The notes below the pieces were generated by a model, which was not told where the DNA came from, ran no database searches, and saw only the letters and a list, made by a program, of their open reading frames with translations. From Bacteroidetes bacterium SB0662_bin_6 (GTDB lineage: Bacteria; Bacteroidota; Rhodothermia; Rhodothermales; VXPQ01): DNA of 55,461 nt. Of the stretch, positions 1 through 55,461 are shown in pieces. Location of the stretch: NCBI GenBank assembly GCA_009839485.1, contig VXPQ01000038.1, positions 73,153 through 128,613 on the forward strand, in the 5' to 3' direction. How positions within the stretch are numbered: the stretch's first letter is position 1; each line of letters starts with the position of its first letter. Both the position numbers and the translations under genes were made by a program.

Positions 1-453
1 CGGTCCGAGGGGCACAGACATGCGGCGCAGGTCGGGCTTCGGAATGGGCGTACGGTCGGGCACGGCCCGTTCGATGCGGGCGTCCACCCACGAGCCTTCC
101 CGCACGACGGCGGCAAAGAGACGCAACTGGTACACGGTGCGGCCCCGTTCTCCCCGGATCCGACCCTCCGGAAGTCCTGTTTCCCGGCTGGCGCGTTCGA
201 CCAGCGTTTCGCCGAGACCCTCGATCTCCGATGCGATACGCTCCAGAAAATCCGCCCGGTGGGCGGGTTCGGTGGCCGCATAGGCCTCGAAAGCGGCCTC
301 GGCGGCTTCGGCGGCCGCGTCGATGTCGGCAGAAGAAGCCTCGATAAACACGGGGTCCAGGCTGGCACCCTGTACCGGATCCCAGGCCCGGAAGCCTTCC
401 GTAGCCTCGCCGTTCGTCCAGCCTGCAATAAGATGTTTGCCGTGAAGTGTCAT
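1..453 (-). CDS. NADP-type aldehyde dehydrogenase, N-terminal part (ketoglutarate-semialdehyde DH-like)
   Basis: The gene starts at 453 and runs off the left edge, so only the first 151 residues are visible. They open MTLHGKHLIAGWTNGE and carry the run ETGLPEGRIRGERGRT followed by QLRLFAAVVREGSW. That signature is typical of alpha-ketoglutaric semialdehyde dehydrogenases, which oxidise the semialdehyde to 2-oxoglutarate in pentose, glucarate or hydroxyproline breakdown. The catalytic Cys and Glu lie outside the window, so activity cannot be judged. No Shine-Dalgarno is visible ahead of the ATG. The next gene upstream in its transcription direction is a secreted sulfatase 58 bases away, compatible with a sugar-catabolic neighbourhood. 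Another aldehyde dehydrogenase specificity is possible. Confidence 0.85.
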   Translation of the reverse strand, partial: MTLHGKHLIAGWTNGEATEGFRAWDPVQGASLDPVFIEASSADIDAAAEAAEAAFEAYAATEPAHRADFLERIASEIEGLGETLVERASRETGLPEGRIRGERGRTVYQLRLFAAVVREGSWVDARIERAVPDRTPIPKPDLRRMSVPLGP

Positions 454-511
454 GGCGGGAGAAATGTTTTTGCTTGTCTGATCAGAAAAGGTGGGAGGAT
501 CCGTACTCCTC

Positions 512-2098
512 TCACCGAGCCGGTACGTTATACTGCTCCTTCAGCCGCGCCAGTTCTTCCCGCAGGTGTGCGATCATTTCGGCGTATGCACGGTCGCCGT
601 ACACGTTGCGGAGTTCGTCCGGGTCGGCTTCGAGATCGAAGAACTCCCACTGGTCCAGCGTATAGTAATGGATCAACTTGTACCCTGCCGTGCGCACCCC
701 TTCGTGCGGGTGGACATGATGGGGCCACGGAAACTCATAGTAGTGATAGTAGACGGATTCGCGCCAGTCTTCAGGGATTTCTCCCTGTAGCAGCGGCACG
801 AGGCTGTGGCCCTGCATCGGCGAGGACGGCGCCACGCCGGCCATATCCAGCAGGGTCTGCGCAAGATCGAGATTCTGCACCAGGGCCTTGCTTTCGGAGC
901 CGGGCTGCACGACGCCGGGCCAGCGCACGATGAGCGGCGTCTTGAACGATTCCTCATACATCCACCGCTTGTCGTACCACCCCTTTTCGCCGAGGAAGAA
1001 CCCCTGATCGGAGTTGTAGATCACGATGGTGTTTTCGGCCAGGCCGGTCTCTTCGAGGTAATCCAGCAGGCGCCCGATGTTTTCGTCCATCGAATAAATG
1101 GTGCGCAGGTAATCCTTCAGGTATCGCTGGTATTTCCAGCGAATCAGATCGCGTTCCTGCATGCCCCCCACGCGATACCGCTCGTAGAAGGTATCGTTCT
1201 TCGGGCCGTAGGCCGCCTCCCAATTGGTTCGCTGGGCCGGGGTAAAGCGATCGATCCACTGGTATCCCTCCGCGACCTCGTCAAGATGTTCAGGGTTCAG
1301 AGGGAGTTTCAGGTCCCATCCCCAGCGCAGGTCCGTGGAGATTTCCATCTCCTGCAGCACGGCAGGCGTCGAAAGACCGGAATAATCATAAAACAGGGAG
1401 CGTGGCGCGGGGATTTCCACGTCGTCGTAGCGGTTCAGGTGCGTCGGGCCGGGCAGCCAGTTGCGGTGCGGGGCCTTGTGCTGGTACATCAGCAGAAAAG
1501 GTTCGTCGGTATCCCGCCCGTTTTCGAGCCATTCGAGCGCCCGGTCTGTCACGATGTCGCTGACGTAGCCCTCGTATTGCGTATCCCCTTCCTGCGTTCG
1601 AAACGCCGGGTTGTAATAATCGCCCTGGCCCGGCAGCACTTCCCAGTAGTCGAACCCCCGGGGATCGCTCTTCAGATGCCATTTGCCGATGATAGCCGTC
1701 CGGTAGCCTCCCTGCTGGAGCATTTCCGGAAAAACGGGAATGGAGGCTTCGAGGCTGTCATGCCGCGCATTCGTTTCGACGCCGTTCAGGTGGCTGTGCA
1801 GACCGGACAGAATGACGGCCCGGCTGGGCGCGCAAATGGAATTGGTCACGAAGGCGTTCCGGAATAGCATGCCCTCGTCCGCGAGGCGGTCCAGATTGGG
1901 GGTGGGGTCCAGTGCGGCAAGGCGGCCCCCATAGGCGCCGAGCGCCTGCGTCGCATGATCGTCCGAAAAAATGAAAACGATATTGGGGCGGTCGGCGGGC
2001 TGCGCCGAGACGGTCGAAACGGCGGCAACCGCACCGACCAGCATCCACAGGCATAAAAACCGGATCGGAAGGGGAAGTTTTACAACGTTTCTTGACAT
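512..2098 (-). CDS. Secreted type I sulfatase
   Basis: This 528-residue sulfatase hydrolyses sulfate esters, probably on polysaccharides, in the periplasm or outside the cell. A signal peptide covers residues 1 to about 32, ending VSAQ. The core has the metal-binding pair D46-D47 and the C-A-P-S-R motif at 89-93. Cys89 is the residue converted to formylglycine. K139 and H141 in GKWH and D364-Q365 in SDQGFFLGEKG complete the active site. The C-terminal subdomain (YKLIHYYTLDQWEFFDLE) resembles N-acetylglucosamine-6-sulfatase or mucin-desulfating enzymes, but the substrate is inferred only. No maturase gene is present in the window. The upstream region carries a short dispersed repeat beginning at 2140. 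Confidence 0.93.
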   Translation of the reverse strand: MSRNVVKLPLPIRFLCLWMLVGAVAAVSTVSAQPADRPNIVFIFSDDHATQALGAYGGRLAALDPTPNLDRLADEGMLFRNAFVTNSICAPSRAVILSGLHSHLNGVETNARHDSLEASIPVFPEMLQQGGYRTAIIGKWHLKSDPRGFDYWEVLPGQGDYYNPAFRTQEGDTQYEGYVSDIVTDRALEWLENGRDTDEPFLLMYQHKAPHRNWLPGPTHLNRYDDVEIPAPRSLFYDYSGLSTPAVLQEMEISTDLRWGWDLKLPLNPEHLDEVAEGYQWIDRFTPAQRTNWEAAYGPKNDTFYERYRVGGMQERDLIRWKYQRYLKDYLRTIYSMDENIGRLLDYLEETGLAENTIVIYNSDQGFFLGEKGWYDKRWMYEESFKTPLIVRWPGVVQPGSESKALVQNLDLAQTLLDMAGVAPSSPMQGHSLVPLLQGEIPEDWRESVYYHYYEFPWPHHVHPHEGVRTAGYKLIHYYTLDQWEFFDLEADPDELRNVYGDRAYAEMIAHLREELARLKEQYNVPAR

Positions 2099-2139
2099 CG
2101 CATCATTAGCATCGGGGGGTAACTGTGCTGTTCAATATA

Positions 2140-2240
2140 GGATACGCTGATCAAGTCCGCGAAATTAGGGCTTGTTACCACTATGCAGCGGCGCTCTGCG
2201 GGGCATAGAGGCTGAGGGGGTGGTTTCGATCAGAGCATCC
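2140..2240. repeat. MITE-like dispersed repeat, copy A
   Basis: An approximately 101-bp element with imperfect terminal inverted repeats: GGATACGCTGATCAAG at 2140-2155 and, inverted, TTCGATCAGAGCATCC at 2225-2240. It shares its left end with copy B (27298), a 32-bp internal block (2167-2198) with copy D (28 of 32 bases), and AATATAGGATACGCTG (2134-2149) exactly with copy F. It contains no ORF and fills most of the gap between the sulfatase start and the toxin gene. Confidence 0.6.
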
Positions 2241-2256
2241 TGTAGCGAATGTTCGC

Positions 2257-2679
2257 TCACACGCCCGCCCAAGGATCAATAATATCGATCCCCATGCCGT
2301 CGAAGTCCCGAACGTTCCTCGTCGCCACGGCCATACCGCGCGAGCGGGCAATGGCCGCAATCTGGACATCGGCCTGCGAAGCGGACCGACCGGCAGCACG
2401 ACGGGCGGCTGCAATCTCTGCATAGGCGCGCGCCGCATCGCTGTCGAACGGGAGAACCCGTCCTGAAAAATCTTCGCGCAGCATGGCCTCGATCGCCGAA
2501 AGCAGTTCGTCCCGACGCCGCCCTGCCGGCATGATCGCTATACCGTAACGAAGTTCCGCCTCGCCCACTGCGGAGAAGAACAAACCGGCTGCCGCCCGTC
2601 TTGCGACCCAGGCCTCCGGAACAGGATGCGGCGACGGACGCATCAACTCGGAAACCACATTGGTATCGAGCAGAATCAT
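2257..2679 (-). CDS. PIN-domain toxin (VapC/FitB type)
   Basis: A 140-residue PIN-domain ribonuclease, the toxin half of a type II toxin-antitoxin pair. Acidic active-site residues are visible at the expected places: D5 in MILLDTN, E40/E42 in VGEAELRYG, D104 in SQADVQIAA and D125/D127 in NVRDFDG. The layout matches FitB closely. A longer ORF extends upstream, but the ATG at 2679 is preferred because it starts directly at the first PIN strand and lies 7 bases after the antitoxin stop. The pair is probably autoregulated by the antitoxin-toxin complex, as is usual for the family. Confidence 0.92.
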   Translation of the reverse strand: MILLDTNVVSELMRPSPHPVPEAWVARRAAAGLFFSAVGEAELRYGIAIMPAGRRRDELLSAIEAMLREDFSGRVLPFDSDAARAYAEIAAARRAAGRSASQADVQIAAIARSRGMAVATRNVRDFDGMGIDIIDPWAGV

Positions 2680-2686
2680 GGCCGCC

Positions 2687-2929
2687 TCAACCGAACCGGG
2701 GCGGTTCACGCATGGGTTCGCGTGGGGGCAACTCCAGTTCGACGCCACCCAAAGGCGCAAAGCGGGCGCGAATGGCGCTCGCCAGATTGGCCGGTCCTTC
2801 CTTGCGCTCGACCGCCTCGCGCAGAATCACGCGCGCCTCTTCCTCCATCGAGCGCCCATGCCCGGCCGCCCGCTTGCGAAGACGCGTTTTTACATCGTCG
2901 TCGAGTTTACGAATCGTGATACTCGCCAT
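2687..2929 (-). CDS. Ribbon-helix-helix antitoxin (FitA/VapB type)
   Basis: An 80-residue antitoxin with an N-terminal Arc/FitA ribbon-helix-helix domain (MASITIRKLDDDVKTRLRKR, then RSMEEEARVILREAV) that should bind the operon promoter. The C-terminal tail is Pro/Glu-rich and would wrap the PIN toxin. I chose the ATG at 2929 because a GGGGGT purine run precedes it closely; an in-frame ATG at 2953 would add eight residues (MMKTKGGG) unlike the family. It is the first gene of a two-gene operon with the PIN toxin. Confidence 0.9.
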   Translation of the reverse strand: MASITIRKLDDDVKTRLRKRAAGHGRSMEEEARVILREAVERKEGPANLASAIRARFAPLGGVELELPPREPMREPPRFG

Positions 2930-3082
2930 ACCACCCCCTTTGGTTTTCATCAATCACGAATTTACAAAATGATTTCATTGCAATCAATATCAAAGGGAAA
3001 TGATCCGCTCCGGGATCGGCGGCGTGGGGGTTAGGATCGGGGCGCCTTTCGTGCTCCGGGTCCCCTATAGTTCGATTCGATA

Positions 3083-3115
3083 AGGAAAACGATCGGCCTG
3101 CGTTACTTCAGGCCG
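3083..3115 (-). terminator. Candidate rho-independent terminator after the phosphotriesterase-family gene
   Basis: A perfect 7-bp stem (CGGCCTG at 3094-3100 with CAGGCCG at 3109-3115, 8-base loop) overlaps the stop codon of the minus-strand hydrolase. Read on the minus strand it is followed by ATCGTTTTCCTT. Confidence 0.5.
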
Positions 3116-4046
3116 TTTCCGGCGCCGAAAACGCGAACGCCCTTGCCGGATTAGTTATCAGCAGGTCGTCGACTGCCGCATCGCTTACGCCGATCTGCCG
3201 CAAACGCGGGACGAATCCTTCCAGAATGTAGGCAAATCCGGGGCCTTCGGCATGGCCCCAGGCAGGCCAGTAGGAACGGCGGGCCAGATCTCCTCCAAGA
3301 AGTATCCGGCTTCCATACCCGGCGTCGACAAGATGGGCAATCGCCTCGGCCCGCTCCCGATCCAGGTAATACTGCACCTTGCTGATCTGGTCGTACCCCA
3401 GAAAAACGCCGGTGGAAGCCACCTCGAGGTGATACGACAGGTCCAGTTTGCGATCCATATGTCCGATGACGACGCACCGCGGATCGACTCCGGCGGATTC
3501 CAGCAGGCGGACCTGTTCGAGCGCCATCGTTCCGGCCTCGGTATGGGTCGAAACAGGTGCGCCGGTCCGGAGATGCGCCGCGGCGGCGGCGCGAAACACT
3601 TTTTCCGCAACCTGACTGATTTCGTTGAGCGTGGAGGATGCCTTTACCAGACCGGCGCGGATGCCGGTGCCGTCGATACCTTCGACAATCTCCCGTACGA
3701 AACGCTCCGTGAGTTCCTCGACGGATACCCCGTTGACAAAGGAAGCTGAAAACGGATCCTTGTTGTATCCGGCAGCGCACACGATATGTACGCCCGTCCG
3801 CTCGGAGATCCGGCGCAGGCCGGCCACGTCTCGGCCATAATCCGGGGTGGTCATTTCCACGACAGCCGCTCCCCCGGCCCTGCGGAAACTCCGCAGTTCG
3901 AGCGCGGCGGCGTCCTCGTCGTCAAGTACGAAGTCCATCTCGTTGGGGGATGGCTCCGGGGGACCGCTTAGCAGATGCTCGTGGCCGTAACACACGCCCA
4001 GTTCGGCGGCTTCGATCGGTCCCCGGACCGTCTGGATCATCGGCAT
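3108..4046 (-). CDS. Phosphotriesterase-family metal-dependent hydrolase
   Basis: A 312-residue amidohydrolase-superfamily protein of the phosphotriesterase (PHP/PTER) group. All binuclear metal ligands are in order: H22 and H24 (YGHEHLL), bridging K135 (GLVKASS), H168 (STHTEAG), H196 (IGHMDRK) and D253 (LGGDLARRS). Members are often lactonases or esterases, so a lactone or phosphoester substrate is possible, but specificity is not visible. The ORF is open further upstream with no good start. The ATG at 4046 (or 4040) is used because the conserved TVRGPIEAAELG strand follows at once and the upstream gene ends at 4106. It lies 59 bases behind the FAD oxidoreductase, so the two probably form one operon. 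Confidence 0.9.
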   Translation of the reverse strand: MPMIQTVRGPIEAAELGVCYGHEHLLSGPPEPSPNEMDFVLDDEDAAALELRSFRRAGGAAVVEMTTPDYGRDVAGLRRISERTGVHIVCAAGYNKDPFSASFVNGVSVEELTERFVREIVEGIDGTGIRAGLVKASSTLNEISQVAEKVFRAAAAAHLRTGAPVSTHTEAGTMALEQVRLLESAGVDPRCVVIGHMDRKLDLSYHLEVASTGVFLGYDQISKVQYYLDRERAEAIAHLVDAGYGSRILLGGDLARRSYWPAWGHAEGPGFAYILEGFVPRLRQIGVSDAAVDDLLITNPARAFAFSAPETA

Positions 4047-4105
4047 GGCGGCGCAGGAAATATAGAATTCGACATCTTCACGGATTCCCGATCTATAATG
4101 TTCAT

Positions 4106-5398
4106 TTACAATACGGCGCCCATCCCGGCGAGCCGTTCCCGCAGCGTATCGACCGGCAACGTATGAGGCAGGGTCTTTCCCTGGCAGGACAGCGCCGCCG
4201 CCGCGCCCGCCGCCTGTCCCATCGCCATGCACTGCGCCATGCTGCGTACGGAAGCATGGGCATCGTGTTCTGCGGACAGGCACCGGCCAGCCACAAGCAA
4301 CCCCTCCACCTGTTGCGGCAACAGGCAGCGGTACGGTATGTCATAGGTGGCGCCGTCCGGAAGATATTCCCAATGCGTGTCGCGCCCGGCATGGTGATCC
4401 TCGATGGGCGCCCCGCATTGCGCAATCGCGTCGTCGAACTTGCGGGCCGCCAGCACATCTTCTTTCGTCAGCCGGTAGACGCCCCGGATACGGCGGCTTT
4501 CCCGCACACCGATCTGGTTGCTGAAATCGGTCAGGAAAGCGCGCTCGTACCCCGGCACGAAATCACGCAGAAAACGGGCATACTCCATGGCCTGCCGGCG
4601 GCCTTCGACCTCGGCGCGGGTCAATTGTTCGGGATCGGTGGCGTCCACATCGCCCACCCGGGTCATGTTGGTGGCCATCACACCGGGGTACGGCGTAATG
4701 TGGATGCTCCCTTCGCGGCGCGGCAGGTCATACTTGCCGGTTTCGACGGCTTGGGCCAGCAGGGCATGCAAATCCTCCTTGCGCACGGCGCGGGCCCTGG
4801 CGTCGTCCACGCCGGTCATGCGGAAGGTAGTCGTGAGCGATTGCACGGGCCCTTCGTCCGGGCCTTCGTACGGCGCGCCGGACCAGGCAGCCACATCCGC
4901 ATCGCCGGTGGCGTCCACGATGCAGTCGGCGCGGATCTCGAACCAGCCCCGCTTGGTGGCCGCAACCACGCCCGCCACACGGGCGCCATCCATCAGGACA
5001 TCCATGACAAAGGTGTGAAAAAGGAGCCGCACTCCGGCTTCGAGCGCAAGCGACTCCCAAACCATCTTGAGCGTTTCGGGATCGTAGGTCACGCCGTCGC
5101 CCGCCCCGTAGGTATTCGGGCGAATGAGCATGGCCCCGCGTGCTTTCAGGGCGTCCACGACGAGGTCCGGCACGCCGCCCACGACTTTTCTGGAGGATTT
5201 TCCCGGCGTATAGAATCCGTAGAACGTATCCAGCACCTGGGTGCTGACGCCGCCCATGAAACCGTATCGCTCAACAAGCAGCGTGTCGGCGCCGGTCTTT
5301 GCGGCTGCGATAGCCGTGGTAGCCCCGGCGGAGCCGCTGCCCACAACAAGCACTTCGGCGCGTTTCTCGGCTATTATTTGCTTGCTGTGAATGCGCAC
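4106..5398 (-). CDS. FAD-dependent oxidoreductase (PF12831-type)
   Basis: A 430-residue flavoprotein. The N-terminal Rossmann FAD motif GSGSAG occupies residues 20-25, with the ribose-binding Glu at 43 (LLVERYGFMGG). The order GFMGG, DATGDADVAAWSGAPYEG and LLVAGRCLSAEHDAHASVR matches the FAD_oxidored family of Bacteroidota and Planctomycetota, often beside carbohydrate-degradation genes. There is no signal peptide, so it should be cytoplasmic. The substrate is unknown. It is the first gene of the pair with the phosphotriesterase-like hydrolase and is divergent from the small membrane protein at 5542. Confidence 0.88.
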   Translation of the reverse strand: MRIHSKQIIAEKRAEVLVVGSGSAGATTAIAAAKTGADTLLVERYGFMGGVSTQVLDTFYGFYTPGKSSRKVVGGVPDLVVDALKARGAMLIRPNTYGAGDGVTYDPETLKMVWESLALEAGVRLLFHTFVMDVLMDGARVAGVVAATKRGWFEIRADCIVDATGDADVAAWSGAPYEGPDEGPVQSLTTTFRMTGVDDARARAVRKEDLHALLAQAVETGKYDLPRREGSIHITPYPGVMATNMTRVGDVDATDPEQLTRAEVEGRRQAMEYARFLRDFVPGYERAFLTDFSNQIGVRESRRIRGVYRLTKEDVLAARKFDDAIAQCGAPIEDHHAGRDTHWEYLPDGATYDIPYRCLLPQQVEGLLVAGRCLSAEHDAHASVRSMAQCMAMGQAAGAAAALSCQGKTLPHTLPVDTLRERLAGMGAVL

Positions 5399-5541
5399 AG
5401 GGTATCCCGGAAAGCGAATTGAACGAAAGAATTGTGCGGAAGGCGACAGCCGGATAATCCGTCCGCGCGCTCATTGCGCGTCAATGGCTCCGTCGGTAGA
5501 TTGGGGCGATCTGCTTTATACCCAACGAGACCACGCCAACC

Positions 5542-5778
5542 ATGGAAGATCTGCTCACCGGCGCAGCCTGGCTTACGGTTATTTTTTCCATCTTTCTTGT
5601 TTTTCTGGCCATACTCTGGACGCTTCTTCCCTTTGCGATCTTTGGTATCAAAAAACGGCTGGACGAACAAATCAAGATCGGAAATAAACTGGTTTCATAC
5701 CATAAAGCCCTGCACGAATACCTAAAGAATGCCGGGGATACCCCGGCGCCGTCGCCCCCTTTCGCAAAACCGGAATAG
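5542..5778 (+). CDS. Small single-span membrane protein, unknown function
   Basis: A 78-residue protein not recognised as a family. Residues 8-34 (AAWLTVIFSIFLVFLAILWT and onward) form one long hydrophobic span, followed by a basic stretch (GIKKRLDEQIK), an amphipathic helix and a Pro-rich tail. The composition is convincing for a small inner-membrane protein. It stands alone, divergent from the FAD oxidoreductase and 115 bases ahead of the Gfo/Idh/MocA gene. Confidence 0.6.
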   Translation: MEDLLTGAAWLTVIFSIFLVFLAILWTLLPFAIFGIKKRLDEQIKIGNKLVSYHKALHEYLKNAGDTPAPSPPFAKPE

Positions 5779-5829
5779 GGAGATGGCCCGGCTTTACACC
5801 CATCGTTTCTTACACCCGCTATGAAAGAA

Positions 5830-5866
5830 ACCGGACCCGTCCGGAAGTATATCCGGTCGGTCCGGT
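5830..5866. promoter_or_regulatory. 37-bp dyad upstream of the Gfo/Idh/MocA gene
   Basis: ACCGGACC (5830-5837) is the exact inverted copy of GGTCCGGT (5859-5866), and a nested pair CCGGA (5841-5845)/TCCGG (5852-5856) shares the same centre near 5848. It ends 27 bases before the ATG at 5894. It could be an operator for the downstream operon or a terminator of the small membrane protein gene. No clear T-run follows, so an operator is favoured. Confidence 0.4.
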
Positions 5867-5893
5867 GTTCGACAGTAAATCCTTCAACCTGCC

Positions 5894-7108
5894 ATGACAG
5901 ACACTACCCCCAGAGGATCCTCCATCACTTTGCTCGGAACCGGCCTGATCGGCATGTTCTATGCGCTGGCCGTCAACGGTAGCCGGGGGCGCGACCGCGT
6001 CCGCAGCGTGTTTTCGCGCAGCGCGGAACGGGCGGAGACCTTCGCCGGAGAATGGGGCATCGCCCATCACACCGATGATCTGGAAACCGCGATCCGGCAT
6101 CCCGAAACGGACATGGTGATCATCGGCCTGCCCAACCAGTTGCATGAGGAATGTGTTCGAATCGCTGCGGAGGCCGGCAAAGGCATCCTTTGTACGAAAC
6201 CGTTGGGCCGGACCGCCGCCGAGGCAAAACGCATGCTGGCCATGGTCGAGGAAGCCGGGGTGTTTCACGGGTATCTCGAAGACCTCGTCTATACCCCCAA
6301 GACGCTCAAGGCCATCCGAAGCGTGCAGGAAGGCGCATTGGGAGACATTTTGTGGGTGCGCTCCCGTGAAACGCATCCCGGGCCGCACAGCGCCTGGTTC
6401 TGGGACATCGAACAGGCGGGCGGCGGTGCGCTGATCGACATGGGGTGCCATACGATCGAAATTGTCCGGAATTTCGTGGGCAAAAACAATCGCCCGGTGG
6501 AAGTCATGTGCTGGGCCGACACGCTCGTCCACCCCATCGATGCGGAGGATCACGGCGTGGCGCTCATCCGCTTCGAAAGCGGGGCAGTCGGGCAGATCGA
6601 GGTAAGCTGGGCGTTCCGGGGCGGCATGGACCTGCGCGACGAGGTGGCCGGAACGGAGGGCACGATCTGGCTCAATCACTGGCTGCGCACCGGATTCGAG
6701 ATGTTTACTTCGGGCGAAACGGGCAGCTACGTGGCCGAGAAGGTCGAAACGCCCAGCGGGTGGCTGTTTCCGGTGGGCGACGAACCGAAAGCGCTCGGCT
6801 ACACGGACATGTTTCAGGATATGTTCGAGGCGGCGGAGGCAGGCCGGGAGCCGATGGAAACTTTTTACGACGGATACGTAGTCAATGCGGTCCTCGACGC
6901 CTGCTACAAATCGGCTAAATCGAGGCAATGGGAAGAGGTCGTGCTGGACGACTGGCGAGCAGAAAAACCGCATCCGAGGGTGGCGCCGACCGTTCGCGAG
7001 ATAGACGGACATGTCATCATCAAGGAAGAAGTACTGCCCGACGGCACGACGCGCCGCATCCTGAAAAACAAGCAAACGGGACACGTTACCCAGGTAACGC
7101 TCGATTGA
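5894..7108 (+). CDS. Gfo/Idh/MocA family oxidoreductase
   Basis: A 404-residue NAD(P)-dependent dehydrogenase. The N-terminal Rossmann domain has [15 protein letters not shown], and the family Lys lies in LCTKPLG, with Thr replacing the usual Glu of EKP. The C-terminal substrate domain carries [15 protein letters not shown] with the conserved His and GTEGTIWL. The family acts on sugars, inositols or related polyols; the substrate is not predictable. It heads a tight plus-strand run with a sulfotransferase-like gene and a class IV aminotransferase. Its TGA stop (7106-7108) directly abuts the next ORF in the same frame. An inverted repeat 27 bases upstream may regulate it. Confidence 0.9.
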
Positions 7109-7951
7109 TTGCCTTTGATTGCCTTGAACGGTTCGCTCGAACATCCTGTCGTCCGCATTGCGATGTGGTCGGGGCCGCGCAACATTTCCACGGCGCTGAT
7201 GCGCGCATGGGAAGCCCGCGGCGATACGGTCGTGACGGACGAGCCGCTGTATGCGCATTATCTGCTGAAAACCGGCGCCCCGCATCCCGGACGCGACGAA
7301 ATCATCGCGCGCTGCGAAACGGACTGGCGCAAGGTGGCAGCGCAGTTGACCGGTGAAACGGACAGCGGAGAAAACCTTGTCGAGGGGGCGCATCGCAACG
7401 GGGACGGGCAGCGCAGCGGGACAGGAAATCGGGATGCGCCCGTTCGGAAGTACATTCACTACCAGAAGCACATGGCGCATCATCTGCTCCCGGAAATGGA
7501 GGGGCCCTGGCTGGAACGGCTGACCCATGCTTTCCTGATCCGCGATCCGGCAGAGATGGCGGTGTCGCTGGCCCGCATCACGGCGAATCCCGGACCGGAC
7601 GATACCGGACTGCCGAACCAATGCGCGCTGTACCGGCGCGTAACGCAAAAGCTGGGGCGACCGGCCCCTGTAATCGACGCACGCGATGTGCTGGAAAACC
7701 CGGCCGGCGTGCTCGAAAAACTCTGCGTGGCGCTCGGCGTACCCTGGACTCCGTCCATGCTCTCCTGGGAGCCGGGCCTGCGGCCTGCGGACGGCGTCTG
7801 GGCTCCTCACTGGTACGACCAGGTCGCCACCTCGACGGGATTCCGGTCCCGTCCCCCGGGAAACCGGGAGGTCCCGAAGGCGCTGCACGAGTTGGTCGAG
7901 ACCTGCCGCCCCCTGTACGAAGCATTGCACCGAAACCGGATCACAGCCTGA
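7109..7951 (+). CDS. Sulfotransferase-like P-loop protein
   Basis: About 280 residues with a sulfotransferase-type P-loop region (IAMWSGPRNISTALMRAWEARG, residues 17-38) and a later FLIRDPAEMAVSLAR segment like the 3'-phosphate-binding motif of PAPS-dependent enzymes. A Gly/Asp/Ser-rich insertion (about 82-110) interrupts the fold. The start is uncertain. There is no upstream ATG in frame; the ORF begins with TTG directly after the preceding TGA. The first ATG (7163) would delete the strand before the P-loop, so TTG at 7109, 7115 or 7124 with reinitiation is likely. It is separated by one base from the aminotransferase. Homologues of these two proteins occur fused in plants, as I recall the family. 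Sulfate transfer is not proven. Confidence 0.8.
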   Translation: MPLIALNGSLEHPVVRIAMWSGPRNISTALMRAWEARGDTVVTDEPLYAHYLLKTGAPHPGRDEIIARCETDWRKVAAQLTGETDSGENLVEGAHRNGDGQRSGTGNRDAPVRKYIHYQKHMAHHLLPEMEGPWLERLTHAFLIRDPAEMAVSLARITANPGPDDTGLPNQCALYRRVTQKLGRPAPVIDARDVLENPAGVLEKLCVALGVPWTPSMLSWEPGLRPADGVWAPHWYDQVATSTGFRSRPPGNREVPKALHELVETCRPLYEALHRNRITA

Positions 7952-7952
7952 C

Positions 7953-8855
7953 ATGCTCCAGACCTTCGACGAGCGCAACCGGAATATTCTTGTCAATATC
8001 AACGGTACGCTGACGCCCCGGGATCAGGCGGGTGTGAGCCCGTTCGACAGTGCGGTGCAGGGCGGGGATTTCGTATGGGAAGGGCTTCGCCTGTACAAGG
8101 GCCGCATCTTTCGCCTTATCGAACATCTCGACCGACTGAAAGCATCGGCGCAGGCGCTGGCGTTTGCCGTCATTCCGTCGCATGAAGAAATCATCGGGGA
8201 AATACGTCGTACGCTGGAGGCCAACGACATGCGGGACGGGGTGCATATCCGTCTGTCACTGACGCGGGGGGTGAAAATCACGTCGGGCATGGACCCGCGC
8301 CTGAACCAGAACGGCCCGACGCTGATCGTGCTGGCCGAATACAAGGCCCCGGTGTACCCGACGGACGGGTTGACGCTGATAACAAGTTCCATCCGGCGAT
8401 TCCCGCCCGACTTTCTGGACCCGAAGATTCACCACGGGAATCTGCTCCAGTCGATCCTGGCCAAAACGGAAGCGAATGCGGCGGGAGCGGACGATGCGCT
8501 GATGCTGGACCGCAGCGGGTTCATCGCCGAAACGAACGCCACGCATATTTTTCTGGTGAAGAACGGGATCGTGCTGACGGGGCATACTCATGCCTGCCCG
8601 GAAGGCATTACCCGGCAGGTTGTGCTGGAATTGTGCGCAGCGCACGGCATCGAATCCGACGTGCGGAATCTGTCTCTGGCGGAAGCGTACAGCGCGGACG
8701 AAATGTTCTGCACCGGAACGATGGGTGAACTGGCGGGCGTTACGCAGCTCGACGGACGGACCATCGGCGACGGGCGTATCGGGCCGATGACGCAGCGCCT
8801 TGCCGGGTTGTACCGGGAAGAAACCGCGCGCAGCGGGGTCGTGGTGGTGGAATGA
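7953..8855 (+). CDS. PLP-dependent class IV aminotransferase (IlvE/DAAT-like)
   Basis: A 300-residue fold-type IV aminotransferase. The PLP Lys is K158 in LDPKIHHGNLL and the cofactor-nitrogen Glu is E193 in FIAETNATHIFLV. SPFDSAVQGGDFVWEGLRLY (29-48) and CTGTMGELAGVTQLDGR near the C-terminus are family hallmarks. It could transaminate branched-chain amino acids or D-amino acids, or act as a lyase; the sequence does not decide. The ATG at 7953 starts one base after the sulfotransferase-like stop, implying translational coupling. The longer ORF from 7686 is the same frame read back through the neighbour. Confidence 0.92.
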   Translation: MLQTFDERNRNILVNINGTLTPRDQAGVSPFDSAVQGGDFVWEGLRLYKGRIFRLIEHLDRLKASAQALAFAVIPSHEEIIGEIRRTLEANDMRDGVHIRLSLTRGVKITSGMDPRLNQNGPTLIVLAEYKAPVYPTDGLTLITSSIRRFPPDFLDPKIHHGNLLQSILAKTEANAAGADDALMLDRSGFIAETNATHIFLVKNGIVLTGHTHACPEGITRQVVLELCAAHGIESDVRNLSLAEAYSADEMFCTGTMGELAGVTQLDGRTIGDGRIGPMTQRLAGLYREETARSGVVVVE

Positions 8856-8953
8856 GGGTGGCGGCGAGATAATCAATCGTTGCACGGACGTCCTTCCATA
8901 TGTATCCAATCCACGGGGAACCGTGCAGTCCTGAAATGATTCGAGGAAATCTC

Positions 8954-8984
8954 TTGAACGAAGAAGTCGCAAACGCCTATTTTG
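8954..8984 (+). promoter_or_regulatory. Candidate promoter for the DUF4399/barrel pair
   Basis: TTGAAC (8954-8959), an 18-base spacer and TATTTTG (8978-8984) lie 76 bases before the ATG at 9061. The same spacing and -7 element recur at 12739 and 50957 in this window. Confidence 0.45.
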
Positions 8985-9060
8985 CGCTTGATGCATTGTG
9001 ATCGCCTGCCCCGCTTCATGGCAGCGTGTTTTTCATTACGAACCTTGCCCTTTTCTTACG

Positions 9061-9513
9061 ATGACTTCCTTTCGCTCCATCGCTAAAATCGCCTTTTGCC
9101 TGCTCACCGCCGGCGGACTCCTTTCGCAAGCAGCCTTCGCGCAGGACATGCCCCGCACCGACGCGCCCGAAGGCGCTTCGGTATATATCATCAGCCCTGA
9201 AGACGGCGCCACGATAGAGGGCGGCAAAGTACATGTCGTGTTCGGCCTGAAAGGCATGGGCGTGGCCCCCGCAGGCATCGACTACCCCGACACCGGACAC
9301 CATCACCTGCTGGTCAATGCGGAAGAGCTGCCCCCCATGGACATGCCCATCCCTACCGACGAAACCCATCTCCACTTCGGCATGGGCCAGACGGAAACGA
9401 CCCTTGAACTGGAACCGGGCGTGTACACCCTGCAACTACTGGTCGGGGACAAAAATCACATCCCCCACGATGCGCCGGTGATGTCGGAGAAAATCACGGT
9501 GACGGTGGAGTGA
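9061..9513 (+). CDS. Exported DUF4399 protein
   Basis: A 150-residue protein with a clear signal peptide (about 1-28, cleaved after QAAFAQ) and one DUF4399 domain. The domain shows GHHHLLVNAEELPPMDMPIP, THLHFGMGQTETTLELEPG and the C-terminal GDKNHIPHDAPVMSEKITV. The clustered His residues suggest metal or small-ligand binding, but function is unknown. I chose the ATG at 9061, not the upstream 8998, because the signal peptide starts there. It overlaps the next gene by 4 bases. Confidence 0.88.
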   Translation: MTSFRSIAKIAFCLLTAGGLLSQAAFAQDMPRTDAPEGASVYIISPEDGATIEGGKVHVVFGLKGMGVAPAGIDYPDTGHHHLLVNAEELPPMDMPIPTDETHLHFGMGQTETTLELEPGVYTLQLLVGDKNHIPHDAPVMSEKITVTVE

Positions 9514-10571
9514 GGGATTCTCTTCGCGCCATAGCAAAAATCGTTTGCTGCCTGCTTGTAATCGGCGGGATTTCTCTCCAAGCGGCTCTGGCGCAGAATA
9601 TATCCGGTGCCGTCGCACCTGACCCCGACCCGGCGCACCGCACGAGTCCCAGAGACGGAGCAGCGATCGGAAGCGACTTCGCGGACAACACGTTCGGCTA
9701 CGATTCAGGGGCTCTGCCGGAAACGACCAAAAGGACTACCCTGACAGCCAACCGGTTTTATATCGGACTCGAAGCAGGCGTTTCCCTGTCGGGCCATCTC
9801 GACATTTCTCATATCTTCTTGAATCATCCGACCCGGTGCGATCCGTTTTTTTATGCCCCCGGCGCGGCGCCGACCGGCGGAGAGTGCGCGGCGGGGAAAA
9901 TATCCTACATAGACGCCATATTCGTTCCCGGCGCGAGCTTCGCCGGAAGCACATCGCTGGGGTATGCACTCCGCAACAGGCTGCGTATTGAAGTGGAATA
10001 CCTCAACCGCCGCCAGGGTTCGCATAATCGGGCCATTTCCCTGGGTTCGGACAGTGATGACGTCCTTGATCAAAAGAGCAGCGAATGGGATGCAAACGAT
10101 CCTCCCTCGGAACGGCTCTATGGCTTGAGCACCCATCATGTTTTCCTCAACGCCTGGTACGATCTGCGGACCGGCTCGCGACTAACGCCCTATATCGGGG
10201 GCGGCGTGGGTCTGGCCTCGACGACCATGCACTACTCAGCCAGATTCCTGCGCAGAAGCGATCTCGGGCCGGAACCGTGGCAGATGGCCGCTGCGGGCAC
10301 GCTCAGCCACATAGACGCCGAACTGGAAAATACCGGTTGGAGATTTCAGGCAGCAGTAGGCATGGATTACGCGCTGCGCGACAACGTTTCGATCATCGCA
10401 AAGGTGCGCTGGATACCCTCCTTCAGCTTCGATGATAACGACAATCTATGGACACAAATCCGGGATCATGACCCTGTTCGCTCCGACGGCGTGACGCCGT
10501 TTACGAGCGATTTCATGGTAAGCGGCGTAAGTCGCTGGGTCATGACAGCCGGACTCAGGTATTCTCTCTGA
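9510..10571 (+). CDS. Outer-membrane beta-barrel protein
   Basis: A 353-residue exported protein with a GTG start that overlaps the preceding TGA (GTGA), so translation is probably coupled. The signal peptide (1-29, ending QAALAQ) closely resembles that of the gene before it, suggesting local copying. The mature part alternates short aromatic strands (NRFYIGLEAGVSLSG, YIGGGVGLASTTMHY, WRFQAAVGMDYALRDNVSI) and ends in a penultimate-strand pattern WVMTAGLRYSL with a hydrophobic C-terminus, as in OmpA/OmpW-type small barrels. Two Cys near 110-125 may pair. Ligand and role are unknown. Confidence 0.8.
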   Translation: MRDSLRAIAKIVCCLLVIGGISLQAALAQNISGAVAPDPDPAHRTSPRDGAAIGSDFADNTFGYDSGALPETTKRTTLTANRFYIGLEAGVSLSGHLDISHIFLNHPTRCDPFFYAPGAAPTGGECAAGKISYIDAIFVPGASFAGSTSLGYALRNRLRIEVEYLNRRQGSHNRAISLGSDSDDVLDQKSSEWDANDPPSERLYGLSTHHVFLNAWYDLRTGSRLTPYIGGGVGLASTTMHYSARFLRRSDLGPEPWQMAAAGTLSHIDAELENTGWRFQAAVGMDYALRDNVSIIAKVRWIPSFSFDDNDNLWTQIRDHDPVRSDGVTPFTSDFMVSGVSRWVMTAGLRYSL

Positions 10572-10590
10572 CGCCCGAAGGGCGTTGCTT
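10571..10590 (+). terminator. Candidate terminator after the barrel gene
   Basis: ACGCCC-GAA-GGGCGT (10571-10585), a perfect 6-bp stem with triloop, begins at the stop codon and is followed by TGCTTTCC. A second GC stem (CCGCCG 10609-10614 / CGGCGG 10619-10624) lies shortly after. The T-run is weak. Confidence 0.45.
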
Positions 10591-10786
10591 TCCTGACATG
10601 TCGCGAGCCCGCCGAATCCGGCGGACAGGTCTGTTTGCGCCGGCTCCTGCCCGGCCGCTCGGCCGGCCACGAATTCTCCTCTCTCCCCCGCATCTATCGG
10701 GAACCCGTTTTCGTATAAAGTACAAAGAGGGCGCCGGTTGAATTTTTCCCGGCGGAGTATTGTGATTTAAAAAAGAGAGGTAAGAT

Positions 10787-12484
10787 ATGGCCGCGCCTTA
10801 TAGAGAAATTATCAAGGATATCCGGCTCGCGTTTCCTCAGCCGACTTCCGACCGGATTCACGACTCGTATCTCGTGCATTCGTTTATGAATGCGCTGAAC
10901 CAGGTGGATGCCCTGAAAATGCATTTGCCGATGCTCGGCGCCGTCGTCAAACCCGACTACGAGCAGGCAAGACACGCCCGATTACCCGAGGACATGTCCT
11001 CGGTGGAAGAGGTCGCATCCGAACTCGTAAGCTACCTGCGGGGCATGACGGTCGTCGGGCATCCCCGCACACAGCAGAACGTCATTTGTCCACCCTCCAT
11101 TCCCAGCGTGATCGGGGTATTGCTCGCCGCGCTGCACAACCCGAATCTGGGGTGGGACGAACACAGTCGGCTCTTTGCGCTGGCCGAGGTCGAGGCCGCC
11201 AGCATCACTGCCGGGCTGATCGGATACGATCAGAAAGAGGCCGCCGGCGTGTTCACGTTCGGTGGCACCGGCACTTCGCTGTACGGAATCCGGATCGGCC
11301 TGGAAAAAGCGTGTCCGGGAACCTTACGCCGCGGATTGTCCGAAGAGGCGGTAGTGTTTGTGGCGGATACAGGCCATTACTGCGCGTACAGCATTGCAGG
11401 ATGGGTCGGCATAGGCTCGGATCAAGTGGTTTCGATTCCCACGACCCCCGAAAACGAAATCGATTTGCACCTGCTCGAGGAAGCGGCGTGCAAGGCGCTG
11501 CAGGACGGCAAAAAGATCGCGGCCTTCATTGCGACGATGGGCAGCACCGACGCCTTCGGCGTGGACGATCTGCAGGCTATCGTGGCGCTTCGGGACAGGC
11601 TGGTCGAGGAGTTCGATCTGCCCTATCGTCCGCATGTGCATGCCGACGCCGTGATCGGATGGGCCTGGTCGGTCTTCAATGACTACGATTTCGAGAAGAA
11701 CGAGCTGGGCTTCCGGCCCCGCACCCTGCGGGCGCTCGCAGGCGCATGCAGGCGGATACGGGAGCTTCCGCTCGCCGACTCCGTGGGCGTGGACTTCCAC
11801 AAGACCGGTTTTACGCCCTACATATCCAGCCTCGTGCTCGTCAAGGACTACAAAGACCTCCGGTTGCTGAAACGCGACCGGGAGCAGATGCCGTATCTCT
11901 ATCAATTCGGGGAATACAAGCCGGGGATGTATACCCTGGAAACGTCCCGGGCGGCGACAGGTCCCATGGCGGCGCTCGCCAATTACCGCTTGCTTGGCGT
12001 GCAGGGCATACGCGCCCTGATCGGACATCTCGTGGAGATGGCCCAGTTGCTGCGCGAACACCTCGAAGGGCACGAAGGCATTATCGTGCTGAACCGGGAT
12101 AATTACGGGCCCGTGACGCTGTTCCGGGTATATCCCCCCGGCAAGGAAGCCTTTGCGACCTTCACGAACAGGCGGAAGGAATTCACGGACCCCGCCTATC
12201 GGAACGCCCTGCTCGCGTACAACAACTATAACCGGAAGGTCTCAGCGTATGTGCACGAGGAAGCCATGGCGGGCCGGGGCGTGTTACTTTCCCTGACGGA
12301 CTGCTACCGGCACACCATCTACGGGGAACCCATCGTGGCCCTGAAATCCTATATCATGTCCCCGTTCGTGGACCATGAGAACCTGGAAATCATCGTGGAG
12401 AAAGTGCTGGAGGCGCGGGGACAGTTGCGACAAGACACGGCATCCAGAAAGGACCGAAAGATTCTGCACTGGTTTGCTTCGTGA
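10787..12484 (+). CDS. Group II PLP-dependent amino acid decarboxylase-like protein
   Basis: A 565-residue member of the glutamate/tyrosine/aromatic decarboxylase superfamily. The Schiff-base Lys is K339 in VDFHKTGFTPYIS. The PLP-stacking region is HADAVIGWAW (285-294), and FTFGGTGTSLYG (156-167) replaces the usual TSGGTEAN loop. Length and architecture resemble the large archaeal/bacterial GadB-like proteins, but the substrate cannot be assigned. The ATG at 10787 has a good Shine-Dalgarno (GAGAGG, 7 bases upstream), uncommon in this window. It is monocistronic, with 215 bases upstream holding GC hairpins. Confidence 0.88.
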   Translation: MAAPYREIIKDIRLAFPQPTSDRIHDSYLVHSFMNALNQVDALKMHLPMLGAVVKPDYEQARHARLPEDMSSVEEVASELVSYLRGMTVVGHPRTQQNVICPPSIPSVIGVLLAALHNPNLGWDEHSRLFALAEVEAASITAGLIGYDQKEAAGVFTFGGTGTSLYGIRIGLEKACPGTLRRGLSEEAVVFVADTGHYCAYSIAGWVGIGSDQVVSIPTTPENEIDLHLLEEAACKALQDGKKIAAFIATMGSTDAFGVDDLQAIVALRDRLVEEFDLPYRPHVHADAVIGWAWSVFNDYDFEKNELGFRPRTLRALAGACRRIRELPLADSVGVDFHKTGFTPYISSLVLVKDYKDLRLLKRDREQMPYLYQFGEYKPGMYTLETSRAATGPMAALANYRLLGVQGIRALIGHLVEMAQLLREHLEGHEGIIVLNRDNYGPVTLFRVYPPGKEAFATFTNRRKEFTDPAYRNALLAYNNYNRKVSAYVHEEAMAGRGVLLSLTDCYRHTIYGEPIVALKSYIMSPFVDHENLEIIVEKVLEARGQLRQDTASRKDRKILHWFAS

Positions 12485-12553
12485 GGGGGCGGGGTTAAGC
12501 GAAACGGAGTTGCTACGGGCTGGTGATGCCGGGTAGTGAGCTAATATGCGAAC

Positions 12554-12694
12554 GTGAAACCACTGCCTGAGAGCGGTGAGTTGTTCGCCAAGAAGATGCA
12601 ACGCCTCATTGCGCAACCGGACAGGTGGCAGGAAGAAGGCGTACTAATGGATACCTTGATCCTGGAAAACCTGCAATCGTTGGGATTCGAGTAG
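12554..12694 (+). CDS. Possible small ORF or gene remnant
   Basis: GTG-initiated 46-codon frame (VKPLPESGELFAKKMQRL, ending LENLQSLGFE). The composition looks protein-like, but there is no ribosome-binding site and I recognise no family. It may be the 3' remnant of a lost gene. Confidence 0.25.
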   Translation: MKPLPESGELFAKKMQRLIAQPDRWQEEGVLMDTLILENLQSLGFE

Positions 12695-12738
12695 TATTTT
12701 GCGAATAAGTAATTTGAAAAAGACTTTGAAAATAAATA

Positions 12739-12769
12739 TTGACATCGCCTAATTAAAATTTGTATTTTG
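12739..12769 (+). promoter_or_regulatory. Promoter of the DUF4143 ATPase gene
   Basis: TTGACA (12739-12744), an 18-base spacer and TATTTTG (12763-12769) lie in AT-rich DNA 33 bases before the ATG. This is the clearest example of the promoter pattern seen in this window. Confidence 0.6.
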
Positions 12770-12783
12770 AATTATCCTAATAC

Positions 12784-12798
12784 ATTAGACACTCTAAT
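12784..12798 (+). promoter_or_regulatory. Inverted repeat before the DUF4143 ATPase start
   Basis: ATTAGA-CAC-TCTAAT is a perfect 6-bp dyad ending 3 bases before the ATG at 12802. It overlaps the expected start of transcription and translation initiation region, so it could be a repressor operator or an RNA hairpin limiting translation. Confidence 0.45.
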
Positions 12799-12801
12799 CT
12801 C

Positions 12802-14520
12802 ATGATTCGTCGAAATCTGGCCGCAGAACTTGCCAGCGCGGCAACCCGGGCGCCGGCGATCACGCTCACCGGGCCCCGGCAAAGTGGAAAGACGACCCTA
12901 TGCCAGTCGGTCTTTCCCGAACATCCGTATGTAAGCCTCGAATTTCCGGACGACCGGGTATTCGCAATGGACGACCCTCGGGCTTTTTTGGCGCAATTCC
13001 CGGAGGGCGTCATCCTCGACGAAGTCCAGCGTGCCCCCGATCTGCTCTCCTATCTGCAAGGCATTATCGACAATGATCCGGCTCCCGGCCGCTGGATACT
13101 CAGCGGATCGCAAAATTTTTCCCTGCTGGAATCGGTCAGCCAATCCTTGGCCGGCCGAACCGAAGTACATCAGCTACTTCCTTTGACCTGGGACGAGATC
13201 GGTCGCTTTGCCGAACACCCCGCAAACCTCGAAGAGGTGCTTTTCAGCGGCGGCTATCCTCGCATCTTCGATCAAAAACTCGAGCCGTCGGTCTGGCTCC
13301 GTTCCTACGTGGCCACCTATCTGGAAAGAGATGTCCGAACGCTCAGCAATATCGGGGATCTCATCACCTTTCAACGATTCGTAGAATTGTGCGCCGGGCG
13401 CACGGCGCAACTGCTCAACTATTCGTCTCTGGCTAATGATTGCGGCATTTCGCAGCCAACCGCCAGAGCCTGGCTCGGCATTCTGGAGGCGAGTTACATC
13501 ACATTTCGCCTGCCTGCCTTCAGCGCCAACCTGCGCAAGCGTCTGATCAAAATGCCCAAACTGTATTTCTACGACACAGGTCTGGCCTGCTGGCTGCTGG
13601 GCATCCGGCAAGCGGAGCAACTGCACTCGCACCCCTTACGCGGGGCTATCTTCGAAACGTGGGTGATTTCGGAGATTCTGAAACACCGCATTCATCGAGG
13701 TATGGGCACCAGCACCATGCATGGTCTCTCGTTCTATCGTGACAAAAACGGCGCCGAAGTCGACCTGCTGATGGAGCAACCGGATCGCTTGATCCTGCTG
13801 GAAGCCAAATCCACGGAAACACCCTCCAAAAGCTTGCTCGACGGCGCACGGCGTGTTCGGCGGCATCTCAAGGATTCATCCCGTGACTGCGACGTGGCGG
13901 TCGCCTATGGAGGGAAAGAATTCCAACAGCGCACCGACGGACGGTTGATTCCATGGCGCATGCTCCGTGTGGTGGCCTTACCGGATATCAAACCTTCGGT
14001 GTATGTATTTGCCGATGGCGAGCCGCTCGCCGGCGCCGATGTACTCACGCTGTTTCCCAACAAAACCTGGAAACGCGGAATCACCGGCGAGAACGGCGAG
14101 GCGCATTTCGATCTGTACGCCCACGCCCTGCCAATGACCGTATTCGTAGCAGCCAAGGGATTCACGGCGCAATTGGTAGAAGCCTGGATACCCGCCGAAC
14201 AGGCACTGCATATTGATATGACGGCATTGTCCGGTGGCGGCGCAGTTATTTTTGAGAAAGCAACCGGGTACATCCCGGGCCTGGCAGGACGCCTGAACCC
14301 CATACGGGACAATCTGGACCGGACCTATCTTTATGCAGACAACATCGCCATCAACGGCGGCAAGCAGCAACCCGTTTCCTTTCTGCCGGGAGAAAAAATG
14401 TACCTGAAGGACGCCAATGGCAAAGAGATGCTGGTGCGCATCGTCGATATTATAGGCCACTCGGCACTGGCGGAGTATCATCCATACCCCCCCTTTGACA
14501 GAGCGGCGAATATATCTTAA
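12802..14520 (+). CDS. AAA_14/DUF4143 ATPase with C-terminal beta-domain extension
   Basis: A 572-residue protein. Residues 1-150 form an AAA-type ATPase with Walker A GPRQSGKT (24-31) and Walker B GVILDEVQR (69-77). Residues 160-390 are the DUF4143 part with YDTGLACWLLG (257-267) and a nuclease-like core, E319/D321 in GAEVDLL and E334-A-K336 in LLEAKST. Typical members are near 400 residues and end there. Here about 180 further residues follow: a CarboxypepD_reg-like beta-sandwich (398-455, VYVFADGEPLAGADVLTLFP) and a module LNPIRDNLDRTYLYADNIAI to the end (about 498-560). The role of the extension is unknown. Its own AT-rich promoter suggests a stand-alone, transferable gene. Confidence 0.88.
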   Translation: MIRRNLAAELASAATRAPAITLTGPRQSGKTTLCQSVFPEHPYVSLEFPDDRVFAMDDPRAFLAQFPEGVILDEVQRAPDLLSYLQGIIDNDPAPGRWILSGSQNFSLLESVSQSLAGRTEVHQLLPLTWDEIGRFAEHPANLEEVLFSGGYPRIFDQKLEPSVWLRSYVATYLERDVRTLSNIGDLITFQRFVELCAGRTAQLLNYSSLANDCGISQPTARAWLGILEASYITFRLPAFSANLRKRLIKMPKLYFYDTGLACWLLGIRQAEQLHSHPLRGAIFETWVISEILKHRIHRGMGTSTMHGLSFYRDKNGAEVDLLMEQPDRLILLEAKSTETPSKSLLDGARRVRRHLKDSSRDCDVAVAYGGKEFQQRTDGRLIPWRMLRVVALPDIKPSVYVFADGEPLAGADVLTLFPNKTWKRGITGENGEAHFDLYAHALPMTVFVAAKGFTAQLVEAWIPAEQALHIDMTALSGGGAVIFEKATGYIPGLAGRLNPIRDNLDRTYLYADNIAINGGKQQPVSFLPGEKMYLKDANGKEMLVRIVDIIGHSALAEYHPYPPFDRAANIS

Positions 14521-14532
14521 AATAGCATGCAA

Positions 14533-14568
14533 GCATAATGCTTCCGTTCCGGGGTTTCTGCATTATGC
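14533..14568 (+). terminator. GCATAATGC inverted repeat downstream of the ATPase
   Basis: GCATAATGC (14533-14541) and its exact inverted copy GCATTATGC (14560-14568) flank an 18-base loop, 13 bases after the stop. There is no T-run. It belongs to a set of GCATAAT palindromes also seen at 25835 and 33790. A role as terminator or mRNA-stabilising hairpin is inferred. Confidence 0.4.
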
Positions 14569-14667
14569 CAGAGGGCGCCGAACGCCGCGAGGCGCAACAG
14601 GCGAAGGCGCTCCACTGGTCAGTACCCCGCGAGCCGCCCGCACAGAAAAAATCGGGGGAATCGAATC

Positions 14668-16089
14668 GTGGTTTTGCGGCAAATCAGCGATCCTCAGCTC
14701 GCGCAGTACGCCTATCTGGTGGGATGCCGGCGCACTGGCGAGGCCCTTGTCATTGACCCGGAGCGCGACATCGACCGCTACCTGAAGTGGGCGCATAGCG
14801 AGGACCTCCGGGTCGTAGCGGTGGCCGAAACACACATTCACACGGATTTCCTTTCGGGATGCCGGGAATTCGTCGAGCGTTACGGGTGTCGTGCCTACCT
14901 GTCGGGCGAGGGCGGAACAGATTGGAAGTACGAGTGGGCGGACGGCTGCAGCGCGGTCACCCTGTTGCGGGACGGGGACCGCTTCAACGTCGGGGGAGTG
15001 GACTTCCGCACCCTGCACACACCCGGTCACACTCCCGAACACCTTGCGTTTGAGGTCACCGACCGGGGTGCGGGCGCCGACGAACCGATGGGAATTTTCT
15101 CGGGCGATTTCATTTTTGCAGGAGACCTTGGGCGGCCCGACCTTCTGGAGTCGGCGGTCGGAAAGGCTGATACGATGAAGCCTGCAGCCCACGATCTCTA
15201 CGTCTCCGCACAAAGCATCTTCCGTCTGCCCGAATACTTGCGTATCTGGCCCGGCCACGGCGCCGGAAGCATGTGCGGAAAAACACTGGCAGCCGTTCCC
15301 GGCAGCACCGTTGGCTACGAAATCCGCTTCAATCCGGCCCTGGGCGCGGCGCGTAAGGGAAAAAAGGCCTTCGTGGACTTCATCCTCAAGGGACAACCGG
15401 ACCCCCCTGCGTACTTTGCGCGCATGAAGGAAGAGAACCGTCGGGGACCTGCACTCCTCGGGGAATTGCCCTCTCCTCCGCGCCTCAGCGAAGAAACATT
15501 ACGAATCAGGGCTTCGGACGGCAGCACGGTGCTGGTGGATACCCGACGCGACCGCGAAGACTACTACGCCGGCCACATTCCGGGTTCGATCTATGCACCG
15601 GTCAACAAGTCTTTTCCCACGGTAACCGGCTCTTATATCGATCCGGATCGCGAAATCGTGCTCCTCTGCCATGAAACTGAACTTGAAGACGCTGTTCGGT
15701 GCCTGATCCGTATCGGCCTGGACCGCGTAACCGGGTGGGCGCCGCCCGAGGCGGTTGCCGCATATCGAAAGACAGGCGATCGCCTTGCCCGAATCGACGC
15801 GATCAGCTTTCGGGACGTGCCTCTGCGCCAGACAGAAAAGTCCGCCCTGATCCTTGATGTCCGCACGGCCGAGGAGTTCGCGCAATCCCGCTTGAACGGC
15901 GCCGTCCACATCGCACATACCCGTCTTGCTGCGCATCCGGGCGAACTTCCCCGAGACCGGGAGATCCTCGTCCACTGCCGCACCGGCGGACGGGCTTCCG
16001 CCGCCGTTTCCTACCTGAAGCGCGAAGGTTACTGCCCCGTGGTGGTGAACGACCTCTTCTCAAACGCCCCGCTATCGATCATCTGCTGA
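14668..16089 (+). CDS. Metallo-beta-lactamase-fold / double rhodanese protein (persulfide dioxygenase-like)
   Basis: A 473-residue three-domain protein of the persulfide dioxygenase/CstB-like class, handling sulfane sulfur. Residues 1-260 are the MBL domain with ETHIHTDFLSG (H56, H58, D60), H121 in TPGHTPEH, D152 in FAGDLGRPDLL and H197 in PGHGAGSMCG. The first rhodanese domain (about 275-365) has a degenerate loop, CHETEL from C334. The second (about 375-473) has an intact C437-R-T-G-G-R loop. The start is GTG at 14668, directly at the conserved opening strand. It overlaps the SDR gene tail to tail by 61 bases. It probably converts persulfides to sulfite and/or thiosulfate; iron ligation fits the ETHE1 layout. 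Confidence 0.9.
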   Translation: MVLRQISDPQLAQYAYLVGCRRTGEALVIDPERDIDRYLKWAHSEDLRVVAVAETHIHTDFLSGCREFVERYGCRAYLSGEGGTDWKYEWADGCSAVTLLRDGDRFNVGGVDFRTLHTPGHTPEHLAFEVTDRGAGADEPMGIFSGDFIFAGDLGRPDLLESAVGKADTMKPAAHDLYVSAQSIFRLPEYLRIWPGHGAGSMCGKTLAAVPGSTVGYEIRFNPALGAARKGKKAFVDFILKGQPDPPAYFARMKEENRRGPALLGELPSPPRLSEETLRIRASDGSTVLVDTRRDREDYYAGHIPGSIYAPVNKSFPTVTGSYIDPDREIVLLCHETELEDAVRCLIRIGLDRVTGWAPPEAVAAYRKTGDRLARIDAISFRDVPLRQTEKSALILDVRTAEEFAQSRLNGAVHIAHTRLAAHPGELPRDREILVHCRTGGRASAAVSYLKREGYCPVVVNDLFSNAPLSIIC

Positions 16090-17111
16090 AAGAAATCCGT
16101 CATGGACTCTTTCAGCGGGCGGTACGTCACGCCGAGGACACGCTTGCTTTTGGAATTGTCGGCTATCCAGGGATGTCCGATGTTCCGGGACACTATCTTG
16201 CGGGTCATGCCTTTGCTTACCATGGGCGCCACGAGCCAGATCAACCATTTGGGCATCGTCCGCCGCGGAACCGGATAGTCTTTGCCGTATTTGTCGAGCA
16301 GCGTTCCGGCCATCTCCAGAAAGGTCGTATTATGGCCCGATACGATGTGACGCCCCTCGGCGTCGGGCAGATAGGCCGCAGCGATATGCGCCCGGGACAG
16401 ATCACGCACATCGACCGCTCCGATACGCAGATCCGGGACTCCCGCTTTCAAGGTGCCATCCCCTAACTGACGCACCAGATCGAAACTGCCTGATGTTCCG
16501 TGGGGACTGATCCCGGGGCCAAGCACCAGCGAGGGATTGATGACGACCAGTTTCCACCGGTTCTGCGCCCCGGCCATTTTCCAGGCCTCTTTCTCGGCAA
16601 CCGTTTTCGAAAAGGAATACGGCTGGTGATCAATGCTGGAGGTGGTATTCCATATCTCTTCCGTGAACACCCCGTTGGGCGTTTTTTCCAGATCGGCGCT
16701 GTCGCCGTAAATGGCAACACAACTGCTGGTAAGCACCACGCGCTGCACACCGGGTGTACGGTTGGCTTCTTCCAGTACGTTTCGGGTGCCGAGCAGCGCC
16801 GGATCAACCAGTTCTTTTTGGGGATCCGCAACCTCGATCCGGAAGGGTGAGGCCGTGTGAAAAACGATCGAACAACCGGCCATCGCATCCGCGTAAGACC
16901 CCTCGCTGAGCAGATCCGCCTTGAAGTATTTGATCGCGCCCGGCGTGCTTTCCGCAATCCTGTTCAGGTATTGCAACTTGTCCGCATTGTCCGGATCACG
17001 GACCGGCGCATGCACGGTGACGCCCGCCTGGAGAAGATCTTTGACAATCCAGCCAGCCACATATCCGGTGGCGCCGGTAATCATGACCGGGGAAGATGTG
17101 TCGATTTGCAT
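16029..17111 (-). CDS. Extended short-chain dehydrogenase/reductase (dihydroflavonol reductase-like)
   Basis: A 360-residue NAD(P)-dependent epimerase/dehydratase-type enzyme. The Rossmann motif TGATGYVAG is at 12-20, the catalytic Ser near 129-130 (VVLTSSCVAIYG), and Y165/K169 in PYSFSKT. The overall pattern is that of dihydroflavonol-4-reductase/cinnamoyl-CoA reductase-like aldehyde or ketone reductases. I chose the ATG at 17111 because the fold starts there; the reading frame stays open far upstream without a plausible domain. The last 20 codons overlap the convergent MBL-rhodanese gene. Confidence 0.88.
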   Translation of the reverse strand: MQIDTSSPVMITGATGYVAGWIVKDLLQAGVTVHAPVRDPDNADKLQYLNRIAESTPGAIKYFKADLLSEGSYADAMAGCSIVFHTASPFRIEVADPQKELVDPALLGTRNVLEEANRTPGVQRVVLTSSCVAIYGDSADLEKTPNGVFTEEIWNTTSSIDHQPYSFSKTVAEKEAWKMAGAQNRWKLVVINPSLVLGPGISPHGTSGSFDLVRQLGDGTLKAGVPDLRIGAVDVRDLSRAHIAAAYLPDAEGRHIVSGHNTTFLEMAGTLLDKYGKDYPVPRRTMPKWLIWLVAPMVSKGMTRKIVSRNIGHPWIADNSKSKRVLGVTYRPLKESMTDFFQQMIDSGAFEKRSFTTTGQ

Positions 17112-17333
17112 GGGTGTTTTTCGGAAGATTGAAAGTTGTGTCGAAGCCGGATCAAAGATAGCCCATAACTGCGAACGGAATCCGTTGCTGCGACTCTGAA
17201 AAATCCACATTGGCGTGATGCACGGCAGGATATATCTATGCCATTTTGTCACACTTTTCGCATTGGCACAGCCTTTGATCAACACGAAAGCAACATTCAC
17301 ACAACAACCCACCATCCTTATGAGAGGTACGTC

Positions 17334-17783
17334 ATGAACAACCTGGTACGTTTCACGCCGGTCAGCGGGTTGCAAAACATGCAGCATGAGATCGACCGGC
17401 TCTTTCACGACTTTTTCCCCACGAGAAGCTTCGGAAACCTGCGCACCGAAACGGCCAACTGGTCCCCGCGCGTGGACATCGCGGAATCGGAGGAGGAATA
17501 CATCCTCCACGCGGACGCGCCCGGCATGGCCAAGGACACGTTCGACATTCACTGGCAGGAGAACGTGCTGACCGTGAGCGGCGAACGGGAGCTTCCCGCC
17601 CTCGATGAGAGCGAGACATCGGTTCGCGCCGACAGGGTCCGCGGAAAGTTCGGGTTCTCTTATCGCTTGCCGAAGGCGACCGGCGACGGAGGACGCATCG
17701 CAGCTTCCTACGAAGCCGGAGTGTTGACCATCCGCATTCCGAAGGAGGAGGCCCGCCGCCCGCACCGCATCGCGGTGTCGTAA
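17334..17783 (+). CDS. Small heat shock protein, Hsp20/alpha-crystallin family
   Basis: A 149-residue holdase chaperone. The N-terminal arm begins MNNLVRFTPVSGLQNMQHEI. The alpha-crystallin domain (about 40-140) includes WSPRVDIAESEEEYILHADA, WQENVLTVSGER, GKFGFSYRLP and the GVLTIRIPK motif, followed by a short C-terminal tail. The ATG at 17334 is preferred because GAGAGG lies 7 bases upstream. The gene is monocistronic and ends in a strong terminator. Heat or stress induction is expected for the family; no sure regulatory box was found. Confidence 0.95.
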   Translation: MNNLVRFTPVSGLQNMQHEIDRLFHDFFPTRSFGNLRTETANWSPRVDIAESEEEYILHADAPGMAKDTFDIHWQENVLTVSGERELPALDESETSVRADRVRGKFGFSYRLPKATGDGGRIAASYEAGVLTIRIPKEEARRPHRIAVS

Positions 17784-17831
17784 CGCGGATCGTACACAAC
17801 CGGTCGGCTCAGGCCGGCGAAACCATGCATA

Positions 17832-17864
17832 AGCCCGCGCGGGACTGCCCCGTGCGGGCTTTTT
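17832..17864 (+). terminator. Strong rho-independent terminator after hsp20
   Basis: A 12-bp stem AGCCCGCGCGGG (17832-17843) / CCCGTGCGGGCT (17849-17860) has one G-U pair and a 5-base loop, followed directly by TTTTT. It lies between convergent genes. The A-rich flank on the other side is short, so it acts mainly on the plus strand. Confidence 0.88.
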
Positions 17865-17924
17865 GCGTACGTATACATAGACATGGTTCGGGGCAGCGCG
17901 GACCCGCAACCCGTTACTCCGGCG

Positions 17925-18836
17925 CTACCGATCCGGATTGGGCAACACCCGGAACCGTACGGAAGCGGTTGCGAAACTGCCGAACAGGCCGCGCCCGCCC
18001 TCCACATGATCGATCACATTAGGCACTTCGCCCGGTGCTAAGGTCGAACCGCCCTGGCCCCCCTGCTGTACCGCATTCGAACGCACAAAATCGAATACGT
18101 TGTCGTCGATCGCCTGAATCCGCATCTCGTTGAGGCCATAAAAGGCCAGCCCGATCCACGGATACCGGATGAGCATCCCGCCGCTCGGCGTCCGGTCGAA
18201 ATTTTCGCCGTTCAGAGGCGGCGACAAGGTCTCTCGAAGCGTAAAAACATCTTCGCCGATGGCATCGGCGAACGGGGTCAGATTCGTCGTATCGGGCTCG
18301 AGTGAAACCGTGGTGATCAGAAAAATGCTCTGGCGGCCGGGATAGAAGGGCTCCGTAATCTCGAACAGAGGCGCTTCGTCTGCATCGTACACAAACGTGC
18401 GTTCTTCCATATCCACAAAACGGAAAAGGGCAGGCACCGTCGTTTCCGACGTGACCGTTCCGGCTCCGGGAACGTCCACGACAAGGCGGTACGCCCGGAG
18501 CGGCAACACATCCACTACCTCCCGCGTGCGGTATCGCCCGGAAGCCGGGCGAGGAGCAAACAAATCCCAGGATGTCTCAACGCCGTTGCCTCCATTTTCG
18601 AGCAGTTCAATGCGCACTGTAGCGTCCGGCACGCCCTGGACAGCGGGATCGTAGGTTTCGTTGACCGGGAGCGTCCGGCTCACGGTAACATAGCCGACAG
18701 GTTGTCCGGCTTCGAGATAGCCTTCCACGACGATCTCTTCCTCGAACGCCGGCGGATCGACGGTGTCGCAACCGGACAACGCCGCCGCAAAAGCGGTCGC
18801 CGCAAGAACGAATATCCATGCTGAGGTCGAGCGCAT
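17925..18836 (-). CDS. DUF4249 family outer-membrane-associated lipoprotein
   Basis: A 303-residue lipoprotein with a lipobox at ALSGC (C23). The mature domain opens EEEIVVEGYLEAGQPVGYVTV and carries the beta-rich pattern of DUF4249 proteins. In Bacteroidota these sit beside TonB receptors and probably act as surface ligand-capture partners, comparable to SusD. It starts one base after the receptor stop, so the two form an operon with coupled translation. The substrate is unknown. Confidence 0.9.
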   Translation of the reverse strand: MRSTSAWIFVLAATAFAAALSGCDTVDPPAFEEEIVVEGYLEAGQPVGYVTVSRTLPVNETYDPAVQGVPDATVRIELLENGGNGVETSWDLFAPRPASGRYRTREVVDVLPLRAYRLVVDVPGAGTVTSETTVPALFRFVDMEERTFVYDADEAPLFEITEPFYPGRQSIFLITTVSLEPDTTNLTPFADAIGEDVFTLRETLSPPLNGENFDRTPSGGMLIRYPWIGLAFYGLNEMRIQAIDDNVFDFVRSNAVQQGGQGGSTLAPGEVPNVIDHVEGGRGLFGSFATASVRFRVLPNPDR

Positions 18837-18837
18837 G

Positions 18838-21090
18838 TCAGAAATCGAAGGTGAACGAGATGTTCGGCAGCGGCACGGGAATCTGCGGTATGTCGTTGCG
18901 TACGATATCCGCCGCATCGGTGAAATCGAAGAAATAAAACCAGATATTGCGCCGGTTGTATGCGTTGAGCACCTGCGCTTGCAGTTCGAAACCCGCCCCG
19001 AACAATGTGGTGCGCCAGGAAACGCCGAGATCCAGCCGGTGATAGGCGGGCAGGCGACGATTGTTGTATTTCGTGACCAGTACATTGTACCAATCCGAAT
19101 CGAACGGTGAATTCACGAGGCGGTATTGCCCGAGCGGTTCGGTGTAGGCCTGGCCGGTCGCATAGATCCAGACAGCGCTGGCCCGGAAAGCGCGCGATAT
19201 TTCGACATTGAGCACCGTCTTCACGTCCAGTGTCCGATCGTATTTGGGCGGATAAAACCTGAAATCGTTGACGATCGGAAACCGCCGCTCGGTCCGGCTC
19301 AGCGTGCCGGCCACGAACCCGTTCAAGCGCCCTTGCGAGCGCTGCAGGGTCGTTTCAAGGCCATAGGCACGGCCGTCCCCGACACGAAACAACTCGGAAT
19401 AGGCCAGCCCCCCCACGTCCTGTATGAAAGGATCCCATTCAAAGAGATTCTCCATCGTGCGGTAATAGGCCTCCACATCCAGATTGAAGCCGAACGGCGA
19501 GATGTGTTTCATGCCGATTACAGCCTGATTGCCGTGCGAAGGGCGTACCCCCTCTCCGGTGGCCAGCCAAGTGTCGAACCCCGGTACAAGTTCGCTGGTT
19601 ATGAGCGTAAGAAACTGGTAGTACCTCCCGTAGGCGGCCTGAAGCCGCAAAGCCGGCGTCGGTTCGTATTCGAACGACAGGCGGGGCGACGCCCGGAAAA
19701 ACCCGCCTTCCTCGAAATAATTGCCCCGGACGCCGCCTTCGACAGTCATGCGGGGCGTCGGTCGCCAACTGGTTTGCGCATACGCAGAGGTATACACGCT
19801 CCGGGTAAGCCAATCGATCGCCGTTTCCTCGTTGAAATCCGTGCGGAAACGCAAGGTCAGAAATCCTGACCAGAAACCGGCCTTCGCCGAAATATTCCCG
19901 CCGGGGATATATTCGAAATCGCCCTTGACGGAAATATCGTCTACCGTATTTTCGTTCTCGATAGGCGTGGCCGCCAGTTCGATCCTCGGCGTGTTGAAAT
20001 ACCGGGACCCCGTGAACGTAAAGTTGGAAAAGAGCTCCTGCGAAAAAAGATGAGTCCAGTTCACGCTCAGCGTCCTGTTCCCGTACCGGATACTTGCAAA
20101 TGCATCATCCACGATTTCGATATCGAGCACATCCTGCCCGGCGTAGAACGCAAGCGAAATAAGGTCCCTGTTCGACAGGTCGAAATTGAATTTCCCGTTC
20201 ACGTCCACAAAGTAAAACGCGTCCGGAATACCCTCCGTCCCGGACTGGCGCAAAAAATACAATAGCGGCTCGACGGTGGAGCGCCGCATCGCCAGCATAT
20301 AGGAACCCCGGTTCCACGGCCCCTCGACCATCGCCCGCGAAGAAAGCAAACCGATGCTGAGGCCGGCGTCGAATTCGCGCCGGTTGCCGTCGCGGTTGTA
20401 GATATCGACGACCGAACCCAGACGCCCGCCGTACTCGGCAGGGAACCCGCCCTTGTAGAGCCGCACATCCTTGATGGCGTCCGGATTGAACGTTGAAAAC
20501 ACCCCGAAGAAATGCGACGGGTTGTAGATGGTGGTGCGGTCGAGCAGAATGAGCGTCTGGTCCGGACCGCCACCTCGGATATAGAGACCGCTGGAATAAT
20601 CCGAAGCCGCTTTCACGCCGGGCAGCAGTTGCAGGGATCGGAATACGTCCGGCTGCAGAAGTGCCGGAAGCGACTTGATGAGCTGCGTCTGGAGCTGCTG
20701 TACGCCGACCTTGCGGGCTTCGTACAGTTCTTCCCGCTCCCCGGTGACCGTGATTTCCTCGATGTCCTGCTCTTCCGGAAGCAGTTCGATATCCAGCCGG
20801 CGCTGCTCGCCCGGGGCCAGTTCGAGCTCGACGCGTTCCGTACGATACCCGATGTAGGACACCGCAACCGTCAAGGCACCCTGAGGAATGTTCGTTACTG
20901 TGTAATACCCCGAGTTATTGGTGGCGGCGCCGATCAACGTACCCTCCACCCGCACATTCGCCAGGAGCAGTGTTTCCCCGGACGTGGCGTCGCGGACATA
21001 GCCGCTGAGCGAGGCGCTATCCTGAGCAAGTGTTGCTCCTGTAATCAACATAGACAGAAGCGCCGGCAGGAGACAATACGAAATACGCAT
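18838..21090 (-). CDS. TonB-dependent receptor with CarboxypepD_reg-like N-terminal domain
   Basis: A roughly 750-residue outer-membrane active transporter. After a signal peptide (1-23, ending TGATLAQ) there is a CarboxypepD_reg-like domain (about 27-105, SGYVRDATSGETLLLANVRV). A plug domain follows with LIRGGGPDQTLILLDRTTIYNPSH and a long beta-barrel ending NISFTFDF. The start is ambiguous: ATGs at 21135, 21114 and 21090 are in frame, and 21090 gives the best signal peptide. It is the first gene of a two-gene unit with the DUF4249 lipoprotein. It would need energy from a TonB-ExbBD complex. Confidence 0.92.
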   Translation of the reverse strand: MRISYCLLPALLSMLITGATLAQDSASLSGYVRDATSGETLLLANVRVEGTLIGAATNNSGYYTVTNIPQGALTVAVSYIGYRTERVELELAPGEQRRLDIELLPEEQDIEEITVTGEREELYEARKVGVQQLQTQLIKSLPALLQPDVFRSLQLLPGVKAASDYSSGLYIRGGGPDQTLILLDRTTIYNPSHFFGVFSTFNPDAIKDVRLYKGGFPAEYGGRLGSVVDIYNRDGNRREFDAGLSIGLLSSRAMVEGPWNRGSYMLAMRRSTVEPLLYFLRQSGTEGIPDAFYFVDVNGKFNFDLSNRDLISLAFYAGQDVLDIEIVDDAFASIRYGNRTLSVNWTHLFSQELFSNFTFTGSRYFNTPRIELAATPIENENTVDDISVKGDFEYIPGGNISAKAGFWSGFLTLRFRTDFNEETAIDWLTRSVYTSAYAQTSWRPTPRMTVEGGVRGNYFEEGGFFRASPRLSFEYEPTPALRLQAAYGRYYQFLTLITSELVPGFDTWLATGEGVRPSHGNQAVIGMKHISPFGFNLDVEAYYRTMENLFEWDPFIQDVGGLAYSELFRVGDGRAYGLETTLQRSQGRLNGFVAGTLSRTERRFPIVNDFRFYPPKYDRTLDVKTVLNVEISRAFRASAVWIYATGQAYTEPLGQYRLVNSPFDSDWYNVLVTKYNNRRLPAYHRLDLGVSWRTTLFGAGFELQAQVLNAYNRRNIWFYFFDFTDAADIVRNDIPQIPVPLPNISFTFDF

Positions 21091-21245
21091 GAACAGCGGC
21101 TGCCGCGACGGCATGACAGGGAAAAGAGGGGGCATCTTGTTTTAGCCCGGCGCCGGGAAAGGTTCCGGGGGATGGGATGCCTTGCTCGAACGGGCTCTGG
21201 ACCATCTCGGCATGAATTGCCGATGGGCTTTTGCGATAAAGACCG

Positions 21246-21737
21246 CTAACGTATCTGCTCATTTGGCAACCTATGGGTTAAATCCGAGTCGGGAAGGCCG
21301 GTGTAAATGTTGCCTTGAGCATTCTCCGTCTTCGGGATAAGCTCCGTGTACGGCACGATGTACGCCGGGTCCGGCGCAAGCATAGCGACCAGCCATAAGA
21401 TAACCTCGTCGTCCCACTCCTTGACGTCGGCACGGTCAACCACCGTGCCGCCAAGTTCAACGATATAATGGGCCACCTCCCTCGTCATGGGCTTGTACTC
21501 GCCCTTAATACCCACATTGCTGTCGTTAGTGGTCGCCTGAACGCGGAAAGAACGCCTTATCTCGTCCGGGCCAACTTCCTGATCGTACGGATAATACCAG
21601 TCGTACTGTTCAAGGTATTTGTTCCGGTAGTCGTTAAACACGTTGTCTGTGTTGCACGGCTCCTGCTTGTACTGCCACTGGATTTCCCGTATGTGGTCAA
21701 CAAGCGGATGGATGACTTTCTGATAGTCCGTCTGCAT
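21246..21737 (-). CDS. Hypothetical protein in low-GC island
   Basis: A 163-residue soluble protein that I do not recognise. It is rich in Tyr, Trp and acidic residues (YLEQYDWYYPYDQEVGPDEI) with no signal peptide or membrane span. The ATG at 21737 is chosen; an upstream in-frame ATG at 21824 would add an atypical Trp/Ser-rich stretch. It follows a DUF3883 nuclease-like gene on the same strand, and both have lower GC than the surroundings. A shared role, perhaps in defence, is only a guess. Confidence 0.6.
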   Translation of the reverse strand: MQTDYQKVIHPLVDHIREIQWQYKQEPCNTDNVFNDYRNKYLEQYDWYYPYDQEVGPDEIRRSFRVQATTNDSNVGIKGEYKPMTREVAHYIVELGGTVVDRADVKEWDDEVILWLVAMLAPDPAYIVPYTELIPKTENAQGNIYTGLPDSDLTHRLPNEQIR

Positions 21738-21886
21738 GGTTGTAGGGGTTATTTTCGTTAATAGGGACACCCATTTCATGCTCTGAGATGACCACGACAA
21801 GGGCCACATCTTTTTTCGGGCCACCGAAGTTACCAGGAAGCCAAGCAGAAAAAAAACTCGTGGGACAGAAAAATGCGCCTTTAATA

Positions 21887-21917
21887 CCCTTTTATGAGTA
21901 GAAATTACTCAAAAGGG
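21887..21917 (-). terminator. Hairpin between the two island genes
   Basis: CCCTTTT-AT-GAGTA (21887-21900) pairs with TACTC-AAAAGGG (21906-21917) around a 5-base loop; the AT is a 2-base bulge. It lies 49 bases after the DUF3883 stop on the minus strand. No T-run follows directly, so an operator or attenuator for the next gene is the alternative. Confidence 0.4.
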
Positions 21918-21965
21918 ATAAAGCGGATCATTGGAGCCCGGCGAGATCCGCCGAAATCTGCCCAA

Positions 21966-22841
21966 TCAAAACCGACCCACCTCTGCCCTATACAGCTGTG
22001 GGGCAAGAGCAACATGCTGCTTAATACATCCCGGAAGCGAGAACATACGAGGATCGCGGCTAAAAGAAAACAGTCGATACAATGCATACTGCGATTCCTT
22101 TTTCTCCGAAAAGGCAACTTCGTTCTGTGTAATTAAAAATGGCTGATACATACCGCTATTGGTGGTTTTCACTTCGATAAACAGTTTATCATCCGTTTCA
22201 CCATCAAACGAACGGATGTCATACCCCGCGCCATCGCCCTTCTCCTTGCTTGTCCATTCTACGTCGGAAAGCAAATCGTCGCGCCCAGCACGCCGCAGAC
22301 GAAATTTTTCATATTCCAACACAAATTCCTCTCCTCGTTCACCGAGTTGTCTGTTACGCGCTTCCCGCGCGGCGTAGTCGATACGGCGCGGTCGAGCGGT
22401 ATACCCGAGAGCAGGCCCCGATACAATGTCTTTTCTTGGAGGCGTAATTTTTTTCTCCGGAGGATCAACAAGAACCTCGTCAAAAAATGACCCATCAAAT
22501 AACATGCCCCTTTCCTGATTCAGTTTATCTTCTTGGGTAATCAGGTTATTTTCTTCTTTGCCCAGCCTGTCTATTACCACGTCCCGTAACAGTCTTTGAT
22601 AATTTTTCGCGGGGCGATAACCTCGTATATACACGTGACCTTCCTCCAATAAGATCGCGGATATATTCCCATGTTTAAATTCTATGGCCCCCTCAGACCT
22701 GTTATTCAGCTTCCCTTGCAGCACTCGAAGATGCTCCGCTTTAATAAAGGGCTCTCCACGACATTCGCGCGACAACATATCGATATAATCGGCAACGATC
22801 GCTTCACACTCCACCCTGCTCCATGTATCGCCTCGGGGCAT
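21966..22841 (-). CDS. DUF3883 (PD-(D/E)XK nuclease-like) protein
   Basis: A 291-residue protein. The N-terminal module (about 1-100) reads SRVECEAIVADYIDMLSREC and FKHGNISAILLEEGHVYIRGY, a segment often found ahead of HNH or DUF3883 domains in restriction-like proteins. The C-terminal DUF3883 domain (about 160-280) has RQLGERGEEFVLEYE, GAGYDIRSFDG and FIEVKTTNSG. The Asp and the E-V-K triad match a PD-(D/E)XK nuclease core. Such proteins occur in restriction and phage-defence loci, where they cleave or sense DNA. DNA here is visibly AT-richer than the neighbours, suggesting horizontal transfer. Confidence 0.85.
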   Translation of the reverse strand: MPRGDTWSRVECEAIVADYIDMLSRECRGEPFIKAEHLRVLQGKLNNRSEGAIEFKHGNISAILLEEGHVYIRGYRPAKNYQRLLRDVVIDRLGKEENNLITQEDKLNQERGMLFDGSFFDEVLVDPPEKKITPPRKDIVSGPALGYTARPRRIDYAAREARNRQLGERGEEFVLEYEKFRLRRAGRDDLLSDVEWTSKEKGDGAGYDIRSFDGETDDKLFIEVKTTNSGMYQPFLITQNEVAFSEKKESQYALYRLFSFSRDPRMFSLPGCIKQHVALAPQLYRAEVGRF

Positions 22842-23218
22842 CTATCAAGGTTTGGGAAAATCAAAAAGGCTTCCAGAGTATAATCTTACGAGCCAGGCAG
22901 AACACCCTGCATGGCGCTTTTCGTGTAAAAGAATACATCCCGGAGCCTGCCCTGTCAAGCAGAACAAGCCGGATTATGCCCTGAATACAGCGTCTTGATT
23001 TTTCGCCCGGCGCCCCTATCTCGCACCTCCCGCCCCCTCTCCTGTCACCCCTTCACGAAATTTTCCTTTAATTCCTTGCATATCAAGGACTTGTGAAGTT
23101 TTAGGAAAGGGCCGAAAAGTTGCAGCACAGGGCCGAATTTCGTATTTTACAGCGATAGGGTCTTTCCCGGATTTCCTCCGGGAAACATCGAGGCAATTCC
23201 AACCGGCACGCAATCCAT
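22842..23218. other. 377-base divergent intergenic region before gyrA
   Basis: This spacer serves the DUF3883 gene (minus) and gyrA (plus). It holds a palindrome CCTTG-CATAT-CAAGG (23074-23088) and the gyrA promoter candidate at 23120. No convincing ORF is present; the rest shows no structure I can name. Confidence 0.5.
23120..23149 (+). promoter_or_regulatory. Candidate gyrA promoter
   Basis: TTGCAG (23120-23125), a 17-base spacer and TATTTTA (23143-23149) lie 70 bases before the gyrA ATG. Confidence 0.5.
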
Positions 23219-25786
23219 ATGGAACAGGACGACTCGCGGATCATCCCGATCAATATCGAGGAGGAAATGAAGTCCTCGTACATCGATTATTCGATGTCGG
23301 TGATCGTAAGCCGGGCGCTGCCGGACATCCGCGACGGGCTCAAGCCCGTACACCGGCGCGTGCTGTACGGAATGAGCGATCTGGGCCTGACGGCAGGGGC
23401 CGGCTACAAGAAAAGCGCCCGCCTGGTCGGGGAAGTGCTCGGGAAGTACCACCCGCACGGGGACGGTTCGGTGTACGACACCATGGTGCGCATGGCCCAG
23501 CATTTCTCCATGCGGTCCCCGCTCGTGGACGGACAGGGTAACTTCGGCTCGATCGACGGAGACGCCGCCGCCGCCATGCGGTATACGGAAGCCCGGATGA
23601 CGCGCATCGCGGAGGAAATGCTCCGGGACATCCAGAAGGAAACCGTCAATTTTCAAGAGAACTTCGACGGCTCCCTCGAAGAACCGTCCGTATTGCCTGC
23701 GGCGATTCCCAATCTGCTCCTGAACGGCTCCGACGGCATTGCCGTGGGGATGGCCACGAAAATCCCTCCGCATAATCTGAAGGAAACGGTCAACGCCGTC
23801 ATTGCTTATATCGACGACGACGCCATTGGCGTCGATGGCCTGATGGAGCACCTGCCGGCGCCCGACTTTCCTACGGGCGGCATCATCTACGGCTACGCAG
23901 GCGTGCAGGAAGCGTACCGGACGGGCCGCGGCCGCATTGTGATGCGCGCCAAAATGCACGAGGAAGAAATTCGAGCCGGGAGAGACGCGCTCATCATTAC
24001 GGAAATCCCCTACCAGGTCAACAAGAGTTCGCTGCTCGAAAAAATCGCCCACCATGTCAAGGAAAAGCGCATCGAGGGCATCAGCGACCTGCGCGACGAA
24101 TCCGACCGCGACGGCCTGCGCATCGTGGTCGAGATAAAAAACGACGCGATGCCGCTCGTCGTGCAGAACCAGCTGTACAAATACACGCAGTGCCAGCAGT
24201 CCTTCGGCGTGAATATGGTGGCGCTGGTGAACGGCCGGCCGAAGACCATCACGCTGAAAGACGCCGTACAGCACTATGTGAAGCACCGGCACGAGATCGT
24301 GGAGCGGCGCACCCGGTTCGATCTGCGCAAGGCGCAGGATCGGGCGCACATCCTTGAAGGCCTCACGATCGCGCTCGACCATCTCGACCAGGTCATTACG
24401 ATCATCCGCCATTCGGAGGATACCGACACGGCCCGCGCCAACCTGATGGAAGGGGTCTATCCGGCCCAGTTGACGGCCGCGCAACTCAAGCGACTCGGCC
24501 TGCCGCCTGCGGACGGCCCCATGTTCTCGCTTACGCAGCCCCAGGCCGACGCTATTCTTGCGCTGCGGCTGAGCCGCCTGACGGGCCTCGAGCGCCAGAA
24601 AATCGAGCAGGAATACCGGGACGTCCTTGAGGAAATAGGCCGTCTCGAAAACATTCTCGCCGAACGCGGTCTGCGCATGCAGATCATCAAGGACGAGTTG
24701 CTCGATATCCGGGAGAAGTACGCCGACGAGCGGCGCACGGAGATCGACTACATGGGCGGGGGCGAGTTCGAGATGGAGGACATGATCGAAGAGGAGCAGG
24801 TCGTCGTGACCATCTCGCACCAGGCGCTGATCAAACGGACCTCCCTTGCCGAATACCGTCAGCAGGGACGGGGCGGCGTGGGCATGAAAGGGACCGGAAA
24901 ACGGGACGAGGATTATGTCGAGCACATGTTCGTCTCATCCACGCACGACTATCTGCTGTATTTCACCGATCACGGCCAGTGCTACTCGCTGCGCGTCTAT
25001 GAGATACCGGACGGATCGCGCACCGCCAAAGGCAGATCGATCCGTAACCTGATACAGATCGACCATGAGGACCGCGTGCGGGCCGTGCTGGCGGTGCCGA
25101 AAGCGCAGTTCACAGACGAGGAGTTCCGCAAAACGCATTACGTCATGATGGCCACGCGCAAGGGGCTGGTCAAGAAGACGGCGCTGGAAGCCTTCAAGCG
25201 CCCGTTGCGGTCGGGGATCATCGCCATCTCCATCGTGGAGGGAGACGAGCTGATCGAGGCCCGGCTGACGAGCGGCAATGCCCATGTGTTTCTGGCTTCG
25301 TCGGGCGGCAAGGCCATTCGCTTCGACGAAAAGGAAGCCCGGCCCATGGGACGCGACACGCGCGGCGTGCGAGGCATTTCGCTGCGTGGGGATGAAGATG
25401 TGGTCGGGATGGTCGTGACGGAAAACGGGGAACGCGAGATTCTCGCCATCAGCGAAAACGGCTACGGAAAACGCAGCCGCATGGAAGATTACACGCCGCA
25501 GGGACGAGGCGGCATGGGGCGCATCACGCTCAAAACGACGGAAAGAGTGGGACCGCTGGTGGCCATCCGGGATGTGGTAGGCGACGACGACCTGATGATC
25601 GTAACCCGGAAAGGCCTGATGATCCGCATGAACGTAGGCGACATTTCGGTGCAGGGTCGGAATACGCAGGGCGTCCGCCTCATCAACCTGAAAGAAGGGG
25701 ACGCTATCGCCGACGTCACCCGCCTCGTGATCGAGGAAAACGACGAGGAAGGAGAAGAAGAAGCGGAAAATGCGAAAGAAGAGTAG
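23219..25786 (+). CDS. gyrA: DNA gyrase subunit A
   Basis: An 855-residue type II topoisomerase subunit that cuts and rejoins DNA to introduce negative supercoils with GyrB. Numbering matches E. coli over the active site: catalytic Tyr122 in MRYTEARM, and the quinolone-determining loop [11 protein letters not shown] with G83, S84 and D87. Position 83, Ser in quinolone-sensitive E. coli, is Gly here. The GyrA box QGRGGVG marks the C-terminal DNA-wrapping domain, confirming gyrase rather than topoisomerase IV, with a second PQGRGGMG blade later. The C-terminus is very acidic ([17 protein letters not shown]). It is monocistronic, with promoter and terminator candidates on either side. Confidence 0.97.
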
Positions 25787-25792
25787 CGGATC

Positions 25793-25816
25793 AGGCGCGA
25801 TTTTTAGTGCGCGCCT
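25793..25816 (+). terminator. Candidate gyrA terminator
   Basis: AGGCGCG (25793-25799) and CGCGCCT (25810-25816) form a perfect 7-bp stem, 6 bases after the stop. The T5 run is in the loop; a second T-run lies at 25830-25834. Confidence 0.45.
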
Positions 25817-25834
25817 CTGGACTATACGATTTTT

Positions 25835-25873
25835 GCATAATTGGATGCCGAATTATGCAGATTTTGCATAATT
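25835..25873. repeat. Triple GCATAATT repeat between convergent genes
   Basis: GCATAATT occurs at 25835-25842, inverted as AATTATGC at 25851-25858, and again direct at 25866-25873. The first and third copies share the longer context TTTTGCATAATTG. It lies between the 3' ends of gyrA and the lysine aminotransferase gene. It may act as a bidirectional terminator or a protein-binding site. Confidence 0.5.
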
Positions 25874-25895
25874 GAGATCGGCAGCCGGGATCCGG

Positions 25896-27239
25896 CTACA
25901 AGTTCATCCTTTGCAACACCCCATCGATGAGGTCTATCCCCTGGTCCAGTTCGTCCGCCGTGACGACAAGCGGGGGCCTGAAGCGTACGGACGAAACGCC
26001 GCAACCCAGCATAACCAGCCCGGCCTCGTAGCACTTCTCGAGAAAGGCGGCGCGCACTTCCAGATCGGGCAGATCGAAAGCGCACATGAGGCCCCGCCCC
26101 CGAACATTGCTGACGCAGGGATGCGCATCGGCCAGTTCATGCAGGCGCATGAGCAGATGCGCTCCCAGCCCGTCCACCCGGCCTACGATATCCTGTTCCT
26201 CCATGACCTCCAGAATCCGGTCGAAGCGAACCATGTCCGCAAGATTGCCGCCCCAGGTCGAATTAATCCGGCCCGGCAACCGGAATACATGATCGTCCAC
26301 CTCGTCCATCTTCGGACCGGCCAGCACCCCGCAGACCTGGGTCTTCTTTCCGAATGCGATCAGGTCGGGACGCACGCCGAGCATCTGGTGTGCCCAGAAC
26401 CGTCCGGTAATGCCAACGCCGGTCTGCACTTCGTCGAAGATGAACAGCGCGTCGTTCTCGTGGGCCAGGTCCTTCAGCCGGGCGAGGAATTCCGGGCGAA
26501 AGTGATTATCCCCTCCCTCCCCCTGGATAGGCTCGACGATCACGGAAGCAATGTCGTCTCCGCAGGCCAAAAAATGCTCCCGTGCCCGGTCGAGTGCAAA
26601 GGCTTCGGCCCGCTCGACTTCTTCGAGGTGCGCCTTCAGCGGATGAACGATTTTGGGGTTCGGGATGCGCGGCCAGTCGAAAACGGGAAAGTGCCGGGTC
26701 TTGTTGGGATCCGCCGTGTTGGTGAGCGAAAGCGTGTATCCGGAACGCCCATGGAACGCCTGTTCCAGATGCAGCACCTTCCTCCCGAGTTCGCCCCCGC
26801 GGCCCTTCGCCCTGTTTTTCCGAACCTTCCAGTCGAACGCCGCCTTCAGGGCATTCTCGACCGCCGCCGCGCCGCCGGAAATAAAGAACGCATAGGGCAG
26901 ATATTCCGGAATCGCCATGCGGGAAAACGTCCGAGCGAACCGCGCCATATGCACGGTGGCCATATCCGAATTCGTGACTTTGTGGAACGCCGCTTCCAGC
27001 AAACGCTCCCGAAAATCCGCGTCCTCAACGAGGGCGGGGTGGTTCATCCCCAGCACACTGGAAGCAAAGAATCCGAAAAAGTCGAGGTATTCCCTGCCTG
27101 TGACCGCATCGCAAAGATGCACGCCCCGGCTGCGCTGCATATCCAGCACGAGGGGCTTCATGCCGCGCACCTGTAAATGCTCCGACAGAATACGCCGTAC
27201 ATCCCCGGGGGTTACCGTGTTTGAAGCCGTACTACGCAT
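25896..27239 (-). CDS. lat: L-lysine 6-aminotransferase
   Basis: A 447-residue class III PLP aminotransferase that moves the epsilon-amino group of L-lysine to 2-oxoglutarate, giving alpha-aminoadipate semialdehyde (cyclising to piperideine-6-carboxylate). The PLP Lys is K298 in AFGKKTQVCG, preceded by FDEVQTGVGITGRFWA (D269). The substrate-gating Glu in PIQGEGGDNHF (E241) and RINSTWGGNLADMVR are characteristic of Lat rather than ornithine or GABA aminotransferases. The start ATG at 27239 matches the family N-terminus (TPGDVRRILSEHL). It lies about 7 kb from thrA-dapB-dapA, opposite in metabolic direction. Downstream catabolic partners are not seen. Confidence 0.93.
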   Translation of the reverse strand: MRSTASNTVTPGDVRRILSEHLQVRGMKPLVLDMQRSRGVHLCDAVTGREYLDFFGFFASSVLGMNHPALVEDADFRERLLEAAFHKVTNSDMATVHMARFARTFSRMAIPEYLPYAFFISGGAAAVENALKAAFDWKVRKNRAKGRGGELGRKVLHLEQAFHGRSGYTLSLTNTADPNKTRHFPVFDWPRIPNPKIVHPLKAHLEEVERAEAFALDRAREHFLACGDDIASVIVEPIQGEGGDNHFRPEFLARLKDLAHENDALFIFDEVQTGVGITGRFWAHQMLGVRPDLIAFGKKTQVCGVLAGPKMDEVDDHVFRLPGRINSTWGGNLADMVRFDRILEVMEEQDIVGRVDGLGAHLLMRLHELADAHPCVSNVRGRGLMCAFDLPDLEVRAAFLEKCYEAGLVMLGCGVSSVRFRPPLVVTADELDQGIDLIDGVLQRMNL

Positions 27240-27605
27240 GCGAGTTTGCTAACGGTTACAAAAAAGCATCGACCTCCTTGCTACATACCATTGCCGCATG
27301 GATACTCTGATTAAGTCCGCAAAGTTCAGAGGCTGAAAGGGGTGCGCTGGCAAGAAATGACGAAGAAGTGTGGCGGGCCCCACACAATGAGGAATGACGC
27401 AGCCAGCGCGCTCCTCTCAGCCTCCCGAAGGGCGCTTAACGCACAAACGTGAAGCGCTGATCGAAGTGGACTTGGTCAGAGTATCCATAAAAGGATTCCG
27501 GGGGATCCGATCGGACGGTCAACCGTATTCCTGCATCGGAAAATGTATGAACGTATAGTTCATTCCGGAAACCACCCCATCCAGCGTACGCGCCTTTCCC
27601 GTTCC
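27240..27605. other. 366-base intergenic region dominated by a foldback repeat
   Basis: This region between divergent lat and lipA contains the complete foldback element at 27298-27488. The flanks hold nothing further that I recognise, and no ORF is convincing. Confidence 0.6.
27298..27488. repeat. MITE-like foldback element, copy B (most complete)
   Basis: A 191-bp element with 21-bp terminal inverted repeats (27298-27318 and 27468-27488, 19 of 21 matching; core GGATACTCTGA). Inside, a second arm pair (27328-27351 with 27402-27423) and a central hairpin GTGTGG/CCACAC (27368-27385) let almost the whole element fold back on itself. It has no ORF. Left-end sequence recurs at 2140 and 40721, and the right-end 39 bp (27448-27486) recurs at 32816. 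Confidence 0.7.
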
Positions 27606-28607
27606 ATGCCCCGCCCATCTGCAGAAAAGCCCAAGCGCCCCGGCGACATCCGGCTCGAACGGGTGAAGAAGGAGCCGCTTTTCTCTTCCGGCGACGGCGA
27701 TCCGGGCCTGTTCGAACTCCCGGTAGTGGAGCAGCCGGACATTGCCAATACCCGGGGCCGCCGCCCCGACTGGCTCCGCGTCAAGCTCCCGTACGGACCC
27801 ACCTACCGGAACGTGGCCCGCATCATCGAGGACCATAACCTGCACACGGTCTGCCAGAGCGCGCGATGCCCCAATATGGGAGAATGCTGGAGCGCGGGCA
27901 CGGCCACCTTCATGATCCTGGGGAACGTATGCACGCGTTCGTGCGGCTTCTGCGCCGTGATGACGGGCCGCCCGCCGGAGGGCCTGGACTGGGATGAACC
28001 GGACCGCGTCGCCAGGGCAGCCCGCCTCATGGAGTTGAATCATGCGGTCGTAACGAGCGTCAACCGCGACGAACGCAAGGACGGCGGCGCCCCGATCTTC
28101 GCGGAAACAATCCGCAAGATCCGCGAAGCACGGAAGGGTTGTACGGTCGAAGTGCTGATTCCCGATTTCCGGGGCGACCGGGAGGCGCTGCAGATGGTGA
28201 TCGACGCCCGGCCGGATATCATGAATCACAATGTGGAAACGGTTCCGCGCCTTTACCGCCGCGTCCGCCCGCAAGCCGATTACCGGCAGTCGCTCGAAGT
28301 GCTTCGCATCTCGAAGGAAGCAGGATTGCGCACGAAAAGCGGCATCATGGTCGGGCTGGGCGAAACGGAAGCCGAAGTGTTCGACCTGATGGACGATTTT
28401 GTGGCGAACGGGGTGGACGTCATGACGATCGGGCAGTATCTGCAACCGACGCGCATGCATCTTCCCGTCGAGGAATTCATTCACCCGGACACGTTCGCAC
28501 AGTACAAGGTCGTCGGTGAAGCCAAGGGAATCGATCATGTCGAAAGCGGCCCCCTCGTGCGGTCGTCCTACCACGCCGAGCGGCATGTAGCATCCGATCC
28601 GGCCTGA
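27606..28607 (+). CDS. lipA: Lipoyl synthase
   Basis: A 333-residue radical-SAM enzyme inserting two sulfurs into octanoyl groups on lipoyl domains. Both iron-sulfur cluster motifs are intact: auxiliary cluster C83-C88-C94 ([12 protein letters not shown]) and radical-SAM cluster C109-C113-C116 (CTRSCGFC). The C-terminal Ser ligand appears in VRSSYHAE. The ATG at 27606 is preferred over 27543 because the extra 21 residues are unlike the family. LipB is not in the window. It is followed after 82 bases by ndk. Confidence 0.96.
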
Positions 28608-28689
28608 CCGAAGGCTTGCTGCCGTTATTCACCGACAGGCCTGTACACACGCACCACTACGCACGTTTTATCCGATTCACCGTATACAT

Positions 28690-29115
28690 ATGGAGCGCAC
28701 GCTTGCCATTCTGAAACCCGATTGCGTCCGCAAGGGCCTCATCGGAGAAGTCATTCGTCGCATTCAGGAAGCCGGATTCGTCCTGCGCGCCCTGCGGATG
28801 CAACAACTCACCCGAAAGGAAGCCGAAGGGTTTTACGCCGTACACAAGGGGCGTCCGTTCTTCGACGAACTGACGGAATTCATGTCGAGCGGTCCATGCG
28901 TCCCGATGGTGCTGGAAAAAGAGAATGCCGTGGAGGATTTTCGCGCACTGATCGGCGCCACCGATCCGGCAGAGGCAGCGGAGGGCACCATCCGCCATGC
29001 TTTTGCGGACAACAAGGGACAAAACATCGTTCACGGATCCGATTCCGTCGCCAATGGAACCATCGAGGCCGGCTATTTCTTCTGCGAACGCGAACTGGTG
29101 GCGAACGGGGCATAA
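28690..29115 (+). CDS. ndk: Nucleoside diphosphate kinase
   Basis: A 141-residue enzyme of normal length that equilibrates nucleoside di- and triphosphates through a phospho-histidine. H115 in NIVHGSDSV is the active-site His. The opening [18 protein letters not shown] is the family nucleotide-binding start, and the Lys in ILKPD is conserved. The next gene (NamZ-like) begins 16 bases after the stop, so co-transcription is likely. Confidence 0.97.
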
Positions 29116-29131
29116 CGCCCTGTACGCCGGC

Positions 29132-30406
29132 ATGCTTGCCGCGCTGTTTTTTTGCCTGGGGTGCGGCAACGCCGCCGAACGGACTGATGCTGCCGCAGCG
29201 GCCTCCGGGACGGCGGAGGCGCCGCCTGTTAAAACAGGCGCGGCGGTGCTGGCGGAGCGCGGGTTCGACCTGCTCGACGGAAAACGCGTCGGCCTGGTAG
29301 TCAACCATACGGCCCGCGTCGACACGACCCATCTGATCGACCTGATCGCCGCCGCCCCGAACGTGGAGCTTGCAGCCCTCTTCGGCCCCGAACACGGCTT
29401 GCGCGGCACTGCCGACGCCGGAGAGAAAATCGCCGACGGGCGGGACGAACGCACCGGCGTGCCGGTCTACAGCCTCTACGGGGAAACGCGCAAACCGACC
29501 CCGGATATGCTCGCCGGCGCCGATGTGCTGGTATTCGACATTCAGGATATCGGAGCCCGGTTCTACACCTACATTTCAACGATGGGCCTGGCCATGCAGG
29601 CAGCGGCCGAACAGGGCATTGCATTCGTCGTCCTGGATCGCCCCAACCCGCTGGGAGGAAACTACGTATCGGGCTTTATGCTCGAACCGGAGCATACGTC
29701 CTTCGTGGGGCAGTACCCCATCCCCATGGTCCACGGGATGACCGTCGGGGAACTGGCCCGCATGATCCGGGACGAATCCATGATGGAAGGACTGGACGGG
29801 TTGGACCTTCATGTCGTCGAAATGGAAGGCTGGCGGCGAGACATGCTCTGGCCCGAGACGGGACTTCCCTGGATTGCGCCCAGTCCCAACATTCCGGATT
29901 TCGAAACTGCTCTCGTCTACCCCGGTCCCGTTCTTTTCGAGGCCACGTCGGCCAGCGAAGGACGAGGCACCCGGCAGCCTTTCGTGCAGGTCGGGGCGCC
30001 CTGGCTTGACGGGCAGGCGGCTGCCGATTCGCTCAATGCGCAGAGGCTCCCCGGCGTGCGGTTCGAGGCCATCGTGTTCACCCCGGAAAGCATACCGGGC
30101 ATGGCTTCCCATCCGAAACTGGAAGGGCAAGCCCTGGAGGGAATCCGCCATATCCTTACCGACGAGCGGGCATTCCGGCCGGTAGAAACCGGAATACATG
30201 TCCTCGACGTATTCCGGAGGCAGGCTGCATCGAATACGCCGGAGAAACTGGTGAACCGCCCCGCCGGAATGGCCCGGCTTGCCGGCACGCAACGTCTGCT
30301 GAGCATGCTGCAGGAAGGGGCATCGCCCGAAACCGTCATCGCATCGTGGGAACGCGAGGTGCTCGCCTTTCGCGAGATGCGCGCGGCGTCGCTCCTTTAT
30401 CCGTGA
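29132..30406 (+). CDS. DUF1343 protein, exo-beta-N-acetylmuramidase NamZ-like lipoprotein
   Basis: About 424 residues. A short signal with lipobox FFCLGC (C11) is followed by a linker and the DUF1343 domain. Recognisable blocks are RVGLVVNHTARVD, LFGPEHGLRG, YSLYGETRKPTPDML, FDIQDIGARFYTYISTM, DRPNPLGG and WIAPSPNIPDFETALVYPGP. NamZ enzymes remove terminal N-acetylmuramic acid from peptidoglycan fragments during wall recycling. The ATG at 29132 gives an unusually short signal without a charged n-region. An earlier in-frame start overlapping ndk, or a non-ATG start, is possible. Confidence 0.88.
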   Translation: MLAALFFCLGCGNAAERTDAAAAASGTAEAPPVKTGAAVLAERGFDLLDGKRVGLVVNHTARVDTTHLIDLIAAAPNVELAALFGPEHGLRGTADAGEKIADGRDERTGVPVYSLYGETRKPTPDMLAGADVLVFDIQDIGARFYTYISTMGLAMQAAAEQGIAFVVLDRPNPLGGNYVSGFMLEPEHTSFVGQYPIPMVHGMTVGELARMIRDESMMEGLDGLDLHVVEMEGWRRDMLWPETGLPWIAPSPNIPDFETALVYPGPVLFEATSASEGRGTRQPFVQVGAPWLDGQAAADSLNAQRLPGVRFEAIVFTPESIPGMASHPKLEGQALEGIRHILTDERAFRPVETGIHVLDVFRRQAASNTPEKLVNRPAGMARLAGTQRLLSMLQEGASPETVIASWEREVLAFREMRAASLLYP

Positions 30407-30451
30407 AGCGAACCGACGTGTGGCCGTTTACAGGGGAGATTACCGAACTGT

Positions 30452-30739
30452 TTATCGGGCAGCGGCCCGGGATTTTTTCGGAAAATCTTTCTCCTCTTCC
30501 GGCCGCACAAGAATAGCCCAGATGATCTCCAGATATCCGCCCAGAATAATGAGGGGGGCAATGTACAGCGAAACGAATCCTTCCACCTGGTTGTCGATAC
30601 GCATCATCGCGTATCCCAGCACCACCGCAGCCACGCCGATCAGGAGCAGCAGATAATTCTTGCGGCGAAACACCATACGCACACTGCGGCGTTGCTTGCG
30701 GGCCTGCGGGGTGCGGCGTCGTCCGGAAGGCTTTGCCAT
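30452..30739 (-). CDS. DUF3098 family small membrane protein
   Basis: A 95-residue protein with a basic N-terminus (SGRRRTPQARKQRRSVRM) and two hydrophobic spans (about 28-47, YLLLLIGVAAVVLGYAMM; 55-77, FVSLYIAPLIILGGYLEIIW). The FRRKNY...GYAMM...IAPLIILGGY pattern is that of DUF3098, a Bacteroidota family of unknown function. It is divergent from the PBP4 gene with 87 bases between. Confidence 0.8.
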   Translation of the reverse strand: MAKPSGRRRTPQARKQRRSVRMVFRRKNYLLLLIGVAAVVLGYAMMRIDNQVEGFVSLYIAPLIILGGYLEIIWAILVRPEEEKDFPKKSRAAAR

Positions 30740-30826
30740 CTATACCATGAACAGGATGAGCATCAAAACGTACTGTCAAGGCGAACCCGACGGGCGCATT
30801 CAGGTTCCATGTCCTGGCGATCCCTT

Positions 30827-32293
30827 ATGCGAAACACCGTGAACGATTTACCTGCTACGAAGCGCCGACGCCTTGCAACCCTGCCGGCAGCGGCTATCGC
30901 TCTTGCATTCGCAACGGCCCCTACCGGCCCGCCGCCGGACCTCGATACCATTCTCAACGGGTCCATCTCCCGGAACGCTTTCTGGGGCGTGTATGTGCAG
31001 CATGTCGAAACCGGCGAAACCTGGTACGAGCACAACGCCTCGAACGCTTTTCTCCCCGCATCCAATCAGAAAATTTTTACTTCGGCTACTGCCCTCGACG
31101 CCCTCGGCGGCGATTACCGGTACCGCACCGTGCTGTACTTTGACGGGCAGGTGGAAGGGAGTGTCCTGAAAGGGGATCTCGTACTGCGCGGCTCGGGCGA
31201 CCCCACGTTCGGAAGCGAGCAGGTCCGCCGCAGGGATCCCCTCAGAACATGGGCAGCGGACCTGGCCGACATGGGCATCAGGCGGATCGAGGGGCGTATC
31301 GTGGGAGATGACAACGCCTTCGACGATCAGCCGTATGCAGAGGGCTGGGATATCGACTTTGTCACCTCCAGAGCCAGCCGTGAGGTGGGTGTAAGCATTG
31401 GCGGCCTCGCATACAACGACAATGTCGTCCTGGTAAGTATCCGGGCCGGCTCCCCGGGACGCCCCCCCCGGGTCAGTATGAATCCCGACGGATTCCTCGA
31501 CTTTCAGAACCGGATGGTCACGGCCAACCGGCGGCGGGGCATCGCCATCACGACCCACCGGGACTTCAGAAACGAACGCATTACCCTGCAAGGAAGCCTC
31601 CCGCGCACGTATAACGGAACGGTCGGCGTCCCGGTAGCGAATCCCACGGCCTTTGCCGCCGCCACCTTTGCAAAATATCTGCGCGAAGCAGGTATCGAGG
31701 TGCAAGGCGAACCGGTCGATATCGATGACCTGAATGATTTCCGGTACGACAGGGAGCAACCCTTATTCGTGTATGTATCGCCTCCGCTGCTGGACATTCT
31801 GAACATCGTCAACAAGGAAAGCAACAATTTCTATGCAGAGCAGGTCTTTCGAACGTATGCTTCCAACGGCTCCGCGCAAGGTGCTGAAAACCGTATCAAG
31901 CAACTGTTGAGGCGAGCCGGAGCCGCAACGGGCGACATCGAGGTTCGTGACGGATCCGGACTGTCCCGCAAGAATATGATTACGCCGCGCGCCATGGGCA
32001 ACCTGTTGACCTACATGCACGGACACGAGCAACGTGAAGCATTCCTTGCTTCGCTTGCCAGAGGCGGAGAGCGGGGATCCACGCTTCGCTACCGACTGAA
32101 TCGGATGCCCGTCCGCGCCAAAACGGGCTCCCTCGAATTCGTGCGGTCTTTGAGCGGCTACGTTACGACCAGGGACGGGCAAACGCTGGCCTTCGCTGTC
32201 TTCGCCAACAACTGCTCGGGGCCATCTTACCGAATCACGCAAACGATCGACCGCATCGTTACAGAACTGGCCGCCTCTTCTTCCCCATCGTAA
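30827..32293 (+). CDS. dacB: D-alanyl-D-alanine carboxypeptidase/endopeptidase (PBP4 family)
   Basis: A 488-residue penicillin-binding protein of class C (PBP4/DacB), which trims or opens peptidoglycan cross-links in the periplasm. All three active-site motifs are visible: S79-N-Q-K82 in PASNQKIFTS, SNN in KESNNFYAEQV, and KTG in RAKTGSLEFVRS. The large inserted domains typical of PBP4 lie between the first two. A basic, hydrophobic N-terminus (KRRRLATLPAAAIALAFATA) serves as the signal. The start at 30827 or 30809 is equally possible. The next gene is MreD-like, 12 bases later. Confidence 0.93.
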   Translation: MRNTVNDLPATKRRRLATLPAAAIALAFATAPTGPPPDLDTILNGSISRNAFWGVYVQHVETGETWYEHNASNAFLPASNQKIFTSATALDALGGDYRYRTVLYFDGQVEGSVLKGDLVLRGSGDPTFGSEQVRRRDPLRTWAADLADMGIRRIEGRIVGDDNAFDDQPYAEGWDIDFVTSRASREVGVSIGGLAYNDNVVLVSIRAGSPGRPPRVSMNPDGFLDFQNRMVTANRRRGIAITTHRDFRNERITLQGSLPRTYNGTVGVPVANPTAFAAATFAKYLREAGIEVQGEPVDIDDLNDFRYDREQPLFVYVSPPLLDILNIVNKESNNFYAEQVFRTYASNGSAQGAENRIKQLLRRAGAATGDIEVRDGSGLSRKNMITPRAMGNLLTYMHGHEQREAFLASLARGGERGSTLRYRLNRMPVRAKTGSLEFVRSLSGYVTTRDGQTLAFAVFANNCSGPSYRITQTIDRIVTELAASSSPS

Positions 32294-32305
32294 TCCGGCG
32301 CCGGC

Positions 32306-32782
32306 ATGCCCTCATTGCTTCCTCACATTCTCGTCGGCGCGCTGATTATCGCTGTGCAATGGCTTTTGCTGGGGAGACTCCATATATGGAATGCCTGGCC
32401 GGACGCTGTGCTGCTGTACGTAGCCTGGACAGCCATGCAGTTCGGTCGGCGGAAGGGGGCGCTTACGGGATTCGTGAGCGGTTTTTTTATGGATGCCCTC
32501 TACGGAACATGGGGCATTCAGATGTTCGTGAAAACGCTGATCGGATTTCTCATAGGGATTTTCCAGCCCACTGAGCGGGAAAGCTTCCCGGTCGTCCCGT
32601 CGTATATTTTCGTTGGCAGCCTCGCCGTGGCGCTATTGCACAACGGGCTGTTTGCTCTGTTCATCGCGCTGGACGCAAGCACGAAAAACGTATCCATCGT
32701 CACCGGAATCTGGCTTGGTTCCTCACTCTACACCGCCGCCCTTGCAGGGTTGGCCACGCTCTTCATGACGAGAACGCGCTGA
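32306..32782 (+). CDS. MreD-like rod-shape membrane protein
   Basis: A 158-residue polytopic membrane protein with about five hydrophobic spans. The central motif GRRKGALTGFVSGFFMDALYG, followed by GIQMFVKTLIGFLIGIF, matches MreD, the small membrane component of the elongasome. It lies 12 bases behind a PBP4 gene, consistent with cell-wall synthesis. MreB and MreC are not in the window, so the name is tentative. Confidence 0.78.
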   Translation: MPSLLPHILVGALIIAVQWLLLGRLHIWNAWPDAVLLYVAWTAMQFGRRKGALTGFVSGFFMDALYGTWGIQMFVKTLIGFLIGIFQPTERESFPVVPSYIFVGSLAVALLHNGLFALFIALDASTKNVSIVTGIWLGSSLYTAALAGLATLFMTRTR

Positions 32783-32815
32783 CGGGATCGATTTAGGGAA
32801 ACAGGTCAGTGCAGG

Positions 32816-32854
32816 CGTGAAATGCTGATCGAAGTGCACTTGATCAGCGTATCC
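32816..32854. repeat. Dispersed repeat, copy C (right end)
   Basis: These 39 bp match the right end of copy B (27448-27486) at 34 of 39 positions and end in GCGTATCC. The repeat abuts the dapA stop codon (32855). A left inverted end is not clear, so this looks like a partial copy. Confidence 0.6.
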
Positions 32855-33742
32855 CTACAGGTGGGGACGAAACGCCTCGATCACGCGCGGAAGTGTCTCG
32901 TCTGTGATCCCGACCAGAGGCAGGCGCAGCCGGCCGTCCATCCGCCCCATTTCCGCCAGCATGGCTTTGACGGGGATCGGATTCGTCTCGTAGAAACAGG
33001 CCCGCATGGCTTCCAGCAGGTCGAAATGCCCCTGGCGCGCATCGTCGAGGCGGCCTTCCAGCGCCGCACGAGTCAGATTGGAGAACGCCGCAGGCAACAC
33101 ATTGGCGACCACGGAAATCACGCCATGCCCGCCCATCGCAACCAGCGGCAACGTCATTTCGTCGTCGCCGGAATACACGGCCAGATGATCGGGGCGGCCC
33201 GCAATCAGGTCGCCTATCTGCGCAATGCTTCCGGAAGCCTCCTTGATGCCAACCACCGAGGGGATTTCCTGCGCCAGTTCGAGAATGGTGTCCGGGAGAA
33301 TGTTGAAGCTGGTGCGGCCGGGCACATTGTACAGCATGATCGGACAATCCGTCTCCGCTGCGATCGCTTGTACGTGGGCCTTGAAGCCCGCCTGCGTCGG
33401 TTTGTTGTAGTAGGGCCCCACCACAAGCAGGCCGTCGGCGCCGGCAGCTTCCGCCTGCTTCGAAAAAACGATGCTCTCGCTCGTGGAATTGTTGCCCGTA
33501 CCCACAATGACGGGTACGCGGCCGTCCACATGCTCTATGGCGGCGATCACAAGTTTTTCGCGCTCCGCAGGCCAGATCGTGGCGTTCTCGCCGGTCGTAC
33601 CGAGTACAACGAGCGCCTCGACGCCCCCGGCAATCTGCATGTCTGCATGGCGGCAAAACGCCTCGTGATCAATCCGCTCTCCGTCCGGGGTGAACGGCGT
33701 CACGAGGGCCGTTCCGGTGCCGGTAAAAAGAAAATCGCCCAT
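32855..33742 (-). CDS. dapA: 4-hydroxy-tetrahydrodipicolinate synthase
   Basis: A 295-residue class I aldolase condensing pyruvate with aspartate semialdehyde, the first step committed to lysine and diaminopimelate. The Schiff-base Lys is K167 in GIKEASG. The catalytic triad appears as T50 (LGTTGEN), Y112 (GPYYNKP) and Y138 (LYNVPGRT), with R143 for substrate. It is the last gene of the thrA-dapB-dapA group, 66 bases after dapB and separated from it by a perfect hairpin. Its stop codon touches a dispersed repeat. Confidence 0.97.
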   Translation of the reverse strand: MGDFLFTGTGTALVTPFTPDGERIDHEAFCRHADMQIAGGVEALVVLGTTGENATIWPAEREKLVIAAIEHVDGRVPVIVGTGNNSTSESIVFSKQAEAAGADGLLVVGPYYNKPTQAGFKAHVQAIAAETDCPIMLYNVPGRTSFNILPDTILELAQEIPSVVGIKEASGSIAQIGDLIAGRPDHLAVYSGDDEMTLPLVAMGGHGVISVVANVLPAAFSNLTRAALEGRLDDARQGHFDLLEAMRACFYETNPIPVKAMLAEMGRMDGRLRLPLVGITDETLPRVIEAFRPHL

Positions 33743-33789
33743 GCCTGTGCTATGGTATGATGGTTCCGGTGAAAAAAGTGCGCCTGCCG

Positions 33790-33813
33790 CATAATGCGCC
33801 GGCGCGCATTATG
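33790..33813 (-). terminator. Hairpin between dapB and dapA
   Basis: CATAATGCGC (33790-33799) and GCGCATTATG (33804-33813) form a perfect 10-bp stem with a 4-base loop over the dapB stop codon. On the minus strand a T6 run follows 12 bases later. It may partially terminate transcription before dapA or stabilise the upstream message. Confidence 0.55.
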
Positions 33814-34567
33814 ATCCGAGCCATTCGGCCAGCAGATCATCCAGTGTAAAGAGTCCCTTCCGACCCGAAAGCCACTCGGCAGCCCGTACGGCGCCGAACG
33901 CGAAACCGCGCCGGCTTTTCGCCTCGTGCGAAAACACCAGTTTATCGAACGGGCTGTCGAGCGAAACATCGTGCTTGCCGACCACGCCGCCCAGCCGGGA
34001 CGAGGTTACGTGCAGCGCAGCAGCGTCGATGCGCCCGTGTTGCGTTTCGGTTTCAATATGATCCTTCCTCTTGAGCCCATCCACAATCAGATCGGCCAGC
34101 ATGAGCGCCGTACCGGAAGGGCTGTCAGCCTTGCCGATATGATGCACTTCGTGGACAGCGGCATCGTATTCCGGCAACTCGTCAAGAAGCGGCAGGACGG
34201 AGCGGACAACCTGTGCGAGCAAGGCCACGCCGATAGAAAAATTCGGAGCGTAGAGCACAGCGCCGTCGTACTTGTCCACCAGCACCTTCACTTCGTCGAG
34301 CCGGTCATACCAGCCGGTCGTGCCGATCACGGCGGGAAGACCCCACCGGCAATACCGTGCGATATTCTCCGGAACCGCACCAGGAAGGGTAAAGTCGATG
34401 ATCGCATCGGCGGATGCCAGCGCATCAGGCAGATCCGGAACATCGGGCAGAGACGGGTACTGATCGATGTACTCATCGAACCGGGCCACGATTTCGTGCC
34501 CGCGCCTCGCAGCGAGTTCGCTCACCGCTTCGCCCATCCGTCCCATTCCAACCAATGCGATTCGCAT
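33809..34567 (-). CDS. dapB: 4-hydroxy-tetrahydrodipicolinate reductase
   Basis: A 252-residue NAD(P)H-dependent reductase, the next lysine/DAP step after DapA. The N-terminal Rossmann motif is VGMGRMG (6-12). The catalytic motif is EVHHIGKADSPSGTA, with H142/H143 and K146 as the proton donor and substrate Lys. FTLPGAVPENI and IGTTGW are also family landmarks. It lies 47 bases after thrA and 66 before dapA on the same strand. Confidence 0.97.
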   Translation of the reverse strand: MRIALVGMGRMGEAVSELAARRGHEIVARFDEYIDQYPSLPDVPDLPDALASADAIIDFTLPGAVPENIARYCRWGLPAVIGTTGWYDRLDEVKVLVDKYDGAVLYAPNFSIGVALLAQVVRSVLPLLDELPEYDAAVHEVHHIGKADSPSGTALMLADLIVDGLKRKDHIETETQHGRIDAAALHVTSSRLGGVVGKHDVSLDSPFDKLVFSHEAKSRRGFAFGAVRAAEWLSGRKGLFTLDDLLAEWLGS

Positions 34568-34614
34568 ACGATGTATCCGTTTTTGTCCAGGCTACAGGCT
34601 CGTACGCCCTGCCA

Positions 34615-37083
34615 TCAGGCCCCCAGTTCCGCCGCTTTGATCAGGTCGGCCAGAATGCCTGCCGCCGTCACTTCCGGGCCGGCGCCCGGCCCCTGCACCA
34701 CAAGCGGATTGTCGAGGTAACGTTCCGTCGTGTACACAACCATGTTATTGCTGCCGTCAAGCCGCGCAAAAGGCGAACCCTGTTCGATACAACGGGTCTG
34801 CACGCTCAAGCGCCCCTCCTCCATGCGGCCGATGTACTGCAAACGCTGCCCCGCGCCGGCAGCTTCCCCGATACGTTCCTCCCATTCGGCATCCAGCTCG
34901 GTGGTGCGTTCCATGAACTCGGCCAACGGCGCCTCGCGCAAGGGAGGCGGCACCAGCGAATCAACGGCAATATCATCACGTTCGACCTGAAGCCCTGCCT
35001 CCCGGGCCAGAATGAGGATCTTGCGCGCCACATCCTCTCCTTGCAGGTCTTCCCTCGGGTCCGGCTCCGTATAGCCCTTCTCGCGGGCGGTGCGAACAGC
35101 CTCGGAAAACTTCATCCCCGTCGCCATGCTGTAGAAGATATAGGCCAGCGTCCCGGAAAATACGCCTTCGATCCGTATCACCCGATCGCCGCTTCGAATC
35201 AGGTCGCGCAGCGTGGAAATCACCGGCAAGCCCGCACCCACCGTCGTCTCGTAGAGATACGGGACCTGCCGGCGATACGCCGTGCTTAAAAGTTCTTCGT
35301 AGAACGACTGGTCCTGCGTATTGGCCCGTTTGTTGGGCGTGATGATCGATATGGAACGCGAAAGCAGTTCGGGATACTGCGAGGCTACCTCCTCGGAAGC
35401 CGTAGCGTCTATGACCATCATCCGGTGCAACCGCCCTTCCCGGAGCTGATCCATCACGGCATCGATCCCTCCCTTCGCTCCATTTTTCAATGATTCGAGC
35501 GCTTGAGTAAAGGGGATCCCCCCCACATCCCAGGCCATTTTCCTGGTATTGGAAAGGCCCACGAGCTGGATGTTCAGCCTGAGGTCCCGCAAGAGCGTTT
35601 CCTGCTGATTTTCCAGCATCTTCAGCAACGCCCGCCCGACTACGCCGGCGCCGATAAGGAAGACATGCACCCTGTGCCGCACCAGCGCGAATTCATCGTG
35701 CAGGGCGTGCACGGCGTGCTTCACCTCCGCATCGGATACGACCGCCGAAATGTTCGTTTCCGCCGCCCCCTGCGCAATCGCCAGTACGTTGACCCCGTCC
35801 CGTCCCAACGTGGAAAACATGCGGCCAGCCAACCCGGGGCGCTGCCGCATATTGTCGCCCACCACCGATACGATGGCGCATTGCTCCATGGTATATACAC
35901 GGCCGACATCGCCCCGGACCAGTTCGAGTTCGAACTCTTCCCGGATCAGATTGGCGGAAAGTTCGGCGTTCTCGGCCCGCACTACCGTGCAGAGGCTCTG
36001 TTCCGACGAGGCCTGCGCAATCAAAAACACATTGATGCCCCGAGCGGCCAGCGCCGTCAGCGCACGCGCGGAAATGCCCGGTATCCCGACAAACCCTGTC
36101 CCCTCCAGCATAACCACCGCCACATCCCGGATTGCGGTAATGGCTTTGACATGCCCCTCCATCGTCGTCGTATCCTTCGAAATAAGGGTACCCGGCGCCG
36201 ATGGATTCAGCGTATTCCGAATGCAAAGAGGGATATTCCCGGGAAGCAGGGGGCGCATCGTACGGGAATGCAGCACTTCCGCCCCGAAATAGGCGAGTTC
36301 CGCCGCTTCCCGGTAACTCAACCTGGGAAGTGCAAAAGCCTCCGGCACCAACCGGGGATCGGCGGACAGCACCCCATCCACATCGGTCCAGATCGTAACG
36401 TGCTCCGCCTCGAGAGCAGCCCCGATAATGGCCGCCGTATAATCGCTCCCCGAACGACCCAGTGTGGTCGATACCTTGCGCACCGTGGACGCAATGAAGC
36501 CGGTCGCCACCACAATGTCACCCTTTTTGCAGGAAGCGAAACGGGCGCGGACCCGTTCATTCGTCTCGTCGAACAGTACATTCGCTTCCCCGAACGAGGC
36601 ATCCGTGCAAATGATATTCCTGGTGTCCACGGCCTCTGCATCCTGACCCGCCGCGCGAAAGGCAGCCGCCACCATCGGAGCGGATAACTGCTCTCCCAGG
36701 CCGAGTACGGCATCACGAGCCCGGTCCGTACATTCCCGAAGCAGGTACACGCCATCGAGAAGTTCGGTGAGTTCCAGCATTTTGGCCTCGAGCAGCCCCC
36801 GAAGAGAAGCTCTCTCGGCATCGCTCGCCAGCGCCTCTGCAACGGCAAGATGCCGCTCCCCGAGTTCGCGAAGTATTTCGCCATGATTGCCGGCGCGCGC
36901 AATGGCCAGATCGATCGCTTCGAGAAGCGTGTCCGTCACCCCCCCCAGCGCAGATACCACCACGATGCGCAGGCCGTCGCGGTCCTCGGCCGATACAAGA
37001 TCGACTGCCCGCCGGATGCGCTCCGCCGTCGCCACGGAGGTGCCGCCAAACTTGTGTACGTAAACGGGGCGTTCAGAGGGCAT
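34615..37083 (-). CDS. thrA: Bifunctional aspartokinase / homoserine dehydrogenase
   Basis: An 822-residue fusion controlling entry to the aspartate family and the branch to threonine and methionine. Residues 5-300 are aspartokinase (K11-FGGTS, then TTLGRSGSDYTA near 207). Residues 315-455 contain two ACT repeats (IPGISARALTALAARGINV; RPGLAGRMFSTLGRDGVNV) that would sense threonine or lysine. Residues 472-822 are homoserine dehydrogenase, with NAD motif GAGVVG at 478-483 and the later GVFSGTLAYIF and YTEPDPREDLQGEDVARK. The ATG at 37083 is chosen because KFGGTS must lie near the N-terminus; 37128 adds 15 unrelated residues. It heads the operon with dapB and dapA. Confidence 0.96.
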   Translation of the reverse strand: MPSERPVYVHKFGGTSVATAERIRRAVDLVSAEDRDGLRIVVVSALGGVTDTLLEAIDLAIARAGNHGEILRELGERHLAVAEALASDAERASLRGLLEAKMLELTELLDGVYLLRECTDRARDAVLGLGEQLSAPMVAAAFRAAGQDAEAVDTRNIICTDASFGEANVLFDETNERVRARFASCKKGDIVVATGFIASTVRKVSTTLGRSGSDYTAAIIGAALEAEHVTIWTDVDGVLSADPRLVPEAFALPRLSYREAAELAYFGAEVLHSRTMRPLLPGNIPLCIRNTLNPSAPGTLISKDTTTMEGHVKAITAIRDVAVVMLEGTGFVGIPGISARALTALAARGINVFLIAQASSEQSLCTVVRAENAELSANLIREEFELELVRGDVGRVYTMEQCAIVSVVGDNMRQRPGLAGRMFSTLGRDGVNVLAIAQGAAETNISAVVSDAEVKHAVHALHDEFALVRHRVHVFLIGAGVVGRALLKMLENQQETLLRDLRLNIQLVGLSNTRKMAWDVGGIPFTQALESLKNGAKGGIDAVMDQLREGRLHRMMVIDATASEEVASQYPELLSRSISIITPNKRANTQDQSFYEELLSTAYRRQVPYLYETTVGAGLPVISTLRDLIRSGDRVIRIEGVFSGTLAYIFYSMATGMKFSEAVRTAREKGYTEPDPREDLQGEDVARKILILAREAGLQVERDDIAVDSLVPPPLREAPLAEFMERTTELDAEWEERIGEAAGAGQRLQYIGRMEEGRLSVQTRCIEQGSPFARLDGSNNMVVYTTERYLDNPLVVQGPGAGPEVTAAGILADLIKAAELGA

Positions 37084-37241
37084 GGGAGGATACGGAATCA
37101 ATGCGGGTTGGCTGCACCGGCCGGGCAAACCCGGATATCAAAAACCCGCACGGCGACTATTTGTCCCGGCGCGGATATCCGTTCGCGGAAATGCAGTATA
37201 TCCCGATAAGATACGCCGGACGGGGAAGAGGCGGGAACGTC

Positions 37242-37273
37242 AGGGCCTGTTAAAACTATACAGCGGCGCTCTG
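37242..37273. repeat. Dispersed repeat, copy D (internal block)
   Basis: These 32 bp match 2167-2198 of copy A at 28 positions, including an exact CAGCGGCGCTCTG. The block sits just beyond the 3' end of the second sulfatase gene. Confidence 0.55.
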
Positions 37274-37289
37274 TTCCGTCCGGTTCGGA

Positions 37290-39062
37290 TCAGTCGACAC
37301 GATGCGTGATTTCAACCTGATGAGGACCGCGCACGAGATCCGGTTCTTCCAGAGAAACCTCAAGCCGGATCGGACCCGCAGGCAGGGAAATACCTTCATA
37401 CCGCACGGCGCCTTCCCCTGCCGCGGCGTCTACGGAATACTCCGTATCATCCGCCTGAAGCAGCACGGTCAGCGGTTTGTCGGAGGGATCGAACCGCACC
37501 AGCACGTCATAGGTCCCTTCGCCCCTGACGTCCAGTAACCAGAAGCCCTGCGCATTACGGCGCCATCCCCCCTGTATGAAGCGCCAGTCCTGCCGCGTCA
37601 AAACCGTCGGGTTTTCGTGCGGCGTACCCACATGAATACGCGGAGGGGCATAGTTATCGGGCCGGGTGCTGCTCACATCGTCGAACCAGGCATTGTAGCG
37701 TATCATCAGGTCCCCCACGACGTCAGCACGTTCGGCGGCCAGATCCGTAAGGGCGTACGGATCCTCCAGCATGTCGTACAACTCGAACGCCGGACCCTCT
37801 TCCGGAAGCGCCTCCAGCCCGAACCCACTGCCGTTGACCAGTTTCCAGCGCGGCGTGCGCACCGAGACATGATGGTAGCGGTCCGGCACATTGCCGCGGT
37901 GCGTTTGCAGCACAAGCATCCGATCGCCCTGATCCACTTCTTCGCCCAGCAACGCCGGCAAGAGGCTCTGTCCGTCGATCGTGCGGTCGTCCGGGAGCGC
38001 CACCGCCGCCGCGTCGAGCATGGTGGGCATCAGGTCGATATGCGCCGAAATGTGATCGTCGAGGCGTCCCGGGATAAGCTGCGCGGGCCAGCGCACCAGA
38101 AGCGGCGAGCGGATCCCGCCCTCATGCACGCCGGCTTTCATGCCTTGCATACCCGCCACGTAGCGGCGCGTATTCGGACCGTTATCGACAATGAACATGA
38201 CCAGCGTGTTTTCCGCCAGACCCGACTCGTCGAGCCAGGCCGTGAGCCGCCCCATGTTGTCGTCGATGTTGTCGATCATGGCAAAAATGCGGGCCAGGCG
38301 GTCCGGGTCGTTCTCTTCCGGCAGCAGGTGTCCGGCCTCCTGCGGAAATCGCGCGGGGGACAGATCCTGGCCTGCATAGTACGCATACAGGTCCTCCGGC
38401 ACGTCGTGGTACGGCGAATGGGGGGCGTTCGCGGCGATATAGGCGAAGAACGGGCGTCCCGCCGCATGTTCGGTTTCCATCCACTGGCGCGCCTCGTCGA
38501 AATAAATGTCGGTGCAGTACCCGGTCATTTGCTCCAGTTCGCCGTTGCGCAACAGAATCGGATCGGTGTAGGCTCCTTCGCCGCCGGGCGGATCCGACGG
38601 CTGGCCGATTCCTCCGCCCCGGTGCACGAGCGCCTCTTCGAACCCCTGGTCCTGCGGGCGCATGGGGTAGTTATCCCCAAGGTGCCACTTCCCGAAGATG
38701 CCCGTGGCATAGCCGGCGCCCTGAAGCAATTCGGCCACAGTGATCTCGTCCGGGTCCATCATGGCCCGGCCCACCCAGGTATCGACGACGCGGGTGCGGT
38801 AATTGTACCGCCCCGTCATGAGCGATGCGCGCGTGGGAGCGCACACCGGACTGACATAAAACGGGTTGACCTGGATGCTTTCCGTCGCCAGTTGGTCCAG
38901 GTGAGGCGTCCGGAGGATCGGGTTGCCCGTGAATCCGAAATCCCCGTAGCCCTGATCATCCGTAATGACGAGGATGATGTTCGGAGGCGTATCGCCGGAA
39001 GGAGCGGTGCATCCTGCGAGAAGAAGCAGCGGAACGAGAAACAAGGGGGAAAAGCGCATCAT
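37290..39062 (-). CDS. Sulfatase lipoprotein with C-terminal beta domain
   Basis: A 590-residue type I sulfatase anchored as a lipoprotein (lipobox LLAGC, C18). Metal ligands D35-D36 in ITDDQGYGD, formylglycine motif C74-A-P-T-R78, and K125/H127 in FGKWHLG are intact. The order and FIVDNGPNTRRY are arylsulfatase-like. The last about 100 residues (from RQDWRFIQGGWRRN) form a beta-rich extension, possibly carbohydrate-binding. The start is one of two adjacent ATGs. It lies directly after another sulfatase gene across a 19-bp-period repeat. Substrate is unknown. Confidence 0.92.
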   Translation of the reverse strand: MMRFSPLFLVPLLLLAGCTAPSGDTPPNIILVITDDQGYGDFGFTGNPILRTPHLDQLATESIQVNPFYVSPVCAPTRASLMTGRYNYRTRVVDTWVGRAMMDPDEITVAELLQGAGYATGIFGKWHLGDNYPMRPQDQGFEEALVHRGGGIGQPSDPPGGEGAYTDPILLRNGELEQMTGYCTDIYFDEARQWMETEHAAGRPFFAYIAANAPHSPYHDVPEDLYAYYAGQDLSPARFPQEAGHLLPEENDPDRLARIFAMIDNIDDNMGRLTAWLDESGLAENTLVMFIVDNGPNTRRYVAGMQGMKAGVHEGGIRSPLLVRWPAQLIPGRLDDHISAHIDLMPTMLDAAAVALPDDRTIDGQSLLPALLGEEVDQGDRMLVLQTHRGNVPDRYHHVSVRTPRWKLVNGSGFGLEALPEEGPAFELYDMLEDPYALTDLAAERADVVGDLMIRYNAWFDDVSSTRPDNYAPPRIHVGTPHENPTVLTRQDWRFIQGGWRRNAQGFWLLDVRGEGTYDVLVRFDPSDKPLTVLLQADDTEYSVDAAAGEGAVRYEGISLPAGPIRLEVSLEEPDLVRGPHQVEITHRVD

Positions 39063-39176
39063 GTGGAAAGTTCGGATAAAGCAGGGAAAGCGGCGAAAAA
39101 CAGGGAAAATCCTGAAAAGCAGGGAAATAAGAAAAAATCAGGGAAAATGACAATTTCCAGGAAAAGCATCGTCAAT
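39063..39176. repeat. 19-bp-period repeat array between two sulfatase genes
   Basis: CAGGGAAA begins at 39082, 39101, 39120 and 39139, exactly 19 bases apart. CAGGAAAA follows in phase at 39158, and a degenerate GTGGAAAG lies at 39063. The intervening 11 bases are mostly A-rich and not conserved. On the transcribed strand each unit ends TTTCCCTG. The array fills the whole spacer between the two genes and slightly enters the upstream gene's 3' end. Confidence 0.75.
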
Positions 39177-40719
39177 GAGTCAACCGCGCCGCAAGAGGCA
39201 GCACCGGGTCGTTGATCTCGGTCATGCGCTCCAACAGACGGGCATCGAGGTACTTGATCGCGGCGCGGACTTCCGGCGTGTCTTCCGCAATGAGGTTCAC
39301 GCTTTCGGCGGGATCGTCCACCAGATTGAACAACTCGTCGCGGCGCGCATCGAGCAGGTCGCGGACCATTTTCCATTCGGGGGTTCGATAGGCACGCATA
39401 TGGGTCCACGACTGGTGATGCGTAGAATACTCCGCATAAAATTCGGTAGGCCAGTCTTCGGGCGTATCGCCCCGTAAGAGCGGCACGAAACTGCGCCCCC
39501 GCAGCAGCAGCCCGGCAGGCACGTCGGCTCCGCCCATCTCGGCAAGCGTGGCGTACCAGTCGAGATTGCTTACGATCGACTCCACGACGGTACCGGGCGC
39601 GGTGACCCCCGGCCACCGGACGAGCAGCGGCACCTTCAGCGAATTGTCGTACATGTTCGGACGCTGCCCCTGCGGCACATTGTACGTGCCCGGCGGCGGG
39701 TCGGTCAGGATCCAATGCCCGTTCCCCTTGTGCCACATCCCGTTATGGCCCATGTTGTACCCATGATCGGACGTAAAGACGACAATGGTGTCGTCTGTAA
39801 GCCCAAGTTCGTCGAGCACATCAAGAATGCGCCCCAGGTTACGATCGATGCTTGCTACTGCCGCAAGATACTCGGGCATATAGCGGTGCAGGCGAGCCGT
39901 ATCGAGCAGGGGATAATCGGGATTGGGCAGGACGGCGTCGAGTTCCTCATACGGCGCCCAGTCTTCCTCCGGCAAAGGCAGCCAGGCGGCGTGGGGCGCC
40001 CGGTAGTGGAGCGACAGCATGAAAGGGCCTTCCCGATGTTCCCGGAGAAACCCGATGGCCTGATCCGTCAGGATGTCCTGGGTGAACCCCTCATGCGTTC
40101 CCGTCACGCCGTTTTCTTCGAGGACGGGATCGCGGGGGGTGTTGCCGCCGCTGCGGAATCCGAAGAAATGGTCATACCCCATCGTGGTGGGATGGTACCG
40201 ATCCTGTGTTCCAAGATGCCACTTGCCGACAAGTCCCGTCTCATAGCCTTCCTGGTTCAGCAAATCGACCCAGGTGAGAAGGCCCGGGTCCAGCCCATGA
40301 CCGACCTCCCGCTGAGGATTGATCCAGTCCCAAACATTCACTTCCGAGCCGTAGCGGCCTGTCATGAGTTCCGCCCGCGACGGACTGCATACGGGCGTCG
40401 CCACAAAGGCATTGCTGAAAAATGCCCCTTCCGCCGCGAGGCGATTCATGTGGGGCGTGCGCAGGTCCGGATGCCCCGCACCGAGCACGGCGAAGTTTTC
40501 GGGATCGCTTTCCAGGGCATGTCCCATGGATGCGGCAAGCGTATGGCCTTCCGCGCCCAGCGCCCACGGCGCCTGATCGTCGGTCAGAATGAAGAGGATA
40601 TTGGGCCTCTCCGGCAGATCGGCGGCGCCTGTGTCCTGGGCGGCGGCCGGAAAGGTCAGAAAAGCGACAAAGAAGATCACCGGCGCCCGCAGGGTGCGGG
40701 AAAACAATAATTTCACCAT
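39172..40719 (-). CDS. Secreted type I sulfatase
   Basis: A 515-residue sulfatase with a signal peptide (1-28, ending FPAAAQ). The core shows D47-D48 in LTDDQAPW, formylglycine motif C111-S-P-S-R115 in CSPSRAELMTGR, and K166/H168 in VGKWHLG, plus VVFTSDHGYNMGHNG. The overall look is closest to N-sulfoglucosamine or other glycan sulfatases; substrate is inferred only. It starts two bases from a dispersed repeat end (copy E) and is followed by the lipoprotein sulfatase across a 19-bp-period array. The two may be co-transcribed. Confidence 0.93.
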   Translation of the reverse strand: MVKLLFSRTLRAPVIFFVAFLTFPAAAQDTGAADLPERPNILFILTDDQAPWALGAEGHTLAASMGHALESDPENFAVLGAGHPDLRTPHMNRLAAEGAFFSNAFVATPVCSPSRAELMTGRYGSEVNVWDWINPQREVGHGLDPGLLTWVDLLNQEGYETGLVGKWHLGTQDRYHPTTMGYDHFFGFRSGGNTPRDPVLEENGVTGTHEGFTQDILTDQAIGFLREHREGPFMLSLHYRAPHAAWLPLPEEDWAPYEELDAVLPNPDYPLLDTARLHRYMPEYLAAVASIDRNLGRILDVLDELGLTDDTIVVFTSDHGYNMGHNGMWHKGNGHWILTDPPPGTYNVPQGQRPNMYDNSLKVPLLVRWPGVTAPGTVVESIVSNLDWYATLAEMGGADVPAGLLLRGRSFVPLLRGDTPEDWPTEFYAEYSTHHQSWTHMRAYRTPEWKMVRDLLDARRDELFNLVDDPAESVNLIAEDTPEVRAAIKYLDARLLERMTEINDPVLPLAARLTH

Positions 40720-40720
40720 A

Positions 40721-40742
40721 GGAACCTCTGATTAAATTCGCA
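40721..40742. repeat. Dispersed repeat, copy E (left end)
   Basis: These 22 bp match the left end of copy B (27300-27321) at 18 positions, including CTCTGATTAA exactly. It lies immediately upstream of the sulfatase start, where it could affect transcription or translation. Confidence 0.45.
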
Positions 40743-40770
40743 TGGGCGAGGACCTTGGGACGCGCCTTCT

Positions 40771-43038
40771 CTAAAGACGGTATGTGTAGTTGAGCTTGAG
40801 CGAAGCGCCCCGCGACAACGTGATCATATCGCGGTTTTCAAACAGGTCTTCGCCCATATTCCGCCAGTTGTGCCGGTATACGAGAAAGATATTCGAGCCC
40901 GGCTGTACGATCCAGCGCAAACGTGCAAAAAGGCCTACCAGATCGCTGACCTCGTCATACTGGACCTGCAGTTTGGCGGAAACGGACGGCGTCGGGTCCC
41001 AGTCGGTTTCGAGCTCATAGACGTTGGCGGTGAAACTGCCCTGGGGCATCGACACATCGTTGTACCCGACGCTGGTCCCGATACTGACGCCGGCATTCGG
41101 GCGAAACGTCATACGGAGAAAAACCTCCGTGCTGGAACCGTCCCAGAAATCCCCCCAATCCACACTCCCGAACACGGAAATCTTTCTCCTGCCCGCAGAG
41201 AATCCCCCGATAGAATACCGCTGCACCGTGTACCCGCCGGGCAGAATATCTATCCCGTCGCTGACCCCAAAGGTGTGGTAGAGTTCTTCAAAGCGCCGCG
41301 TAAAGTCGATGGACACGTTATCGCCGCTCTCAAATTCGATCCCGAGCACTTCCACTTCCCACTCCCGTTCCTCGGGAACGCCCGTATCCATTGCCACCAG
41401 ATGCCGGTATTGCACGCCAAAGCCAAGCTGCCGTATCTGCTTGATCCTGGCGGGCCTGGGCATCCAGTTTATGCGCGGCTCGACGCGGCGGAAATTGTTG
41501 CGTCGCACAAAACCCGCCCGCGGACGGTAATCGGCGCCGAACTCCCGATAGGAAATGTGCCCGGACCAGATATCATTGGGAAAGTTGAAGCGGAGGCCGC
41601 GCGCAGTCAGGTCGTTCAACGATTTGGTCGTATTCGGATCAATGTTGGAATTGCCCACGGCAAAGACTTCGAGTTCCGCATTCTTATCCCCGAAAAAGTG
41701 CCGGGTGGCGAGTTGCACATCCACACCGAACGTGTGGCCGGTTTCGGGGGCAAAGCCTGTCGCGTCTTCGGAGGTGGCGCGGCGCGTATAGATTGCTCCG
41801 ACCGTGGACTGTTCGAAAATGGGATGCCGGACACGGGCCACGGTAAACTGCTCGGAAGGAATCGCCACATCTTCCCCGTCTTCATTACGGTACTGATCAT
41901 CGCCGACGCCTACCTGAAAGAACCCCACATCGGTCCGGCCGACCTGTCCCGTCATGCGGACCCCGTAGTCGATGGGGACAGGACGCCCCCCCACCAGGCC
42001 GATGTTACGTGAAAAAAACGGGGTAGGATTGCTTCGGGGAGCGAAGGAAAAAATGCCGGAGCCTTCCAGAAAGAACCCGCGCTGCTCGGGGAAACGAAGC
42101 GGAAAGCGGGTCAGGTTCACACGCCGCTGGTCCGCCTCGACCTCGGCAAAATCGGTATTGAACGACAGGGATGCGCGCAGACTTGGCGTGACGCTGTAGT
42201 TGATATCCAGGCTGATATCGCCGGGATACGTCGTGGGGTCGGCGTTCTCGGGTACGTTGCGCCAACTCCCGATCACCGAAGGAACCCCTTCGAGCCCGAT
42301 CCCCTGGGAAATATCCCGGAGGCCGACAAGACGGCCGGCATAGATCGGACGCAGCAGTCCTTCGTTGCGGCGCCACCCCCGCCAGAGCATTTCCTCGTTG
42401 GTGCGCCGGATCGTGCGCTGAAAGTTGATCCCCCATTCGTCCGATCCCGGATCGAAGTTCAGCGTCCGAAAGGGTATGCTGACTTCAAGGGACCACCCAT
42501 CAGGCCGCCGGGCCGTGCGCACATCCCAGATGCCGTTCCATGCGCGGCCGCCGCTTCTGAAGAACGACTCGCTGCCTCCAATAAGGATCGCATCGCCCCG
42601 CATGGCGTTGGGATTCGTCTCGAAAAAATACCCGGTGCGCCCATCCTGGAAAGTATCCAGTATCCACATGAACCGGTCGTCGGTGTACAGGAACGCATCG
42701 CGCCGCTTCTGATAGGCAATGATGCCTTCGGGATCGTCGTAGAGAATCGCGCCGATGTACAACCGGTCCCGGTCGTACACGATCCGTATTTCCGTGGGGT
42801 GCGATGGGCTGCCCCCTTCGACCGGCTCCTGTTGCGTGAAGTCGGTGATCGGAATGGCCTGATTCCAGGCGTCCTCTATGATCCGCCCGTCCAGATCGAT
42901 GCGGTCGTCATCGGCAAGCCGATGCGCCTGCAGGGCAGGAAGCTCATCCTCCGCGGATTCCTGGGCAACCGCCGGCGACGGCAAGCCTGTGAGCACGCAC
43001 CCGGCCAGCAGCAAGGCGAAACCGGGAAGGCGCTTCAT
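40771..43038 (-). CDS. DUF5916 outer-membrane protein with CBM9-like N-terminal domain
   Basis: A 755-residue exported protein with signal peptide (1-26, ending PAVAQ). Residues about 40-220 are a CBM9-like carbohydrate-binding domain (RIDLDGRIIEDAWNQA, RIVYDRDRLYIGAILYD, GWSLEVSIPFRTL). The rest is the DUF5916 barrel-like region (RFPEQRGFFLEGSGIFSF, FFSRNIGLVGG) ending in LKLNYTYRL. Such proteins are common in Bacteroidota outer membranes and of unknown role. The ATG at 43038 is chosen from the signal peptide; the frame stays open upstream without sense. It follows two sulfatases on the same strand. Confidence 0.9.
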   Translation of the reverse strand: MKRLPGFALLLAGCVLTGLPSPAVAQESAEDELPALQAHRLADDDRIDLDGRIIEDAWNQAIPITDFTQQEPVEGGSPSHPTEIRIVYDRDRLYIGAILYDDPEGIIAYQKRRDAFLYTDDRFMWILDTFQDGRTGYFFETNPNAMRGDAILIGGSESFFRSGGRAWNGIWDVRTARRPDGWSLEVSIPFRTLNFDPGSDEWGINFQRTIRRTNEEMLWRGWRRNEGLLRPIYAGRLVGLRDISQGIGLEGVPSVIGSWRNVPENADPTTYPGDISLDINYSVTPSLRASLSFNTDFAEVEADQRRVNLTRFPLRFPEQRGFFLEGSGIFSFAPRSNPTPFFSRNIGLVGGRPVPIDYGVRMTGQVGRTDVGFFQVGVGDDQYRNEDGEDVAIPSEQFTVARVRHPIFEQSTVGAIYTRRATSEDATGFAPETGHTFGVDVQLATRHFFGDKNAELEVFAVGNSNIDPNTTKSLNDLTARGLRFNFPNDIWSGHISYREFGADYRPRAGFVRRNNFRRVEPRINWMPRPARIKQIRQLGFGVQYRHLVAMDTGVPEEREWEVEVLGIEFESGDNVSIDFTRRFEELYHTFGVSDGIDILPGGYTVQRYSIGGFSAGRRKISVFGSVDWGDFWDGSSTEVFLRMTFRPNAGVSIGTSVGYNDVSMPQGSFTANVYELETDWDPTPSVSAKLQVQYDEVSDLVGLFARLRWIVQPGSNIFLVYRHNWRNMGEDLFENRDMITLSRGASLKLNYTYRL

Positions 43039-43097
43039 CGCGGAATACGGGCGGCCAGTCAAAACGGGGGGCTTGGCAAGAATTGGGGCAACCCCTA

Positions 43098-43113
43098 AAT
43101 ATAGGATACGCTG
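43098..43113. repeat. Dispersed repeat, copy F (end fragment)
   Basis: AATATAGGATACGCTG matches 2134-2149 of copy A exactly, then diverges. It lies 60 bases upstream of the DUF5916 gene start, in a 245-base spacer without an ORF. Confidence 0.45.
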
Positions 43114-43283
43114 CTCTAAATCACGATCTCGCTCTTGCACGCCCCGCAGGAGATCCTGATCTGCACCAGAACACCGGAAACCCGGTTTTCCATCCCGCAA
43201 TGAGGACACGACACCGGGCGCGGCTGCAGGGGCTGTTCCAAAGAACCGCACTGGTGCGCCTGACGGCGCACGCTGCGCCATCT

Positions 43284-43991
43284 CTATTCCTCTCTCAAGC
43301 GCACCGGCACCTCTTCCCTTGCCAATCCATAGGCAACGCCCACGGCCCATGTCTGGAGTTCCTTGTACCGTTTGCGGACCCATGCCTGCAGAACGATATT
43401 GAGCGGCCACAGAACCAGACGCACTACAAGAGCAAGCATCGTGGAGACGACCGCGATGCCGAGCCCTACGAGGTCCGAAGCGGCATGCCGGTTGCCGCTC
43501 ATAAAGAGCACGAAAATACCGAGGAGCGTACCGAGAAGACCCAGACTGAGCGCAATATAGACCGCCGCCGTGATATACCTGTCGACCTCCTTGTAGTTGT
43601 CGTGATCGAATCCGATATAACGCAGCGCATAGTCGAGCATGCTTTGCGGCGTGCCGCCGCGGCCTTGCTCCTCGAGCAGCCTCTCGCCTGCAAGTCGATA
43701 GGGATTGCCCGGACGCACTGAGAAGAGCGCTGTCCGGAAATCCTGTACCCCGAGATCGGAAGGGTTAATTTTCAATAACTCCTGACTCCCTCGCCACTGA
43801 CGGAAGTAGCGGACATACGCCGTACAAAGAAAGAAGAGGCCCAGTAAAAAGACGAGGGCGAGCGGAAACTCAAAACCCTGCGCATAGCCGAACAAATCCC
43901 AGATCGAGGTAGGAAGGAAGCTTCCTCCTACCTCCTGCGCCGGCAGAGCAAGCGTGGTATCGGCGGCCTGGGGCGAAACGGATTGCATCAT
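43284..43991 (-). CDS. ExbB/TolQ/MotA-type proton-channel protein
   Basis: A 235-residue inner-membrane protein. Three spans are visible at about 40-63, 138-164 and 170-200. The latter two carry the family core SLGLLGTLLGIFVLF and GLGIAVVSTMLALVVRLVLW, where the conserved Thr lines the proton path. The domain couples proton flow to a TonB/TolA-like partner through ExbD/TolR proteins. Its ExbD-like partners are encoded at 48238 and 49762, separated from it by usher and TPR genes, an unusual order. A promoter-like pair lies at 44017-44047, so it may be partly transcribed on its own. Confidence 0.88.
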   Translation of the reverse strand: MMQSVSPQAADTTLALPAQEVGGSFLPTSIWDLFGYAQGFEFPLALVFLLGLFFLCTAYVRYFRQWRGSQELLKINPSDLGVQDFRTALFSVRPGNPYRLAGERLLEEQGRGGTPQSMLDYALRYIGFDHDNYKEVDRYITAAVYIALSLGLLGTLLGIFVLFMSGNRHAASDLVGLGIAVVSTMLALVVRLVLWPLNIVLQAWVRKRYKELQTWAVGVAYGLAREEVPVRLREE

Positions 43992-44016
43992 TGTGTCGGG
44001 GGTAAGGATGGATTTG

Positions 44017-44047
44017 AAAAAATATTTTGACTGCCGAAAGAGAGCAA
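44017..44047 (-). promoter_or_regulatory. Candidate promoter for the ExbB-like gene
   Basis: On the minus strand TTGCTC (44042-44047), 17 bases, then TATTTTTT (44017-44024) lie 26 bases before the ATG. It sits in the 87-base gap after the usher gene. Confidence 0.4.
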
Positions 44048-44078
44048 GCGATAGAAACTACGTACTGCGGCGTGCATC

Positions 44079-46664
44079 TCAAAAAGGCCTTACAAGTATG
44101 TCCTGCACAGCTTCCTCTTGCACTTCGATATCCCGGGCAAAGGCCCGGAGGTCCTCCTGACCAAGCACGTCCCTGAGTTCAAGGCGATACACGCCTGGCG
44201 GCAGAAGGACCGAGAAGGCGCCCTCCTGGGATACTTCGGAGCTAAGAACCTCTTCATTTCCCTGGAAGAAAATGACGCTGGCCTGCGTGGGAGAACTCAG
44301 CGGCAAATCCTCGATGACTCCCTGCACGATGGTGTTTCTGTGTACGGGAATATTTACGCGCTTGGTCGATCCGGGGTCTGACATAAAACTGAACGTCGTA
44401 CCCGTAGGCAGTTGCAGCGCAGGATCGGGAACGGACGCCGGATCGATAACGACCTGATACGCCGTACTGGGCGCCAGAAAATCCGCACGCACGACGCTTG
44501 CATCCACTCGCTGGACACGGGCTTTGACAACCTTGATGTCGAGCCCTTCCACCAAAGATTCTTCCGGGTCTCTGCGGCCATCCCGATCCACATCGTAGTA
44601 CGCTTGCAGGAGGGCGCTGCTGCGCATGTGGGCCTGCCGGCTGAAGCGCATGGGCCGCCCCAATTCCATCGAGCCGTAGAAGCTCTGTCTGTGGTAAGGA
44701 TTACCCGATTCTATCGACGAATGGTTATTGACGCTTACCCACGGAGCATCCAGACGCAACGTGACGGAGGCTTGCATGTTGTCGTAGGCAAGATCGTAGC
44801 CGGCACGCAGACCAAGAGACACCTTTTTGTAGTAGGCGTAGAATGTCGCCCCCGCAAAATCCGCTTGCTCCTGCACTCCTCCGTCAGCCTGCAGGCCGAA
44901 GCGTCCGCGCAACCCCTTGAAGGAGGCTGCTCGTGTCAGCGTGGCCTTCCAGTGCATGCGAACAGATTCCGAGGAAAGAGCGCTTTGGCTGCGGTTAAGG
45001 CCGACCGTAACGAGCGCGCTCGTCCTGCGCGGCAGGGTCAGCGTCGTCGAACCGCTCACACTCATGTTGTCGCCGCCGCTGAACGTTCTGGCCTGTGCGG
45101 CATTGAGAAACAGGCTCATACGCCGAACACCGAAGCTGAGCTGCGTCTGAAGCCGCCTCTTGTAGAAAGAAAGCCGAGACTCTTCGGAAAACTCGGCTTC
45201 CGTCTGCACGCGCAACCTGTTGAAGGACATGCGCATAGAGACCCGCGCAGCACTGCCCCCTTCATTAATCGGAAGCGCCAGTTCGGCGCCTGCTGTCAAA
45301 AAGCCCCAGAGGTTTTGAGTCAATCCGACGGTACTGGCCATGAGCGAGTCGACACCTATAAAGGTGGCCTTTGCAGAGAGACTCCGGTTGATTCCATAGC
45401 GGGCCTGTCCGAATCCAAAAAAGGTGTCGCCGAAACCGTCGCGTCCTATCTGAATGTCGTTGAAGTCGTCAAGTCCTGTTCGGAGGTTTTTAAAGTCGTC
45501 AACCCCTGCTCGGATATCGTACCAGAAAGCGCCGGGAGGCAGCAGATCCTCCCCGATGAAGAGGTGGCGCGTTATGGTGGTAGGGGGACCGCCTCCGGGG
45601 GGAGCAATCTCGAGCAAAGCCTGCGAGGAGCCGTAATAGGCAGGGATGCGCAGCGTGTAGCGCCCCTGCGCGTCCGCCCGCACACGGTCGGCAAGCACCC
45701 CGCCCACCGAGGCAGCAATGATCGCGTCCGGTTCGGCAATGCCTCGTACCACCGCTTCCCGTTGAACGTACCGCGTCGAAAGGGGCATGTTACTCAGGCG
45801 AAAGCCGTCGTAGGTCGTACGAACTGGCCACTCGTACATACTCATGCGCCCTATCTCCGCGCGCTTGAGCAAAGGGGAATCCGGAAAATCGAGCAGGTAG
45901 TTCAACGAACGAAACCGCGTCGTTGTCTGCCCCTCTACCATCGAAAGAGCGCCTTCGGCGGCAAGGCGCCCGCCCAACGCATTCGAATGGACCTGGAACC
46001 CCCCATTGTAACTGGGCGAACCGGCCTGCCGGTCGCTGCGTGTCAGGCGGTAGTTGATATGCGTATTGCCCAGAAATTGGCGGGAACGGCCGTAGAGTAA
46101 AGGACCGTGGGCGTGATTGCCGGAAGCGGCCGGCCTGGCGGTGAATGCACTTGCCAGCGGCGCCATCGCCGTGGAAAGCCTGATGTGCAGCGTCGAAGTA
46201 TCGAACTGCATGGAAGCAGGCGTGAACATCGCCTGCACACCCTCCAACGCAAGATAATAGCGCCCTTCACTTGCAAAAAAGTCTTCGGGGGCAAGCTCCA
46301 CAGGTTCCGATGTGTCCTGCAATACCCGGCCCGTTGCAAAATCGACCGTAAATATACGCCCCGCATCTCTGGCCTCGATCACCGAATCCCGCGCAGAAAC
46401 ATTGAAACCGAGCCGGTCGAAAAAATCCGCGATATCCAGGTAGTACCTGCCTGCTTCAAAGTCCCACCAGGCCAGGACCGGCATCGAAGAATACAGCGCC
46501 CCCGGCGTACTTACCGTCCAGGGCGTCTCCTGTAAAAAACGAAGGGGTCTTTCCGGCTCCTCTGTCTCCTGCGCCCAAACGATGTCGGGTAGACAGCAGA
46601 CGGCAACAAATATCACCGGAATAAAAGCGCCCAGGCGCCGCCAAATATGTCTTACAGACTGCAT
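44079..46664 (-). CDS. Outer-membrane usher-like protein (archaic chaperone-usher type)
   Basis: An 861-residue exported protein with signal peptide (1-32). Its order of segments follows archaic/spore-coat-type ushers. An N-terminal periplasmic domain includes YYLDIADFFDRLGF and a Y-ALEG-DTSTLHIRL segment. The barrel includes RAEIGRMSMYEWPVRTTYDG. A plug/hairpin region AVVRGIAEPDAIIAASVGG is followed by LLPPGAFWYDIRAG. C-terminal domains begin AYYDVDRDGRRDPEESLVEG and contain VIDPASVPDPALQLPTG. Ushers form the pore for pilus or adhesin subunits. Assignment rests on pattern only, since sequence divergence is high. It sits in a tight operon with ExbD, TonB-like and TPR genes, not with a normal chaperone gene. 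Confidence 0.72.
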   Translation of the reverse strand: MQSVRHIWRRLGAFIPVIFVAVCCLPDIVWAQETEEPERPLRFLQETPWTVSTPGALYSSMPVLAWWDFEAGRYYLDIADFFDRLGFNVSARDSVIEARDAGRIFTVDFATGRVLQDTSEPVELAPEDFFASEGRYYLALEGVQAMFTPASMQFDTSTLHIRLSTAMAPLASAFTARPAASGNHAHGPLLYGRSRQFLGNTHINYRLTRSDRQAGSPSYNGGFQVHSNALGGRLAAEGALSMVEGQTTTRFRSLNYLLDFPDSPLLKRAEIGRMSMYEWPVRTTYDGFRLSNMPLSTRYVQREAVVRGIAEPDAIIAASVGGVLADRVRADAQGRYTLRIPAYYGSSQALLEIAPPGGGPPTTITRHLFIGEDLLPPGAFWYDIRAGVDDFKNLRTGLDDFNDIQIGRDGFGDTFFGFGQARYGINRSLSAKATFIGVDSLMASTVGLTQNLWGFLTAGAELALPINEGGSAARVSMRMSFNRLRVQTEAEFSEESRLSFYKRRLQTQLSFGVRRMSLFLNAAQARTFSGGDNMSVSGSTTLTLPRRTSALVTVGLNRSQSALSSESVRMHWKATLTRAASFKGLRGRFGLQADGGVQEQADFAGATFYAYYKKVSLGLRAGYDLAYDNMQASVTLRLDAPWVSVNNHSSIESGNPYHRQSFYGSMELGRPMRFSRQAHMRSSALLQAYYDVDRDGRRDPEESLVEGLDIKVVKARVQRVDASVVRADFLAPSTAYQVVIDPASVPDPALQLPTGTTFSFMSDPGSTKRVNIPVHRNTIVQGVIEDLPLSSPTQASVIFFQGNEEVLSSEVSQEGAFSVLLPPGVYRLELRDVLGQEDLRAFARDIEVQEEAVQDILVRPF

Positions 46665-46687
46665 CCCAAATACATATCAGTTTTTTA

Positions 46688-48226
46688 CTACTGCCCCGAC
46701 CTTTCGGCACGCAGCGCCCTGTAACGATCCAGAAGACCCCTTACTTTTTCGGTGTCCCCCGTGCGACGATACAGGTTACCCATGAGGGTAAGGTAGGCAA
46801 GTTGATCCTCCCACCGCATCGTGTCGAAGATCTTCTCGATTCGTGGCTCCAGCAACCGGGCCTGTTCCGGATTATAGCGGGCGAGCCGCAACGCTTCGAC
46901 AAAAGCCCTGCCGGTATACTGGCTCTCCACTTCGGTGACCTGCATCAGATACGTAAACGCCAATGCGGAAGCTCCCTCGCTACGATGTTCCAGAGCGCGT
47001 TCGAAGAGCGTTGTGGCATACGTCTGCCGAAGATCGTCCAGGAATTCGGGATAGGGCGTTCGGGAGGTCTCCGTGCTATCCGTGGCCAGGCCCCAAAGCA
47101 CCTGCAGGGTATCCAGAGCGGCATCCTGGTCGTCGTGTTCCCAAGAGAGTAAGGCATGATTGTAACTCGCCTCGATACGCGCGGAGGTTTGCGTCAGGCG
47201 GGGAATAAGCCAGGCCAGCCCCTGTCGCGCCCCGGGAGGATCGGTGGAAAACAGGGTTTGCAAACTGTCATAGAGCAGCCGGTTCTCGAAATTGTGGTGG
47301 TCCCACAGGACCCAGTCCATTTCGTTGCGGGCATAGTCTTCCTGCTCGGACGTGGTCGTATACCCCTGTGCCAGGGGCAAGGCATGGCGCACTCCCTCTC
47401 CATCCCGGCTTTCAACAAACGCATGATACGAGCGGACATAATAGGTAAAAAGCGTAAGGCTGTCCGGCGGCGGGCGCTCCGTCTCCGGCACAAAAGCGAG
47501 GCGGGAATCGTCCAGAACCACTTCCGAGGCTTGCAACCACGTGAGGGCACTGGCAGGAAATTGATTCAGATTCTCCAGCACGACAGCTACCTCCGCCCAC
47601 AGGGCGTGATCGTCGGCGCGGAGAGCCAGTAATCCCCGCAACAAGGTAAGCACTTCCTCCCACGCCTCGTCTTGTCTCAGCCATTGGGCTCGAACACTGT
47701 ACACCTGAGCCAACTGGTGGCGGGCATCCTCATGCCGCGGATTCAGCGCCAGTGCGTTTTCAAATAACCTCTGAGATTCCGCAAGAAGCGTCTGAACGCG
47801 CAGGCTGTCCTGTTGCGCCTGGGCCTGAGCCGCTTGAATGAGTGTTTGTTGAGCCTGCGTATGGGCTTCCGTAAACGCCAACGTGTCCACCGGGGCAACG
47901 TCCGCAGAGTCTCCCGATACATCCAGCGACTGCAGAGGCGGCTCCCCGTTCATGCGGCGCAGCGTGCTGTCTATGCGCTCGAACAAGGCGCGTCCTTCCA
48001 GAAAATTTTCTTCCGCTCGGGTTTCCGCCAGCACGTGCACAAAGGCGCCGTGGAAAGAATTCAGCACATCCGCAATAACCAGGCTATCCACGCCGGGAAG
48101 CGGCGGCGAAACCGGATCCATGGAAACAGGCTCACTCTCGGTAACAACCTCTTTCGAGGAGCCGCATCCCCATAAAAACGCGAGACACAGCGCGCCCGCC
48201 ACCGTAAGTATTGCGAATCGATGCAT
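46688..48226 (-). CDS. TPR-rich lipoprotein
   Basis: A 512-residue lipoprotein (lipobox FLWGC, C21). The mature part is almost all helical with TPR-like units, for example LFENALALNPRHEDARHQLA (about 155-174), the WEEVLTLLRGLLAL helix and MGNLYRRTGDTEKVRGLLD near the C-terminus. A Gln/Ala-rich coiled stretch (AQQTLIQAAQAQAQQ) lies near 130. Such proteins usually act as periplasmic or outer-membrane scaffolds in envelope machines. It starts 11 bases after an ExbD-like gene and ends 23 bases before the usher, so its role is probably assembly of that system. Confidence 0.85.
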   Translation of the reverse strand: MHRFAILTVAGALCLAFLWGCGSSKEVVTESEPVSMDPVSPPLPGVDSLVIADVLNSFHGAFVHVLAETRAEENFLEGRALFERIDSTLRRMNGEPPLQSLDVSGDSADVAPVDTLAFTEAHTQAQQTLIQAAQAQAQQDSLRVQTLLAESQRLFENALALNPRHEDARHQLAQVYSVRAQWLRQDEAWEEVLTLLRGLLALRADDHALWAEVAVVLENLNQFPASALTWLQASEVVLDDSRLAFVPETERPPPDSLTLFTYYVRSYHAFVESRDGEGVRHALPLAQGYTTTSEQEDYARNEMDWVLWDHHNFENRLLYDSLQTLFSTDPPGARQGLAWLIPRLTQTSARIEASYNHALLSWEHDDQDAALDTLQVLWGLATDSTETSRTPYPEFLDDLRQTYATTLFERALEHRSEGASALAFTYLMQVTEVESQYTGRAFVEALRLARYNPEQARLLEPRIEKIFDTMRWEDQLAYLTLMGNLYRRTGDTEKVRGLLDRYRALRAERSGQ

Positions 48227-48237
48227 AACGAAACTGC

Positions 48238-48612
48238 TTAGGGGGATGTACCAGGTGCGACCTGAACAAGAAAAACGGCTTGTCTTCCGGCTCTTTGCAC
48301 AAGGGTGTTCGCATTGAGCATCAGGTATGCGGGAGCATTCCTGTCGGCCGTGAATTCGACCACGCGATCCGGATGACTCGCCATCAGCAAGGCATAGAAA
48401 TCGGCCGGGTTAAGTACTGCAGGAGGCCCTTCGCTCACAGGAGTGAGAAACGTTCCGTTATCCGATATGGCCACCTGAAGAGGCTGGAGCTGGGGCATCC
48501 CGGTTTCCGCCTCCTGACTCATGGGCGGTTCTATCTCGAACGTGGGCACCGTGCTGATCGCCACAAGTGTGGCCAGCAGAATGAGTACGATGTCTACCAG
48601 GGATTCATCCAT
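48238..48612 (-). CDS. ExbD/TolR-like protein, short form
   Basis: A 124-residue protein with almost no cytoplasmic N-terminus. It begins MDESLVDIVLILLATLVAIS, where D7 sits at the start of the only membrane span, the position of the proton-carrying Asp of ExbD/TolR/MotB. The periplasmic part (about 30-124) has the ExbD-type alpha/beta pattern (LQVAISDNGTFLTP, DRVVEFTADRNAPAYLML). It lies 10 bases after the TonB-like gene and 11 before the TPR gene. Confidence 0.78.
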   Translation of the reverse strand: MDESLVDIVLILLATLVAISTVPTFEIEPPMSQEAETGMPQLQPLQVAISDNGTFLTPVSEGPPAVLNPADFYALLMASHPDRVVEFTADRNAPAYLMLNANTLVQRAGRQAVFLVQVAPGTSP

Positions 48613-48622
48613 CTTTTTTCAA

Positions 48623-49747
48623 CTACATGTTTTGGCGTTCCTGCAGCCACCAGGTAACGAAAAACCTGAAAAAGTCCCTTGCCTCGGGGCTTGTGGGAGA
48701 AAAATCTTCGCTCTCGACAAAGTCGACGCGCTGCATATCATCCCGGTCCACGTTTCCCTTCTGGAAATACTGAGCGCGCTGCTGAAATCCGGGGTCGACG
48801 AAATAGTAAATATCGCTTTCCCTGATCAGAGCGATCCGAATTTCCCTGTTGGAGGGGGTGTACATCATCTGGATTTCGGAGGGCTCGGCATTGATCGTGG
48901 TTTGCGCTCTGGCGCTGATCGCGGGAGGAGCAAAGTAAAAGAGTGACCTGATCCCGGGATCCAGTTCGGCCTGATTAGCCATGATCCATTGCAAAAGGGA
49001 GTCCGACGGAACGGAAATATCTCCCTCGCCAAGCATCAGGTTATCCATACGGGCTCCCGATCCGGACGAGGACTCGAGCGACGGCGCTCCCGCTCCCCCG
49101 GTGGCCCGAATGGTTTGCCGGCCAGGCCGATCGGTGAAAGAAAGATCCTCCAGGTTGCCCGTGTAACTGCGGGAGCCGCCTGATTCGCCGCGCAAGGACG
49201 CAAAAGACTCCCCGATAAGGTTCGATGAAAGGGACCGCGACGAACGGGAAGCGTTGTTGGCGGCGTCCAGAAAGTCCTGCGCCAGATCCAATCCCGGGTC
49301 AAAGGCGGATTGCGCGTCGGCAAAAGGCGTCAGATCCTGCTCCGTCAGCGAGACAACCTCCCGGTTGTTCTCTTGGGCCTGCGGGTCTTCAAGAGATACA
49401 TCGGAAAAGGAAAAGGCCTCGAACGCCTCGGCCATCAGCGCCTCAACGTCTTCCGCCAGCAGTTCGTCGGGCGGCATTTCGGGGTCAAGGGGTATTTCAT
49501 CCGCATCTTCTCCCGGCTCCTCGGGAACCACTTCGTCCGCAGCGTCCGCCAGGTCTACTTCTTCAAAGAAAGACGACAAATCCAGGGTTTCCAGCATGAG
49601 CGCCTCCAGCGTGGTCTCGGCAAAACTCCGGTCAGGCAGCGGTACAATGCCGCATACCAGCGCAAAGAGCGCAGAAATGCCGACAAACACAAACCACGAA
49701 ATGCGGCGCGTTTTTCTTTCCTCCTTTTCAGCCCAGGACAATGCCAT
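48623..49747 (-). CDS. TonB/GltG-like single-span acidic periplasmic protein
   Basis: A 374-residue protein with a basic cytoplasmic N-terminus (WAEKEERKTRR) and one membrane span at 17-36. A long, very acidic and Pro/Ser-rich periplasmic stretch follows (about 45-260, such as EEPGEDADEIPLDPEMPPDE) and then a more folded C-terminal part ending FFRFFVTWWLQERQNM. This is the topology of a TonB-type energy transducer, but I see no canonical TonB C-terminal motif. The ATG at 49747 is chosen because it precedes the span and follows the previous stop by 14 bases. It sits between two ExbD-like genes. Confidence 0.65.
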   Translation of the reverse strand: MALSWAEKEERKTRRISWFVFVGISALFALVCGIVPLPDRSFAETTLEALMLETLDLSSFFEEVDLADAADEVVPEEPGEDADEIPLDPEMPPDELLAEDVEALMAEAFEAFSFSDVSLEDPQAQENNREVVSLTEQDLTPFADAQSAFDPGLDLAQDFLDAANNASRSSRSLSSNLIGESFASLRGESGGSRSYTGNLEDLSFTDRPGRQTIRATGGAGAPSLESSSGSGARMDNLMLGEGDISVPSDSLLQWIMANQAELDPGIRSLFYFAPPAISARAQTTINAEPSEIQMMYTPSNREIRIALIRESDIYYFVDPGFQQRAQYFQKGNVDRDDMQRVDFVESEDFSPTSPEARDFFRFFVTWWLQERQNM

Positions 49748-49761
49748 GGAACCACAGAAAA

Positions 49762-50145
49762 CTAATTGTTGACGGTGCATTGCCAGCCACGCCGGGTACA
49801 CAGGTCGAGCATGGACACCAACTGCTGGACGGTAGCTTCGCCTTGCGGGGAAAGTACAAAAATCGTTCTCGCGTTCTGCCTGTACGCCTGCTCCAGACAT
49901 CCCGCCAGTGTGGCGAGGCTTGTGGGAATGCAGGCCGCCTCACTCTGGGGTAACCGCAGGACCAGGAATTGCATACGGTCGTCAAACTGAACCTCATACA
50001 AAGGCACAGGGTCGCTTTCCTCCTGCTGCCCGTCGGGAAGCGGCACATCCACTTCAGGAATCGTCTCGGTCAGCATCAGGAAACCCACGAGAAGAATAAA
50101 CCCCAGGTCGATAAAAAGAAGGAGATCGGAACGGTCTTTTTCCAT
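49762..50145 (-). CDS. ExbD/TolR-like protein, second paralogue
   Basis: A 127-residue protein with a short basic start (MEKDRSD) and one span at about 8-25 (LLLFIDLGFILLVGFLML). D13 is the expected proton-binding Asp. The periplasmic domain has VDVPLPDG, LYEVQFDDRMQFLVLRL and an extra set of three Cys (AACIPT, AGCLEQ, LDLCTRR) with TVNN at the C-terminus. The ATG at 50145 gives the usual ExbD N-terminus. An upstream ATG at 50187 would overlap the preceding gene. It differs clearly from the short ExbD-like protein at 48238. Confidence 0.82.
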   Translation of the reverse strand: MEKDRSDLLLFIDLGFILLVGFLMLTETIPEVDVPLPDGQQEESDPVPLYEVQFDDRMQFLVLRLPQSEAACIPTSLATLAGCLEQAYRQNARTIFVLSPQGEATVQQLVSMLDLCTRRGWQCTVNN

Positions 50146-50155
50146 ACCGAAAATG

Positions 50156-50851
50156 TTATTGACAGGAACGGGAGGCGATGCTTCCACCTCTTGTCATACT
50201 CTCGACGACAACACATCCCTCGCTGTCGATGTACGAAAAAACCTCCGGTTGCTTGTGCACCATGATCACCAGCGGATCCGATTCCTGTATGTCCGGCTGG
50301 ATGCATTGCGTGGCCTGCGGGACAAAGGTCCAAAGGTCCTCTTCGTAGTTCCAGAAGGTAATATGGACGTCTTCCCCCCGCTGAAGAAGATGAATTTCCA
50401 TAGGTCCTTCAGGGTAGTAGTGCAGGAGAGACCCTAATATGGCCCCGGCAAGCGCCTTCTTCGCGTCCTCCTCCACTTCGCCTTCGTCAGCCAGCAGGGG
50501 GCTTCTGTCGCGCACGGTGTTGATTCGATAGTCCGTTTCCAGATTCAAAGAAACCAGCGTATTGAGCATGGCCTCCGGAAAGTACTGGCTCAGCGAAAAA
50601 TGCTCTTCGCTTGGATAGAGGATAAGGATGTCGTTCGAACCGAATCCGTCTTCCGTGACATCCAGAAAGGCCGCATGCGTATAATCGGGATCGTTGGGGA
50701 AAATAATCTGGTCTTCCAGAAAGCGGCTTATGAACTCCAGGTCATATACCTCGGCGGCAGGAAGCACGCGCTGGTTCACCCTTGCGTCCTGTCCAAGAGC
50801 GTCCCCAAAAGGCAAAAGCAACAGGCCCGAAAGGATAAAAATTCGTCTCAT
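50156..50851 (-). CDS. Exported protein of unknown function, first gene of the usher/ExbBD operon
   Basis: A 231-residue protein with a signal peptide (MRRIFILSGLLLLPFGDALG). The mature part is mixed alpha/beta and acidic, with two Cys late in the chain (QCIQPDI, EGCVVVE) and a third two residues from the end. No known domain is recognised. The ATG at 50851 is chosen for the signal peptide; the frame is open further upstream. A good promoter lies about 105 bases before it. It starts the operon with ExbD, TonB-like, ExbD, TPR and usher genes. Confidence 0.75.
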   Translation of the reverse strand: MRRIFILSGLLLLPFGDALGQDARVNQRVLPAAEVYDLEFISRFLEDQIIFPNDPDYTHAAFLDVTEDGFGSNDILILYPSEEHFSLSQYFPEAMLNTLVSLNLETDYRINTVRDRSPLLADEGEVEEDAKKALAGAILGSLLHYYPEGPMEIHLLQRGEDVHITFWNYEEDLWTFVPQATQCIQPDIQESDPLVIMVHKQPEVFSYIDSEGCVVVESMTRGGSIASRSCQ

Positions 50852-51221
50852 GGCTCGGGAAGAAATCACAAAAGATGTTTTGAATAAATCGGGCATGTTC
50901 TCAGGTGCATTGTGATGACAAAAACATGTCGTTGCCGGATAGCGATTTGCCTTCAGCAAAGTACGTTATGGGCGGCATGATTGTCAATCGACCGGCAAAC
51001 GTGCAGCGCCCTCGCGCGCGTCTAATGTACGCCCCGGCGAAAGCCGTGTCGAGAGACAGGGCGTCCGGCGTTACGGCAAGTGTTTGAAACAAATTATCAA
51101 TATGTAAAATGATTTTCACGGCATTTATGTGTCTTAGCTGTGACATTATGGGGTTCATCTATAATTATATTGTAACTTCATGGATGAACGGGGCATTCGA
51201 TACCCTTCTATGAGCGGCACA
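50852..51221. other. 370-base intergenic region before the usher/ExbBD operon
   Basis: The part next to the giant gene's end (51080-51200) is AT-rich. The middle is GC-rich, and the minus-strand promoter candidate lies at 50957-50987. I see no ORF with support. Confidence 0.5.
50957..50987 (-). promoter_or_regulatory. Promoter of the usher/ExbBD operon
   Basis: On the minus strand TTGACA (50982-50987), 18 bases and TACTTTG (50957-50963) form a near-perfect match to the Bacteroidota-like pattern, about 105 bases before the ATG at 50851. Confidence 0.6.
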
Positions 51222-54200
51222 TCAGGGTTTCCGGACAAGCGTTGCGGGAGTCCTTGTACGGCCCTTGTCCCCGGCAGCGCCTATATCCCTGTGCGGCGCA
51301 TTCCACTCAATGAACACCGGCTCCGGCACACGGTCCGATCCCCGAGGAGCAAAACGTAAAAACACAGCCCCTTCCTCAGGTATACGATCCAGAGGCACGC
51401 GTACCCGGCTACGCGTGTACACCAGTGTCTCGCGGCGGCCCAGCTCGCGACCGTCCCCGTCGTACGCCACTACCTCACCCACAAACGGATGATCCGGCGT
51501 CTCTACCAAAAACGTTGCGGACACCGGGCCCGCAAACGAAAGCGACAACAGCGTTGCGCGTAGTTGCGACGCCCCTTCCCCAGGTACGTACACTCCCGGT
51601 ACACGCATCGTCACACGAGCCGTGCGGTCCCCTGCAACCTCCTCTGGCATTTGATCCGTACGAGCATAGCGACGAGGCTCGGACACTACGTCGAAGAACG
51701 CAGCATAGCCTTTCCCCGCCATCGCTGCATGCGCTTCCTCTTTCACCCCGTAACGGACAAGACCCTTCTCGCCCGGCATCAGAACCAGCACCCCCGGATG
51801 AATGTCCACCACCCCGGACAAATCGCTCAAACGTGAGGCTGATGCATCCTCTATCACCACCTCCCGGCCATTCTCCGTCGCCTCCGTGTACCCGAAACGG
51901 GCCGACACCGATACCTCCAGTGGAACAAGCGACGGATTCGACAGCTCGAACACCCCGTCGGGCTTCTCCCCGGTCAAAAACGCCACGTCGGGGTAGATGC
52001 TCAGGTTCTGCTCCTCGGTCAATGCAACAGGAAGCTCACGCGATGTGCTGAAGCGCACCCCGCCCGGACCTATGGTAATCACCCGCTGTGCGGGAACGAC
52101 CGTCACCGACACTTCCACAGTGTGTGTTTCCTCGCGCTCGCCCGAACGCAGAATGAGGTCCATATTCCCCGCATACCGCCCCGAAGGCGCACCCGTAAGG
52201 TCCAACTCCCCTCCGAAGCGAAGCAGCCGGCAGGCGTCCTCCGATAGCGTCACCTCCGTATACAGACCTCCTACTGTCTGAGACGAAAGCTGCTCGCACG
52301 AGGCTGCATACGACCAGTTGGGTGCAAGAACAAGCGAAGCGGCCTCGATAGCATCCGCACGTTTGAGCACCACCGGCGAGACCAGCTCGATAGAGAGGTC
52401 CATCTCCCCATTCTCATCAAACACTTCGCCGCCGCCCGGCGCAAGCGTCATGCGGCCCCCATGGTACGGTCCCGATACATAGGTTGATATGCCATCGGTC
52501 ATCGGATCGAGCGACACCTCTGTATCAGAGGACTGTACCCCGAAACGAAGAGCCGATACGCTTATCGTTACGCCAAGAGCCGTCGGATCGGAAGGCGCCC
52601 CGGCCGAGGAAGAAGACACCAGAGAAGGCTCTTCCATTGGAGGCGAAACAGGTTCGGGAGGGGAAACAGGCTCAGGTTCGGGCGTCTGTATGCGGTTGAG
52701 CACCGTCACGGCCACCTCTGCCGAACCGTCTTCCGCATTCTCCGCGCTGACCGTAAGCAGGTATTCGTACGTCGTCGTAACATCTATAGCATCCGGCACG
52801 TAAAAAATGGGGGACTCTATGTCCGTTGCGCTAAGTAGCGCCGTATCCGGCGTGTCCCCGCGGGCCGTCCATGCATATTCGTGGTCAGAACCGGTAGGCG
52901 CCCCCGAGGCCTCGCAGTCGAACGCGACGTCATCCGATCCTTCGTACACCGAACCGGGATCCGCGCATGTCACCGCAAGCGCAGGCTTGTCGAGCACTGT
53001 CACGGTCAACTCACCAGTGGCAACCATACTGCCCGCCGTAACCGTTGCCGTGTACGTGAAAGACACATCCTGCTCCACATCGGCCGGCACAGTAAAGACG
53101 GGGGTGCGGATACGGGGACCCGTCAGATGGGTGTCCGGAGACCAGTCCCACTCCCGAAGCACGCCGGGCGGTCCACCTGATGCGGTGCACTCGAGCCCGA
53201 AGGACGCCGATCCCTCATAGACCGTGCGGTCGGTGCAGACGACGGCAAGATCATCACTATCGTACACATTCACGGTAAGGTCGAATACACCGGGGTCTAT
53301 ATTCTCTGCGGATGTCGATACCGTAAGTCTGTACGTGTACGCCTCGTCGCCATCCACCTCATCCGGTACATAGAACGTCGGTGAGGCCACGTCTGTAGCA
53401 CTCAAAAGCGATGTGTCCGATGTATTCCCCCGAGCTGTCCATGCGTAGGCGTAATGGCCCGCCGCCGGCGCCCCCGAAGCCGTACAATCGAATGCAATGT
53501 CCGGCGCACCTTCGTACGCCGAAACAGGATCGATGCACGCCACACTCAAAGCGCCACGGTTCAACACCGTCACCGAAACCTCAGCCGTAGCGGATTCCGC
53601 ATTGTCCGCCGAGACGGTCAGCAGGTACTCGTACGTAGTGGTCTCGGGCACATCATCCGGTACAAGAAACGTCGGGGTAAGATGGGTCATATCCGAGAGA
53701 AGCGCCGTGTCCAATGTACTCCCCCGGGCCGTCCATGTGTAGTTGTAATGGGAACCCACAGGCGCCCCCGAAACCGAGCAATCCAGAGCGAAGTCCGCCG
53801 AGCCTTCGTAAACCGAAGGCGGATCCACGCATACCGCATGCAAGGCGCCCTGATTAAGCACCGTCACCGTCACCCTCGCCGCACCGGACTCCGCATTCTC
53901 CGCACTGACCGTCAACAGGTACTCGTACCTCGTCGTCGCATCCAGCGCATCCGGCACGGCAAACGTCGGGGTCGGGCTGTCTGTGCCGGCTATCAGCCGA
54001 TCCGTGTTCCCCGTCGAGCCCCGCGCCATCCAGGCATACGTGTACTCGGAACCCGCAGGCGCCCCCGAAGCCGTGCAGTCCAAATCGAAGTCCTCCGAAC
54101 CTTCGTACACCAAAGGAGGAGGCGCACAAGCAACGGCCAGCGTGCCGCGGTTAAGCACCGTCACCACAACTTGCACCGAAACAGAGTCCGCATTGGCGGC

Positions 54201-55461
54201 CGATCCCGTCAGTGTGTATTCGTAGGTCTCGTTACTCTCCACTTCATCCGGTACGTAGAAGGTGGGATCGAGCAGTCTCGAATCGTTCAGAAGGTCAATC
54301 CTGCTACCACTCCACGCAAATGAAGGCGTAATCGGGTTGACTCCTCCGTACGATGCCGTGCAGTCAAACTGAATGTCCTCTCCGCCCTCGTACACCAGGG
54401 GAGGCGATTCGCAACTGAGTACAATCGATCCGATTTTAAGCACCCTGACCGTCACTTCTGCCGTGGCGTCTATCGCATTCTCTGCCGAGACCGTCAGCAG
54501 GTACTCGTACGTTTCGTCAGCGTCCACTGTCTCCGGTACGTCGAAGGTAGGAGCAGGACCATCCGTATCGCCTATAAGAAGGTCTGTGTTCGTCGTGCCG
54601 CCGCGCGGCGTCCAGGCATATTGGATTGTGGAACCTGCGGGAGCCCCCGTAGCCACGCAGTCCAGGTCCAAGTCCGCCGCACCCTCATACACCGGAGAAG
54701 GCGTGGCGCACACCACTTCCAGCGCCTTCTTGTCGAGCACCGTTACCGTAACGTCGGATGCCGCATCTTCCGCATTCTGAGCAGAAGCGGTCAGCGTGTA
54801 CTCGTAGATTCCGTCGTTGTCCACCTCATCCGGTACATAGAACGTCGGCTTCGCAATCGCCGGATCGCTTAACTCGTCCGTGTTCGCCGTATCGCCGCGC
54901 GGCGCCCAGGCATATTTGATTGTGGAACCCGTTGGAGCACCCGATGCCTCGCACTCCAGATCGAAGTCCTCCGCGCCCTCGTACACCGGAGCAGGAGGCG
55001 TACATACCAGCGCGAGCGGCAGCTTGTTCAGCACGGTGATCGTATAGGGCATTGAAAAGGGATCGGCATTGTCCGCCGACACGGTGAGCGTATACCTGTA
55101 CGTTTCATCTTGCGAGACTTCATCGGGAACCAGAAACCAGGGTCGGTACGTGTCCGGATTGCTCAGAAGAGATAGTGCGGCGCTCCGTGTACTCCCTCTG
55201 GTTGTCCATCCGAACCTGTAGACGGCATTGGGACCCGGTGCACCTGTCCAATTACAGAACGGAAACTGAAAGTCCACGTCCCCCTCATAAACTATCTCCG
55301 TCACATGCCTGCCATCGATAAAATCCGAGCACGGAACGATATCCGGCTTCTCCAGAACCGTCACGGTAATGTCGGCGCTGGCGACATCGGCGCCTCCGGC
55401 AGACAGCGTCACCGTGTATTCGTAGGCCTTATCCGATCCGCCCGGTTCATCAATATCGCCT
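51222..55461 (-). CDS. Giant Ig/PKD-like repeat surface protein, 5' end outside window
   Basis: At least 1,412 residues; the frame stays open to the window edge, so the true start lies beyond 55461. The visible N-terminal two-thirds consists of nine complete, roughly 92-residue beta repeats plus a partial one. Each has paired Cys around a VYEG motif (for example C-P-VYEGSEDFDLDC), a central YAWTARG and an end motif VPDEV-ETYEYLLTVSAENA. A Pro/Glu-rich linker follows (about 52605-52695). Next is a DUF4402-like pilin domain (about 52050-52590, GGELDLTGAPSGRYAGNMD). Last is a PapD-chaperone-like domain (about 51230-52045, VFELSNPSLVPLEVSV, then VLVLMPGEKGLVRYG). It is the gene upstream of an usher/ExbBD operon, so I infer an adhesin or surface fibre exported by that system. 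Confidence 0.82.
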   Translation of the reverse strand, partial: GDIDEPGGSDKAYEYTVTLSAGGADVASADITVTVLEKPDIVPCSDFIDGRHVTEIVYEGDVDFQFPFCNWTGAPGPNAVYRFGWTTRGSTRSAALSLLSNPDTYRPWFLVPDEVSQDETYRYTLTVSADNADPFSMPYTITVLNKLPLALVCTPPAPVYEGAEDFDLECEASGAPTGSTIKYAWAPRGDTANTDELSDPAIAKPTFYVPDEVDNDGIYEYTLTASAQNAEDAASDVTVTVLDKKALEVVCATPSPVYEGAADLDLDCVATGAPAGSTIQYAWTPRGGTTNTDLLIGDTDGPAPTFDVPETVDADETYEYLLTVSAENAIDATAEVTVRVLKIGSIVLSCESPPLVYEGGEDIQFDCTASYGGVNPITPSFAWSGSRIDLLNDSRLLDPTFYVPDEVESNETYEYTLTGSAANADSVSVQVVVTVLNRGTLAVACAPPPLVYEGSEDFDLDCTASGAPAGSEYTYAWMARGSTGNTDRLIAGTDSPTPTFAVPDALDATTRYEYLLTVSAENAESGAARVTVTVLNQGALHAVCVDPPSVYEGSADFALDCSVSGAPVGSHYNYTWTARGSTLDTALLSDMTHLTPTFLVPDDVPETTTYEYLLTVSADNAESATAEVSVTVLNRGALSVACIDPVSAYEGAPDIAFDCTASGAPAAGHYAYAWTARGNTSDTSLLSATDVASPTFYVPDEVDGDEAYTYRLTVSTSAENIDPGVFDLTVNVYDSDDLAVVCTDRTVYEGSASFGLECTASGGPPGVLREWDWSPDTHLTGPRIRTPVFTVPADVEQDVSFTYTATVTAGSMVATGELTVTVLDKPALAVTCADPGSVYEGSDDVAFDCEASGAPTGSDHEYAWTARGDTPDTALLSATDIESPIFYVPDAIDVTTTYEYLLTVSAENAEDGSAEVAVTVLNRIQTPEPEPVSPPEPVSPPMEEPSLVSSSSAGAPSDPTALGVTISVSALRFGVQSSDTEVSLDPMTDGISTYVSGPYHGGRMTLAPGGGEVFDENGEMDLSIELVSPVVLKRADAIEAASLVLAPNWSYAASCEQLSSQTVGGLYTEVTLSEDACRLLRFGGELDLTGAPSGRYAGNMDLILRSGEREETHTVEVSVTVVPAQRVITIGPGGVRFSTSRELPVALTEEQNLSIYPDVAFLTGEKPDGVFELSNPSLVPLEVSVSARFGYTEATENGREVVIEDASASRLSDLSGVVDIHPGVLVLMPGEKGLVRYGVKEEAHAAMAGKGYAAFFDVVSEPRRYARTDQMPEEVAGDRTARVTMRVPGVYVPGEGASQLRATLLSLSFAGPVSATFLVETPDHPFVGEVVAYDGDGRELGRRETLVYTRSRVRVPLDRIPEEGAVFLRFAPRGSDRVPEPVFIEWNAPHRDIGAAGDKGRTRTPATLVRKP
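52700..55461 (-). repeat. In-gene tandem repeats (about 276 bp each)
   Basis: About ten units of roughly 276 bp encode the Ig/PKD-like domains. DNA similarity is visible in the segments coding TVSAENA and VYEG, for example the recurrent GTACTCGTA. Repeats differ by many substitutions, so the array is old or diversifying. Confidence 0.75.

Follow-up and report, generated by a model that had tools for sequence, protein, structure and literature searches.

Chaperone-usher fibres are the textbook case of energy-free assembly across the outer membrane. A gene cluster in the Rhodothermales draft genome Bacteroidetes bacterium SB0662_bin_6 places an usher among genes for a motor of the kind driven by the proton motive force (PMF). 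Each part of the cluster belongs to a recognisable family, and its novelty lies in the joining of a motor to a chaperone-usher system. We consider it very probable that the usher and the PMF motor work as one surface machine. In the open-access literature (subscription papers and preprints lay outside the scope of the search), no paper was found on a link between an usher and a PMF motor.

Locus and gene order

The stretch of DNA analysed, hereafter the window, comprises 55,461 nucleotides (contig VXPQ01000038.1, positions 73,153–128,613, forward strand) and forms the final 55 kb of its contig. The genome is a draft of 2.92 Mb that is 96% complete. All eight ORFs of the cluster were confirmed on the minus strand, and all coordinates of cluster features given below are window positions on that strand. 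Reading down from 50851, the genes encode an exported protein, ExbD-like protein 2 (ExbD2), a single-span linker protein, ExbD-like protein 1 (ExbD1), a TPR lipoprotein, the usher, and an ExbB-like channel protein; this order is referred to as type A. The gaps between them, read from the sequence, are 10, 14, 10, 11, 23 and 87 bases, figures that use the conserved ExbD2 start at 50145, the ORF itself opening at 50187. The initial annotation, made from the sequence, had described eight minus-strand genes, six of them chained from 50851 to 44079 by spacers of 10–23 bases, and both descriptions stand. In promoter and terminator scans, terminators were no more numerous than in shuffled sequences. 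A single close relative was found, which is near-identical, with 95% usher identity. Downstream of the cluster, at 37290–40719, two adjacent minus-strand ORFs resemble sulfatases as judged by eye.

The usher

The identification of the 861-residue protein (44079–46664) as an outer-membrane usher is well supported by its modelled plan, by fold matches to FimD and PapC, and by a homologue that passes the usher profile. An AlphaFold2 model built from 16 homologues (mean pLDDT 78, pTM 0.58) predicts an N-terminal domain, six strands, a plug, 18 strands, and two C-terminal Ig-like domains, amounting to the 24-strand barrel with plug expected of an usher. The plug is an inserted domain (residues 302–370, about 45555–45761) between strands 6 and 7. 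In a Foldseek comparison of the model with the PDB, the 19 best matches were all FimD or PapC (E 1.8e-30 to 3.9e-12), the top match being FimD 3rfz (E 1.8e-30), and PapC 2vqi gave a TM score of 0.67 by target length.

Searches of Pfam, NCBIfam, and PDB sequences returned no match for the window usher or its near family. PF00577 matches four of 19 relatives and leaves the window usher itself unmatched, but a bridge is provided by the L075 protein, a homologue from another family, which passes PF00577 at 6.3e-8, over the cut-off. The family label "archaic-type" previously given to the usher was not supported.

Motor-type proteins and their partners

The ExbB/TolQ/MotA-type channel protein (43284–43991, 235 aa) matches PF01618 (MotA_ExbB) at E 2.6e-6, over the cut-off. 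ExbD1 (48238–48612, 124 aa) reaches 25.6 bits against PF02472, over the cut-off of 25.4, and ExbD2 (49762–50145, 127 aa) reaches 25.0 bits (E 2.2e-5), 0.4 bit below it. As these scores are low, the window ExbB and ExbD sequences are regarded as divergent; two other MotA/ExbB-family genes elsewhere in the genome score much better, so the window ExbB is an extra, divergent copy. A relative of this ExbB from an usher-less locus scores 6e-14 to PF01618. Channel residues, namely the Thr of ExbB and a transmembrane (TM) Asp in both ExbDs, are invariant across the 18–22 homologues aligned: the GLLGT motif of TM2 and the Ser-Thr of TM3 in ExbB (22/22), Asp7 in the TM segment of ExbD1 (18/18), and one TM Asp of ExbD2 (18/18). 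One ExbB-like channel with two ExbD-like proteins, as first annotated, is borne out by these results, and protein families and channel residues together suggest that the system would be proton-driven. ExbD2 also has four Cys conserved without exception across 18 homologues, which may form two disulphides within the periplasmic domain.

The linker protein (48623–49747) had been described as a TonB-like acidic single-span protein. It is TonB-like in topology and in its acidic linker, but not in family or fold. Its AlphaFold2 model has a TM segment at residues 3–34, disorder at 65–243, and a confident C-terminal domain at 248–373, and G331, E347, and W366 are invariant in the homologue alignment. 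This conserved C-terminal domain matched no Pfam family, gave no TonB or TolA Pfam match in 25 homologues, and matched no PDB fold (best E 0.006, to CapZ); its profile recovered nothing meaningful from PDB sequences. A TonB-domain identity was ruled out by AlphaFold2 and Foldseek.

The TPR lipoprotein (46688–48226, 512 aa) was recovered as annotated, with a TPR_17 match at E 1.1e-4 and a lipobox-like LWGC after the signal peptide, and its gene is found in nearly all complete loci. The exported protein (50156–50851, 231 aa, with signal peptide) is the first gene of the core. It has no Pfam match; a homologue sits in the module in about 30 loci, and the homologues include members of usher-less modules.

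The giant Ig-repeat protein

Upstream of the exported protein lies a giant surface protein (51222–55461), the N-terminus of which is cut off where the window and the contig end. Ig/PKD repeats were found in it by Pfam (PF22352 in six stretches, E 1.6e-32). Its homologues reach 2246 aa, several carry signal peptides, and one scores 24.6 bits against PF14352, just below the cut-off. The initial annotation had placed pilin-like and chaperone-like domains at the two ends of the giant. Both domains are present, but both are C-terminal: a DUF4402/pilin-like domain (52155–52586; pilin HMM E 2.4e-14) is followed by a putative PapD-like chaperone domain (51345–52019). Wherever the Ig gene of a type-A locus is in view (17 loci), a single protein contains, in this order, an Ig array, a pilin domain, and a chaperone domain.

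Loci with a second gene order, type B, carry instead one to three DUF4402-type proteins (best 1.1e-6) and a separate chaperone of 255–290 aa. An HMM built from these separate chaperones matches the end of the window giant at E 4.4e-29. The relationship of the chaperone to PapD is tentative: it is suggested by weak matches of relatives to PapD_N (9 of 29, best 6.7e-4, below the cut-off) and by position beside the usher, and the chaperone profile recovered nothing meaningful from PDB sequences.

Recurrence of usher and motor genes

Members of the near usher family occur in f1, the window's genus, and in f15, which represent two Rhodothermales families. The usher gene shares its strand with the ExbB gene at 34 loci, a recurrence which argues that their neighbourhood is not due to chance. 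That the window ends at a contig end of a draft genome might point to chance or an assembly artefact. The 34 loci include single-contig genomes of the window's genus and of f15, and this recurrence refutes such an explanation, to which we assign a negligible probability. Where a locus is cut neither by the end of a contig nor by the limit of the retrieved sequence, the complete set of six core genes (those for ExbB, both ExbDs, the linker, the TPR lipoprotein, and the exported protein) in most cases lies within 7–11 kb. In two genomes of the window's genus (G001 and G002), only usher, ExbB, and giant were seen and the linker was not found; the giant there runs to or near the contig end, and an assembly gap could account for the absence as well as a loss could. 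The apparent absence of some core genes from several loci was rejected as an artefact of overlapping ORFs or contig ends.

It had been asked whether usher, ExbB, and both ExbD genes co-occur elsewhere in the same order. Co-occurrence was confirmed, since all near homologues examined, apart from those truncated at the end of a contig, have usher and ExbBD genes side by side, but a single shared order was not, as two were seen. Type B runs exported protein, pilins, chaperone, usher, (pilin), ExbB, ExbD1, ExbD2, linker, and TPR lipoprotein, one plain chaperone-usher operon running into motor genes. All 35 ushers of both motor-linked families form one clade (100% SH-aLRT), a set that includes two loci cut before the expected ExbB site or without ExbB in view. 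With two gene orders and one usher clade, the association between usher and core has survived duplication and full reordering. The usher, the chaperone and pilin-type domains, and the six-gene core are inherited as one unit. In a separate observation, genome G196 carries four nearly identical type-A loci (L085, L086, L102, and L103) together with a type-B locus (L172).

A second motor beside the same usher family

Pilin-chaperone-usher operons of three further families (f16, f17, and f20) encode ushers from a distant branch of the window usher's family. Downstream of the usher and on the same strand, these operons continue with a FliF-FliG fusion and a TPR lipoprotein, the majority also having MotA and MotB (L079:12502–16772, L082:12089–17035, L106–L112, and L115–L120). 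No hook, filament, or export genes were seen near these loci, and no FliF-FliG match was found in the window's genome. The earlier proposal of an energised usher withstood both findings named in advance as fatal to it, the lack of an usher fold and homologues whose usher and ExbBD genes are never adjacent. It is further strengthened in two ways: complete pilin-chaperone-usher operons are recurrently joined to ExbB-ExbD-ExbD, and a second, distinct PMF motor (FliF-FliG, MotA, and MotB) stands beside the same usher family. A second FliF-FliG set was also observed with no usher nearby (L121:7847–12904, L122, L123, and L125), accompanied by an exported protein of ~367–396 aa, a TPR lipoprotein, MotA, and MotB.

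Other ushers of f16, f17, and f20 occur without motor genes, and the presence of the motor coincides with the architecture of the usher itself. Among 31 complete loci, the 18 with FliF-FliG have ushers without a long C-terminal tail and the 13 without it have ushers with one, a perfect split. Seven of seven independent tree comparisons go in the same direction (p 0.016); for these, the over-read start of L079 was adjusted manually and three truncated loci were excluded. Motor-less ushers (L076, L077, L081, L083, L126, L132, and L135) end in SPOR or OmpA domains, which are peptidoglycan-binding; among the 13 tailed ushers, the six tested carry such a domain. Most tails are similar to the MotB C-terminus found in motor loci (best 5e-24), and loss of the motor may have fused the MotB end to the usher. 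Because SPOR domains are widespread, the fusion is offered as a suggestion.

Motor-less relatives of the usher are common, and related ushers elsewhere in the phylum lack a motor in the loci examined. Known chaperone-usher assembly likewise requires no outside energy (PMC10673952; PMC9452303). From these two points, it follows that the basic assembly step does not depend on the motor.

The core without an usher

A search with the linker profile recovered the six-gene core without an usher in f9, f12, f14, f16, and f20 (L158–L171 and L175). In these loci, ExbB-ExbD-ExbD-linker-TPR-exported follows a PorP/SprF-like barrel protein, with a PorP_SprF score of 26.5 bits (cut-off 22.3) in L170 and weaker scores elsewhere. 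Most of them also encode a secreted FG-GAP/CARDB protein with a CHU_C type IX signal domain. The ExbB of L158 was observed to carry a C-terminal Ig-like extension. SprF is needed for the export of SprB, the adhesin moved by the PMF in Flavobacterium gliding (PMC9127263). At least two outer-membrane proteins thus partner the core, each connected with adhesins: the usher in some loci and the PorP/SprF-like barrel in others. The function of the core itself is accordingly not confined to ushers. SprA, of the type IX translocon, is present in 22 of 22 genomes tested and lies away from the cluster in the window's genome, which rules out the usher as a replacement for this translocon.

With a core that occurs without an usher in five other families, and an usher that occurs without a motor in most phylum members examined, it could be proposed that the two have separate jobs. 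The core would then be an independent envelope machine, serving Tol-Pal-like upkeep or a different adhesin system, and the chaperone-usher pathway encoded in the same operon would be self-sufficient. We regard this as improbable: core and usher have been kept together through duplication and complete reordering in two usher families, the giant gene shifts its position among loci yet remains in the cluster, and in other lineages the corresponding position is taken by another kind of motor. A joint machine of usher and motor is in better agreement with these patterns.

A joint machine could also use the PMF for assembly or secretion only, the linker opening the plug or driving the Ig chain through the pore in a TonB-like manner, with nothing moving later. 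The same anatomy would serve, Ig chains of up to 2246 aa go far beyond a normal pilin, and type IX export in related bacteria is likewise powered by the PMF (PMC9127263). Against this, type-B loci combine the same motor with small pilins of the ordinary kind, which elsewhere require no outside energy, and the core is found next to a PorP/SprF-type barrel as well, the known partner of which is a moving adhesin. For these two reasons, we consider secretion alone unlikely and force on the adhesin, rather than help in assembly, the better candidate for the output.

Proposed mechanism

The reading we prefer, with moderate confidence, is a chaperone-usher surface system built with a PMF engine that pulls, rotates, or retracts an usher-held adhesin. 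ExbB and the pair of different ExbDs would form an ion-driven stator in the inner membrane. The linker would cross the periplasm through its acidic disordered stretch and hand force to the TPR lipoprotein, which would contact the usher from under the outer membrane. The usher would export and hold the adhesin, and the engine's action on it could yield traction, surface motility, or active display. In this way, the cluster would move or tension surface adhesins.

In the window's branch, the adhesin would be one long Ig chain ending in its own pilin and chaperone. To judge from the domain order, the base of the chain could be trapped at the periplasmic mouth of the usher after export as a built-in anchor. 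We propose that the chaperone cannot leave its pilin, and that the fibre base would therefore be kept in the periplasm as a grip for the motor. In sister loci, the same engine would act on ordinary short pilins.

A broader proposal, on which our confidence is evenly balanced, is that Rhodothermia contain a class of usher machines powered by ion-driven rotary stators. Two motors would have been joined to one usher family, ExbB-ExbD-ExbD in two families and FliF-FliG with MotA-MotB in three, and the adhesin's own chaperone in the window would be a permanent periplasmic base gripped by the motor. If this is true, one usher family is coupled to PMF motors across five bacterial families, ushers can serve in machines that generate force, and cells would have a new way of moving over surfaces or adhering actively. 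If coupling is shown, a motor-driven usher would be without a described counterpart found in the open-access literature. Within this one usher family, a comparison of members with the ExbBD motor, with the FliFG motor, and with no motor could show where the motor touches the usher.

Comparison with known systems

AglRQS, the gliding stator of Myxococcus, consists of one ExbB-like and two ExbD-like proteins and works with a single-span TonB-like partner and TPR proteins (PMC3169522). The window has the same stator make-up, a single-span partner, and a TPR protein, a likeness taken from the published description, and the cluster might accordingly be read as a Rhodothermia branch of the Agl-Glt motor with an unusual outer-membrane protein. 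We regard this reading as very improbable: Agl-Glt lacks an usher, a chaperone, and a pilin, nothing in Pfam or the PDB matches the linker domain, and Glt-specific genes were not encountered. The usher-based machine proposed above shares features with four other systems.

In SprB-SprF/type IX gliding (PMC9127263), the parallel is with the usher-less core, which adjoins a PorP/SprF-like barrel and a CHU_C protein; in the window, the usher takes the place of the barrel. The gliding motor there is GldL-GldM, whereas here it is ExbB-ExbD-ExbD, and neither GldL nor GldM is among the Pfam matches of the eight cluster genes. TonB-ExbB-ExbD and Tol-Pal share with the window the ExbB and ExbD families with their conserved TM Thr and Asp. 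Unlike them, the window has no TonB/TolA C-terminal fold, two different ExbDs, and no receptor, TolB, or Pal gene. Flagellar FliF, FliG, MotA, and MotB come after the same usher family in the cousin loci, the first two as a FliF-FliG fusion.

With FimD/PapC chaperone-usher systems, the window has in common the usher fold with a plug between strands 6 and 7 and a putative PapD-like chaperone; in the type-B sister loci, DUF4402 pilin-like subunits share one operon with the usher, a further point of agreement. The window differs from these systems in adding an ExbB-ExbD-ExbD engine, a linker, and a TPR lipoprotein, and, in its branch, the chaperone is covalently fused to the pilin and the Ig array.
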